The position numbers and the translations under genes were made by a program. From contig CATLJY010000258.1 of assembly GCA_949987705.1 (NCBI GenBank), positions 62,001-126,000 of the forward strand: DNA of 64,000 bases, written 5' to 3'. The stretch is from Thereva unica. Lineage: Eukaryota; Arthropoda; Insecta; Diptera; Therevidae. The stretch's first letter is position 1; each line of letters starts with the position of its first letter. The notes under the pieces are model-generated. The model had not been told where the DNA came from, searched no databases, and saw only the letters and a list, made by a program, of their open reading frames with translations. Positions 1-64,000 of this stretch are shown one piece after another.

Positions 1-113
1 TTCGGAATGTATCTCGCAGACTTGCCCTTTTTTTTGCACTCATCAACTGAAAATAAAATTATACAAACTATTACGTTATGCTTATTACATTTATAAATTT
101 AATGATTTTTCAG

Positions 114-984
114 ATATCTTTCAACGGGACTTTCCTTCCGAGCCCTAGCACTTAATTTTCGTTTAGGGGACAATACCATAGGTAAACTAGTCGAAGAAAC
201 TTGTGCTGCAATCTGGGAAGAACTGAAAAATATTCATATGCCTTTTCCGTCTTCTGAAGATTTAAAAAAAACAGCGATTGCCTTTGAAGAAAAACTTAAA
301 TTTCCGCATTGCGTTGGATGTATCGACGGAAAACATATCCGTATTAAAGCACCTGCAAATAGCGGGTCTATGTTTTATAATTATAAAAAATATTTTTCAA
401 TTGTTCTTCAAGCAGTAGCAGACGTAAATCGTCGATTTATTGCTATTGATGTAGGCGGCTACGGGAAACAAAGTGATGGTGGCACATTTGCTTCATCAAA
501 CTTCTATAAATGCATAGAAACCTGTAAAATTAAATTCCCAGAAAGGTCTTACCTACCAGGTACACAAATATTAGCACCTTATGTTTTGCTAGGGGATGAA
601 GCATATCCGCTTAAACCCTATTTATTGAGGCCATATTCCTCACGAAATTTAGATGCTGAAAAGGAAGTTTTCAATACCAAATTATCCAGTACTCGAAATG
701 TAGTGGAATGCGCATTTGGCATATTAACTGCAAAATGGAGAATTTTGAACACTCCCATAGAAGCAAACGTTAATAAAGTGGATATTATAGTTAAATGCAT
801 TTGTTTATTGCATAATATAATAATTGATTTAGAAGGAAACATTTCTTACCAGACCCAACCCCTTCAAAATACAGGCAATATTCTTACAGCTATTAGAAAT
901 AAGTCTAATAACAGATACAGTGAAATTAGTGGAAGCATACGCGATATGTATAAAGATTATTTCAATCACAAATTAGACAATTGA
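114..984 (+). CDS. PIF/Harbinger transposase (DDE_Tnp_4), 5' end missing
   Basis: Nuclease that cuts and inserts a PIF/Harbinger DNA transposon. From the ATG at 238 it reads 248 codons without a stop. The coding frame also extends upstream to a splice acceptor ending at 113, giving the family's usual block around TGLSFRALALNFRLG, so 238 is not the true start. The catalytic triad is visible: D30 in CIDGKH, D120 in LLGDEAYPL and E157 in VVECAFG, followed by the KWRIL motif (numbering from 238). Earlier exons lie left of the window or were lost. A MADF-domain ORF converges on it from the right, as expected for these two-gene elements. The visible part has no stop or frameshift, so the insertion may be fairly young. 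Family call is secure; activity is unknown. Confidence 0.88.
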
Positions 985-1104
985 AAAATGTAGGTATGCT
1001 TTTCACGATAGTTCTAAATATTTTTTTGCAAATATGTTTATTGATAAATAAATGTTTTATAAAATACAAATAAATTAAATAGTTTTGAAAAAATGTTGAA
1101 GTAC

Positions 1105-1273
1105 CTGAAATTTTCATTTCCTCACTTATCTCACTCCATGACTTTCGAGTTAAATCTCTATTATGGTAGCTTTTATTCTTCTTGTCCCATAAATTTCTAT
1201 GGGAGTGCACTTCATTTATTAATTTTTCGCAGTCCATTTCGGCCGAATAATCAAACAAAGCTAATTTGATCAA
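1105..1273 (-). CDS. MADF/Myb-SANT-like DNA-binding exon of the Harbinger element
   Basis: Starting at the ATG at 1273, about 56 codons give a MADF-type domain: KLINEVHSHRNLWD, then YHNRDLTRKSWSEISEEM. This matches the family spacing (LI..V..H..LWD....Y.N...R...W..I). A splice donor (CAG|GTACTT) follows the last domain residues, so this is probably a first exon. PIF/Harbinger elements normally encode such a protein to bring the transposase to the element ends. The downstream exon was not found; on this strand it would fall inside the transposase gene or is lost. Confidence 0.6.
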
Positions 1274-1289
1274 ACCAACGGCCGTCTAC

Positions 1290-1400
1290 GGCTGAAAAAA
1301 GTGGTGTAATGTGCGAATGAGAATAGCATAATAGTTGTTTGTAAAATTCGGCCGACTACGACCGTAAAAAATTCGGCCGAATCTGCTGCAGTGTGCGACC
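1290..1400. repeat. Probable right terminal region of the Harbinger element
   Basis: A block rich in ATTCGGCCGA and GGCCGTCTACGG words ends near TGCAGTGTGCGACC. These iterated GC-rich words directly follow the MADF gene and look like subterminal repeats and a terminus. The partner end is outside the window, so the boundary is inferred. Confidence 0.3.
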
Positions 1401-1793
1401 AACCTTATATAATAAATACATTTATAATAAATCTTACAAATTTTCTTAAAACTAAAAAAGCAGCTACGAACCTGAAACAATGGTTAATGCTGTACAAAAT
1501 AAATTTTATGATACCTTATACTCACCTGCTTCCAGGAATGACACCTAAAACGAAAACAGAATTAGTATATGTATACAAATATAAACAACGATACTATACT
1601 TACCTGTTTTCCAGTAGGACTTCAAATCTGAAATTAAAAAAAAACATGAATTAATGAATTAAATACATAACAAATAGTTTTATGTTCAAAACCCCAATAA
1701 GTATGCCACAAAGTAAACAACATAAGAATTTACAAGAAAACAACAACAACAACATGTCAAATTAAAAGTTGCAAAAAAAATCATGAAATAATA

Positions 1794-2146
1794 GGGGTAT
1801 TCATGAAAACGAGTAAATTTACACATTCCGTATACGCATATTTTTACGAGGTTTGTTTAATGAACGCACCTATGATGACTTGATGTATGTAAACGATATA
1901 ATTGGCCAACTGTTCAAAGTGGATGTTAATGTCAAAATTACTAAACAGAAAAATGCCAAAATAGAGTGAGAAAAATAAATTAATTAATTTTGTGCAATAT
2001 ATTGCTTGCACACAAAATTTCAGCGTAAACTTATCTAGTCTGCGTATTTCACTTTCCATACAAATTTTAACAGTTCATTTACGAGATTGGAAACTTATAC
2101 GATTTACGCGGCTTACTAGGGATTTACACGTTTTTATGAATACCCC
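1794..2146. mobile_element. 353-bp MITE with ~30-bp TIRs and TA duplication
   Basis: Left end GGGGTATTCATGAAAACG and the inverted right end GGGGTATTCATAAAAACG are nearly identical, and both are followed by a GTAAAT word. A TA dinucleotide flanks each end (1792-1793 and 2147-2148). There is no convincing coding content. TA duplication and size fit a non-autonomous Tc1/mariner-like MITE; a 3-bp TWA class cannot be excluded. Confidence 0.75.
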
Positions 2147-2877
2147 TAATATAATTTGACTACATATCATGCAACAAAATATTAAAGTACATTCTAATTA
2201 ACATATATCATGCTTCGAAATAAATACAAATGGACAATTAATGCTATAATTATTACATGCAAAATGTAAACAACATAACCTACCTTAATGAAAATTCTAT
2301 CCAGCGCCCTCAGAAAACCACAAAACAACACATTATTCACATGTGAAACCATTACACAAACACTAAAACTTCACTTGAATACACACACGTACCTGAACTA
2401 CGCGAGCCAGGTATGAATACGCGAAATAAACCGCGACGTGCGTCGCGAACAACTTGTGACAGCGCGGAAACGTCAAACTTTATGCACTGACATACTATGA
2501 TACATCAAATTGATGTTAAATTTTATGCGCGTTCGATTGGTGGTGCCAGAATGGCAAATTTATGTACTAGTAAAAAGATATTTAAATAAATACATAAGAG
2601 GGAAAGAGAAGTGCAAGGAGCAGGAAGTGAAAGGGATGGAAATAGTTATAAAATGGAGGAAATAAATTGTTCGTCGCCATTTTTTTTTGTGAAAAATTAA
2701 AATGCGAAAAACATAAATATTACTTACAATTTGATATAAATTTACATCTGAAAAATCATGCATGAATTTTTACAGCATAATTATGCTATTAAGGGACGCA
2801 TATCATCTAAATTATTACTAATTGAAAAATATTCACATGTCGATAGTGCAGTTCGGCTAGTCCCGTTTTTTCGAGCC

Positions 2878-3009
2878 TATATAAACAGAACATTTTCATA
2901 GGCTCGCTCTCTCGTCTTTCATCTTTTCCCAAGGAACTTTCTACGGAGATCATGGTATGCTTTGAGCTAGTGTGATCTCAGGTGTTAGTTCAGCGAAAAA
3001 TTACTTTGG
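2878..3009 (+). promoter_or_regulatory. TATA box with possible first exon and donor
   Basis: TATATAAA lies at 2878-2885 between inverted copies of CGAGCCTAT / ATAGGCTCG. About 130 bp downstream is a consensus splice donor (TTTGG|GTAAGTAC). This resembles a small RNA polymerase II promoter plus a noncoding leader exon, perhaps of the inverted-repeat element beginning at 2970. No downstream ORF was identified. Confidence 0.35.
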
Positions 3010-3027
3010 GTAAGTACACATACATAC

Positions 3028-3285
3028 AACAAACAGTAGAGAACCATAATATGCCTAAAGGTTAAATTTGGTTCTGTATGCGTTTGATTCGAATTCATGT
3101 TGAAAATATATTTAAACAAAAATACAACAAACAGTAGAGAACCAAAAATATGCCAGAAGGTTAAATTTGGTTCTATATGCGTTTGCTCCAAATTAATAAT
3201 AAAAAAAACAACATAAAAAAGAATCAAACAGTAGAGAGCCACAATATGCCTGAAGGGTAAATGTGGTTCTATATGGGTCTTTCTC
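3028..3285. repeat. Three ~95-bp tandem units with internal dyads
   Basis: Three imperfect copies begin near 3028, 3123 and 3222. Each contains AAACAGTAGAGAACCA, then TATGCC(T/A)(A/G)AAGG, then TGGTTCTATATG. The AGAACCA and TGGTTCT words within a unit form a short inverted repeat. The array sits in the left arm of the 2970-4930 element. Confidence 0.8.
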
Positions 3286-3454
3286 TGCTAAATGGAAAAT
3301 CGCTGTCCTCAGTATTTTTAATGTCTTACATATTTTATTTTTAAATAAAATTTGTTCCAAATAATATAATTTTGACTGTTCTTAATGAATATCATATCAT
3401 ATTAATTGTATTATTTCATAATTGTATTACTTTTGCCCTCCAACTCCTCAAAAA

Positions 3455-4023
3455 ATCATTACCCTGGCGTGTCCTAAACCCAATATTGCAGGTTAAAATA
3501 ATTTTTTAAATATAATTATTAGAGTGAGGATATTAACATAGGCATGATAAAAACTAGAAAAACTTATTTATACTAATAGTGCTTAAATTGCAGTCAGGTT
3601 GTATTTTAGTTAGGAAAAAATGGCACCTAAATGTTGTCTCTAAGTTTTGAAATCATTCCCCTGTCGTAAATAAAAATTGGAGCTAAATCTATTCAAAGTG
3701 AAGTGGCAACTCTTTTTTACGTTAAACGGGACTTCCCCGACATGAAAATTGTGTATATGCTAAAAAAGCCGGCCACTGTTATTTTTGTCAGTGGCAGAAG
3801 CGGTGTTACTGTAGCTGTACGGGACAAGGGTACTTGGAATATCATTCCCCTGGTAAGTGGTCAATTCGCTATTCTTTGAAATAAGTAAATAACTTTTATA
3901 TATCTTTTGTAAGCATTATGTATTGTTACAACTACAAAAAAAGATTGAAAACATATTTGGTAGTTTTAGAAATATGATCATATTTGAACAAGAAAATCAT
4001 TCCCCTGTCGTCATTCCCCTGTC
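3455..4023. repeat. Iterated ATCATTCCCCTG motif
   Basis: The word ATCATTCCCCTG, often followed by TCG or GTA, occurs near 3648, 3840 and 3996, with a partial tandem copy at 4010 and a variant (ATCATTACCCTGGCG) near 3459. The surrounding sequence is AT-rich, so the C-rich word stands out. Function unknown. Confidence 0.6.
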
Positions 4024-4646
4024 AAAAAATTACACAGGTAGTCCAATCAATCTAAAATAGCCCCATGTAGGTTTTGCGTTAATTGCCAACAGGAAACAAA
4101 AAATATGGTCATATAGGAAAAAAAATTCTAAAAAAGATAGCGTTTTCTTTTTTTGAATTTGGAATGGCGAACCTAACCTAAAAATCCCGGAAAGTATACA
4201 AAAACGCTTTTTAGCGAATAAAAGAAAAACGTTACCTCGGATCAAAAAAAATCAAATTATAAAGTTGTAGCTATTCAAATTATCTTTCGATTGATGTATA
4301 TTGAGTTATAGGTTAGGGCACAAAACATACAGAAAAATTGGAAAAACTGTCGAAAATCACGTTTTTTTAATTTGTTAATAACTTTTGTTTAACGCCACTT
4401 ACATATTTGTTATTTGGTACAATATTGCTTTATGCTAGCTGAAAAACTCGTGTTATTTTTGTTGCGAAATATTGACCAGTTTCCTTGAAATTTCACTTTT
4501 TGTAAAAAAATGCGTTTTTGTAAAAATGTTCCTCTTGGTCCATGGATTGTATTAGAGCAACGTTCAAGGGCGCAAAATTTTCTTCAAATGTTGTACTATC
4601 ACGTACAAATAATAAAAAGTGGATTTAATATGTTTTCAATTCTCAT

Positions 4647-4750
4647 AATGGCGCTCAAAAATGCACTAATAATGAAAAAACATAGGTTTTGTTGAAAAAA
4701 CTGACTTTCTGAGTCTGTTTTTCATTATTAATATGTTTTTGAGGGCCATT
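4647..4750. repeat. Inverted repeat (~35-bp arms)
   Basis: AATGGCGCTCAAAAATG followed by TAATAATGAAAAAACA on the left is mirrored by TGTTTTTCATTATTAATATG then GAGGGCCATT on the right. The loop is about 30 bp. It lies within the 2970-4930 element. Confidence 0.7.
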
Positions 4751-5089
4751 TTGAGCATTGTAGGCATTTTAAATAACTTTTATTTTGTTCTACACAAAAA
4801 AAGTTTGAGGACAGATTTGTTTGGACCATTTTCCATTTAGTAGAGAAAGACCCATATACGTTTGCAACATTTTACATTACAATAAAAAATTCAACGTGGG
4901 AATCCGCAACTAACACCAGGACATCACACGACGGCTCCTTTTTTATATTATTATTTTTTAAATAAATTTTATAATTTTACTGAATAAAACCAAAACAAGT
5001 TTGAAGTATTAACCGAGTGTTATTATTTTACTTTGCTACCCAATTCCTCAAATTTGTATTTCAGAGGTACATCAATTTGGGCCTGGGTA

Positions 5090-5240
5090 TTAATCGTACA
5101 GCTAATATCCATATCACGTATACGATCAACCATTGACATTAATTGTACAGCTGATATCCTATATCACGTATGCAATTAAAACATTGGTATTAAATCGTAC
5201 AGCTGATATCATATATTCACGTATGCGATTAAACACATGC
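5090..5240. repeat. Three ~50-bp tandem repeats
   Basis: Consecutive units share ATTAATCGTACAGCTRATATC, then ATATCACGTATRCGATTAA. Copies start near 5090, 5138 and 5189. Each includes a TCACGTAT dyad-like word. No coding role is seen. Confidence 0.75.
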
Positions 5241-5399
5241 AGCTTAAGGAGCAAGTCATGTCCCTATTCTACGGCTTCGGCTGAATCAAAGTCAAGGAAA
5301 TTGGCTCAAAAAAGGAGACTCCTGCTGGCTCACACCAACAGGAACAACCCCAGAATGCGGATGGTACAGGGGTAGTAGTGGAGTGAAGAAGGCTGCTTA

Positions 5400-5600
5400 C
5401 ACACCAAACTCGACATCGACACGACATTACAAAACGTCCATCCACAAAAAATTTTTTGTCGAATCTTCGTACACACCAAATTCGACACCTCGACACCATT
5501 CGACAACCAGAACCACTCGACACAACGAAAGACACTGCATAAGTACTCGACGTGTCGAAAGTCGTCGTTCGACTTTTTCCTCGTGTCGCCTTCAGTGGAT
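5400..5600. repeat. CGACA-rich block
   Basis: Over ten CGAC/CGACA words (and GTCG on the other strand) occur in 200 bp, making frames on both strands open by composition. The 133- and 120-codon antisense readings over it have no domain resemblance and are treated as artefacts. It precedes a LINE fragment. Confidence 0.5.
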
Positions 5601-5667
5601 ATAAACTGATTTGAATGTGAAGCCCTTCGTCGGTAACGGTTTTTTTCCTTGTCGAGTTCTGTCGTGT

Positions 5668-6400
5668 CAATCATACAAGTCCCCTGGAGCAAACGGAATC
5701 TATCTCATTCTGCTACAGGAGGGCTGGGATCTAGTCACTCCGTTATTATGAAAAATATTCAGGGCTTCCTTCGCTAATGGTTATATCCAATTTATCCGGC
5801 GGAGCGTCAACATAACATTTATAACTAAGCCACTGCGTTCGGATTACACCTCGGCTAAATTTTTCAGGTCGATAAGTCTCTCGTCTTTTGCCTTGAAGAC
5901 AATCTAGAAAATTGGCTGCGCTGACGGCCTTCCTGGATATCGAGGGAGCCGCCGACAATATACGTAATATAAGTAGCACTTTCTGCAACTGGATTGACTC
6001 TATGCTGAGAACTCGCAAAGTAATGGTCTCTCTTGTTGAGGGGTCTCTAGAGGGCACTATAGCAAAAGGTTGTCCACAGGGAGGAGTTTTATCTGCACTC
6101 CTCTGGTGCCTTGTTGTAGATGAACCCCTAGAGCTGCTCAACGTCCGAAACTTTTTCGCCCAAGGTTACGCTGACGATGTCGTCATAGTAGTTACAGGTG
6201 AAACTGAAGGAGCCATATCAGAGTGTCTGCAGCAGGCACTAAATCTGGTCTCTAGCTGGTGGGTCAGCGTAGGACTAAAATTCAATCCCGACAAAATGAT
6301 TCTGGATCCTTTCACCAGGAAACGATCACTACCAGGACTTTTGGAACCTACACTCGCAGGCAGAACTTTAAACTGGAGCTTTTAAGCCTAAGCGACAAGC
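5668..6400 (+). pseudogene. LOA/R1-like LINE reverse transcriptase fragment
   Basis: Remnant of a non-LTR reverse transcriptase, which copies element RNA into the genome. SPGANGIYLILLQEGW is encoded from about 5678. After a frameshift there is AFLDIEGAADN, then CPQGGVLSALLW and the catalytic YADDV box near 6170. The insect LOA/R1 signature is AFLDIEGAF. Stops separate the blocks between 5750 and 5910, and the frame ends at 6385, so it is dead. Only the palm region remains. Confidence 0.8.
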
Positions 6401-6494
6401 CACTAGGCAGACTGCTAAGCTTGTTCAAGCGTTGAGGTATAGAAAGGAATGGCCGCAGTACCTTTACCCCCAATCTTGCACACAGGAAAAAAAG

Positions 6495-6660
6495 TATGTA
6501 TCTAAATCGTGTTGATGAAAAGCATCAGTACAGACTTTTCCGGGTTGACGTATAGATTGCAGCGCATGGACCATGTGCTAACCTTTCTCACTGATTATGT
6601 GAAGGAATTTTCCGGTTACTAATATCACCATGTCATCAACATAGGAAGCGAAATCCTGTA
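6495..6660 (-). pseudogene. Short antisense LINE RT fragment (YVDD)
   Basis: On the minus strand the sequence reads FASYVDDMVILVTGKF followed by HIISEK, the catalytic aspartate box of a non-LTR reverse transcriptase of the same broad type as the + strand copy just upstream. It is about 50 codons, frameshifted at the end. Two oppositely oriented LINE scraps therefore meet near 6450. Confidence 0.65.
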
Positions 6661-7019
6661 TTGACTAAATCTGGGTCAGCTCCATCACAAATGTCCTTTA
6701 TTATACCCAAGTATCGTTTTTCGGTACGATTATGTATATCTAGACGATAATGACAACAACTGTCCCCATGACCTTAATAATATTCCCGTTTTTTTTTCTC
6801 TTTGTTATCTTTATGTTATTATGTACTACCTTTTTCCCTTTCTTTGTGTAATTTCGAATTTATAAAAACAAAGCTGGTTTGCCAAAGAACCATACATAAA
6901 AAAATCTCCTACCGCATATCCATCTAACCTGCATCTGCGTCCTTTTACTATTTCATTAAATCCACAAGAAACAAAAGCAAAGTAATAACTATTTTCCCTT
7001 TTTTTCGTTTCTATTTCAG

Positions 7020-7518
7020 ATGGACATATGAAAAGTCCCATGAGGGGCAAAAGGCCCCATTGTGCAGCTAGCATGCTCGCATTGTTAGCTGGAATGAATC
7101 TAAAGGCATGGAATGGGCTTACAAAGTGTGTCACTGTCATTATATTCCAGTGGTGATTGTAACTGCCTCACTGGAACACTCAACAACAGAAAGAGAAGCG
7201 AAATTATTTTTACCACCGAGAATAAAGAAGATAACAATAGTAACGTCAGCCACCTCAACACCATCTTCAGCAACAGCAAAAGCAACAACAACAACAGAAA
7301 CAACAACAACAACAGTAGATACAGAAATAATAAAAATATCAACAATAAAAACAATAACAACAACGACAGCATCGCTTTCAATAGAATAAAGAACCAACAG
7401 AAAATACCACCAAATATCTTCGACAGTATAAACATAGCCAGAAGCAATATTAGCCCCGTTACTACCGACATCCTACTGAGAAACCTTCTAGTAAATATGG
7501 CAGCTAAAACACTTAAGG
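7020..7518 (+). CDS. 5-HT1: 5-HT1-type serotonin receptor, exon with start codon
   Basis: First coding exon of a Gi-type serotonin receptor (plasma membrane, biogenic-amine signalling). A splice acceptor (TTCTATTTCAG) ends at 7019, so 7020-7112 is 5' UTR. I chose the ATG at 7113 because only that frame stays open to the donor AAGG|GTAAGT at 7518 and joins in phase 1 to the next exon. It encodes 135 residues of extracellular N-terminus, rich in Asn from CAA/AAC repeats, with N-glycosylation sequons (NVS, NIS). An ATG at 7108 in another frame opens a 93-codon overlapping reading. Earlier short upstream ATGs (7020 and others) are also present. The N-terminus is not conserved, so its assignment rests on phase and openness. 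Confidence 0.75.
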
Positions 7519-7936
7519 GTAAGTAAACAGACGAGCATTTCCAGCACAACACAAAAAGATACCCCCCGGAGGAGCATTAAAAAAATAAATCGCCAAAATC
7601 ACCACCTAATGCTTTTATTTAATCGAAGCAGCTCCCCCCTGGCCTGGCATCCATCCTGCCCGAGGACATCGTTGAATCTGTAAAACTGTCCCCAAAATGG
7701 AAATGGAGCAATGCGAAAGAGTTTTGTGGACACTATATTAGGGTCAAGCCAGACCGAAATCTTAGCGGTGATGATCCGATTGCAGCGCCCTCCCGGGGGT
7801 ACCTTTTTGGTTTCCATTTATCGCATCCTAGACTCTCTCCCATCTGGAGGTGTGTGTGTCCCGTAATTTATTTTAATACACAAGCCACATACACTTGCAT
7901 ATATACATTTACGGGCGGTTGTTTGACTCCTTTCAG

Positions 7937-8236
7937 ACACTTACGATTACATCCTCATCGATAGTGGCAGCCCAGATTCTTATCTCATCTCATCAGAAGT
8001 GGACTCCTTCTTCCTAAATGATTCAGCATCCTCATCCTCGGCCAACGGCCTGCTGATTAATGCGTCTCTGTATGGTGATGCCAGCAGCAACAGTACTTTG
8101 CTGCTACTGAATAATGGATCCGGGAGCATTACGCTGGACTCGAACAGCACCAATAGCACTGAAGACATCGGGGAGCTTATTGTAATGGCGGCAACGTCTA
8201 TCGTTCTTGGCTTAATGATCCTAATAACTGTTATCG
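7937..8236 (+). CDS. 5-HT1: 5-HT1-type serotonin receptor, N-terminus/TM1 exon
   Basis: Bounded by acceptor CTCCTTTCAG (ends 7936) and donor ATCG|GTAAGT (8237), phase 1 at both ends. Residues about 136-236 of the model: Ser/Asn-rich extracellular tail with many sequons (NASLYGD, NSTNSTED), then the start of TM1, ELIVMAATSIVLGLMILITV. Intron 1 (7519-7936) is 418 bp and has no recognised feature. The frame runs through the whole exon without a stop. TM1 is completed by the next coding exon, 11.9 kb away. Confidence 0.92.
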
Positions 8237-8999
8237 GTAAGTAGTAGGAGGTAAAGTGAAAAAATAACGTACCTTTTCGTCCTTCGAGCTATGAGAAGAA
8301 TCCCTTCTGTCTTCTTGTATTACCGCAGCCATCCCTCATTTGAGGGGCTGTGATTTTCGCAAGAAGGGAGCCAAAATGTTATTTTACTGTTTTAAAGTGC
8401 CCGAAGCAGTATTAGCGGTAATTGGAAGTACATAGAAACTTTTACTTTACTTTTACTCCGTGGGGCATCCCTTCATGGCTGAAGTTTTACATAATATTGT
8501 CAAAAGTTTTGGACACGTACACACATACATATACACTGTTTAAATCCAGGTAAATTAATTCTTGTAAAGGAAAAACATCTCCTTTTAACGTATTTAACAT
8601 TTATGGGCGCGGTACATTGAAAAATAAAATCTATACGAAAGCTTTCGAGATATTCCTGAAAGAAATTCGAAACTAGGTACAAAGGAAATGTTATCCTTGC
8701 TGCTATTTACGAAGTACCTACTGAACATCAGCCCAATTTGGTAAGTGCAGAAACTAAACATTGACAAGTCTCTCTTAAACAGCTGAAGTTGCTGCTCATG
8801 CTAAAGAAGTTAATTGGAAACTTGCAACCCTTTTTAAAACGTTCCACGTCTACGTTTAAAGTTATATTTTACAAAATATTGGTTTTTGAAAAAAAGTTTT
8901 TTACGTACACAGATATACAGAATAACACAACTAAAATGAAACTACATACTTACTTTTTTAGTGGAAGAAAGTTTGACAAAGTATTTTAGAATCTTGCAG

Positions 9000-9260
9000 G
9001 CGAATTCTGTAGAGTTAGTACTGAACAGAAAATTTCCTGGTTGCCAGGACGAAAATGAGGATGAAGTATCAGAGAATGGGCAGAGATGCTCTTGAGAATA
9101 GATTGCGGGTATTATTACAAAGGAGAAGCTTCTCTGGACGATTAATAGATTCTTCCTCTTCAAAGCACTTGGTCCGGACGGTATACTACCAGTCAAGTTC
9201 CAGAAATTACCGCAGGTAGTAATACCATGGCTGGTGGTCATGTTCACCAGCTGCGTGTGA
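9000..9260 (+). pseudogene. LINE RT fragment in receptor intron 2
   Basis: Reads INRFFLFKALGPDGILPVKF, the (A/S)PGPDGI start of a non-LTR reverse transcriptase, then KLPQVVIPWLVVMFTSCV. Only about 60 codons of the fingers region survive. It lies within intron 2 in the same direction as the receptor gene. Confidence 0.65.
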
Positions 9261-9289
9261 CTGATTTGCCTCCCGATGAGTGTTTTTTC

Positions 9290-9620
9290 ATGTGACAGTT
9301 CTAAGTTCAGGAGTCATCCTTTGTACTACCAGACCGTTTTGTCCTTTGTCACGACATGGTGCAATATCTAGCAGTAAGCTTAGAACGGAAGTGAAATAGG
9401 TTAAGGGTTATGAGGGCTCGGGAGGGTGTTGAAGAAGATGGCGATGAACCCTGTATTTGAACTTGGATGTTGTAGGAGTTCGGAAATACCGACTGCGAAA
9501 GGTTGTTCCGCAATCGAGTTGTTCTATTTAACAATGAATTACTAGTTTGTAGAGAACGTCAACGGGGGAATTGCTGGTAGAGGAAATGAGACGATTGCGG
9601 GCGTAAGATTGCCATGGGGG
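9290..9620 (-). mobile_element. LINE 3'-region fragment, related to 22160-22800
   Basis: The stretch around CATCCTTTGTACTACCAG, GATGGCGATGAACCCT and GAGGTTGTTCCRCARTC closely parallels 22180-22370, where antisense RT C-terminal coding follows. The two are copies of the same minus-strand LINE family. Here no clear coding remains. Confidence 0.6.
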
Positions 9621-10071
9621 CAGGAGAGCTTTCATTTTGGAAGAACAGTCGCTATGATAGTAGCGATATAATTTTGTCAGTGCTGCTACATTCCAACTCA
9701 TTAGGTGAGAGCAACAAATTGAAATCGGCCGAAGTGAGCTTTGGATGAGAGTTCTTCAAGGTTGGCTTTTCTAAAGTTAAAGGTAAAGGTTGACTCCTCC
9801 GGGATTGGCTTTTTGTTAAAGGCAGAACAATAGCTCAGTAGGAGAGGAGGGTGATAATTATCGACAGGCGACAAGACAATTCAGCTAGGCTATTCATGTT
9901 GTCTAAGTCGAAAAAGAATACAAGATCTAACCGCATTCCAAAAATATTATTCACACCGCTCATTTGGTACAAACCGCATAACAATAAGGAATTCAGAAAG
10001 CTGGATTCCTTAAAGTTAACCTTGTTTCAGGAAGGTAGTTATCGTCATCATCGCAAGATTTCCGTTTAACA

Positions 10072-10584
10072 ATGGGTAAGTTAAAATCCTGCCTGTTCCG
10101 CATATGGAGATCAACGGAGATCTCAACTAACACCAAATTGCGGCTGTTCAACTCCAACGTTAAGGCAGTACTTTTGTATGGTTGCGAAACATGGAAAGTC
10201 ACCCAATTCATCACAGGGCGCCTACAAGTCTTCATCAACAGATGCCTGCGTCGTATCCTAAAAATCCGCTGGCAGGATAGAATTTCAAACGAAGGACTAT
10301 GGCGCCGTGCCGGCCAAGAAAGGATAGACGCCCAAATCAGACGAAGGAAATGGAATTGGGTTGGCCACACCTTGCGACGCAAAAACGAAAATCTAGCCAA
10401 ACAGGCCCTCGACTGGAATCCGCAAGGATCCCGTCGAGTCGGAAGACCTAGAACAACGTGGAGGAGAACCCTACTAGCAGAAGCCGCAACAACTGGGAGA
10501 TCCTGGTCGGAGCTGAGAGCTGTCGCGCAAAACAGAGTCCGCTGGAGGGCCACTGTTTCCGCCCTATGTCCCATGAGGGATTAA
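10072..10584 (+). CDS. RTE-like LINE, C-terminal ORF fragment (170 aa)
   Basis: Open reading frame with the conserved C-terminal region of an RTE-type retrotransposon polyprotein: LLYGCETWKVT, FINRCLRRILKIRW, RRRKWNWVGHTLRRK and GRPRTTWRRTL. The N-terminal endonuclease and catalytic RT are absent; homology begins near 10072, so the copy is 5'-truncated, as is usual for target-primed insertion. Bases 10375-10580 recur at about 85-90% identity at 23130-23345. The 63.3-kb endonuclease may be the 5' part of the same family. Not expected to function alone. Confidence 0.8.
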   Translation: MGKLKSCLFRIWRSTEISTNTKLRLFNSNVKAVLLYGCETWKVTQFITGRLQVFINRCLRRILKIRWQDRISNEGLWRRAGQERIDAQIRRRKWNWVGHTLRRKNENLAKQALDWNPQGSRRVGRPRTTWRRTLLAEAATTGRSWSELRAVAQNRVRWRATVSALCPMRD

Positions 10585-10589
10585 AGGAG

Positions 10590-11590
10590 CGCAATGATGA
10601 ATTGATAAAGTTAAAATCGCCTACAAGTAGGAGTTCATCTTTGGTATCCATAGTATCTAGAATATGATTTGCGCAAGGGATTAGAATATCATAGAGGTTT
10701 TGACCTCTATCATCAAGAGTGCTGTACACATCTGGTGGGATGTAGCAGCAAATCAAGAGCAGGTTATTGTGGACAAGAGACCTTTTAAGAGCGAGAAGCT
10801 CAATGTCCCAAGAATTGGAAAAACTAAGAAGCGTTATTTTATTACACATCAACTGAGAAGGTTACTACATGCAAATAGTACACCACCTCCACGAGCCTCC
10901 GAGTCAATCTACCTATACCTCCGAAAAACTTGGAAGGAGGAGTCGAATATTTCGGCATTAAGAATCCCACCGTGTAACTATGTTTCTGTAAAAGCGATTA
11001 TATTGAAATCACAGGCCGAAGCCGACAGAAACACATCTTGGATTTTGGATCTGATTCCCCTCACGTTTTGGTAATAAAGGAAAAGCGTCTTAAGTTTTTT
11101 GGAGCCTGTAGAGTGTCAGGAATACGGGGAACGAAACCCTTTGAAAAGGCACAAGGAAGTCAGAACGTGTGATCTAACAGCTTTTCAGCGATAATGGGCG
11201 GTGCAGTCAGGATGAAAGACGCAACCGGTTTGGAAACATTGCTGATCTTCCACCAGGAAACTGTATCAGGATTAATAGCTTTTCCCATTAGGTATTCTTT
11301 AATTGCCTCGCACACATTTTCAGGGGAGAAACGCGAAATGAAAATATTTCGCGGTCTGGGTACCGTTATCAGATTGGTGTAGATTACTGAAGAGTTAGTA
11401 TTCCCAGTACCTGAAAGTCCAACGAAATTAGCAGAAGAAGTTGAAGCCGCATCCGGTTCTGGGGTACAGTTTGAGCCCATTGGAAGTGAAGGGGCGCGGA
11501 TAGTCGAACTTGTAGAGGGTAGAGGGGTTTGCAGGAACAGCATCCGTAACGTTGACTTTACGACTGCGTTTGCGTTTACCATTCTTTCTA
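10590..11590 (-). pseudogene. Jockey/CR1-superfamily LINE: ORF1 and endonuclease pieces
   Basis: Minus-strand order: ORF1 (11582 to 11160) with ITVPRPRNIFISRFSPE, CEAIKEYL and SNVSKPVASFILTAPP; then apurinic-like endonuclease around 10960-10590 with ARGGGVLFACSN, LLLICCYIPPDVYS and LLLVGDFNF. Frameshifts and stops divide the pieces. ORF1 is a clear sibling of 26113-26613. The RT half is missing here, while the 26-kb copy lacks the endonuclease. Confidence 0.8.
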
Positions 11591-11639
11591 CGGGTTTATT
11601 CTTTCTAAGTCTTGTTTAAGGTAAAATTATTTATGGGCG

Positions 11640-12290
11640 AAGGTCTTTAATTTCTTTCAAATAGGTAGCTCTTAAATATTGGTCTTCCTCCTGTGCTTAT
11701 TTAATTAGGTAAGTTAACATATCGGCAATTGTTAACAATTCCGCTCAACTCAACTACGTGCTTCAGTTTAATACCTGAAAGATGTCCAATCTGGTAATTA
11801 AATTCTTTTAGAAACATTGCCCATCTAGCCACCTCAGAGGAATATCTCCTTTTTCATTTTCATGGCGAAAGTATTGCAGTCGGTGAAAATCTTAATCCTC
11901 CTTCCCAGAACCTAAACTCTCCTTTTTCTTAGGGAATGTCCTAGCTAGGGAGGTGTCTTAGTGCATCTATCTCGTAAGCGTAAGTGATGCAACTGTTGAT
12001 CGTCATTATTCCGTTGCAAGAAAATAGCTCAGAGTTCGTCCTTACTAGCATCGGCATGAATCTCCGTATGCTCCTCTGGGTTCAAATAACTTATACATTG
12101 GTGCTTTTACCACTATTTCTTTTAATGCTTTAAATGCATTTTGCTGTTCGGTTTCTATTTGAAATATGGCCTCCTTTGTTAGCAATTCGCTAAACGGCTT
12201 TGCTTCAACTGCCTAGTCTGCTCTAAATCTTCTGAAGTAGGGCGTTAGTTCCAGTAAGCTTTGTAAAGTTTTCCTCATCATCATTTGGCA
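11640..12290 (-). pseudogene. Ty3/gypsy pol relic (RT end / RNase H)
   Basis: Minus-strand reading gives YFRRFRAD, EQQNAFKALKEIVVKAP and, further on, WAMFLKEFNYQIGHLSGI followed by KLKHV. That is the typical end of the RT connection and RNase H of a gypsy-group LTR retrotransposon. Several stops and shifts interrupt it and no LTR pair was seen. It is a short old fragment inside receptor intron 2. Confidence 0.65.
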
Positions 12291-12699
12291 TATTAAAGAG
12301 AAAACTCAATTACTACTTTTGTCCTCCACAAGCATTACTCTGGAATCATTGATCATGTATGTCAATCTATATATAAATATAATTGGAGTGTCTGTCTGTG
12401 ATTTCAAAATAATTGTGTTTTTTAATTTTGTATGGTTATTTACATAATTTTAAAACGAAATCACGCATTTTTAAAATTTTTGTCTGTCTGTATGTCTGTC
12501 TGTCTGTTTGTTCGGGCTAATCTCGGAAACGGCTAATCCGATTGGGATGGGACTTTCACTGGAAGATTCAGTATTTTGACGGGCATGTTTTAGGCCATTT
12601 ATATGCACTATATATTAGCTCTACCTGTATGTATGTATGGATGTATGTATGTATGTAGACAAATCTTGAAAATAGTTTTTGACCCACTTCCATATAACC

Positions 12700-13020
12700 G
12701 ATCAGCTTCAAATTTTGCACACATGTACAGTTCAAGATGGCGGCGAAATTTCGCAATTGTGCTCGCTGACCGCCGACATGGGTATCAAATGAAACGGAAT
12801 GATAAGTATAATATAATTACTTATTTGGTGTCATTCCAAATTCAAAATGGCGGCCGGAACAAAATGGCGGCCAACACAGATGGCGGATTACTTTTTTATT
12901 TACATCACGATCGGTATGGGTATCAAATGAAAGGATATGACAAGTAGAATACTATATTAGCTGGGTGGCGTAATTCCAAATTCAAAATGGCAGCCAACAC
13001 AAAATGGCGGACTACCTTTT
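12700..13020. repeat. Minisatellite within the Helitron (AAAATGGCGGCC units)
   Basis: Repeated modules of CGGTATGGGTATCAAATGAA, then ATTCCAAATTCAAAATGG, then AACAAAATGGCGGMCWAC occur two to three times with drift. The same modules appear reverse-complemented at 37630-38110, so they mark the Helitron family. Confidence 0.7.
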
Positions 13021-13319
13021 TTTACAACGCTCTCGGTATGGATACGAAATAAAAGTAGATATATGAGTAGAGTACAGTAAGCTGGGTGACCACATTTTAA
13101 ATATCGGTCACCACAAAATAACCGAAGACATATAATAAACTAAAAGGTAGAAAACTAAAAATCTAGTTTAAAAAACTTAAAAATATGCTTTTGTTTAAAA
13201 ATGAACTAAAAAGTAAAAAATTATGTTGAATGAAAACTTTTTTGCTCCAGCCAGTATATATGTATAATATATGGGACGCTAGCGAAAAGTTGCTGTAATA
13301 CTAAAATAAGAATATAGGT

Positions 13320-13860
13320 AAAGTCCCACGTTTTCAGGAAGAACAGCACATTCTATGCTTAAGATACCGATCGAAAAAGATCATATGGAAAATCCTGCGT
13401 GGAGCAAATCTAAAGTTTTACAAGACTGCATGATGGCTGTCTGGGAATGCGATGAGTGTACTATGGCAAATAAAGTACATATCTATTAACAGAACACCGC
13501 GAGATTTAAGATGTAAAAGCCAATTATTTTGGGGAGTAACTTTTATTGGCAAAGATTCCGGGCAAATGTTGCCGGCTGTCCGGACAAATATATGGGCCGA
13601 TGATATTGATGCATGTCTGCAATGATCACTAATTAAGGGACATATTGGAAAACGTTATTTAAAAGAAAAAGATGAGAGCGCAATCGGAAAACTCAGAATT
13701 CAGTACTATTCTCCTCAACATAGGATATACAATAGAAAATGTTCTGAGATTAATGAGAATGATGACAATGAGCTGCTGGATGTTGTTTGAAAGTTCGTAA
13801 TAGACGAGGAAATTTTGATGAGCGACATTTATGACGATTTCGAAAAGTTAAAGTTGATCA
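13320..13860 (+). pseudogene. Helitron Pif1-type helicase relic
   Basis: Fragments of the Helitron helicase: DECTMANK (Walker B region), NRTPRDLR, then FWGVTFIGKDSGQMLPAVR, equivalent to the family GDFRQ.LPV.R motif III, followed by ADDIDACLQ. Stops and frameshifts occur throughout. It sits in the correct place and strand inside the 12366-14658 element. Confidence 0.65.
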
Positions 13861-14280
13861 ACTAAATTGACTCAACTCAGTAATGCCACAAACATTATAA
13901 TACTTACAAGTGAAACATCTAACATCGTTTATAAACAAGCGTTACAGTGGATTGTTAACCAGTGCCGTGCGGGCGGTATGAACGGAAACGGCGAAACACG
14001 AAAACGGGAAGCAGCAACTGTCCTTTTTAGAATCAAATCTGTAGTATCGTCTTAAAATGCTGGCAATCTTCGTCTCAAGCCATGTTCGCCATGCGGCAAG
14101 TTCAGGGTTGCAATTATCTGAGAACGTCAAAATCTACGCGCACAAGACATATTCTGAATAAAATTGGCTAGGTATCTGTTGTACACGTAGTATAAAAGTT
14201 TTCCGATGATTAACCTCGAATTTTAAAAAAAAGTTGTAGGTAACATATTTTTATAGTCAATTCTAAATTTTTTTATATAT

Positions 14281-14535
14281 CGTCACCCTTATGCCAGAGG
14301 CGCGAAAATGTAAATCTGCAGTTTTGAGTTATTGCTAGATAAATGTTCAAACTGTCTCTAAAAATCAGATTTTTATTTACTTTCGTGTTGTAGGCTTTAC
14401 ACTTTTTCGTTATATCACCGGATAAATCACATTCGTACTTCTGGCATGGCATCTTTGTACCATTTTGTATTACAAAACCCTATTAGCGCGAAAGTGAAAA
14501 ATTTGCACTTTCGCGTCTCTGGCATAAGGGTGACG
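14281..14535. mobile_element. 255-bp MITE nested in the Helitron
   Basis: Ends CGTCACCCTTATGCCAGAGG and, inverted, CGTCACCCTTATGCCAGAGA, then CGCGAAA in both: about 27 bp of near-perfect TIR. ATAT flanks both sides (14277-14280, 14536-14539). No coding content. Confidence 0.85.
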
Positions 14536-14659
14536 ATATCCTAAATCATGTCTTGCAGATTTGTTCTTTATTTCATTATACCCTTTTCTTATTCCGGACT
14601 ATGCACACATAATTTTGTTTTATTAAAAGGCGTTGCGACGCACGCGCGTTTTTGCTAGT

Positions 14660-16115
14660 AGTCAATAAACTGAATTCCTCTAAAATACTTCTTCTAGTCT
14701 TATTCCTCTTAAAGCATAATTAAAAGTAATATCAATTTTGAAAGATAATATTCAAAGTTCAAGACTCGACTTAGAACTATTTATTTACCCCCCCCCCCGC
14801 CACCACGTGCCGGAAAATATTTCTTGCTACGCCACTGCTTCTTTCAATTGCCCAATGTTATTTGCCATTCAAGGTAGAAAAGGTACTAGCGAATGTATTG
14901 AATTTGAAACCAAATACCTATATTGTTTTTTTTTCTACTGTCAATGATAATGGTTTCAAACTTTTTTTGGGGTCCGCATCATAACTAGGTGCCTCCAGAT
15001 CATTAATCCGGCTCCGCTTCCATGCCTATAGTGTTAACTAGTAGATTTCGTTATGGTAGTTTATTTAGTATATGTGGCGAGATTACCTTCATCTGAGAGG
15101 CTACATGATTTCTCATTTCAATTAATTTAGAAATTTTCTCTGTCATTGCTCGTCTTAGCTGAAGGTGCAGCTTCACGATTCATACATCACAAGATTCACT
15201 AATCACAAAGAAATATTTATAACCAAAGTTATGTGGATGGGAATTGTCAGAAATGTATAAAGAATTCTGTAAACGTGGTGGTTCAAAAGATAAACAAAAT
15301 TTAAATCAAGTTCCTCCCTCCACAAGATTAAACTACCGCAACCAAATCCCTGAAAAACAATGAATAATAAAAACAAAACACGAAGCCGCAAAATATCAAT
15401 TCGTTACGATTGCATTGTTATCTAAAAAACGAACCTTATCAAATTCCTGCCATGCTTCCCCTGTAAAATTTCTATTCGATAAATTTTTATCGTGCACCTT
15501 TTAAGTTAAACGAACTGCCAAATTAGCTTTTATGTATGGAAAGCAGTGGGGGTGGGAGCCTCAGCGTTTGCGGGAAATGGCAGTGCCAATTTGCCTCCAT
15601 TTTAAATATGATAATTGCAGCACTTAGATAATTAAATGAATGGGGCTGATATCCTAGTATTATATCCGATCATTTTTTTCTTGATGTAACTAACTGGGGA
15701 TATTAGATAGGATAATTGAATAATGCGAAATAATTGCATAATAATATTGTTGTGGGGTTTAGTTGTTAATGAATGGGTTCAAGTGATCTAATATCTCCCT
15801 AATGCATTTATGTAGAACATTTTCAACTAATGTGGCCACAGGATGTAAGTGACAATGTTGACGCGTTTCAAATTACTGCATAATGCTGAATTAATTACTA
15901 AATGGTCAATTGATTTGAAGTGGTACAGTTCAATGGTGTTCTATTACGGTTTTATCAAGTATTTATCAAATATTGTATCTTGCCACACATTGAAAAAGAA
16001 CTACTCTATTCAGAGTGGCGCAGTTACATAATTCAATTGTAAGGATTATCTAAAATGACAATCAGAACGCAAAAAATACCATGTTCGAATAACTCCATGG
16101 TTGCTACAAAAATAC
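14660..16115. other. No recognised feature (receptor intron)
   Basis: AT-rich intronic DNA with a homopolymer C run near 14790. Short ORFs here have no domain resemblance. Confidence 0.5.
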
Positions 16116-17464
16116 TCTAGATAAGCTGATTTTCCTCACTAGTCTGTAGGCGGCTAAGGGCATTCCCATTCGTGTTAAGTGGGTGTCCTTTCCACTTCGG
16201 TTCCCTGTCTAGCAAGCTCATCTGCCCTGCAGTTTCCCCTAATCCCACTGTGTACAGGAACCCAACTCAGTGTTATATCAAACTGAGTGGCAGTCGCACA
16301 CACAGATAGTTCGGCCGTTCAGAAGAGTCGTGGATGTTGTAACGACAGAATTAAGAGCCTTGAAGGCCTCTTGGCATACATATATTGTTATGAGATATAC
16401 ATATTATTTATCTTCAGCCGAGCGAGAGCTTGGAAGACGCTGGTGGTCGGGTAGACGAAGAGAGGTATCTATATTCAATGCCTCGGAGAAAATACCAGCG
16501 CCTACGCTGTTCCCTATTTTTGAGCCATATGTGTAGATATATAATGACCCAGTTGGGATAACACCATCTGTCCAGTAACCTCTGGCCGGAATGATGGTAT
16601 TGAAACCTTTCTCCAAGGTGCACGTAGGTGTAATGTAGTCTATGTTGTCCGCAGCGGTGGCGAACCTCCCAAGGATGGATGAGTGATCATATGAATATGA
16701 AGTCTATTCAAGAGAATCCTTTATCCTGGCGGCCGTGCAGGCTGCCAATTGCTTGGCGTAAATGTACAACCATGGGTGGGTGGGAAACTCCTCGTGGAGT
16801 GATCTTTCCACTGCTTGTCTGTATACGGCCCAGTCTGTTTTTCGGACATTCCTGTAACCAGGGGCCTTTTTCACGTTTGAACATATTTTGACATTAAAAA
16901 GCATGACTCTGTGGTCAGAAAAGGAGTTTTCACTGGATTCTCTCCAGTTTTCTACACGATGGAGCAGGTCTGGGGAAGCAAGAGTAATATCCAAGACTTC
17001 TTGTCTTACCCTTGTGACGAACGTAGTATTTCCCCTGTTGCATACAAGAGATTAAGTTGAAATAATAATTCAAAAAGCATCTCACCTCTTACATTTGTAT
17101 CTGAGCTGCCCTAAACGGTGTTGTGAGCTTTCGCATCACATCCAACTCTGAGCCTGGCTCCATGACTAGCCGCTTCCTTTGCCGCATCAAAGACACTGGA
17201 GCTGTCCAAATTTCCCTCATATGACAGGTAGAAAGATTCAATGCACTTAGCCCTACCGCCTTTTCTGTTGTCCGGACATTATCAGCGTTTCTGAATTTAG
17301 ACAACATAAAAACGTTCAAGTCATTTTTAACAATTAAACAGGTTCTTGGCCTACCCTCCCCATTTCTGGGATACATCAACCTGTATTTAAGAGTCCGGAT
17401 TCCGCATACAAGGCCCCGGACAATCCAAAGCTCTTGTACCAAGACGACATCACTATCAGCCTTA

Positions 17465-17757
17465 AGGCTGTATCAGATCAAAGTTTCTGAGCAGCGACAG
17501 CAGCAGCGGAAGAGGCAGCATGCTGCTTCTTGTATCAGATTCGTTGTAGCAGCAGCAGGCAGCAAACGCTTTTTCGTCTTAAATAAAAAACTGAAATGTC
17601 AAAAAAGCTGCCTTGATGGGCAGCAAAATTAGGATTAGGAATGAAAAAGCAGCGGCAGCATTCAGTGCTGCTTCTGTGGTCATGTGACCCGCTTTGACCA
17701 ATAGAAACAGTTTGCTGCTGATATTTTTGTTGCGCTGCTTTGGATCTGATACAGCCT
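17465..17757. mobile_element. 293-bp MITE, TTA target duplication
   Basis: TIRs AGGCTGTATCAGATC and its inverse GATCTGATACAGCCT are perfect for 15 bp. TTA flanks both ends (17462-17464 and 17758-17760). The interior is rich in GCAGC. It splits the LINE endonuclease N-terminus, and removing it brings QINLHHSK...FATFL next to the ADSDVVLVQE-type continuation with a one-base shift. TTA duplication fits PIF/Harbinger-type MITEs. Confidence 0.88.
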
Positions 17758-17989
17758 TTAGAAAGGTGGCGAATGCAGCCTTGCTATGGTGGAGATTAAT
17801 CTGCGCTACTCTCAACATCGTAGCGGGATCAATCTCGATTACCGATATGTCAGCCTCGTCTTCTTCCGGTGTGAGAGTAATATCATCATCTCCCACCGAA
17901 AGAAGTTGGGCAAAGTCCCCCAGTTCGTCCTCCGTTCTTGATGGAGAAGGAATCTTCAGAGGATAAGAAAAGAGGGTCATTTGAACCCA

Positions 17990-19204
17990 CGGTTGGTAGG
18001 TGACTATCCTCAGGCCCCCGCAATTCTAGGCATATTGGGTTCAGCTACTTGGGTACCTGTGTCATCCGAAGTGCTAGGTACGTTGGATTCAGTAACATCC
18101 GCAGTGCCCGAGGGCTCACCATCTGGAGCCGCAGGTAGAACAACTGAAACCTTTCCACTCTGGTTGAGGGCAACGAATCTTTTTTGCAAGGCCTCAGGGT
18201 AATGGAAGAGAAGCCGTAGCTTATGACGCCTCCAGATTTCGCTAGAGGTCCCAGCGACCGTCCTCTTTCGGATTCTCCAGTTTCGTTCTCTTCCACGAGG
18301 ACGAGCTGTTACTCAACCGAATTATATCCAGAATAGCCTGAGGCTCGGCCGGTTCTGTTGGGATCTAGGAACACGCTCTTGGCCGACTCGCGATTTCCTC
18401 CCTCATAACGACTTTGAGTTTGGCGCCTGGCCGTTGCTTCCCAATTATGAATATGGCTATCTTATAGAGATCGCCAGATCTCTGATCGGCACAAGCGATG
18501 AGCTTCACGCGACCTTGATGCCATCCGCTATCGCGACAGTAACGGGCAGTACCAGGATGCTCTTGAAGGATTGGGAGGAAAATCGCCTCGAGCCTGATTT
18601 CAAGTTTCCTCTATTTTTCTGGCAGAATAGTGCCATCTGGACTGAATCGTTTTCTTCGATGACGGCGATCACGATCTGACCTTCCAGCACTTGGCTGTAG
18701 GTCTTAGCAGTAGGAGGAAGAAAATTGCTACTGTTCCTACTGCGTTTAGCCTCAGGTGATTAGGCTCCTCAAGGGATCTCTGGCGATTTGGTGCTGGGTT
18801 GACAGTTTGCGAAGTATGCTCGTTGACGACCCGCGTGGTGATTCTCGGTGATTTCACCCTTCGCAACTCCCTCGAATCGACCCTTGATGGTAAAGCTCTT
18901 TTAGAGCCAGAAGGCATTTTAGTTTTTATAGACTCTTTAGAGGCACTGGGAGACTGTACGGGTGCAGTTGAAGGGCCTGCTTTTGTCGAAGCAATTGGCT
19001 TAGAAGGTGTGGGGAGCTTCGGATTGGAGTCCAAAGCTCCTTTTTTCCCTTTACCCACCTTGTTGCCTTTGGATGCAGTAAGTTTGGTTTTCTGAGCCCC
19101 CAGACTGGTGGCAGTTTTTTTTTAATGTTTTGGGTTTTTCCATCGAAGGTTCCACGAGTACTGCGGAAAAATTGCCGCTTACCAGGATAAAGGCGGTAGC
19201 CCAA
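17990..19204 (-). pseudogene. ORF1 (gag-like) of the LOA/R1-like LINE
   Basis: Basic Ser/Pro-rich N-terminal part (GKGKKGALDSNPKLPTPSKP), then after a frameshift near 18730 a block VLEGQIVIAVIEENDS that resembles the conserved ORF1 domain of insect LOA-type LINEs. A further shift leads to an acidic tail near 17900. It would bind element RNA in a ribonucleoprotein. At least three frame breaks make it non-functional. Confidence 0.6.
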
Positions 19205-19449
19205 TCACGACTTTATTCGCGTTTGCGCGCGTCGATATTCGATTGTGTGCAATTCAAATCAAGCTATCCCATTCACGACTTTGCAGCGTTAGCGGCGCCA
19301 AGGGACGGCAAAAGTCGACCAACTTTCAACTTTTCTTTTCCCTTTTCGCGCGTTAGCAGGCGTTGAAAATTTTAAAACTGTCGAATTATTATGATTTGTG
19401 AGGAAATTAGCATTTTAAATGTATTTCGCAGCGGCAAAACAACACAAAA

Positions 19450-20100
19450 ATCTATTTTTGAGATTCTTATGAAAAGTTTTGAAAGAAAAATAAAAAGAGT
19501 ATGTGAAAAAATTACATGTATTAATGAATTTACAAAACAACATTTTTGGCGTGCTGACGCTATGAATGGACCTTCAACGGACGTCAATGCGCATGAAACG
19601 CCTGTCACGTATAACGCGCCGTCGGCATTAGACCATCACCTTTAGGCACTTATACTCTCCGACCTTGTTCGGGCATCGGAGGGAACCGTTTGCGACCAGC
19701 ACTCTTTAACCACTGGCCTGCCACGCAGCCTTCGGCACGGTAAACACCTTAGATTAGAAGTGGGGAAATGGAAAGGGGAAAGGAAAAAGGAAAGAGAAAA
19801 GGTAAGGGTAAGTGGATTTACCTATCTTAGTCTGGCCTCTTCGCAATTAGCCTGTTCGGCATGGATGTCCCTACCAACATAGCCTAATGCTACTACGAGA
19901 CTCGCAAGCCCCACCACCACAGCAAGGTGTAGGTGCAATGTGATGGTTTACCTCTATTACTACTACTATTAAACTTCTACACAACTTCCAGGAGGTTCTA
20001 CTAATTTCTAATACACTTACGTCTGTTTAAATTTCATATTTTACACCTTAAATGCTTAGTTAAAGTGCAAGAAAGTTTCTTAAATTTCCCTCGTAAAATG
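19450..20100. other. Intronic, possible LINE 5' UTR debris
   Basis: Includes CGCAATTAGCCTGTTCGG and GTAGGTGCAATGTGATGG-type stretches with purine-rich GGAAAGGGGAAAGG. These may be 5' untranslated sequence of the minus-strand LINE; no coding is seen. Confidence 0.3.
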
Positions 20101-20145
20101 CATCTACCTCACATTTACTCTCATCCTTAACATTCTTTCTTCCAG

Positions 20146-20279
20146 GAAATGTATTTGTAATCGCCGCAATTATCCTCGAGCGAAACCTGCAAAATGTCGC
20201 TAATTATTTGGTAGCATCTCTAGCAGTGGCAGATTTGTTCGTAGCTTGCCTGGTGATGCCATTAGGTGCTGTGTACGAG
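20146..20279 (+). CDS. 5-HT1: 5-HT1-type serotonin receptor, TM1 end/TM2 exon
   Basis: Acceptor TTTCTTCCAG ends at 20145 and donor GAG|GTAAGA begins at 20280. Completes the split Gly of TM1 (phase 1) and ends in phase 0. Encodes [20 protein letters not shown] followed by [20 protein letters not shown] and GAVYE. Conserved class A positions are present: Asn 1.50 (N237) and Asp 2.50 (D265 in LAVAD). The block is nearly identical to fly 5-HT1 receptors, which makes the family call certain; 1A and 1B cannot be separated from this part. Confidence 0.97.
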
Positions 20280-20473
20280 GTAAGAAAGAAAAATCCTTGA
20301 AAAGGGAAAAAGAAAAGAAAATGCACGTGAAAAGGGCAGCCACTTAAGGACTGGTCTTAAATTGTCTGTCGACATTGTGAGAAATGTTAAATAATTTGGC
20401 TGTAAACCTTTTCAAGTGTCTTGCTGGTAATGGTTGGGCACCTTTTATAGCTGGTATCTGGCCTCTTTTCCAG

Positions 20474-20583
20474 ATCAGCAAAGGATGGATCCTGGGACCA
20501 GAGCTGTGTGACATATGGACGTCCTGCGATGTCCTCTGCTGTACAGCATCTATTCTTCATCTAGTAGCGATAGCGACTGACCG
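20474..20583 (+). CDS. 5-HT1: 5-HT1-type serotonin receptor, TM3 exon to DR(Y)
   Basis: Acceptor CTCTTTTCCAG ends at 20473 and donor CG|GTAAGT begins at 20584. The intron before it is 194 bp. Encodes [20 protein letters not shown] then [16 protein letters not shown] plus two bases of Arg. It includes Cys 3.25 (C292, extracellular disulphide), Asp 3.32 (D299, the amine-binding aspartate) and the D-R of the DRY motif. The exon stops in the middle of DRY, so the Tyr must begin the next exon. No sequence for YWAVT or TM4-TM7 was found in the rest of the window. Confidence 0.97.
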
Positions 20584-20589
20584 GTAAGT

Positions 20590-21820
20590 TTACTTTGCAC
20601 TGAAAATAAATCTTAAAGGTTTTATCTATAAAAATGTCCTTTTTTTATTTAAGATTTTTTTAAAGGAATTTATTTATTTTTTTAATTTAAACCCATGAAT
20701 ACCAACTATTTCGAACTCCGTCTGACATATCTAGAAATGTAGCTGTACGCAAAAGTTGTAACCAGGACATTGCTCTCTTCTGTATGAGTTATAATCTTTT
20801 TTTTTCGTCCTGTAGTGGAATGTGGAATGCAGGATCGCATTGCGACTGCAGATTGAAAGTTATTACATTTGCTGGGGAAAATGGAGTATATGGTTAAATG
20901 TTTCTTACAATTGTCCTTGTAGTTTAAGCTGTGCATAAGGCAGTATCCGACCGAGAATGCAAATATGTGGCTTGTGGTACAATATTAATGTTGTGGAAAT
21001 TTATATAGAGATAGCTTTATTGCTTCTAGAGAGATAGCACAGAATTTAGGACTAGAATTTCCAGCTTATTGCCAAATGTAACTTGATTGCTTCAAATGAG
21101 AAGTGTCTGTTGCAGATTATTCTAGAAGGAAATGGGTGATGATATAAACATTCATTATTATTAAATAACTCCTCCAAAGGAAGGAGAAAGTGCAGTATAG
21201 GAGGGCTGGGGGAAGAACGTACAAAATGAGATTGTAGCAAATATCATTTTCCGACAAAGTCCAACTTCAGTACATTACTTCTTGTTTATTTTTTTGGTGG
21301 TATATTAAAAACATAACTTCTATATAACTAATTTAATTTTTGTCACAACAATGTCCAAACCCCCGTGACTACTGCAGAGTTAATAATGTGAGGTACACAG
21401 TGCATATATATGTATCTTAAAAATGCAATCTGAAATATAAAATGCAGTAAGACATGGTATGCATGCAAAATTATTTTCGTGCTTGTGTTTTTAATTTAGA
21501 TATATGTACATATTCCAAGTTTCTCTGAAAAAAATGTCCCCGCTTGGTTTGCTGTTCATCAGACATCTTAGTCAGAAAATTGTTATGACAGAAATGCATT
21601 CGAGCAATTTGGGAAGGAAATTTTTGTGCAACATTCGTGTGGAAATTTGAAAAATAAAGTATTTTTAAGTTTTCTGTTTTTACAATAATAATGTTGAATC
21701 CTTTCTGTATCATAAAAACTTTTCATGCTTGCAACAACAATACTTATCTACTTCTTTAAATGATAGTTGTTGTTCTAATACAGATTACAACATTTACATA
21801 TATAAACTAATTTAAATTTA
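20590..21820. other. No recognised feature
   Basis: AT-rich DNA, probably intron 4 of the receptor. Short ORFs only. Confidence 0.5.
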
Positions 21821-21829
21821 TATTTAAAT

Positions 21830-22160
21830 TCGTAAATATCAGAATCCTGGAGATTCTGAGTGCCAAAGAACTAAATCTAAGTAGGTGGTGTGAACATTTC
21901 AGAGAACTGCTAGCCCCAGATGAGGACCGAGCCTTAAACATGGAGCAAGCGGCAGCACTAGTGGGACACATTACATTGCCTTCATTAGAAGACGTACAGC
22001 ACACAGTGAAAAAGCTAAAAAAAAATCTTGGGCAAAAATAACATTGTAGCAGAGCTATTAAATCAAAGAGCTGAAAACGTAATATCAAGCCTGCTAATAT
22101 GGACCCAGAAACAAATACCATCGGAATCGGGCGAGGGCATTGTGTGCCCTTTTTTATATG
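21830..22160 (+). pseudogene. RTE-type LINE fragment (start of RT)
   Basis: Reads LSRWCEHFRELLAP, then TLPSLEDVQHTVKKLKKN and, after a one-base shift, AELLNQRAENVISSLLIW and KQIPSE. This is the conserved linker and RT start of RTE elements (RW..YF..LL......V..A...LKN...). A piece of an RTE 3' end in the same direction sits at 23130-23345; the minus-strand LINE between them may have split one RTE copy. Confidence 0.65.
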
Positions 22161-22960
22161 TAAGTCTAAGCTCAGGTGTCACCCTTTGTACTACCAGTCC
22201 GTCATGTCGTACACGTCAAGGTTAGAAGGATAGAGAAAGGATAAGATAGATTAAAGGGATTCTGGGGGGATGCATAAGGAGATGGAGATGAACCTTGCGT
22301 TTGAACTCTGGGATGTTGTATGAGTTCGGGAATACTGACTGTGGGAGGTTGTTCCACAGTCAAGTTCTTCTCGAAAAGAACGAATTTCTAAACTGATATG
22401 TGCGTGAAAATAAGGGCTGTAGATAATGAGGATGAGCCGAAAGGGCTAGACTTATGTTGGGAGAAAAACATTGCCATGAAGGCAGGAGGTTATATCTTTC
22501 GGTGGAACAGTCGTTATGGTAGATGCGGTAGAATTTCACCAGAGCCTAATGAATCAATTGTGGAGCAAATGGCGCCGTCGCCAATCAGTTGGAGGGTGCG
22601 GTTTTTCACCTTGTCCAGCCACGCTAAGGTGGTACTCGGTGCCCCTGCCCAGAGATATGACTTGAATTCGAGGCGGGGCCGAATGTAGGATTTGTAGATT
22701 ATAGTCTTGACCGACGGCGGATGGAGGAAATTGCATCTTTTAAGGAATCCCAAGCATTGTGATGCTTGTTTAGAAATTTGTGAAATATGTGATTACTCCA
22801 ACGCAGATCTTCAGTTAATTGAGAGATGGTTCAGTCATCAGTTCTAGACTGTCCACTTTAATGGGAGGAATTGAGGAGCGCGTTTTCATTATAAAAACTA
22901 GAAAAAGAGCTGGTGATAGAATGAGCCGTGGGGAACTCCTGCAGAGTTGATGGGACCAGA
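22160..22960 (-). pseudogene. CR1/jockey-superfamily LINE fragment
   Basis: Minus-strand coding for the RT C-terminal region: IIYKSYIRPRLEFKSYLW, then GAPSTTLAWLDKVKNRTLQL and IGDGAICS (22753-22514). An upstream scrap with SAGVPHGSFYH near 22940 resembles the GVPQGS box. The 3' part is shared with 9290-9620. Confidence 0.7.
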
Positions 22961-23129
22961 CAACGGCGAAGTTGCTAGACCGCCTTAAGGATTTCTACTA
23001 CGTGTTTGCTGGCCCACAGACATCAGGACCTAAAAAACGTTGAACAATTTGACAACAGAAGGTAGTCCCGCAGACTTAAGGCTAAATCCGATTAAAACTA
23101 AAGAAATGCGGATAAATGAAAACACCATT

Positions 23130-23345
23130 GAACGCGACGCGAAAACGAAAATCTAGCCAAGCAGGCCCTTCACTGGAATCCGCAATGATCCGGTCGAGTT
23201 GGAAGACCTAGAGCCTAGAACAACGTGGAGGAACCCCTTTTAGCAGAGGCTGCAACAACTTGAAGATCCTGGTCGGAACTGGGAGCTGTCGTGCAAAATA
23301 GAGTCCGCTGAAGGGCAACTGTTTCCGCCCTATGTCCAATGAGGG
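23130..23345 (+). pseudogene. RTE-like LINE 3'-end fragment
   Basis: Nearly the same sequence as 10375-10580 (GCGAAAACGAAAATCTAGCC, GTCGAGTTGGAAGACC, CCGCCCTATGTCCMATGAG) with small deletions and an 11-bp duplication. It is the extreme 3' coding end of the same family. Confidence 0.75.
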
Positions 23346-24889
23346 ACTATACATATACGAGCTAACCTTCCAGCTCAGAAGGTGCACTTCTCAGCAGGGC
23401 TGAGAAACATTTACCACTGCCGTCGTGGCTCAGCTGAGACATGCAAACATAAAATATTAAAAAAACATATAAGATCAAAAACATCAAACAGAGAAGCGTA
23501 CAAAACTAAAAAGGGAGTGGGGCACGCAGAGAGTCACGCCACATTGAGAAGAGTCCTTTTAAGGACAACTTCACTAGTTAGCAAGCTAAAAACACTCCTA
23601 TTGTTGTTAGTATTTATAAGCATGCGATTAACGGGTTCGAACATGCCATAATTGGTGTTAGAGGAATTAATGTGCAAGAGAGGTTCACCTCTCAGGTAGT
23701 AGTTATTCACTCTAAATGACGCGCGGCTTCTTAAGAAACCAGAGTCCACCTTGTCATTCATCAGTCGATGAACGAATATAACGTCAGCGAACTCACGGCG
23801 CTTATGGAGAGAGCTTAAGTTGAGCAACTTAAGTCTGTTCTCATAAGGCGGAAGAGCAAGTGGGTCATCCCACGGGAGGTGGCTGAGTGCAAACCGGACG
23901 AACTTCCTTTGAACCGATTCGATTCTACTAACATGGGAGGAGTAGTAAGGAGACCATACCTGGGAAGCGTACTCAAGCAAAGGCCTAACCGAAGATACGT
24001 ACAGGTGTTTAGTGATGAGGGGGTTGTTGAACTCTTTGGACCATTTTTTATAAATCCCAGGACTGAATTACCCTTGGAGGAGATATAATTGATGTGGGTG
24101 GAGAAATCCAACTTACTTTCTAACCTAACCCCAAGATCGATTACAGATTCAGTACGCGAGACCTTGTTGTCAAGGAAAGTATAGTCATAAGTTATAACAC
24201 CACCTTTCCTACAAAAAGTCATGATCTCGCATTTACTAATATTAAGCACAAGGTTGTTGTTGGAACACCAAGAATAGAAGGTGTTTAGATCTGCTTGCAG
24301 AAGTTTGCAATCCTCTATACTCCATATGTGGTGATACAGTTTGATGTCATCAGCGTAAATAAGGATTTTACAGTGCCTTAGCTGGGTAACAATATCGTCA
24401 ATTGATAAAATAAAAAGGAGAGGGCCAAGATGACTTCCTTGCGGGACTCCAGAGGACGCTTCGATGTTCTTAGATTTGACTCCGCGGAATAGAACCTGGT
24501 AGTTTCTATCGGCTAAGTACGACTGGAACCATACCACAAGGGTATGCGGAAAGCCTAATTTCTTTAGTTTAAGAACTATAATAGAGTGGGAGAGCTTGTC
24601 GAAAGCCTTACTAAAGTCTGTGTAGACACAGTCAGTTTGGCAGCCAGTAACAAAGGCTCTAACTGTGTGTGAAGAGAACTCCAGTAAATTAGTAGTAGTG
24701 GAACGGGCTGCAAGAAAACCATGTTGGTTTGTTGAGATAAGCCTCTTGCAGATAGGGGCGATAGCAGAATAAATAAAAGATTCGAAGAGTTTTGGTATAG
24801 ACGATAACTTCGCAATTGGCCTATAATTAGATAGTTTCGTTTTTACAGCCTTTTTTATGGACAGGTATTATAAAAGAGTTCTTCCATAA

Positions 24890-25592
24890 AGCCGGTAATA
24901 CACATGCCCGTAGCTTGCACAATGGCATGCAAGGAGCTTGCACATAAGACATACTAGCATGTGTGTTTAGGAAAAAGCATGCTTTTAGAAGGCATGCAAG
25001 TAAATTGCACAGCATTTGATTTTTTGGCATGCAATGTGTTGTGGAGCTGACTTAGAAGTTTAAGTGGCACATCTAATAGCACGTATGAACCATCAGGTCA
25101 TCTGGAAATGCCGTGGCGATGGAATCGTGATTTATTAGTTTATACCGAGATTATGAATGTCTGTGGAATTCGAAGTGTCCTCCCTCAAAAAAAAAAAAAA
25201 TAAATAAAACTCGAAAAAACGCCTATCGTAAAATTATGGAAGATATGAGTGACTCCAATCTGACAATACAAAATATGAAAACTAAAATAAAAGATTTACG
25301 GACCACTTTCCACCAAATTTCGTTTCCTAAGATGTTTCGTAATACATAACGTTACAAGTAACAATATTTAGTTCACTTCCCGTTATTATCCCGTTCCATT
25401 ATTAATTTAAACTGGCTTAAACAACGGCACATGCATTGTCTTTCGGTAGTTACAGGCATGCCACCAAACAGAATTGGTGTAAGGCATGCCATGTCACTGG
25501 CAAATGTATCCTCGTTGCACCATCTACTGGCATATGCAATTTTCAAGCATGCAAGCTACTTATCTATTTTTAAGGCATGTGTATTCCCGGCT
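24890..25592. mobile_element. 703-bp PIF/Harbinger-like element with TAA duplication
   Basis: Ends AGCCGGTAATACACATGCC and, inverted, AGCCGGGAATACACATGCC. TAA lies on both sides (24887-24889, 25593-25595). Removing the element and one TAA puts RFPT and LWKNS of the host RT in frame, which confirms the exact boundaries. The ends are full of GGCATGC/TTGCATGC words. Inside, + strand 25200-25330 encodes KTRKNAYRKIMEDMSDSN and KTKIKDLRTTFHQ, the second half of a MADF domain. It therefore looks like a deletion derivative of a Harbinger element that kept part of its DNA-binding gene. Confidence 0.9.
25200..25330 (+). pseudogene. MADF-domain remnant inside the TAA element
   Basis: About 43 codons matching the MADF pattern (AYRKIMEDM...T...MKTKIKDLRTTF). 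The N-terminal half is broken by a poly-A stretch and stops upstream. MADF proteins accompany PIF/Harbinger transposases, consistent with the TAA duplication. Confidence 0.6.
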
Positions 25593-26112
25593 TAAGGTTG
25601 GGAAGCGCCCTTTATTTAGGGATTTTTGAAATAAACATAAAGAGGAGACAGGAATCCCTGCACAGGATTTTAGAACAGCAGGAGGAACTCCATCAGGGCC
25701 GGACGATAAATCCTGCGGAAGTTCATTTATATGTTTCGATATATCTTCCCTGATTATAGACAGGGATAAGTTTTGAGCCGTTTGAATTGCATTGTTGGAA
25801 GACGGGGGACGAGAAAGATTTAAGGAAGAATGATGCAAATTTGTCACAAATCTCGAATGAATTAGAGCTAAGAGAGTTCTCATATTGCATGGTGTACGGG
25901 TAGTTATCAACTTTTTTCTTAGTGTTGATAAATTGAAAGAATGCCCTAGGATCATCATACACTTTACTTTCCATGTTCCTGAGGTACTCTTTATAGAGGG
26001 CTTCGGAGAGGGCATGAAATTGGTCATAGCAATTGAGAAATGCATGGAAACTCACAGTGTCTTTCCTTTTTAGGTAGGTTTTCCAGAGTTTTGGTAATAG
26101 AGGGAAAGCGTC

Positions 26113-26640
26113 TTAAGTTTTTTGAGACCTGTAAAGCTGTACACGCGTGCGGGGAATAAAACACTTTGAAAAGGCACCAGGAGGCCAGAACGTCGAGTCT
26201 AAAAGCTTTTCAGAGGTATTGGGCGGTGCAGTCAGGACGAAAGACGCAACCGGTTTGGAAACATTACTGATCTTCCTGCAGGAAACTGTAGCAGGATTAA
26301 TGGCTTTAGCCCTAAGGTATTCTTTAATTGCCTCGCACGTGGTTTCAGGGGAGAAACGCGAAATGAAAATATTTCGCGGTCTGGGTACCGTTATCAAATT
26401 GGCGCAGGTTGCCGAAGACAGCATCCCCTGTGCCCGACGCGACGGTTCAATGACATAAACAGAAGAAGTTGTTGCCGTATCCGCTTCTGGGGTATAGTCT
26501 GAGCCCATTGCGAATGAGGAGGTGGGGACAGACGGACTAGTAGAGGGATTTGCAGGGGCAGCATCCGCAGCGTTGACTTTACGTCTACGTCTGCGTTTAC
26601 CATGCTTTACCATGGGTTGTTAGGAGCCAGACTGGAGGCA
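26113..26640 (-). CDS. ORF1 of the jockey/CR1-like LINE (166 aa)
   Basis: Starts MVKHGKRRRRRKVNAADAAP, a strongly basic N-terminus followed by a Ser/Thr/Pro linker. The conserved block is NLITVPRPRNIFISRFSPE, CEAIKEYLRAKAINPATVS and SNVSKPVASFVLTAPP. The same block occurs in the copy at 11160-11582. It probably binds element RNA. It ends at a stop just before the RT linker reading. Upstream GC-rich DNA to about 26960 is presumably 5' UTR or a frameshifted N-terminal part. Confidence 0.7.
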
Positions 26641-27324
26641 GCTTCCACCGAAGGGGCCTGCTCAAGTATTGTGGTCGGGTCGTTTAATGCTGTGAGGTTT
26701 AAAGTAGCTGCGTCATCCTCCGTTGGAGAAACAGCCGTGGAGCAGGGTGCAGAGAGAAGCTGCTCCCCTACCTGCAGGGCGCCAACAGATTAAAGGAGCG
26801 TTAAGAAGAAAGAACAAAGTTTAGCTTAGTTCTGGTTCATGTTGTTCACCTGGTAGTCTGGTACTGGCTGCTAAGCGGGATTACTTATTTTAGAAGGCAT
26901 AACCAAGCCCGCCACATCACCTTGCGTGGCCTGGGGCTAAAATATGTTAGGGATCCCCTTCAGTATATTGAAATTATAAAAATTCTTTAATCCAAAATAA
27001 AATTGTGCTAAGAATAAGTTAATTCAGAGCATTGATTTATAGATACTGAACGGTCGGTTCTTTACACGCGGAAGAACCTAAAGTTACTTAGTGCTAGCCT
27101 AGAATGAAACAGGTCTTATATAGACTGGATCTAGTGCTGAGCTCTGGAGCACTCAACTTAAAACTCGCGTCATGCACACTTTTGTTGCGCATCCTTTTCT
27201 GGCCACTTGTACCCATGTAGCTGGCTAGAGCATGGTAACTTTTGGTCGAGCTCCAGCAGCAGACAGCAGCGTAGTAGTATGTTATGCATTTTTTTATGCG
27301 CTCTTTTATGGGAAAAATTTGCTT

Positions 27325-27690
27325 TGGGAGTGTTATATTATAATAATATTATAATATATTAATTATCTTATATTATATATTACGTATTAAGTACTATGTA
27401 CAATGTATTATGCTCTATATACTATGTACTATACATTATGTACAATGCCCTATGTACTAGGTATTGATTACTATGTTATGTGCTACGTTATGTCCCATGT
27501 ACTATGTTTATTGTTCTAGTACTATATACTATGTGCTAAGTTCTATGTACTTTGTACTATGTACTATGAACTAGAACTATGTATTATGTACTACGTACTA
27601 TTTACTATGTATCTACTATAAATTACGTACTATACATTATGTAGTATGTATGTTGTATTATGAATTATGTATGCTGTGTATTATTATATT
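27325..27690. repeat. TACTATG-type low-complexity array
   Basis: Long run of degenerate TACTATG / TATGTAC units (for example ACTATGTACTATGTACTATG), grading on the left into TATTATAATA sequence. It is an old microsatellite with no coding role. Confidence 0.8.
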
Positions 27691-27699
27691 GATGTTTTT

Positions 27700-29950
27700 C
27701 TTATTTTTTGTAACAGAAAGTAACAATAAAATAAACTTAAATGGAATATTCATAAAAAAAATTTAAAACCCTTATTCTCCTCAATATTCAGATAGATTTG
27801 GAATTGTAGACTGGCCATAAAAGTTTTCACTTCAAACGTGTGGTCCTATGCACATTAATTTTTTAGCGCTTTGCAATTAATAGTTTTTTTTTTTTTTTTG
27901 GGAGTTATTTTATTCTTAGGGAACCAAGTTCAACGAACGGCATACTATAACAATCTCCAAATTTTGATTAAAATTTGATTGTAGTTATTTTTAATCGGGT
28001 TTCCACCGCAATTCTTAATATTTTCTCTAAAACTCGTTTTACATTGCCATTTGCTTTCTCTCAAGCCCATTTCAACAAACACCGTAGGCTGAATGTGGGC
28101 AATTTTATATTTAACTGGCGTGATTATTTCCAGAACTTAATCAAAAAAGGCTACTACATCTCAAAAGCGGGCAATAGAAATTATCGTAAACATTTGCAAA
28201 AGGGTTGAAAATTACACATTTCAATCCCAAAAATGTTCTCCGAGAATGATACACTGAATCGAAAATATACAAATTTCTTGGATATCCTAATTAGACGAAA
28301 TTCCCATTCAAATAGAATGGGTCTCTTCTTTACTCCTACTGAAGTCATAACTGAACAAATCTTTTGAGAGATATCCTTTTTTTAAGAATGTTTATTGATA
28401 TCATATTCCACACAAATTTCTATCAATCAACAATACTTTTTTTCAGCTCGACAATCCTAGTAGATCAAAGTGTTCCAATAAAATGTAATAAATTCCTTTC
28501 TGCCATTGATAGTGTACTGTCATATAATGTATAAAAAGAGAATGGCTCACTTTGTTAAAAGTATCAATTTTCTAAAGATGAACACATTCAGTTAAATCAC
28601 AAGGGAGATAGAGAATGCCTCCCACATTACAGTGTCATGGTTTTAAGGAATCAAAAGCATTTCTGTTTTTTTAAAGTTTCATATCCATCCGCCATTCTTC
28701 TTTGAAACTCCCACGAAAAATACACCCCAACGTAACCTGCCTACACGTTCGAAGAAAATCATTTGAAATAACAATATCGGGAGTTTGTCTTTATAAGAAC
28801 TGAAATAAAAAAAAGGTTGCCAATCCCCGGACAAATATAATTCATAAAGTTTTGTGTCATAGAATGCCTGACTATACTACATCCAACAAGGGGATGCGGT
28901 ACATTGGCGGTAAATTTGTTGCCACAGGGAGCATATACATTGCTCAACAACTATACCAATGACAATATCACCGACAAAGTGACCACGAACTGCGTGAACA
29001 TATTTCATCTCTCCAGTAAAAAAAAAACAAACATTGTTTTCATGAGAACCGCGAATTGGCCGGAAAAAGACAAATTTATATAAAAAAAAAACTCGAAACT
29101 TTTCCCTGAAACTTTTGACACAGGCACAGAGCCGTTCATTTGCTTTAAAGGAAGAGAAAGCGAAGCGCCTGAGGCGGCTGTAGAAAGCAGCAGATAGGCG
29201 AGAAAAATAAAGCAATTTCTTTTTAATGTCAGAAGTAAAAAGCTTCTGGGAAAAAGCAATATGAAGGCAATCCATTAGGCATTGCGGGCCGTGTGTGGGG
29301 AGTACCCTCGTAATGCAGATGACAAGATATAATGGAATCATTAGGAACGTTGCAAGGATCAAAATATAAATAATAAGGATGTTGTTGAAACATTGTGTGT
29401 GTGGGTAGGCATCACCATGGCATTATCTTGGCCGGCTGCCCATTCAAATACACCTACCTTTCGTTTACAAGACTTACCACTTTTCCAACAGGTGCTTCCA
29501 CCCTCACAGAAAACTTTCCAAAACATTCTTTTTCAGTTGTTCTTCTATGGGGATGAGCAATATAAATTTACCTATTATGTGGGCTTCGACTCAGGACATG
29601 CAAATTTCTATCACGTAAGAAGCTTCGTAGTCCTATTGGCATTTGGATAATTTTGAAAATCGATTTTATTACTTTTAAGACAAAACAGTTTCCCTCTCGT
29701 TTGTCTACCCGCAGCAACGACAACAGATCTTATATGCGAGGTCAACATTGGCAGCGTTGTATTCTATGGGTCAAGGTTCCGTTATGATTGCCGTGATTCT
29801 GACAATATCTCGTCGGGGTCTGCTTAGGAGGCTCATTGTTTTTCTCTGCTGAAAGTGGTGCAATATCGCAGTAGTGCAGTCTCCAATGTTCTCCCCTTTT
29901 GGCTGTCTAGCAGCAGTTGATAGTCAAGAATTGCGCCTTTCACGGGGAGA
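27700..29950. other. No recognised feature
   Basis: AT-rich DNA. The largest reading here (29362-28877, minus, 161 codons) shows no domain, has poor codon character and lacks splice or promoter support. Confidence 0.45.
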
Positions 29951-29959
29951 GACTATCTG

Positions 29960-30438
29960 GAGCGCGTTCAAAAACCTTACTATGGTTAACCATGGTTAAC
30001 TATGGTAAACTTTTGTCGTTCAAAAACTCCGTGGTTAACTACAAAATAACCACGAGCTTAACTTTTTGGCGTTCAAAAACTCCCGTGGTAAACCATGGTG
30101 TAGTTAAATTTTAACCATGCTCGGGAGCATGGTTAGCGATAGTTAAGAAGAAGAAGAATAAAAACAATTTTTTGACATTTGTTTTAATGTTAATAATGAA
30201 CAAATCAAAGTGGGATTTGTGAGATTATTTTAAATAAATAATTATTGGAAATGATTAAGGCAAATAGCCGACACTATTTTATGGAAAAAAATTTTAAATT
30301 TTCTTTACCACGTAGTTAACCACGGTGCGTTCAAAAACCTCCATGGTTAAACATAAACTTTCGTGGTTAAGTGAAGTGATGTAGCGTAACCACAGCTTAC
30401 CTCGTGGTTTACTATAGTAAGGTTTTTTGAACGCGCTC
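29960..30438. mobile_element. 479-bp MITE with CTG duplication and iterated motif
   Basis: Ends GAGCGCGTTCAAAAACC and, inverted, GAGCGCGTTCAAAAAACC, continuing into TTACTAT(G/A)GT in both. CTG borders each end (29957-29959, 30439-30441). Internally GCGTTCAAAAACYYCCRTGG, then TTAAC, recurs at about 30017, 30070 and 30328, plus the inverted terminal copy. No ORF. The class is uncertain; a 3-bp duplication is seen. Confidence 0.8.
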
Positions 30439-30633
30439 CTGCTTAACTTGGTAGTCGGCTTCCTGGTTCCCATATAATGTTCCTACGGTCGGGAACCCAG
30501 ACAAGAATCACGTCGGACTTTATACCAAGCGCGCCTAGACCAGATACCCACAGCTCCACAAACTTTGGAACGCATTATTGCAGAATCCAGCGTTTTTATG
30601 GAGGATTGGCTATCTATGAAAATACCAATGCTG

Positions 30634-30674
<41 letters not shown>

Positions 30675-30786
30675 TTTGCCAAACAAGGCACTTAACAAAA
30701 ACAGTTACAGATAACATATTAACATTAATAAGGAACATTGCAGTATTTAATATTTAAATATTAAACTAAGATCTAGGTCTATAATG

Positions 30787-32298
30787 TTAGTTAGAAGAGG
30801 ACAATAGGGAAATTAGTTTTCTTTTATAGGAACTTTTGTTAATTGAGGGAGAGAAACAGGACGCGTAGGAATTGAAGGTAATGCAGCACCTGTTAACGGG
30901 CTCGTTTCTAGCATATTCAGTGCGATGCGGGTACTCTTTAAGCAGTTTGGAATGTCTTGTTTGTCGAGTCTCGTTAAATTTGATTGTGTCCGACAGGAAC
31001 TGCACCTTGAGGTTATTGTTCAGGACATCCAGGGTAAAACAAGATATAAGCAATTTCCGTCTAAGGGATAGAGGCAAGAGATCAAGGATTTTGAGCCTGT
31101 CCTTATAGTGAGGAAGTTTGTGAAAATCCGAAGGATTATAGAGGTTCCTAAGCGCGAAAAGAAGCAACTTCTTTTGGACAGATTCTATTCGATTAATACT
31201 AATTTGAAATATAGGATCTCAGATCTGGCACGCATACTCAAGAATAGGACGGACCAATGAGCAAAACAAGGCTTTAGTAACCCAAACATTGTCGAATTCT
31301 TTAGCTCTTCTCTTGATAAAGCCCAACAGCTTGTTGGATCTAGCAATAATATTATCATAGTGTAAGTTAAAGTTTAACTTGTCGAGGACAATGCCTAAAT
31401 CAACAATGTGATCGACACGATCCAAGACATTGTCATTGAGATAATAATTTTGCAGCTGTTTGTTTCTTTTCCTGGAGAAGGTGATTACGTGGCACTTACT
31501 GGTGTTAAGAAGAAGATTGTTAGTGGTGCACCAGTCTTGTAGTGCATTAAGTTTCGACTGTAAAAAGGATACATCAGTTTGAGACCTTATAGCACTATAA
31601 ATTTTTAAATCATCGGCGTAAAAGAGGTGCGGAATGCCATTTAATATTTCAGATAGATCGGAAATGAATATGTTAAATAGAAGTGGCCCTAGGTGGCTGC
31701 CTTGCGGTACACCTGAGGTTACATTGATTTCTTTTGAGAGGAAGCCCTGAAATCTTACCACCTGAGTTCTCCCGTTAAGATAGGATGTTATCCAATCCAG
31801 AAGGGGGCCGGATATCCCAAATCTTAATAATTTCATATATAGAATGTGGTGGTCTACTCGATCGAATGCCTTGCTGAAGTCAGTGTAGATAGCGTCAAAC
31901 TGGTGGCCTTGTTCCATACCGCACAGTAGTTCGGATATCATTATCATAAGATTGGATGTGGTGGAACGACCTTTTCTGAAACCATGTTGCTGATCGTTTA
32001 GGTTCGGAACAATTAGAGGGGCAATCTTGTCATAGATAAGTTTTTCAAATAGTTTAGGGATAACAGATAGGATAGCAATGCCCCTATAGTTGTCCACCGC
32101 ATGTTTATCACCTGACTTAAAGATTGGTGTGAGGAAGGATTTCCTCCATACCGAAGGAAACTTACCGGCAGAAAGGGACTTGTTAAAAATGAGGTGAAGA
32201 GGGAGTAGAATGAGTGGGGCGTGACTCTGCAAAAAACTTGCAGGTAGACAGTCCGGACCGTGACCTTTATTGACCTCCAGATCTATAAGACATGTCAT
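30787..32298 (-). CDS. LINE reverse transcriptase (359 aa plus C-terminal part)
   Basis: Nearly intact RT: GHGPDCLPASFLQSH, FPSVWRKSFLTPIFKSGD, YRGIAILSVIPKLFEKLIYD, QHGFRKGRSTTSNLM, YTDFSKAFDRVDHHIL, TSGVPQGSHLGPLLFNIFIS, catalytic LFYADDLKIYS near 31630, then LLNTSKCHVITFSRKR. The frame closes at 31219 (after ILEYACQI), and a second frame (31167-30787) carries the C-terminal region (NPSDFHKLPHYKDRLKILDL). One frameshift near 31210 separates them. The upstream 199-codon frame (32866-32267) is ORF1-like, with RSFKLALPSRYDWLFQNEAE. Confidence 0.9.
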
Positions 32299-32339
32299 TA
32301 TATCTTCGGGCGATAAAGATATATTGTCTATAAGGACCG

Positions 32340-32866
32340 CAGTTTCGGAATGCTCTCTTGGGACAGTGTGTGTTAGTGTATATTTTGTTAGGTTTTACTT
32401 TAGGGCTACTCTTAGATTTACTTAGACTATCTATCCATCGGTGTAAAATTAAGTTCTTCCATGTAAAGAACTCTGCCTCATTCTGGAACAACCAATCGTA
32501 TCTAGAGGGCAAGGCCAATTTGAAGCTCCTGGGTTTATTGGGCTTCTTATTTCGATGACTGACTTCTTCGCAGTTGGATATATCAATCGAGAAGTCAGTT
32601 TTAAACAGCGAAATTACCCAAGATGAGTTGAATCGCGGTTGTACGCCCTTGAGGAAATAATAGGACACGTTGTCGTTGGTGCTCGAGACATTTACTGTCC
32701 TGACGTTACTTATGCCGCTGCATATGGGGGCACGCTGTTTCTTTCTATTGTGGCGCCCGGAAGTTTTCGGTGTCTGTTGATTTTTTTTGTTGATCCTTTC
32801 CAGCCGGGCATCCCATTCTCCCTGAGACCAAGTCGTGCCGAACTTATTAATCGTGCGCTCCGGCAA
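32340..32866 (-). pseudogene. ORF1 remnant of the same LINE
   Basis: About 175 codons with basic Gln/Lys-rich start (MPERTINKFGTTWSQGEWDA), then RFNSSWVISLFKTDFSID and FFTWKNLILHRWIDS. The reading runs out of frame where the RT begins. It resembles gag-like ORF1 C-termini of related LINEs; the call is moderate. Confidence 0.5.
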
Positions 32867-33179
32867 ATGAAGCGGTGGTAGATTAGTCGGCGAATTTTCC
32901 GAAATTATTGTGCAAGTTCATTTTTTGGCAGGCCTTCAGAATCGTCAACACTTTCAATGGAGAATGCCGGACAGTAAACTATTAGTGACTCCTAGATAAA
33001 CCCCTGCTCTGACGCCCTCGGGCGTCGCCTCCAATTGAGTCTTAGATCTAGTATTAAACGCAGAAAATTCACTCTGGTGGATAAAGTCATTAGCTCAATT
33101 TTGCCCGAATTGACTGCAAAATCGCAGCCTGTTTTACCACTCTTTCGTTAGTCGTCCTTGCAAAATAATAATTTGGGAC

Positions 33180-34350
33180 GAATGCACCATGGCCTATAAA
33201 AAATCGCTCGAAGAAGTACTTGAAAGGAGTTTGCTTCAGCTGAATCAACCAACCGATGGGAGGTGCTCTGATTCTACTTGCAGGTGATTTTCCTCATACT
33301 TTGCCTGTTATACCACGATCAACGCCAGCACATGAGCTTAACACATAAGCATCACATCTATGGAGTAGCGTTGAAAACACAACGTTCAAAGCAAATATGC
33401 TTGTCCATTTGCTACAAAATGTCTCAGCTCAAACATTTTCAAAACAACTTTTGGCCATTTGAAATGCCGAAATTTCAATCGATAGCAGAAAGAAAGAGAC
33501 TTCGTTCTCGCAAAACTTTTATCAAATGTAGCCCAATATTCAAGCAGTTGTGGACAAGATATTCCCGAATTTAACAGCGACCCACAAAAATCAAGATTGG
33601 CTGTGCGAAAGTGAAATCTAAGCGCCCAAGTCAACAAACTTAATGAACAAATTCAAATGAAACTCCTGGGAAAACCTGTCAAATACAAATTGATTGACAC
33701 AGTAATGGACGAAGAACAAGTTGTCAATGATCCAATTGAATTTATTAATTCTTTGGAACCACCAGGCATGCCACCACACCTATTGACATTGAAAGTTGGA
33801 CCACCTGTGCTGTTAATTAGAAATTTGAATGCACCAAGGCTGTGCAACGAAACAAGACTAATCAAAAAATTAACACCGATTAAATTAACAAGAACCATAA
33901 AATTTATTCTGCGTAAATTGCCACCTTATTCACGAAAATATTTCACAGGGTTACAAAAATACAGGGTGATATAAAAACATCTATCAAAAAATTTCAAAAC
34001 GCCCTAGCGGCTAACCGTTACGATTTACCCCCCCCCCCCTCCCCCTTACAATTTTTTGTTCGTCTATCCCCACTGACTAACATACTTCAATTTCAGCCAA
34101 ATCCGCCGGGACCCTTTTCTCATATAATTTGTGCGGTGTCCTTTGATCGAAGCAAGAATAATAATCGGTAAATTCAAATGGGAAGACGTCCTAATTCCAC
34201 GTATACCAATGATTTCCAACGATTTACCTTTCGACTTTAAACGGCTTCAGTTCACTTTGCGCCTTGACTTCGCGATCACCATCAACAAACCACAAGGTCA
34301 ATCGTTGAATATTGCTGGATTGAATTTAGAAAATTCCTGTTTTTAACACG
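33180..34350 (+). pseudogene. Helitron Pif1-like helicase, C-terminal half, disrupted
   Basis: DNA helicase domain of a Rep/Hel protein. In order: DECTMAYKKSLEEVLERSL (Walker B), GGALILLAGDFPHTLPVIPR (motif III), HLLQNVSAQTFSKQLLAI, KLIDTVMDEEQVVNDPIEF, PPGMPPHLLTLKVGPPVLLI, RNLNAPRLCNETRL, then after a break LIEARIIIGKFKWEDVLIPR and FAITINKPQGQSLNIAGLNL (motifs V/VI). The family's FSHGQLYVACSR continuation is split by the hAT-like insertion: HGQL before it and YVGTQK after it. Stops and shifts near 33350, 33600 and 34120 mean it is dead. Confidence 0.85.
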
Positions 34351-34358
34351 GCCAATTG

Positions 34359-35277
34359 CAGCGTTGCCAACTTAGTGGTTTTACCACTATAACTGGTGGT
34401 GTAGACTTGCCTTCAGTGGGAAAAAATTGTATCTAGTGGAGAGTGGTTTTTTCTGATGTTAAGAGGAAAATATACAACTATACAAAATTAGTGTTGGCAC
34501 TAAACCATAATAAAGACAGAAAGGGCTGTGACGCCGGCAGTACCAGACGACCAGACGAAACAAGGAGGTACGTCGTCCGCGACCCAACCTCAGTTGAACT
34601 TTGGTACCCCGATTAACCAGCTAAGCCGTTAAGATGCGTTATTAAAGCCGTGAATACCCTAACGAGTGCGGGCTTCACCTACCTCAGTTCAATAATGTTC
34701 ATTTCAATCCACATAAGTGGCTTCACCGGCTAAAGTCAAGTTCATATTCAGTTCGTGCTTAAAATGGTTGTTGCTTCTCCGCCAAAAGTTAGAAATGCAA
34801 TTGCATTCCATTATTCCAGTTAATTACTCTCTTTTCAGTGAGGTTTTATGTTTAGCTTCAGTTGTAGTCCAGGTGGGCGACCTGAGGTCTGTTTTATTCT
34901 CAGTTGAAGATGTGGAAAACGAATGCGAACTTTTAAAGTTCTGTTCACCAATTTGCTCGAACCTGCACAGTTCAACGGGTGAAGCCAGGGTGTAATGATA
35001 ATTGGTCAAAACAATAATGCTAATTCTATTATTAAAACATTGATATTTTATACCATTTAGTAGTCATTATTTTTTTTAATTGAAAGGCGCTGTTTAAGCG
35101 GAAATAATCACCCTTATTTCCGCTTAAACAGCGCCTTTCAAAAGATTAAGTTTGAAGAATTTAAGATTTGGTGGAATATTAAGTTAATTTTGGCGAAGAG
35201 TAAAATATTTTAGTGGTTCTCTGATGGTTTTGAAAGTCGTATCTAGTGGTCTCTCGAGGAAGGCGTTGGCAACGCTG
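34359..35277. mobile_element. 919-bp hAT-like non-autonomous element
   Basis: TIRs CAGCGTTGCCAAC at both ends. Flanking 8-mers GCCAATTG (34351-34358) and ACCAATTG (35278-35285) match at 7 of 8, as expected for a hAT duplication. Excision of the element and one copy rejoins HGQL to YV of the Helitron helicase, confirming the site. AGTGGT words recur near both ends (hAT subterminal repeats). It contains a perfect 28-bp hairpin at 35080-35141 and no transposase. Confidence 0.88.
35080..35141. repeat. Perfect 28-bp-arm hairpin, 6-nt loop
   Basis: Arm 35080-35107 (TTGAAAGGCGCTGTTTAAGC then GGAAATAA) is exactly reverse-complemented at 35114-35141, with loop TCACCC. GC content is higher than the surroundings. 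Confidence 0.95.
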
Positions 35278-36225
35278 ACCAATTGTATGTTGGCACACAA
35301 AAACTTTTATTTAGTGAGTTTTTTAAGAATAAAAACGTACACTTTCTATCATTTAGTTAAAAAGTAGTAAAATATTAATAACACCTTTTTTTGTAGAGTG
35401 TGTTATTAAAATAAATTTACAAACGATATAATTTGAATGCATTTCGACCGATGTAATCGGTCATTATCAGCAACGCGGCTAGCGCTAAAGGTCAGTGGAT
35501 TATAGCTTAATTTAATCTAATATAGGTTGTATACTAACGGTATACTAAGTATATTGCATTATTTGCTATTTACCCGACTAAGCAAAAAGGTCACTGTTTT
35601 AAAACTAGACATTTCAGCGAGTCGCACCGGGTGCCAGCTAGTTTATATATGAGCCGTTAATTTTGAAAGTGGGGTAAGTCCATTTTTGAAAAAAATTAAA
35701 ATAACGGTTGTTCTAGATAAAACTTTGTATGATCTTTTTATGTGTTAACACGATATGGTCAAAAAATCCAGAATTCTAGTAATAAAGGAGATGGAAGTTT
35801 TAGCTCTTAAAAGTGTTACAAGTATGTTCATTTTGAAAATGGTGCAAGTCCATCATAGATTAAAATTATTTTTAACCATTTAGCTCCGGTTGCTGTATGA
35901 TGTAGCATATCGTATGGCTTAACATCAATCTGAAATGTAGGGTGTTTTTATCTATTTATCTTTAATATTGGTAGTCGCCAATTTACAATATTTCATAAAT
36001 AATAATAAGAATATATAAATTTTGTGTTTCGATAATAACATAAACACCAAGAAATTTTAGTAATCGTGGAGACACTATGAAAAATTGAATGAGCCAAATT
36101 ACACGACCCATCCCTCCTTCCATCAACACCAATAATTCCAATAATACGGAAGCACCACACAAAATCAAGGATAACTTCGATGTCGGGAGCTGCGAAAATC
36201 ATTAGATTTTTTGTTCTTTTGTACA

Positions 36226-37531
36226 CAGCTGGGCCAAAATACTTTTCAGTGCCTAATAATCGGTCTCTTTGGAGAAATTTAACTTTTTATGAGAAAAAAG
36301 TAGGAAAATTGTGAAACAATGCCCTCATTCGTAAATCTAACACTATAAAGTTATTATCCAGCAACGTAAAATAAAACCAAAAATTCATATTTATTTACAA
36401 ATCGCGGTAACGAAGTTGTTTTTCTTAGTAACGCAGTTGTTTTTCATACAAAATATTGCTGTCCTGGAATAGAGTTCCATGTTATAATGACAAATTTCTC
36501 ATAATTTCTCATAAATAGCGTTGTAGTTGAATATCTTAATCAAAATTATAAGCTTTTAACTTAATTAGAATTGCAATAGATGCCATCTACTTAAAACGTG
36601 TTATGATATAAAAAATATTTGAAATTGTGTCCCAAGAAAACACAAAATCCGAACTCCCCTGCGTTACTCAATGAAAGTTAACCTTAAAACTATTTCTTCA
36701 CGAATCCATATACTTCATTTCGTTCGGATTGTTGTAATTGTTAAAAGAAACTATAATCGCCGAGTGGGAGGAAAAAGCTGAGCGAATTAATCGCGCAATA
36801 GTTTTCGTGAGAGGCGCGTGTGTTTATTCTGTGACCGCTGCGTTACCGCCGGGAAAGGTATTGTATTGGCAATATTTGCATTATTTTTTTTTCTCATAGA
36901 GAGTTATTTAGTTATATATTTTTATAGTGATAAAATTTTTGCTTTATGTTATCTCATTTAGTGCATATTGATGAAATAATCTAATAGTTACAACTGCGTT
37001 ACTGCTACACTGCGTTACTATTAAAAGTAACGCAGTTGTTGAAAGTGCTCTCTGAGCAGGTACCTCAAGGTTTCTTCATGGTTAGAGGTGTAAGAGCCAT
37101 CCTCCTTTCTGAGAAGGCCCACTCCGTTAAAGGAATCCTTGGAAAGTAGCTTTTAGAGTCTAGTCGCCTCTGGTAGAGTTTGAAGGCTCTCACAGTGTTT
37201 CCTCCAGGCATTATAGGAATATAGGAAACCAGCATTAATGTACTAGTTTAAAATTGGCATATTAGTGAGCTTAATTTATATAATATAAAAATAAAACTTA
37301 TATTTATACAAAAGTAACGCAGTGTTTCATTTTTGGACGACTTCGTGTAAATAAATAGCCTAAAATATTGTAATATCATTAAAAACATCTCTGCGAACAT
37401 ACGTATATTATAAAAAAAACTATTACCATTCTGTAAAAACAATTAAAAATAAGAAAATCTAAAAAAAAAATTCAAGTTTTTATAAAAAATTACAGCCTAA
37501 ATTAGGCATTGAAAAGTATTTTGGCCCAGCT
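36226..37531. mobile_element. 1.3-kb TIR element with iterated GTAACGCAGTTGTT
   Basis: Ends AGCTGGGCCAAAATACTTTT then CA(G/A)TGCCTAAT are inverted copies at 36227-36260 and 37495-37530. The word (A)GTAACGCAGTTGTT or its complement TGCGTTAC occurs about eight times (near 36411, 36429, 36659, 36839, 36991, 37011, 37025, 37313). No ORF above 100 codons. A TA duplication is possible, but the left end has four extra bases. Confidence 0.7.
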
Positions 37532-37629
37532 ACATAGATAATAGAATCATTACACGAAAAAAATGCAGAGCAGTCAGTTTATCGTGTAATAATATTAGAT
37601 TTAAAATAATGTCATACAGCTTACGGTAC

Positions 37630-38120
37630 TATACTCGTCATATATTTTCATTTGATACCCATACCGAGGGCGTTGTAAAGAAAAGGGTAAACTGCCATTT
37701 TTTGTTGGACGAAATTTTGAATTTGGAATGATGCTGTTGTGTGGCATAGTATCCTAATTCTCATATTCTTGTACTTGATATCCATATACCGAACGCGTTG
37801 AAAAATTTAATCCGCCATTTTGAGTTGGCCACCATTTTGAATTTGGAATGCTAATCGTAGTTTACTTGATATATCCTTTCATTTGATACTCATATTGAGT
37901 GGATTTAAAAGCAAAAAGCAGTCCGCCATTTTCTGTTGACCCACCGCCATTTAGAAATTTCAAATTTCGGCCACAGATTCGTAATTTGTTTAATTAATTT
38001 GGAACATCCATCTTGATTTTTTTACAAAATGGTCAGATTGCATTGCCACGCTAACTATGCATATGTCCAAAATTTGAAGTTGATTGTTTTTATTGAAGTG
38101 GGTCAAAGTCAAGATGCAAG
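37630..38120 (-). mobile_element. Antisense Helitron 5'-repeat fragment
   Basis: Three reverse-complemented modules of TTTCATTTGATACCCATA, CCGCCATTTTNNGTTGG and CATTTTGAATTTGGAATG match the 12600-13030 array, ending with GACCCACTTC-type sequence. A partial copy in the opposite orientation to the 12.4-kb Helitron. Confidence 0.75.
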
Positions 38121-38149
38121 ATTTGTTTACAAATAACATACAAAAATGA

Positions 38150-39407
38150 GTAAAAATTTCTCAAATGTATCACTAAAAACCGAAGATTCATAATTTATAA
38201 TGAGTTTATGCTTAATCGGTAGGTTATTATGCACACAATCATGCCACGAAATAGTTTTGTAAAAAAAAAATTAACAAAGTTATAAACAAATTAATTTTGA
38301 GAGCATTTTTATTTTGAAAATTTTTTGTAACCAGCCGAATTAATATTGTTTGCTCATCACAACGTCGTTGCTTAGATGAAAGATTGAATTTTAGGTATAA
38401 TTGAAAAAAGTATAAAAAAAGTGAATATTTCCTAATTGTTAATAACAAAATAAGATGTAAAATGAAAAAAAAGGTGTTCTTCGCTAGGTAAAAATTCAAA
38501 AAAAATATGTTTCAATAGGAAATTAAATGCAGAATCATAATCCGTTGAAAAAACTCACGTGCCACTTTTCTCAACAAAGTTATAGCGATTTTTCATTGCA
38601 AGGAAAACCGCCCGCGCCGGGCACCGCGCTCCATGCAACGCCATGCTTGCACACCGCGCCGTCGACTGCTTTTCGTTTTGTATGCAGAAACGCGTTTTAA
38701 GTTTAGGTTGATGAATAAACAAATACATGTCATTGTTAAATAGAAATTTTGATGTAGTTTAACAATTTTAAACATTTGTAATTTAATAAAATTGTTAAAC
38801 TACATCAAAATTTCTATTTAACAATGACATGTATTTGTTTATTCATCAACCTAAACTTAAAACGCGTTTTTGCATACAAAACGAATAGCAGTCGACGGCG
38901 CGGTGTGCAAGCATGGCGTTGCATGGAGCGCGGTGCCCGGGGCGCGGTGGCCGGCGCGTGGTGCCCGGCGCGCAGTTTTCCTTGCAAAGAAAAATCGCTA
39001 TAACTTTGTTGAGAAAAGTGGCACGTGCATTTAATTTCCTATTGAAACATATTTTTTTTTAATTTTTACCTAGCGAAGAACACCTTTATTTTTCATTTTA
39101 CATCTTATTTTGTTATTAACAATTATGAAATATTCACTTTTTTTATACTTTTTTCAATTATACTTAAAATTCAATCTTTCATCTAAGCAACGACGTTGTG
39201 ATGAGCAAACAATATTAATTCGGCTGGTTACAAAAAATTTTCAAAATAAAAATGCTCTCAAAATTAATTTGTTTATAACTTTGTTAATTTTTTTTTTACA
39301 AAACTATTTCGTGGCATGATTGTGTGCATAATAACCTACCGATTAAGCATAAACTCATTATAAATTATGAATCTTCGGTTTTTAGTGATACATTTGAGAA
39401 ATTTTTA
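38150..39407. repeat. 1.25-kb near-perfect palindrome (~620-bp arms)
   Basis: From a centre near 38775-38790 the two arms are reverse complements out to about 38150 and 39407. Both arms encode the same chance 69-codon frame (LFLYFFQLYLKFNLSSKQRR...), showing high identity. Differences: the left arm has ~25 extra bases near 38527-38552, and the right arm has extra GC-rich units (GGCGCGGTGGCCGGCGCG) near 38939-38975. Near the centre, GTAGTTTAACAATTTTA faces TAAAATTGTTAAACTAC with a loop of under 20 nt. Arms of this length suggest a recent foldback duplication or a hairpin DNA element. Confidence 0.92.
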
Positions 39408-39579
39408 TTCAATACAAACATACATACATATAGGGAAAGCTATATAAAGCTAATACATACATATGTACATACATTAGGTCCTACCAATATTTTTAATTTT
39501 ATTGAAATACAAATGCTTAAATATCTCGAAATAACACAAAGTGGACTTGCCCCACTTTCAAAATGAACGGCTCATATAT

Positions 39580-40420
39580 GTATATATTTGGAAATAACGA
39601 TAACATTTAATATGGATAAATAAATATCACTCCCAAAAAAGTTTTAATGCAAAATTTTTAAATTTCATTTTATTTCCAATAAAATCTATTACTAAATATT
39701 TGCAAAAACTTTTTCGGTTTTATTAAATTTAGCCAGAGAGTAATATAAATGAATTTACAAAATTGATTCGATTTCGTATTTAAATTTGCATATATATTAT
39801 AAATTGGTTAAAAAAAATGAGTTGGCGTTTGTTTTATTGATGGCTAGTTGAGCAGGTCATATCTCATCTCGGTTTTGATTTCAGTCAGATTTTGTCTGTC
39901 CCCTTCACTTCTATTATATTTGGTGGTTATAATCATGCCATGCCTTAAAATAACATAAATTTAAGGGCTAAAGTGCAGGAATGTATTTGGTTTTTTTTTT
40001 CTATCATTTTGTTAGTAAGTAGCATCAGTGACGAAGGTAGCTTTATGTGATGGGGGAGAATATGATTTAGTATAAGATTCCATAAGCTTTTCTTCTAAAG
40101 TTCTATCTTTGATGATTTAAACAATAATTCACAGGCCATGGGCCATTTTTTTAAATGATTAGTAACTTGATTGACTTGATTAGTAAGTTTTGTGAATACC
40201 TCCTTTTGACAAGACGCACAACTTTTTATTTGCGAAAATTCTCTATAGTGGTTCCTAATCAAAGGCGTGGGCGTTAAAGAAGTAGGGTATGGTGATTTAA
40301 ACATTTCATTAGTAAATATTTGTTTGTTAGTTAGATTAAGAGATAATGTAATAAAGAACTCAAAAAAGTTTATACTATAAAATTGATGGCCCAATCAAAG
40401 GGTCGGCCACTTTCAAAATT
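39580..40420. other. No recognised feature
   Basis: AT-rich DNA. A 99-codon minus reading (40394-40095) contains CASCQKEVF but matches nothing I recognise. Confidence 0.45.
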
Positions 40421-41530
40421 TTCCTCTGGTAGCGGTAATTGAAAAACGCCTTGAATTCGAGGAGTTCACTTTGGCTGCTTTCTTAAATATTGAAGGTGCT
40501 TTCAACAATGCTGAATTTTCTCCGATGACGGGGGCACTCAGCGTCTTGGTCCTCCAGGTTCTTTATTGATCAGCTGCTAGCGTGCAGGGTCATAAAGTCT
40601 GGTTTGAGGCTATCGGAAGAAGTCAGTCGGGTTGAAAGAGGCACACCGCAGGGTGGCAACAGTCAACGAAGTCTTGATAACCCTAGCGGAGTCTGGGTAA
40701 ACCACGGTGGCCTATGCTAATGATATTATGCTAGTGGTGACCTGCAAGTAGGAGATATTATATAATGCAACGAGCATTGAACACTCTTGTTCATTGGGCT
40801 ACTACAAAGGGTCTAGCCGTTAATCCAGCTAAGACTGAAGTAGTGCTCTTTACAAGGAAGCATACACTCCCGATTTTCCTTCCCCAAGACTCCGCCATGA
40901 AAGACTGTAACTTAAGGGGGATGTAAAATTTCTAGGTTTCATACTGGATAGGAAACTATCGTGGAAGCCGAATCTTTAAGAGCGAACTAATAAGGCTAAA
41001 ACAGGTTTCTCCAAAAAACGATCGGAGTGAATTGGGGCTTTAAACCCCGCATAATCCACAGGTTGTATACAGCCGTAACAAGAACTATACCTATGCCTGG
41101 CATATCGGTATGGTGGACTGCATTACACGGTTACGTATAGTAAGATACTGGAAAGGGCCCAAAGAACAGCTGAGCTGTGTATTAGTGGTGCAATTCAGAA
41201 GCACCCCAACTGCTGCGCTGGGTGTCTTATTGCATCTTATCTTATTCCTTTGGATATACATGCTGAACAAATGGCAGCCTGGACGGCCGCCAGGACAAAG
41301 GCTTTTTCGGGTGGGCTCCATAATCATATGATTACTCCTCCATTCCTAGGAGGTTCGCCATCGCTGCGGACAACGTAGATTTCATTACACCTACGTGGAC
41401 CTTAGAGAAAGGTTTCAAAACCATCATTCCGGCCAGAGATGACTGGACAGATGGTGTTATCCCGACTGGGGTATTATGAATCTACACTGACGGCTCTAAA
41501 ATTGGGAACAGCGTTCTGTTTTCGATTTTT
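40420..41530 (+). pseudogene. LOA/R1-like LINE: RT to RNase H relic
   Basis: Frameshifted coding in order: LAAFLNIEGAFNNAEF (40470), GTPQGG-like, YANDIMLVV (catalytic YADD decayed to YAND), LNTLVHWATTKGLAVNPAKT then EVVLFTRKH (40790-40860), GGSPSLRTT-type linker, LEKGFKTIIPARDDWTDGVI (41410) and RNase H start IYTDGSKIGNSV (41480-41515). It ends abruptly at about 41517. Same family as the minus-strand 16.1-19.4-kb copy. Confidence 0.82.
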
Positions 41531-41751
41531 TTTTTCTCAATAAACAGAAATCACGTAAAAAGAGCTAAAAACGTTGTGGAAGTGGTTTCCAAAAAAAAAT
41601 GTGTCATTCCAGTGCGATTCAGGTCAAAATTTAAAGTGAGGGTAATCAAGTGTCGCGCAGTGTATATATTAGCTTTGTTCCAGTACTTTTCCTGCAAAAA
41701 TTTGTTGAGAAAAAACTTAGTGAATGGTGCGGATAATTTTGTCAAAAATTC

Positions 41752-41981
41752 AGAAAGTAAAGAAACACTTTTTGGGCAATTTCCTGCAAATCAAGAAAAA
41801 GATAACATAAATGTCGATTGTCTATGTGTATGCCGCTTGTTAAGATACCCACATACATACAAAAAATTGTCAGCTGACAACTTGCAAGAAATCGCAGGAC
41901 CGAAAACCTCCGACTAATTCCTGCATGAGGGGAAGTGAAAATTTCCCCGCTTTTTCTTGCATGAGAAAGTAAAGAAACACA
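41752..41981. repeat. 17-bp direct repeats flanking ~195 bp
   Basis: AGAAAGTAAAGAAACAC occurs at about 41753 and again at 41963. The enclosed DNA includes a TTGTCAGCTGACAA palindrome. It could be a target duplication around a small retroposed insert, or a simple tandem duplication. Confidence 0.45.
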
Positions 41982-42059
41982 AATTGGGAAAAATTTTGTC
42001 CCGCGGGATCCCACATTCGAGTTCTGGAACAAAGCTATTGCCAAAAGAGATGTTGGTGT

Positions 42060-44930
42060 TTGAAAAATTTCATGTATACTTTAATACGTAGATCCATCAT
42101 TGAGCTGCAATTGGTGAAATAGATAAAATAAATTCGGTGAATATCGTCCGGAACTATGATATTGATTAATAATGAATGTACGAAAAATCCATCTTTTTTC
42201 CAGCACAATAATATTTCTCATTTGTCCTTTATGATGTCATTGACAGTAACAAGTTTCGACATGGAAAGTTGCTGACTTTAAGCCTACCATTCCTGGGATA
42301 AAATTACTTAGCCAACACAACTTTTGCAGTAGCAATCGCAATTAATCTGAAAATACTGTCAACATACATCGATTATTAAGATCAATTCGAAACTAATCAA
42401 CTGTGGTTACAATGGTGGCCATTTATGATGGATTTCCCGATAAACCTTCAATCGGATGAAATGGGAATTTATTGTCCTTGACATAAGGATTATCCCCATA
42501 ACGACAGTAGAGCAAGATGGGCTCATATTGTCACCACTGCTGAGATTTATTATTTCCAAATGGATGATTAATTTTCCCTGACAGTTTTTAGCTAATTGGG
42601 TCAGTTATGGCAATAATTACAACAATAATTAAATTTCATATCGATAGGAGCCTGCAGCCCCCACAATACTGCTTGGTGCTTCACTGTAACGTCAGAGCCA
42701 CTTGTACCCTCGACATATAGCAGTATTGCCAACCACAGCGTTTATCCCTTTGGCACTAATTTTGTGCTGGATAGCTCGGTTCAACAAATCAAGCTAAACA
42801 CAATTTTGTTCTGTAACGGAACTGAAGGATAACTCTGCACCAAGGGCCGCAAGGATGGAGCACACAAAATCCCTTCGAGTGAAGGACAATATCCGGGGTG
42901 GTTTATAGCACTTGAGGGGATGAATGCTTCGGTGCGTGTGTATGCAAACATGTCTCTTTGCTTGTGCTGTCATAATTTTATTATATGACGATGATAATTA
43001 TCAGACGAGGGGTCTTTGTTATCAGATTTTCGATAAGACGAACGGGTACCCCATGAGTTATTATCCTGGAATGATCCTGTGTGTGCTTATAATGCGATAT
43101 GTATATGCGCTGTATGTTCGGTTCGCAAAGTGTTAATAGGTAGCACTCTCGCTCGCTCCCATATATATTGTATCAAGCTGTCGAAAGGAGCGTGTGTCCT
43201 CGGTTTTATATTGTACGTTCTTTATGAGTCCTTTTAATGAACGCGGTAACTGCCGAAATGAGGTTTCAGTTTTTGGGGGTATCTGATAAGCAAAATTTTC
43301 ATGAAAATTGTTTATTGTTTACTTAAGCTGAGAAGTGCTAGTGGGTTGAGGAAGGTTAATCGAGGACTCGCGTCGTGCGATATGGGTTAAGTATGTAACA
43401 CCATGCTGTGTGTACATTCATGTATGCGTACTTACGTTATAAAATTACTCAAATAAATTTCTTGATTGGATTTTGAGTGAAGTGCGTTTGAACTTGAATA
43501 GGAGCTAAATGAACCAGGCCTTTATTTTGTTGCTTATATGTATATCAAAGATTGAAATATCAAAGTGTCGGCAGACTTTTAAGCCTACGTATGCCAAAGT
43601 TTTATGAACATAATCAGATCATCATTGTTGTGGAAGATTCTCCTCATGTAGTCTTCGGAACTTTTTAATTTTATCGTAGGCGGAATTTTTTCAGTGATGT
43701 AGAAGGGGGATATGTTTGTTAAAACTTTTTATGAAGTGCTTTCTTCCGATTAATGGTTTGTATGTTTTTTAGATATTAATACCCTTGCGAAGATCATACA
43801 CGTCAGTAGTGGGGCAAAATTAAAATTAGAATATTTGTTTTGAATTACAATAAGTTCACCTTTGTTTGAAATGCTGTAAAGTTTATTAACTTGAACAATC
43901 TTGTGTTACATTGACAAGTTCATCGTTAAATGTTGCCCTGTTCAACTCAACTTCAGCATAGTAGTCATTAAGCATTGTTTCATTTTCCATTATTCTTAGT
44001 GTCAAAAATTATATGGGAACCTATTTTCTGGAAGACATTATAATATTTTAAATTCAACCACAGATTTGTGGAGCGAAACGGCCATCACCATTCTTAGAAT
44101 TTAAATGGAAATTTGTAATGACGATTTAATCATTTGGAAACTTGAAAACTTTTAGTGCCTTTATCCGAGAGTCAAGCATTACCTTTACCCACAAACGATT
44201 GTATGTTTAAAATGTTTAAATATCAAATGTTGTAAAACATGAGAATTTTTAGGTTTGGTAATTCTTTTTTAATATTTTCGAAAATCGCTGATGTTGTATT
44301 CTCGCTCCTACTTCTATTTCACTTTAAAGCTCAATCTCAGTGTATACCCCAATCAAATATCCGCGGGTACCGTTCCCATATCAGTTGTATATACTTCACA
44401 TTGCATATGATTGTAAAAGAGCATACCTCTGTAGTAGCATTACCCAACTAGTTAGGATGTGAATTTGACCCCTTCAGTCCACACGATCCACTTCCCAGTA
44501 TGATGCACTTAAACGGCATAAACTGGCTTCTTACAAAATAGTAATACGTTTAGCACTTGTGAGAAATTGACTAGTGTCAGAACTGGTGTTACAGTAATCC
44601 TGAGAGAATCTAGTTCAAATAACTATAATGGTGGTAAATCCACAAGATTTTTCTAGAGAATTTGTTTTTCCTGAAAGTTAGCAAACAAATATTTTCTTCG
44701 TACTTTGTTCGCTAGATTAAGCGGGTGTTTGAATTCGTATTGAGCGTGTTGAAGCGCCGCTGATAAACTGGGAATTGGACTAATTTTTGCACGATTTTCA
44801 AAGAGCGTCGAGTTTTGAGAAGTGATGTTTTGTTCGAAAGCTAACGCTGTGCAGAATCCAAAAAAGGTCACTTCGTAAACGAACGGATCTCATTCCATCG
44901 AGTTTATTAGATATTAGCAAAACTTATCAA
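42060..44930. other. No recognised feature
   Basis: AT-rich unannotated DNA with only short ORFs on both strands and no domain or TIR that I could pair. Confidence 0.45.
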
Positions 44931-44970
44931 TTTAAGGTCTTTCTGACACTTAATCGAAGTTTTTTTCATT

Positions 44971-45255
44971 TAAACAAAAAAAGGCCTGACCGAATGTTTG
45001 AAATTTTTTTCAGAGCATTTTTTCGTTAATATTTTTCTTTCGGCACCTGAAAGAACTCGATATAGTTTTTGGTTCGCGCGATATCGTGCAGGTACAAAAA
45101 TCACGAACGTCGTTTAAACAAAAAAACGGTTCGACCGAATTTTATGAACATCTTTTCAGTTCATAATTTCATTAATACTCTTCGAACGACACCTCAACGA
45201 TGTCGTTATCTGGTTCTCGCGATATCGTGCAGGAAAAAATTACCATATACGTACG
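44971..45255. repeat. Two ~142-bp tandem units
   Basis: TTTAAACAAAAAAA, then GACCGAAT, then GGTTCTCGCGATATCGTGCA-type sequence is repeated with a 142-bp period. The second copy is followed by an (AC)n tract. The copies are about 70-75% identical. Confidence 0.6.
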
Positions 45256-45376
45256 CACACACACACATACTTCTTCTTTTAAAATGCTATTGGGACTTTG
45301 GAAAAAATGAAGATACGTTGAAAATTTCGTTTTCAATTTTCGGAAAGATTACAATAACTCCCTATAAACTGGGAAG

Positions 45377-47100
45377 TTAATAATACCGAATGGCTGAGCT
45401 AAAAGCTACATTTAGTTTCCTCAGCGTGTTACAATCTGACGAGCAAAAGATTTCACATCCAAACGATAAAACAGGAATTAGAAGTGTTTTTACTACAGCA
45501 ACGCGAGTTGAGGCAGGAGCATAGGATGCGGATATAGATAATTTTCTAAGTATCGCGTATATCTTGTAGATAATACTTTCAATATTATTACTCAAAGTAA
45601 AAGTATGATTGAAAATAAAACTAAGGTTTTTAACATATTTATTAAAAGGAATAGCAACGTTGTTCATATACATATGTACTTTAGGGAAAGCAGAGAACTC
45701 AAGCGGGTTTTATGAAAAACTATTCCATTTAACTTATACATTTTCTCACCCGAGCACACTCGTTGTTATCTGCCTGTTTGATAAGATTTGATAAGTCAAC
45801 AAGCGTGATAGAAAAGTTAAAAATAAACTGCAATTTATTCACTAGCATAGTATGATTGACTCTGTCAAACCCTTTGGAGAAATCCAGCAATACCAGCAGA
45901 GTTAGTTCATCATCTACCATTGCCTGCCGAATATCCTTAGTGATTTTAAGAAGCACAGAGCTGCATCTATGTTTATGTCTAAATTCAGGTTGATAGGATG
46001 ACAGAAGATTGTTTCGTTCAATAAATTCTGATATTTGTTCATGGGCATTATTTTAGCCAGCTTCCACTTAGTAGGAAAATTCGAAGATCATATTATTAAA
46101 TATATGAGTTACGTAGAGCAGTTTCAACGGTAGAATCCTCTTTATAAACTTGATTGGATTGATGTCGTCAAGTCCCACGGAGTGGGATTCAACTCTTAAC
46201 ACTGCCGCATATACTTCTTGCTGGGAAACAATAGCTGCGTTCCTTTTCTGCTAATTTTTACTATTTTTTACACTTGCGTACTAGCAACTACACTTGCTCT
46301 TATAACCGAGTAGAAAGCTCTTGCAATTACGCAATTGAAATCCGCTAGGGGGAAAGCGGCCATTTCGAGTCTATTGTGAATTATTTTCCCTTACGCCATT
46401 ACCCGCTAGATGGCTTTTATTTGTGTCGAGCTGATTTGCTCATATAAAAACGTCCATAAATAAAACTTCAGTCGTATAATTATCAAAAATTATTATCTTT
46501 CGTTTTACTTTAGAAATTGTCGCATTAATTTCCCCATTGTGTCACAAATTCTTCTTTTAAGAATTTTTTATTTGTAAAGTTTAAAGTAACGTCAAAAATT
46601 TCAAGTGAGCTTTTACTCAAATCAGAAAATTTTGCGTTCCTTTTCTGCTCTGCTCACAAGTACTAAATAGTAGAAAAGGAACGCAGCTAATGATAAATGT
46701 GAACTCTTGAGAAGGATCTCTATCAATGATTTTCCTAGTCCTAGCTATTCCAAAGATTTTTAGTTGATAATTTCATTTCAAATTTAATTTGATGGTACTG
46801 AGTTTTGGAATAACGAATATCGTAATTAACACGATTTCGCAGAATACGATAAAGACTCCAGCAATCAGAGGTTCGAAAGCGTCTCCATCGTTTATACCCT
46901 AAATTGCGTTGCAAAATTAGGTTTTCTATACGACGTGTAAACCAAAGGCAGCTAGGGTTAATTATGCGTCTGGTCTTCAAGGGTACAAATTTATCAAACG
47001 GGTACTTCACCAAATATTCCAAGAAACCAACTTTATCGTTTATAGATATAATTGAATAAATGAGATCGCAATTTAATTCAACAGCTTCAGCGTACATACA
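45377..47100 (-). pseudogene. Jockey-clade LINE relic (RT pieces) with MITE insertion
   Basis: Minus-strand order: pre-RT linker (47097-46741) with FVPLKTRRIINPSCLWFT and SLYRILRNRVNYDIR; then, past a MITE, a decayed RT with LVLLDFSKGFDRVNH (45880); then the C-terminal region VKNLSFIFNHTFTLSNNIES and LLIPVLSFGCEIF (45673-45377). Much of the RT core is missing or unreadable. Dead copy. Confidence 0.78.
46234..46687. mobile_element. 454-bp MITE with TA duplication
   Basis: Ends GCTGCGTTCCTTTTCTGCT and, inverted, GCTGCGTTCCTTTTCTACT; TA on both sides (46232-46233, 46688-46689). A third copy of GCGTTCCTTTTCTGCT near 46633 makes the right end a terminal hairpin. It splits the 45.4-47.1-kb LINE. 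Confidence 0.87.
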
Positions 47101-47109
47101 ACCGTGATT

Positions 47110-47765
47110 AACATGATAAAAGTCACAATAAAAAAGATTCTTGGTGTACTTTACACATTAACAAGATTATTATTATTATTATTAAAAGGCTCTAACACCG
47201 GGATCCGCATCCGGTTCTGGCTTCACGCAACAAATGTCGTTCACTGAAAAAACGATGCAAGACCGCACGTAAAAACACTAGAGGTTAACCCGCTTTGGAG
47301 TCAAAGCTCTTTTTTAAAGGAAACCCCCCTGTCACGGCGCTTACAAATTATATCTGACATGGTAAAAACATTTTTTCAATGACATGTTTATTTTTATGCA
47401 TAAAAGACATCTTAAACTTCAGTTGTTTTCTTTTTGAACAAGGTGTTCTGAAATGCCAGATTGATCTTGATGCATTGATGCTGCTCATTCAAAATTCAGT
47501 CTGACAAATTTATAACATAAGGTCAGACAGATAAATTTTTTCAAAAATGGTTCATTAAATTTAATTAAATTTCAGACAGGTGTTTTGGAAAATAAAATCA
47601 TTGTTTTTAAAAAAAAAATAGCAATTAACAAATTTTTACTAGTCTGGCAGGCTTTACCTGTTTTTTACATGTTTTTCAGCCAATCTCACTTTTTTTTTTG
47701 AGGTGTTCGATGGGGCACCTTTTTTGTCATAAGAGCTTAGACTAAAAGGATTGCAGGAAGTATTT
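47110..47765. other. No recognised feature
   Basis: Contains an (ATT)n tract near 47166 and AT-rich DNA. Nothing else was identified. Confidence 0.4.
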
Positions 47766-48176
47766 AAATTGACTAGTAGTTGAATCTATTCGTACCAGGC
47801 TGGTTAAAACTCTCGTGTTGCCTCATTTTCTATATGGTGCCCTCGTTTACATATCTTTTGATTCGTCCTGCCGCCAACGTCTTAAAGGTAGCATTTGATG
47901 TTTGTCTGCGGTATATTTTTCAATTGAGAGGTTTGGATCATGTGACTGATGTACAAAAATGTTTATTTGGTCATGGAATTCTTCGTCTTTTTGACATCAT
48001 GGCACTGGTTCTCTTATATGTATAAAGTATTTTATGCTAAAAGTCCTGTCTACCTCTCTGACTAGCTCCTTTACAGTCCCTGAGATCAATTAAATTCCTT
48101 ATTCCTACTCATTTGTCTCTAATTGTTAGTCGCTCCTTCTTTGTGTATACAATTAGACGTTGGAATAGCCCTACTA

Positions 48177-50307
48177 CCCGCATAACTCATTAGAACTGTA
48201 TAGGAATTCGTTCAGCAGTCATTTCCTCTCCCAGTACTGAAACGTGCAGAACTCAAGCGAAACATTTTGAGTACTAAATTAAGAAAGATATGTGGTACCT
48301 TCTTAGTACTATATATCGACTTCATTTCAGTATCGTTGAATATGGTTTCTTACAATAGTGGAATATAATATTTGGTAGGTACTGAACGGGGGCATTGGCT
48401 CAGTTCTGAATGGGGACATTTGCTCAGTACTAAACAGTTTGTTTCAAAGAAGTATCGTTCAGTATGATTTGTTACAATAGTAGAATATAATACTGGCTAA
48501 GTACTGGACGGGGGTATTTTTTCAATACTAAAAGGAGTAAATTGTTATGTTCCCTTCAGTTATATATAATTCACATATGATTCGAAAAAAAAATTTCGAA
48601 TTTTTTTTTAGAATTTTTTCTTTTTATTATTTTATTATAGTATTTGAGCCATCTCACAGGCTTTTGAAAGAAAGAAAGATAATTAACTAAGTTTCGTTTG
48701 AAATCACAATATAGTATTTAATATGTCTATTTTGAATTTATCCAATTCCTCTCTCATCACATTTGTTATAGTATCAGTCATAGTATCTGGAGAAGGTATT
48801 GATACAACATTTTGCTCTGATAAATTTGAATTAAAATCCGAATTGCAATAATCAGTATAATTTTGGCTTTGAACTAAGTAAACATCTGATGCTTCATTTT
48901 GTTCATGTTCGATTTCTGCAAGTTCTATTTCATTTTGCGCTTGAAGAAATTCGGTAGCTATATTTTCTTCTATTAATTCTTCATCTTGACATTTATCTCC
49001 ATAACTTGCTACTACTGATAACAATTTTTTTGTTATAATCATTTTTTTAATATCAGTTAAACTTACCAGTGCAGGTCGAAAAATTAGAGACAGATTTGAA
49101 TAAATCATCAGCGTTGTGACATGATTTCATTCTTTTCACAGGGACAAATGGTAACTCATCACTGTCGTTTTCATCACTAACCTGCGGTGATATGGGAGGA
49201 TGTGAAGGTACATTATTACGTGTTTTCACTATCTTACGGGCACCGGTTGTGCATTCCATGTAGTCTGAGCAATCAATCTACGTTTTTTCACTTAATATTT
49301 TTTCTGCTTGAAGGGCAGCTGCATATGTATCTATAAAAAGACATTATTGAAATAACATTCTTATACAAATTCTATTTGTATATACAACTTCTACAATTAA
49401 AAAATTACTTACTATAAATTTTATCAGCAATTTTTTTAATTTGATATATTAGCCAGTTTGTTTCCGGATCTCTATTTCTTTTTATATAGTTTCGTGCACA
49501 AGCTGCAAATGGAGCCTACACAGAAAAAAATCATATTTCTAATTTATAAAAAGCCAAAATATTGTAAAACCTAACCATATTGTTTTTAATCCATGATATG
49601 GGTAAAGCCATAATAGACCTGTCTTCTTGGAATTCGTACACCGCAAATACCATAATTATAATAATACTATTTCCTTGTGTTGTTGTTGTTTTTAAATTAT
49701 ACTAGCTAAAGAGCTAGTGAATCCTATAAAGGTTTCTTACAAGTCGTCTGATTTTTCAACTGCTATAAATTAACTGAGTTGAGACTACGATTAAGCAACT
49801 TAGTTTTGGCCTTGCAAATTAGTCAAACACATTGAAGGAATTAATACACTTTTTAACATTTATAAACTAAGATAGAAAACTAAAAACGAAAACCGAACTG
49901 TATTGTATTGTATTGTGTGTAACCACGGACAAAGAATAATTATAATGAAGTCACAACTAACAGCAATGCGTAAGACGAGTCCTGAATAAGTGCTGAATTT
50001 CGGAATTTTTCATTTTACGCTGAAATACAGTACTAGAGCGATAACGAAACTGGAGTACTATACATAGAATACTGATCGAGTATTGGAATTTGATGCAGTA
50101 TACAAAGAAGGAAAATAAATATGTAGAACGAAACTCAATACTGATTGAGTTTTCAAATAGTGTCGATAGTAAAGTACTCCCCACCATTAACCGCAGATAC
50201 AATTTTCGGAACTCATTCTGAACCCTTCCTGAATTCAAACTAACAGAATTCCTATAGAGTTAAGAAATTCGAGTTCTGAAAAACAGTACTTAAAATTTTT
50301 ATGCGGG
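48177..50307. mobile_element. 2131-bp TA-flanked DNA element carrying a split gene
   Basis: Starts CCCGCATAA and ends TTATGCGGG; TA outside each end (48175-48176, 50308-50309). A second matched inverted block, AACTGTATAGGAATTCG / AACTCTATAGGAATTCT, lies ~20 and ~65 bp in. Removing it leaves the host LINE frame open across the junction. Left-end direct repeats (around 48330-48400 and 48451-48520; TACTGRACGGGGGYATT) resemble transposase-binding repeats. The cargo is a four-exon minus-strand gene. Confidence 0.72.
48704..49653 (-). pseudogene. Four-exon gene of unknown function, one in-frame TAG
   Basis: Exons on the minus strand: 49653-49576, 49515-49413, 49330-49067 and 49014-48704, with GT..AG introns of 60, 82 and 52 bp; every phase fits. 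It begins MVFAVYEFQEDRSIMALPIS with W-I, then APFAACARNYIKRNRDPETN, WLIYQIKKIADKIY, a Lys/Ser/Pro linker with SDENDSDELPFVPVKRMKS, and an acidic tail ending REELDKFKIDILNTIL. The start resembles a lineage-expanded insect protein family (MV.AVV.F......VVP..WI) often ending in DUF4806, but no such C-terminal domain is present. A TAG at 49280-49278 interrupts exon 3. I cannot assign a function; it may be the element's accessory protein. Confidence 0.6.
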
Positions 50308-50565
50308 TAACGCAATACCCTATCTATTGTATTTCTCTATCCCCTATAATTTTCTTTTCTCTTAATTTTTCACAAGTTTTTGTATTAAGGCTAGTTTAAG
50401 TTATTTATTGAGAGTTCAATTTTTGCCTTCTTTTCTCCTTTTGTTCTGTACTTTAAAAGTTGTAGTTCTTGTGTCTCCGCCTTCGTCTGGTCCCAAGTCC
50501 AGGGTGTGAAAGGAGGAGGGTTGTCGACCTGCCGAGTTGACCGTAAAAACTAGGCAAGAAACCGC

Positions 50566-53500
50566 ATGGATACACGAACTTACCATTCACGAAATAATGC
50601 TACTGCATCCGGGGCAGCCGATGCGCCAGCGCTGGGGACCAGGGATGCTGGTGAGAAGTGGGTTACTGGCCAAAATAATGCTACTGCATCCGGGGCAGCC
50701 GATGCGCCAGCACTGGGGACCAGGGATGCTGGTGAGAAGTGGGTTACTGGCCGAACACCCAAATTAGTCACACCGAAAAGGGAATTAAAATTCGCTGCGT
50801 GGAATGTACGAACAGGACATCACGTTGGTCAAAAGGAAATCATAGCAATGGAATTGTTGAAATGCAAAATATCAATTGCTGCGCTATCGGAACTACGGCT
50901 TACCGGATCCGGGATATTGACAATCGTCCCGCCAACAATCGACGAAACGATGATGCTTTACTATTCCGGTGGTGAGAAAAGAGAGGCCGGCGTCGGCTTT
51001 ATGGTCGACCGACGGGCTGCCAGCAGCGTTATCGCATTCCAACCGATATCCGAGCGTTTGGCGGTTATAACCATCAGTGGAACGATCAAGACCCATATCA
51101 TATCCGTTTATGCGCCAACCGAGACCAGCACGGACACGAACAAGGAGGAATTTTACGATCAGCTTCAACAGACGCTGGATATGATACCTCAAACCGAATT
51201 AATAATTCTCGCGGGGGATTTCAATGCACATTCAGGAGTAGATCGAACCGGCTGGGAAGAAACCATGGGCAAATTCGGACACGGAGTAATTAATGACAAC
51301 GGCTTACGCCTGCTTTCGTTCGCATCGTCAAACAACTTGATCGTTGGCAACAGCATTTTCCGCCATCCACCCAAACACCAACTCACCTGGCGAAATCCAT
51401 CCGGCAAAGACTCGGCGATGTTAGACTACGTTTTGATCAACACAAGATTCCGATCGACGCTTAAAGACGTACGTGCAATGCGTGGACCCGATTGCGGATC
51501 GGACCATTATCTTGTTCGAGCGAAATTGCAGATGCGATTGCAAAGAGCGAAGAAAATGGAGCCACCACCAGCCAAGAAAAATTGGGCGTGCCTACGGGAC
51601 CCGGCCATCGGGCGAGAGTTTCAAATGGCATTATCCAACAAATTCGCGGCGCTCGCAATACCGGACGATATCGATGTAGAAGAAAGGCAATTGTCGGAGT
51701 CTATTGTGGAGTGTGCAATGGAGTTGTGTCCAACTATCCGTAAACGGACGCAGCCATGGATCTCGGACAGCTGTCTGGACCTCGTCGATCAGCGGAAGCG
51801 CATGAAACACGTCGACTTTGAGGAATACCGAAGATTGAACAAAGAAGTTCGGCAGAAAATGAAATTGGAACGAGAAGCGTACTGGAATAACGTTGCGGCC
51901 GACATGGAAAAAGCGGCGTCGAGGCACGAGTACCGGACGCTGTACCAGACAATCCGCCGGTTAGGCGGCAAAACAACATCAACAAACGACAACATCAAAA
52001 AATCGGATGGAACTTTTGTGACTTCTGCCCATGAACGCCTGGAGCGGTGGAGAGCATTCTTCCACCAGCTGTATAACCACGATCCGCCGCAAGGTCCAGC
52101 ACCCGAACCACCGATTATCGAACAGCCGATGAATCAGTTTCTCGATACCGAACCAACAATTATCGAGGTGAAGACAGCAATAAAATCGCTGAAAAATGGA
52201 AAAGCGCCGGGAATAGACCAAGTAACCGCCGAGATGATCAAAGCTGGAGGTGATGTCTTATCACAACGACTTCATGTCCTCATAACACACATATGGCATT
52301 CGGATCGTGTCCCTTCGGTATGGAAGAAAGCGATCGTTGTCCCAATTTTGAAGAAAGGCGACAGTCGGGAATGCAAGAATTATCGCGGTATTAGCCTTCT
52401 TTCGATCGTCGGTAAAGTATTTACGAAAATAATACAATCGAGGCTACAGAAACATCGAGAGCAAACAAGCCGGGAGGAACAAGCGGGGTTTAGACCACAT
52501 CGAGGATGCATTGATCAAATATTCGCCCTCCGTCAGTTAATGGAAGAAAGAATTCGTTGCGGCAAACGAATTGTCGTCGTTTTCATCGATTTCAAATCCG
52601 CTTTCGATTGCATCGATTGGAACAGCTTGTGGAGAGTCTTGGTAACCGAACACGTGCCATTGGGAATCATCCAACTTCTCCAAGCGTCGTACGATGGCTC
52701 AACCAGCAGCGTTCGTATTCGAAACGACTTATCCGAGGAGCTCCCGATTCAGACGGGTGTCCGACAGGGGGACGTCGCTTCGCCACTTCTCTTCAACGTT
52801 GTGATCGACGCGATTATGCGTGAAGCATTCGATGGACGACTCGGAGTTCAATACGACGACAACAACTTCGTAACAGACTTAATGTTCGCCGACGATAGCG
52901 CTGTTTTCGCCGACACGGATGCCGAAGCAACGGACATCTTATACGATATTTCCCGCATCGCCCAATCATACGGGTTAAAAATCAATGCGGAAAAGACCAA
53001 AGTGCTCACAACGGATGGATCAAGAGCCAGTGTTCACCTCGATGGAACCCAAATCGAACAGGTTCCAAGGTTCAAATATTTGGGATCATTGGTTGAGGAA
53101 ACGAAAGTAGCATCGACGGCCGACGTTCACAGCCGTATCGGCCAGGCAACAGCAACATTCGCCTCGCTCAAGTGGTGCATATGGAAACGAGCAAATATCT
53201 CCATCAAAACAAAACTACGTCTTTACCGAACGTTGATTCTTCCGATTCTTCTTTATGGATCTGAAACGTGGACACTGCTCAAACCGGACGTTAAGAAGCT
53301 CGAGGTCTTCCAAATGCGATGTTTGAGGCAGATCCTCCGTGTCTCACTCCGTGATCGCCTTCGAAACGAGGTTGTCAGACAAAGATGCGATCGGCAAACA
53401 CTGATCGAGGAAGAAATGCAAAAACGTCGACTACGGTGGTTTGGACATGTTTGCCGAATGGATGATAACCGCTTGCCACGTAAACTTCTCTGGCGAGACC

Positions 53501-53718
53501 GTCCTGCAGACTGGAGAATACAGCGATCGGCACCGAAGAAAACCTGGTTGAAGAATATCGAGGGTGACTTAAAGAATCAACGATTATCAGTTACCGAGGC
53601 TCGAGACACCGCCAAAAACCGAGAAGAATGGAAGCGAACCGTGAAGAGAGTTCGGGACCCAGCGGCACCGACAGCAGCGTATCCGTTGCGGGGACGTCCC
53701 GCTCGGACCGCCAGCTAA
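50566..53718 (+). CDS. RTE endonuclease-reverse transcriptase polyprotein, 1050 aa, intact
   Basis: Nicks target DNA and primes reverse transcription of its own RNA. N-terminus: two 27-residue tandem repeats (residues 10-36 and 37-63). APE-type endonuclease from about residue 75: FAAWNVRTGHH, ALSELRLTG, ISVYAPTETS, ILAGDFNAHSG, AMLDYVLINTRF, GPDCGSDHYLVR. RT: SLKNGKAPGIDQVTAEMIKA, RVPSVWKKAIVVPILKKGDS, YRGISLLSIVGKVFTKII, EQAGFRPHRGCIDQIFALRQ, VFIDFKSAFDCIDW, GVRQGDVASPLLFN and catalytic FADD at residues 774-777. C-terminus: LLYGSETWTL, QMRCLRQILRVSLRDRLR and RRLRWFGHVCRMDD. Length is normal for a complete RTE. The start at 50566 is the first ATG of the open frame. Confidence 0.95.
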   Translation: MDTRTYHSRNNATASGAADAPALGTRDAGEKWVTGQNNATASGAADAPALGTRDAGEKWVTGRTPKLVTPKRELKFAAWNVRTGHHVGQKEIIAMELLKCKISIAALSELRLTGSGILTIVPPTIDETMMLYYSGGEKREAGVGFMVDRRAASSVIAFQPISERLAVITISGTIKTHIISVYAPTETSTDTNKEEFYDQLQQTLDMIPQTELIILAGDFNAHSGVDRTGWEETMGKFGHGVINDNGLRLLSFASSNNLIVGNSIFRHPPKHQLTWRNPSGKDSAMLDYVLINTRFRSTLKDVRAMRGPDCGSDHYLVRAKLQMRLQRAKKMEPPPAKKNWACLRDPAIGREFQMALSNKFAALAIPDDIDVEERQLSESIVECAMELCPTIRKRTQPWISDSCLDLVDQRKRMKHVDFEEYRRLNKEVRQKMKLEREAYWNNVAADMEKAASRHEYRTLYQTIRRLGGKTTSTNDNIKKSDGTFVTSAHERLERWRAFFHQLYNHDPPQGPAPEPPIIEQPMNQFLDTEPTIIEVKTAIKSLKNGKAPGIDQVTAEMIKAGGDVLSQRLHVLITHIWHSDRVPSVWKKAIVVPILKKGDSRECKNYRGISLLSIVGKVFTKIIQSRLQKHREQTSREEQAGFRPHRGCIDQIFALRQLMEERIRCGKRIVVVFIDFKSAFDCIDWNSLWRVLVTEHVPLGIIQLLQASYDGSTSSVRIRNDLSEELPIQTGVRQGDVASPLLFNVVIDAIMREAFDGRLGVQYDDNNFVTDLMFADDSAVFADTDAEATDILYDISRIAQSYGLKINAEKTKVLTTDGSRASVHLDGTQIEQVPRFKYLGSLVEETKVASTADVHSRIGQATATFASLKWCIWKRANISIKTKLRLYRTLILPILLYGSETWTLLKPDVKKLEVFQMRCLRQILRVSLRDRLRNEVVRQRCDRQTLIEEEMQKRRLRWFGHVCRMDDNRLPRKLLWRDRPADWRIQRSAPKKTWLKNIEGDLKNQRLSVTEARDTAKNREEWKRTVKRVRDPAAPTAAYPLRGRPARTAS
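50593..50754 (+). repeat. 81-bp in-frame tandem duplication in the RTE ORF
   Basis: Two copies of AATAATGCTACTGCATCCGG through GTGGGTTACTGGCC, differing at only a few positions (for example CAGCGCTGG versus CAGCACTGG). They double a 27-residue Ala/Gly-rich segment in front of the endonuclease. Confidence 0.95.
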
Positions 53719-53789
53719 CGGATCAAAGAAGAAGAAGAAGTTCTTGTGTACTCCGCAATAATTGGATAATAAATAATAATAACTAGAAA

Positions 53790-56400
53790 TGTATTTCCTT
53801 CGACGCTAATATGTATCATAGTATTGTATGGCTTAGCTTTTTCCCCTTGGGCATTCATTAGCCTTTTGCAAATTTCCAAGAAATCGGGTGTATATACAGT
53901 ATTGTTATCTACCAGGCAATTTTGCAGAAAGTAAAGTGAATTACGGTCATAGCTCTGGGCACTAGTTGCTTTCGCCTTTTACCAACATACATATTGAACT
54001 AAAGTATTGAAATGCTTTGTTGCTTTGAACTTCCGACGTAATCATGGAATCCAAGCCCCAATATTTCTTTAACTAGGTATATGTAAATAATACTTAGTCA
54101 TCGAATTCGAATATTGATTTATGCTACATAGAGACAAAACCACTGCCGCATTGTTTTTGTCTTAAAAATTAACTTAAAAACTTTATTTGAATTTACGACT
54201 GATTCCGAAGGAGTCTGAAGTCACCCAAGCAAGAAAATCTGACGGACAGACATCGATATTAGAGTAATCCTTGAGTTCTGAAGCATTACAGAACAAAAAA
54301 ACATACAGCTACAAAATTGGAAAATAAATTCTCTTCTCCAAGAATCGGATCCCTTTTTTTCCTTTCAGAACTGTAGAGTCTTACAGAGAAGATTTTCCCC
54401 CACTGGACAAGGAAAATACCAATCGACTGGAAAATCCATCTACTTTTAGATTCGAAATATATTTATATAAACAAACCTGCAGGACTTATTTTAATAAGCT
54501 ATATTTTTTATCATTTTATAAATAGCACATTAATATTGCATTAAAATGGAAAAAATTTAATGTTAAAATTTACATGTGGACTGAATAAAAATGTGTTTTG
54601 GAGCATAACGTTCACTGAAGGGGGTACGCGAAATATGAATAATTTTAACTGGAAATTAATGTTCTCTATATGCAACCACATTACTTAATGATGCTTAAAA
54701 ATCTGAATCAATAATTTTTTTTTATTGAATTTTGATAAATTAATGGGAGCAGTTCCGGGATATGAAAATAATTCTATTTATATTTATTTAATACATCGAT
54801 GCAATTATTCATATTAAAAATTATAGTAATATAATTTGATGGCCTTATTAAAATTGCTATGTGCATTTTGATGGAAATTATATGATGATATTAAAGACTT
54901 TAAAATTCATCACTAAGGCTGCAAGGTTTTTTAATAAAACGCAATTTTTAGATTGATAGGAGGATTTATATATATTATTTATATATTGGTGGCACTTTAC
55001 TTTTCGAATGCAGTTTCTTGGTGGGATTTGAGACTCTTACTGCTATGGAAAAGCGATTTTGAGATTCCCAATTGTTTTGGCGCACGCCATACTATTTGCT
55101 TATAGGTGCAGGGAGGCGCACTCACGCACGCACAACTCGATTCCCATGAAAACTCGATATATGTCTGCTGCAGGCCAGGGCTCAAAGCTCATGGAAGGGA
55201 GAAAATGCTGGATCAACTTCCCCGCAATACTATAGAAGACCAAAGAATTAACTATCCCTGTGTAGTGAGGCTATTTAGAAGCCGCCTTCTTTAGGCCGCC
55301 GCCTTTTTTCTGCTGAAAACCCTGCAACGATTAATCGAACTAGAGTTAAGGAAAACCTTCGAGCAAGCGCCATTATGCAAAGCCTAACATGCCTACTGCA
55401 AGGACAAGTCCACTGCGCTCAGGAAAGTTGTCCGAGCTGTTTAACTTTCTATATCGATTGTGAAGAATGGAAACCTTCTATGTCAAAAAACTTGTTTTCA
55501 GGAAACAAAAGAAAAATTGATATTTATTTAATAAATACTGGTGCTATATTATCGATTTTGGTATATTAGAGCATATCTCTAGTGAGCTAAACAACTAATA
55601 ATGCATTATGGATACATATATGTATTTCAGGTTTTACTTAAAAAAATTACATTTAAGTTTTCCATCGAGCTGCTAAGTTAAGAAATATTGACATAGAAGG
55701 TTTCCATTTTTCACCATCGATTGTTATGGGGCGCCTTGGTGGGCACTGCGACCTATTTACTATTTATTAGCGCAGTGCCGGCGGATCGTGGTAGGCCCGG
55801 GTGGGTAGCTACACAAGTCTCCCGCCAAACTGTTTTGGTATTTTATATAAAAAGGAAAAAGGTAGGGCACTTCATTGTGATTCGGGTCGACGGTGTACAG
55901 GACAACAAGAGGTGTTCCGCAAAGATCTTGCGGATTCCAATGTATAACGCTGTGTTGAGGCTACGTCTCCCGAAGGGGGCGCACAGAGGTACCTATACTT
56001 TTGCGACTCACTGTATGTGGTGTAAAATGAGATAAAATGGGATATTTTGGTATAATTGAGGTATTGACATTATTTTATATTTATCTTTTGGTCTTCGCAT
56101 GAATGAAAAAAGACCAAATCGATTTATCTGCAAAGAATTTTAATTTTTGAGATAATTTGAGGATTGCAGAGCTTCTAGCGCATGATTCCATTAAGTTCGA
56201 ATTGAGCGAATTAAAAATTTCTTTTTTCTTAGCATTGGAATTAAAATTAGTTTATAATCAACATAAACAGTAATTGATGAGCTTTTAGTGCGTTTTTAAC
56301 TCAAAATACATTCTGAATTGAATTGAGAGTTTATATATTAATTTGGTGTTCTGAAGATACGACAGAACTTTTTTTAAGATGACTCTCTTGAACCGGCTCA
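53790..56400. other. No recognised feature
   Basis: AT-rich DNA. Small dyads are present (for example GGCACTGCG / CGCAGTGCC near 55738-55778), but no supportable gene or TIR pair. Confidence 0.45.
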
Positions 56401-56462
56401 CAGTGGGGCAAAAGGCCGTAAGGCTGGCCAAAAGTCTTTAACATGAACCAATTAATTTGAAA

Positions 56463-56720
56463 TTTGATATACGGGGGTTTTTGGTGTCGGTGATCACGAA
56501 TTTAGTGTCCACTTTTTCCATAAACAAGATGGCGGCTTCAAAATGGCGGCTAAAAGTAGTAAAATATCCTTCAATTGCTACAAAACTTGGTATGCGGGGG
56601 TTTTCGGGGTCCCTGGTTACGAATTTAGTGTCTATTTTTTCATAAACAAGATGGTGGCTTCAAAATGGCGACTAAAAGTAGATACAAAAGTTGGTATACG
56701 GGGTTTTTCGTGTCGCTGAA
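56463..56720. repeat. ~120-bp tandem repeats with AAGATGGCGGCTTC
   Basis: Two full units and one partial unit start at about 56463, 56588 and 56694: TATACGGGGGTTTTTGGTGT, ACGAATTTAGTGTCYAYTTT, AACAAGATGGYGGCTTCAAA and TGGCGRCTAAAAGTAG. They lie in the left part of the 56.4-60.2-kb element. Confidence 0.85.
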
Positions 56721-57318
56721 GATAAAAAAATAAAATTTTAAATAAAAACTTGTAAGGAAACCACTCCTGACAATATTAACCATATAGTCCAACAAAGGAT
56801 TTATTGAACGTCTGATGATCTTTACTAGTCGCAAATAATGGGATACGAGTATTTTAAATCTTTAAAACGGAAAATTCAGAACATATTTTTTGCAAATAAT
56901 AGTACCTATAATATACAAATTTTTTAAACACTATTTTATAATAATACTTACCATTTAACATGTATTTGCAAAAAACTGATATTTTGACCCTAAAACTTCT
57001 AAAAGAAGGGTAGAAAATCAGTAGACTTTATAACCCCTTATAAGAACTCTAAAAGGAAGCTCTCTGCCAAATTCAATTTAGCCTGTACCCAATCATTTCC
57101 GCTATTTCGCTTTTTTCGACTCAATTTACCTATACTGTTTCGGAACTCAACAAATATAAAGAACATTCCGAAAAATGTTATGCAGCAGTTTATAAAAACA
57201 ATATTTATATATGTAAATATATTATACATATTATACATAACATATGTGATATGAATACTTAAAGAGGTTATTTATACCTACACAAATAAGGGAAAGGAAT
57301 AAACCATAAAATGATGCA

Positions 57319-57834
57319 AGTAGGTACTAGGTCCCTTGAGTCTGGGAAAAAAACCGGTTTTGGGATTTAGGTCAAGGTGATTAATCACCTGTAATTATGT
57401 TAATTGGTTGACAGGTCATAAATCACCTGTAATTATCGTAAGTGGCTGACCTTGGAATCTGCACCAGACGGTTTAGACTGAGAGCTAAATCACGTGGGAT
57501 GGAATGCAGGTTAATGCCATCAGTTGCCTGTAATGTTGGAGTCCAAGTCAAGGTCATCAATCAATCACCTGTTGGTAGGCCCTGGAATCTAGGTCGCGGT
57601 CGTTGAACTTGAGACTGGTTTGCTGGTGTTCGGGAACTGGTTCGGGGTCGTTGGCTTGGGCGGGGTCTTTGGCGGGGGCGGGGTCCTCGGCTGAGGACTA
57701 GTCTTGACTCTCGAACTGGTTTGGGGTCGGTGAGTTGGGGGTAGTCCATGTACCAAGTGGAAGAAAAAGCGAGAGTGGAAAGTGCAGCAGAACTAGTGAA
57801 GCCGACTATGGCTATGACGATGACGACGACAGCG
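57319..57834 (+). repeat. Left ~516-bp terminal inverted repeat
   Basis: Contains paired ATCACCTGTAATTAT words, a G-rich tract (GGGCGGGGTCTTTGGCGGGG), and ends at GACGATGACGACGACAGCG. It has about 33 bp (AGGTTAATGCCATCAGTTGC and beyond) absent from the right copy, and the right copy has one extra GCGGGG unit. Confidence 0.95.
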
Positions 57835-58075
57835 GCGACGGCGATGTTGAGAACCCGATAGCTCGAACTTGTCGACGGATACATCTGGCTATGGGTGGTG
57901 TAAATTACGAAACTGGTCTGAACCTGAAAAAATGATTATAACAAAGATTAATATTGAGGACGAGAGAACCAGAGAGTGAACCAAGAGAAAATTGAAAACA
58001 AGATTGCGAGGTTAAAAAACAAAAACCTTTTCGAATAAAATATTTTTTATTTTTAGATTTTATTTTTCACATGTT

Positions 58076-58849
58076 TTAATATTTTTTTCTGTTTTGTGAT
58101 AAAATAATGTTCCCTTCACCGTCGTCGTCCACATTCAGTTCATGGGTATTTCCTGATCTTTTCTTAAATATGATTTCGAAGGAATTACCCATCTCTCCCA
58201 AATTCTCTATGGCATATTTCCCCTTTTTTAATAAATTAATCCCCCTATCGGAGAGGTCAGTATACCTTCCCGGTAAGTATATAATACTATCCTCCAGCTC
58301 TACCAGCACATTTTTCCCGAACTTGGTATTCACCTTCCTAGCATCAATTATGTTATACGCTTCGTCGACTTTCATGTCTTTCAAAGGCATATTTTTCTTA
58401 TATTGAAAACTGTTGATTTCCTCCAGTATGCATTCCTCATCCTCATCGACATCAGTATCATCATCATCATCATTCACAGAGATGATAGGGGACATGTTTT
58501 TCTTCCTTTTGCTAAGAGTCGACTTAAAAAAATCCTCCTCCTTCTTCTCCTCGAAAAGTCGCCTCTTTACCCCTTTGCTAGTTGACGATTTCCTAGCTGA
58601 CTCCAAACTATCAGCACCAAACTCAAAATTATTAATATTCATACTGCACATATCTGAAAAGAATAAAGTGGAATGGTAAAATAATTGAAAATTTATTTAT
58701 TTAAAACATTCTTACCCAAATGTTTCTTTTGATTTTTCAATAAAAAATTCTGTTCCTCACTTGATTTAACTTTTGAAAGTTTCTTCTGCCTTCCTCTAAA
58801 ACTGATGAAACTCTACTTAAGAATCATCAGCCAAAGTGGAGTTTATATA
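58076..58849 (-). CDS. 191-aa acidic protein with OB-like C-terminal domain, spliced, intact
   Basis: Only gene of the 57.3-59.7-kb element. TATA box, untranslated first exon, 62-bp intron (58654-58715; donor TTTGG|GTAAGA, acceptor TTCTTTTCAG), then ATG at 58651 (or in-frame 58642) and 191 codons. The N-terminal ~55 residues are basic/Ser-rich with nuclear-signal-like KGVKRRLFEEKK and LSKRKK; residues 60-80 are very acidic (NDDDDDTDVDEDEE). Residues 88-164 look like a compact beta domain: MPLKDMKVDEAYNIIDARKV, KFGKNVLVELEDSIIYLPGR and KKGKYAIENLGEMGNSFEII. I recall similar short transposon-borne proteins and infer an OB-fold nucleic-acid-binding role, but this is not established. AATAAA follows the stop at about 30 bp. 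No decay is seen. Confidence 0.7.
58843..58849 (-). promoter_or_regulatory. TATA box of the mini-element gene
   Basis: On the minus strand GGCCTATATAAACTCC lies about 130 bp before the splice donor of the noncoding first exon and ~200 bp before the start codon. No stronger initiator could be fixed; TCAGTTTTAG lies 40-50 bp downstream. Confidence 0.65.
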
Positions 58850-58884
58850 GGCCTGAACTACCCATACATGGATACTGTTAAAAA

Positions 58885-59222
58885 AAGTCGCTTTAATAAT
58901 TAATTACGATCACGCAAGCGGATATACCGCGCAATTGCACATGATCTGGTTGCAGCTGCAAGAGCCCGTTTGTTTTTGTTTTGTTTTTGTTTCTTGCTCA
59001 TTTCGCAGCTGTCGCATTATTATCTAGCTAAGAAATGCAGATGCCAAGCTAACCAATTAAAATAATATGTATAGCAGGCGAGTTTAACTTCCAAAGATTG
59101 AAACAAGTCGCATTAATAATTAATTGCAATCACGCAAGCAGATATACTGCGCAATTGCACATGATCTGGTCGCAGCTGCAAGATCCCGTTTGTTTTTGTT
59201 TTGTTTTGCGTTTTTTGCTCAC
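58885..59222. repeat. Direct duplication (~118 bp, 220-bp spacing)
   Basis: AGTCGC, TTAATAATTAATTRCRATCA, CGCAAGCRGATATACYGCGC, AATTGCACATGATCTGGT and GTTTGTTTTTGTTTTG occur at 58885-59003 and again at 59105-59221. The second copy abuts the right TIR. Confidence 0.9.
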
Positions 59223-60249
59223 GCTGTCGTCGTCATCGTCATAGCCATAGTCGGCTTCACTAGTTTTGCTGCACTTTCCACTCTCGCTTTTTCTTCCACT
59301 TGGTACATGGACTACCCCCAACTCACCGACCCCAAACTAGTTCGAGAGTCAAGACTAGTCCTCAGCCGAGGACCCCGCCCCCGCCCCCGCTAAAGACCCC
59401 GCCCAAGCCAACGACCCCGAACCAGTTCCCGAACACCAGCAAACCAGTCTCAAGGTCAACGACCGCGACCTAGATTCCAGGGCCTACCAACAGGTGATTG
59501 ATTGATGACCTTGACTTCATTCCATCCCACGTGATTTAGCTCTCAGTCTAAACCGTCTGGTGCAGATTCCAAGGTCAGCCACTTACGATAATTACAGGGG
59601 ATTTATGACCTGTCAACCAATTAACATAATTACAGGTGATTGATCACCTTGACCTAAATCCCAAAACCGGTTTTTTCCCAGACTCAAGGGACCTAGTACC
59701 TACTGATGCACTTTTTAAATAAAAACGTCCACCGACTAAAAGATCGCAAAAAGACTCAATTTTTGTGTTTGCATTTTGTGTAGAAATGTTTAAGGAACAT
59801 ATTAAAAGAATTTTTAAAGCGGGAGCTAGCGAGACTTTTTTGTAGGGCTTCTTTAACAAAAAAATTTCTAGCAAAAATAATAAAAATTTTACTGTCTTTC
59901 CTTAATTAATTAATTATAGAGGTATAAAAATAGATAATATTGCTTGTAGAAATGTTTTCCTTGAGGAGAAGAATCCATTTTTTTTAATTAAATAACTTTT
60001 ACCACAGTAAAATAATAAGCACAACAATTAGCAGCTTCGACAAGGGCTTAAAAATTCTAACAATCACTTGCTACAATGGTCACTTTTGCACTGGTCCTGC
60101 GAAGAGAAAAATTACACCTGACCGCCATAAACCGGATTAATGTGTGGCAGGGGTCTCCTACTAGATATTTATCAGGCAAAAAGTTCGAAAATCGAACTTC
60201 GATTTTTTGATTTTTGGCCAGCTTTTTGGCACTTTTGCCCCCCTGGGCG

Positions 60250-61435
60250 GCTGTAGGAGTCGGATCTTTTGAAAGATGCAGATCCGGTGAGTCGGCTCTC
60301 CTAAAAGATCCGTTTTGCCCATTTCTAGTATGAACACATCTACTCTGTCATTTTTGGCATTTAATGCAGAGACCTAGCACTTTACAATAAAACTGCTTTC
60401 GAGTTCGAAGAAATACTTTCATATGCACATCGCTTTATACCTTTCACAGTTAAGGGAACCTTAAATGCCTTAAATCGAACGAAAGTGAAAAAAAAACAAA
60501 AGGGAATAAGCCCCTAATCCCATGGCGTACCACCACATCATTCAATTTTCTGGTAATCATTTTTGTTCTTGATCGCAGGCACACACCGCTTCATGACGCT
60601 TCTGGGAATCGCTTTGCGCCCCAAATCCCGATCTACTTTTTACGTATTTCCCCCTAAACTGAAATCTCATTTAACACCGGCGCCAAGAGCCGAAGACATC
60701 CATAATCGAGACACAGAATGATTGATGAATCCTTGGGGAACTAATTACCTAATTCCTGGAAATTTGCTTGCGTTTTTATCCTGTATTATAATCTTGGTTT
60801 TCAATTTTTTTAAGTGATATTATAAGGACCGGGACGCTCTTGATGCGATGTTATGATGGCGGTAAAAAAGGGTTCAACTCGCGACCAAACTACAGCGAAA
60901 TCGTATCGAATTATGAAGAGTTTCCCTGTTCGTGTAGTTTTTATTAATTACGTAATCTTGCACAGCTGTCGGGTGGTTTTTCCGATGTAATTAGTTGCCA
61001 GCCACCACCTAGTTAGTTTGGGATTGTTGAATGATGCTTCAGCGCCATCAACTCCCGATGGCGTCTCGGTTCCCAGTTTAGAAGAGAACTTCTGATCTGA
61101 TTTACGGCTGGCGTCTGTCTGTAGATTTTCCGCTTGAAACTACCGAAAATTGAAATTAATTGTGTAAGAAAAAAGTTTCAAGCTCCCGATTGCAAATTTA
61201 ATTTGGCACAAACCCACAGAATCCCGAACGCTCACTTGGTAAGGGCTGCACACACCCTAAACCGTTCTAAGTGGATCTTCTATACTATACGAGAATGTGT
61301 GCCCGGGCTGCGGGGGTGTAGATGCCATGGTGCTCATCTCGAGGGAGACATGGAGTTCTAATTGGCAGTCTGTCTTGCCAGCAGCCCTGTTATGTATGTA
61401 CCGCCAAGTGCCTATTTGATATTCAAATTTGGGTA
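60250..61435. other. No recognised feature
   Basis: Contains a pair of AAAAGATCCG / CGGATCTTTT words near 60260-60310. Otherwise no supportable feature. Confidence 0.4.
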
Positions 61436-61437
61436 TG

Positions 61438-62198
61438 CAGTGCTCGAAGTGAGGCGGGATGGGGTGGGATGCCATCCCGGGACTTCTAAAAAATTGTAAA
61501 CTCATCCCGCCACTTCTTAGGAAGAAAAAATGCATCCCGGAACATATTTTTTTTAAATTCTAAGTATTTTTTGAAGAAAATTTTTAATACGAAAAAATTA
61601 AAAATAAATTAAATTGAGAGTTTTAAACTTCGAATAGTAACGTATAAATATAAACCAAATGAAATTTTCGTTGCTAAGTATTGTATACTGGCTTTGTAAC
61701 AATTTTCGCAGTTTTCCGTAAATTTTAAATTGGCTGATAGCTTTGAATTTATATTCATATCGCGTTAGTTTACTTCGAAGTTTTGTTTAAAAAGTTGTTT
61801 ATTTAAAAAAAAAATGGATAAATTTTTGATAAAAAAAAAAAAAATCTTATTGAAAAAGAACATGTTGATAAAAAGGTGCGGGAAGAAGAGCCTTGTTATG
61901 TACGTAGTACATCAAGCCACTACAGAACATTACAGAAGGTTATCACTTGAAATATCCTAGATTACTGGACAGAAGCACAATGGCATGAAAAGTTAGAAAC
62001 ATATAAATGGCTAACCGTTAAAGAAAGTGGACTAGGATGTTCTATTTGCAGTTCATTAAGTGCTTTGGGAACAATAAAGACTTAGGGTTTAAAACTGATA
62101 AATGAATGGGTCAACTGTACCTTTAGAGTATATGGCGACACAAAAGAAAAACAATTTTTAACCATCCCACCACTTTTAACCTGCCACTTCGACCACTG
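61438..62198 (+). mobile_element. hAT transposon relic with transposase N-terminus
   Basis: Ends CAGTGCTCGAAGTG and, inverted, CAGTGGTCGAAGTG, with GTGGGATG inside both. + strand 61813-62160 encodes MDKFLI, HVDKKVREEEPCYVRS, then KWLTVKESGLGCSICSSLSA and NEWVNCTFRVYGDTKEKQFL. This is the N-terminal zinc-finger-like region of the hAT transposase group related to KIAA1586. The catalytic part is deleted and stops are present. The 8-mers outside are similar but not identical (TGGGTATG, GGTATACG). Confidence 0.68.
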
Positions 62199-62209
62199 GG
62201 TATACGTCA

Positions 62210-62885
62210 AAGTGCTTCCTCTGAGCTATTTCGAAAATCCTGCTGTAAAATCTGAAAACGAGGACATTTCTATTTGAATCGGATTTCTTTCGTTTTTGTT
62301 TCTTGGTGATAATTTTCCCTTTTTCAATATCTCCTTTATTTTCATATCATTCTCATTGGAGGCATTGCTCGGTGCCTACTTGGTGATGAAAGGGAAAATT
62401 CGTGACTTCATTTTTATTTCTGTGCGGTGGGGTAGAAAGGAACGAAATTAGATCATGGAGGAAGGGAATAAATTATTGGAATTCAAAAGTAGATATTTCA
62501 AATTGCTTTTATCTTGTTACAAGTTATTTATGGAAATGAAAGTTAAACAATTTTTACCCAGAAAAGAAAAGGGGAATGAATTACGAAATATAGATAGAAG
62601 ATACAAGGAAATATTGATTTATACATTTTTTGGGAATAAAGTTACCGAAAAAATTGTGAAAATTTTATTTTCAAAATTTGCATATTTTATGAATTCAAAA
62701 CTTGTATGATATTTAAGCTTCAGATTGTCTTACCGGATAATGAGGGATATTCAGGGAATTGATCAACTTAAACCAATATTACCGAGATGTACAATTGTGT
62801 GCTTCCTTGTAAATTTTTAATTAAATGACTTTTTTCAAATTTGATTGGATTACATACACTTTATTAAACATTGCTTTTGGCTTTG
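62210..62885. other. No recognised gene
   Basis: An 84-codon + frame (62455-62709) is Lys/Phe-rich and matches nothing I recognise. Confidence 0.4.
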
Positions 62886-62888
62886 TAG

Positions 62889-62981
62889 GCGTATGGTTCG
62901 TATACAGGTATACTGGAAAAACTTAAAGACTACGGAATACATGTGGATTCCGATTGGGAAAGGGCTCCGAGACCACCCTAA
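62889..62981 (+). other. Possible terminal exon piece (30 codons)
   Basis: After an acceptor-like TTGGCTTTGTAG, the sequence reads AYGSYTGILEKLKDYGIHVD then SDWERAPRPP and a stop. It looks protein-like and unlike its neighbours, but the family is not recognised. It could be the last exon of an unrelated gene or a TE scrap. Confidence 0.25.
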
Positions 62982-63269
62982 TTAAACGAAAGGAAACAGG
63001 ACTAAACGAAACGGAAACAGAGTAGCAAATTAGGAATAATATTTATTCACATCGGAAGGTGGTGACACCAGATTTGTCATTTCTATCCAAACTTGAGAAG
63101 ATTCACTGCGGATAAACACTTAGCAGATCTGTTATCAAGACCTAATCCCTTCTTCGTACTTCTTCGGAAGGAGCTAACGGGAGACGGGCAAATGGAGACT
63201 TCTCTTCGCCACAAAACACAGTTTTAAGTTGGTTGGGCTAAGGGTTAGCAACCCGCTCCCATAATAAAC

Positions 63270-64000
63270 GCCATTACTATGAATCGGCAAACAATGCCTC
63301 GGAACCGGTTGGACAATACGACTACGACTTTTACTTTTCGAACAAGGACACGAATCGGATCATGGAATGTGAGAACACTGCTTGCTGAGGGACGGCTGGA
63401 TGAAGTCCTCAACGAGATGAATCGATATAAAATCAAGGTCATGGGACTTAGCGAGACTAGATGGCCCGTTACGGGGGAGCATATCTGCCCAAACGGTGAG
63501 TCGTTCTTATATTCTGAAGAGAAACGAAACTGAAAGCCATAGGAGTGGTGTTGGCGTAATACTCATCAAAGAAGCCAGGTCCAGCCTCATTATCTGGTCA
63601 TCAGTTTCTGGTCACCGTGCGCCTGCGTACCAGACTAAGAAGTACTAGGGTAATTCAATGCTACGCTCCAACTGAAGACGCAGATGACGACATCAAGGAA
63701 GAGTCCTATAAGCTGAATGAGGGCCTGAATGAAGTTGTTCGCTCTATTTCAAGGGCAGACATGATTGGGTGACTTAAACGCACAGATCGGCCGTGGCAAC
63801 ACCGTCATTGAACACAGAACTGGAAATTAAGGCCTAGGCCTTGACTTTTTACCAATAACAACTCATGGTGGGTGGAACTTACTTTTGCCACAAGAAGATA
63901 CACAAAGAAATCTGGTTATCGCCCAATGGTAGAACGAGAAATCAGATAGATCATGTGGCCGTCAGCCGCAGATGGAGAACTGAAAGCGACCACTATTTGG
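63270..64000 (+). pseudogene. RTE-family LINE endonuclease, runs off the window
   Basis: Endonuclease motifs: RTRIGSWNVRTLLAEGRLDE, KVMGLSETRWPVTGEH, then after shifts GVGVILIKEARSSLI, CYAPTEDADDDIKEE, GDLNAQIGRGNT, NQIDHVAVSRRWR and SDHY. At least three frame breaks after 63533. It differs from the intact RTE at 50.5 kb and could be the 5' half of the family seen at 10.1 and 23.1 kb. It continues beyond 64000. Confidence 0.82.

Follow-up and report, generated by a model that had tools for sequence, protein, structure and literature searches.

The element at positions 57319-59704 of the window (the whole 64-kb stretch of DNA analysed, C260:62001-126000 in the assembly numbering used) is almost certainly a non-autonomous Polinton/Maverick. 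We favour, at slightly better than an even chance, its being a defective Polinton derivative made by copy-back, which would have kept the tips and the PolB-facing gene, depended on a helper in trans and integrated with a 6-bp stagger. It is classed as non-autonomous and not as an autonomous Polinton because only one ORF longer than 110 aa, of 191 aa, was found between its ends, PolB and integrase being absent from the element. This ORF is a regular conserved gene located near one end of a full-length Polinton family.

The element measures 2,386 bp (~2.4 kb) and is bounded by AGTAGG...CCTACT. A gapped alignment of its two TIR arms paired 477 columns, 5 of them mismatched, and opened gaps of 1, 38, and 6 nt. 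The TSD was exact at 6 bp, and no match was detected at any other length from 3 to 14 bp. A 2.4-kb element with these ends, ~0.5-kb TIRs, and an exact 6-bp TSD was what the initial annotation had described, and its coordinates proved to be exact. The outer 365 nt of the left TIR are common to long Polintons, while the inner part (57684-57834) is common to a sub-lineage; the spacer that follows is contiguous with the inner TIR in C130 and C220, and partly so in other loci. On the promoter side of the gene, the repeat stretches 58878-58987 and 59098-59207 were 92% alike, and other copies had longer arrays. Of 2000 sequences simulated from a second-order Markov model of the 1,387-nt core, one attained the length of the 191-aa ORF. 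Single-strand DNA folding of the TIR was no better than that of shuffled sequences (z -0.37). The joined flanks matched the rest of the window in short stretches only, and no second copy of the element was found within the 64-kb window.

Table 1. Features of the element and of its insertion site, in window positions.
Feature	Position	Strand	Remark
TSD GATGCA, left copy	57313-57318	.	exact 6-bp match with 59705-59710
Left TIR	57319-57834	+	516 nt, tip AGTAGGTACTAGG
Gene-side spacer	57835-58045	+	from left TIR to 3' end of gene
AATAAA polyadenylation-like signal	58059-58064	-	
ORF, conserved Polinton gene	58076-58651	-	191 aa, reading toward left tip
Predicted 5'-UTR intron	58654-58715	-	62 nt, GT...AG
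TATA box	58843-58849	-	TATATAA
Promoter-side tandem repeat	58878-59207	.	period 220 nt, ~1.5 units in the window element
Joint between shortened repeat unit and inner end of right TIR	59221-59222	.	...TTGCTCA / CGCTGTCGTCG...
Right TIR	59222-59704	-	483 nt, inverted copy of left, 38-nt gap
TSD GATGCA, right copy	59705-59710	.	

Other features were observed in the window. Positions 38147-39411 form a 1.27-kb near-palindrome of nested inverted repeats, with outer arms (38147-38472 and 39086-39411) at 99% and inner arms 16 nt apart. An intact retroelement ORF of 1,050 aa lies at 50566-53718, with an 81-bp tandem duplication near its start; the best relative of its reverse transcriptase part was 83% identical. 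Finally, the 248-aa ORF at 238-984 reads like what we take to be a Harbinger-type transposase.

We looked for the ends of the element in the 910-Mb assembly (930 contigs). The first 18 nt of the TIR occurred exactly 51 times, and a control pattern was found 0 times. Exact tips lying less than 70 kb apart and facing each other made 17 pairs, the window element being one of them; the shortest spans 163 bp and the longest 66 kb. From 40 scored tip matches, 12 other facing pairs were obtained, and both tips were read in 10 of them (7.3 to 35 kb), the two longest being left out. All ten carried AGTAGG...CCTACT at both ends, which is expected since the pairs were picked by that end. An exact 6-bp TSD was located directly at the tips in eight of these pairs and beside 3 or 7 extra tip bases in the other two, and the ten TSDs were ten different sequences. 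The search by the TIR tip, suggested earlier as a check, therefore returned copies with the same ends and differing 6-bp TSDs. Base 14 differed in one of the pairs read, and the end of one relative is CCTACTACT. In the loci read, no element sharing the AGTAGG...CCTACT ends showed a different transposase or another TSD length, and the exact 22-nt TIR tip was not found in viral and prokaryotic contigs. The extra bases stood at one tip in each of two elements (L080/L081, L094/L095), as a repeated ACT and as 7 nt: at C3:117.8M the right tip carries the extra ACT and then the exact TSD, and at C1:64.6M 7 bases separate the left tip from the TSD CACAGA. Such bases might come from slippage at a protein-primed end.

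Larger relatives sharing these ends were found to carry PolB and integrase, as had been anticipated. PolB (PF03175) matched at least 197 stretches of the genome (75 of 698 candidates scored) and none in 14 control genomes. At least 6 of the 17 exact-tip pairs enclose such a match, the longest open frame reaching 1,288 aa, and the PF03175-bearing pairs include C686, C3:117.8M, and C1:148.1M. Matches above the Pfam cut-off were obtained for an adenovirus-type protease (Peptidase_C5, 1.4e-7) in C1:148.1M and for a packaging ATPase (Pox_A32, 1.9e-8) in C5:17.2M. At C1:64.6M, an rve integrase (4.7e-14) with a chromodomain adjoins a BIR domain (1.2e-12). The chromodomain end of the integrase is present in C1:148.1M too, so that this one locus combines the tips, the TSD, the 191-aa-type gene, PolB, the protease, and the integrase end. 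Long ORFs of the relatives (e.g. 443 and 523 aa) are candidate capsid genes, without a Pfam match above the cut-off. Two further observations were made on these loci. The element at C1:64585579-64592879 (L064) is a 7.3-kb derivative with integrase, ATPase, and BIR, and no PolB- or capsid-like ORF was found in the 5.5 kb read. Its gene of the BIR (inhibitor-of-apoptosis) type, detected by Pfam beside the integrase, has closely similar proteins at three other loci (L003, L004, and L006).

These results bear on whether the element could belong to Ginger, IS3EU/IS481EU, Dada, or some other cut-and-paste type with ends like these, which we consider hardly credible. IS3EU and Dada do have TSDs of ~6 bp. 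Ginger2 likewise prefers 6-bp AT-rich targets (PMC2836005, in excerpt). However, in the published descriptions, as far as these are covered, Ginger1/2 and IS481EU ends begin with TGT, whereas those of the window element begin with AGT, and its relatives with those ends encode PolB, rve integrase, adenovirus-type protease, and packaging ATPase. The earlier assignment to the Polinton/Maverick type thus holds, on the 6-bp TSDs and on ends shared with PolB- and integrase-bearing elements.

The gene itself was followed through the genome. The core 57850-59200 gave 40 scored places among 390 candidates (the window's own included), most of them at 93-95% identity, and the shared part mostly begins at window position 58046. 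We read 39 copies besides that of the window. An outer-TIR piece was located on the 3' side of the gene in 28 of the 39, none was in the fetched stretch in 10, and C220 had the inner TIR only. The gene reads toward the TIR end, and its promoter side has from ~1.5 to 7 units of the ~220-nt repeat. A protein-level search yielded 150 scored places (of 622 candidates); their identities ranged from 97% to 53%, and stops interrupt some of them. PolB was detected within 10 kb on the interior side in at least 17 of the 39 close copies, head-to-head in 17/17, and within 12 kb in at least 22 of 57 copies at 53-61% identity, head-to-head in 22/22, two of which share one PolB; these counts rest on the PolB matches listed, and copies with none listed are no sign of its absence. 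Across the genome, the gene faces PolB in Polintons of the ~95%, 61%, and 56% identity classes. It was present in 12 of the 17 exact-tip pairs, its distance from the tip being at most 1.4 kb in 11 of them and 3.35 kb in the twelfth; none of the 150 scored places fell in the remaining five. In an alignment of 40 rows (the window and the 39 copies), TATATAA was present in at least 38 and the GT donor in 38, and the ATG after the intron recurs. Most other copies have one extra codon before the second ATG, and the shared first ATG stands. The initial description of a single TATA-driven, spliced gene is in line with the recurrence of TATA box, predicted intron, and ATG. The claim that it had been specially kept as an accessory gene must be dropped, since it is a regular gene of the family that faces PolB.

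Selection on the gene was estimated from 33 of 41 examined copies, the other eight having a premature stop or matching only in part; among the 33 used, some stop short at codon 174 or 183. Pooled pN/pS was 0.46 over the 528 pairs of these open copies. When the window gene was compared with single copies, dN/dS ranged from 0.35 to 1.42. Its private changes were four nonsynonymous, one in-frame insertion, and no synonymous, and the probability of finding no synonymous change among four is 0.43 without selection. On these sequences, purifying selection is seen in the family, and the window copy shows none of its own, judged on few changes. The earlier suggestion that the gene may be under selection is thus retained for the family and finds nothing in the private changes of the window copy.

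The intact ORF with its TATA box and intron, together with the few TIR mismatches, could also be expected of a settled miniature family, that is, a gene-bearing MITE spreading as such, its gene being selected in the miniature form. We think this highly improbable: a single 2,386-bp miniature was present among the 17 exact-tip pairs, a count that copies with altered tips would escape, and the private changes show no selection on the window copy. The near-identity of the TIRs, taken at the outset as a sign of recent mobility, is compatible with the window copy alone having inserted recently; no second miniature was seen among the exact-tip pairs.

The 191-aa protein matched 0 Pfam families and nothing in PHROGs. 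In a search of 5.8 billion proteins, no match was obtained at E 0.01, nor at E 1 for residues 80-172, and the window retroelement ORF, taken as positive control in the same search, retrieved 1,210 proteins at E 1e-20 with its reverse transcriptase part, some of them from animals, relatives that suggest an animal genome. No PDB entry came below E 0.1, whether the sequence or a 4-row profile was the query, Foldseek gave no match at E 0.001, and no relatives of the gene were found in viral and prokaryotic contigs. The N-terminal half of the protein is charged and contains an Asp/Glu run. AlphaFold, run on the single sequence, gave two models of poor quality (mean pLDDT 42.3 and 44.7), and the C-terminal part was strand-rich in one of them, at low confidence. 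In that first model, strands (b) and one helix (a) followed residue 98 in the order b-b-b-a-b-b-b-b, reminiscent of an OB fold, whereas the second model, cut to 87 residues, lacked the strands after the helix. An OB-like fold of the C-terminal part is thus a guess from these models, and a nucleic-acid-binding replication helper as the gene product would be a weak guess. The gene's head-to-head arrangement with PolB marks it out as a specific candidate for a conserved protein of replication or regulation.

The origin of the right arm was then considered from the distribution of the TIR sequences. For the main family, the integrase end of one element was compared with the gene end of a different one; this gave a TIR of 434/440 nt, the two ends being 97.96% alike. 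The outer 365 nt of the window TIR matched both the gene ends and the integrase ends of long elements, and its inner part belongs to a sub-lineage comprising C130, C220, C103, and others. An 80-nt inner-TIR query (57755-57834; 40 of 58 candidates scored) was found at full length at eight loci outside the window. Seven of them run on into the gene-side spacer, and the eighth, C2:57652217, resumes gene-side sequence 195 nt on; in C130 and C4:88467294, the spacer follows the inner TIR and the gene does not. C221 showed a partial match, 65 of the 80 nt; the sequence interior to that end is of the kind found at other, non-gene ends. C103 continues past the repeats into sequence common to the interior side of other gene copies, indicating that the sub-lineage had longer members. 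The joint between promoter repeat and right arm reads TTGCTCA^CGCTGTCG and shows no clear microhomology, GCTGTCG, common to repeat and TIR, lying 7 nt off. At the five mismatches between the arms, relatives share the left base at four and the right base at one (1 to 12 matches each).

Copy-back replication would yield a right arm that consists of gene-end sequence, and so would plain deletion in a parent whose two TIRs were both long. From what is known of Polintons, a helper's PolB would replicate the linear form of such an element from its tips and the integrase would insert it. Under copy-back, the window element would have been made by a replication error while the parent Polinton existed as linear DNA: synthesis from the gene end would have run through the gene into the promoter repeats and there have turned to copying the gene end once more, as far as the tip; the right arm would thereby have become an inverted copy of the left. 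A full-length relative would have supplied PolB and integrase in trans, and this helper integrase would have inserted the defective element via a 6-bp staggered cut. From the sequence, we infer the supply by a helper, the copy-back step, and the expression of the gene. The length of the window TIR (516 nt versus 434/440 nt in the main family) and the foldback structure of two other derivatives with the same tips speak for copy-back. Against it speak the C221 match and the lack of clear microhomology at the joint, and the eight sub-lineage elements were seen at the inner-TIR end, some of them with spacer but no gene. A plain internal deletion of a long-TIR Polinton, in the chromosome or during replication, would have removed everything from the promoter repeat to the far TIR and would still leave a non-autonomous Polinton. 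We hold such a deletion to be quite possible, short of probable. Longer relatives have at their gene end the same order of sequence as the left part of the element, and C103 goes on past the repeats; the TIRs of the group are alike at both ends, and the C221 match at a non-gene-type end allows for a parent whose TIRs were long on either side. Full-length inner-TIR matches were, however, found only with gene-side flanks, and this distribution, at 8/8 loci, makes copy-back the likelier source of the right arm, ahead of plain deletion, though it is no proof.

Two foldback derivatives with the same tips were observed. The first, C437:23146-34197 (L062, L090, L091), is an 11,052-bp element with the 6-bp TSD CGCGTC and unlike flanks. 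The 7 kb read of its interior lack frames of 120 aa or longer and are centred on a palindrome without a loop, whose 2,567-nt arms are reported as 100% complementary; another 508 nt, also at 100%, follow a 3-nt shift. It may be a foldback derivative of a Polinton or else an artefact of assembly, its contig being unplaced; foldback read artefacts are known (PMC12870357, in excerpt). The second, C5:5074225-5074387 (L108), is a 163-bp foldback of Polinton tips only, with imperfect arms, and its flanks AACAAG/AACAAC differ at one base.

Taken in its fullest form, copy-back would make the window element an integrated defective Polinton genome, the fossil of extrachromosomal, protein-primed linear replication helped by full-length Polintons; we rate this as plausible, at a little under an even chance. 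If true, Polintons would shed defective genomes, much as adenoviruses do, and these would stay behind in the germ line. Derivatives with copied-back ends and clean 6-bp TSDs, without PolB or integrase, would be evidence in the genome for a replication and integration machinery that acts in trans on any linear molecule having the right tips. Polinton replication is believed to pass through linear, protein-primed, virus-like DNA, whose free forms are hard to catch. An extracellular form is yet to be detected (PMC7805220, in excerpt).

In the parts of the literature covered, the Polinton TSD is published as 6 bp (PMC10045372, PMC8097293), the tip motif as (AGT)2 (PMC8097293), and intact vertebrate elements as 12.7-24.6 kb long with TIRs of 46-1,447 nt (PMC8097293). 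The window element is like these in its 6-bp TSD, in TIRs of several hundred nt, in five of the six bases of the tip motif (AGTAGG), and in ends common to elements with PolB, rve integrase, C5 protease, and A32-like ATPase. It is unlike them in its length of 2.4 kb against the 12.7-24.6 kb of the intact vertebrate elements (PMC8097293, in excerpt) and in carrying one gene only, and its TIR is longer than that of the main Polinton family of the genome. Fragmentary Mavericks with consensus sizes of 0.6-4.5 kb were reported in a midge survey (PMC8504770, in excerpt). In the open-licence PMC papers, the phrase non-autonomous Polinton/Maverick and similar phrases had no match, and in the titles, abstracts, and passages covered no description of a one-gene or copy-back Polinton was met, which does not prove its absence. 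Like MITEs and other non-autonomous DNA transposons, the element is internally reduced, has kept its ends, and would depend on a full-length helper. MITEs are as a rule numerous and without genes, whereas the window element is the one copy found and has an intact parental gene. Snap-back/copy-back defective genomes occur in adenovirus. Snapback genomes are also described for AAV (PMC8235507, in excerpt). The window element differs from copy-back and snap-back defective viral genomes in being integrated into the chromosome with a 6-bp TSD, its copy-back step being deduced from the letters of the DNA, and resembles them in having one genome end present twice, inverted, around a unique loop of promoter and gene.
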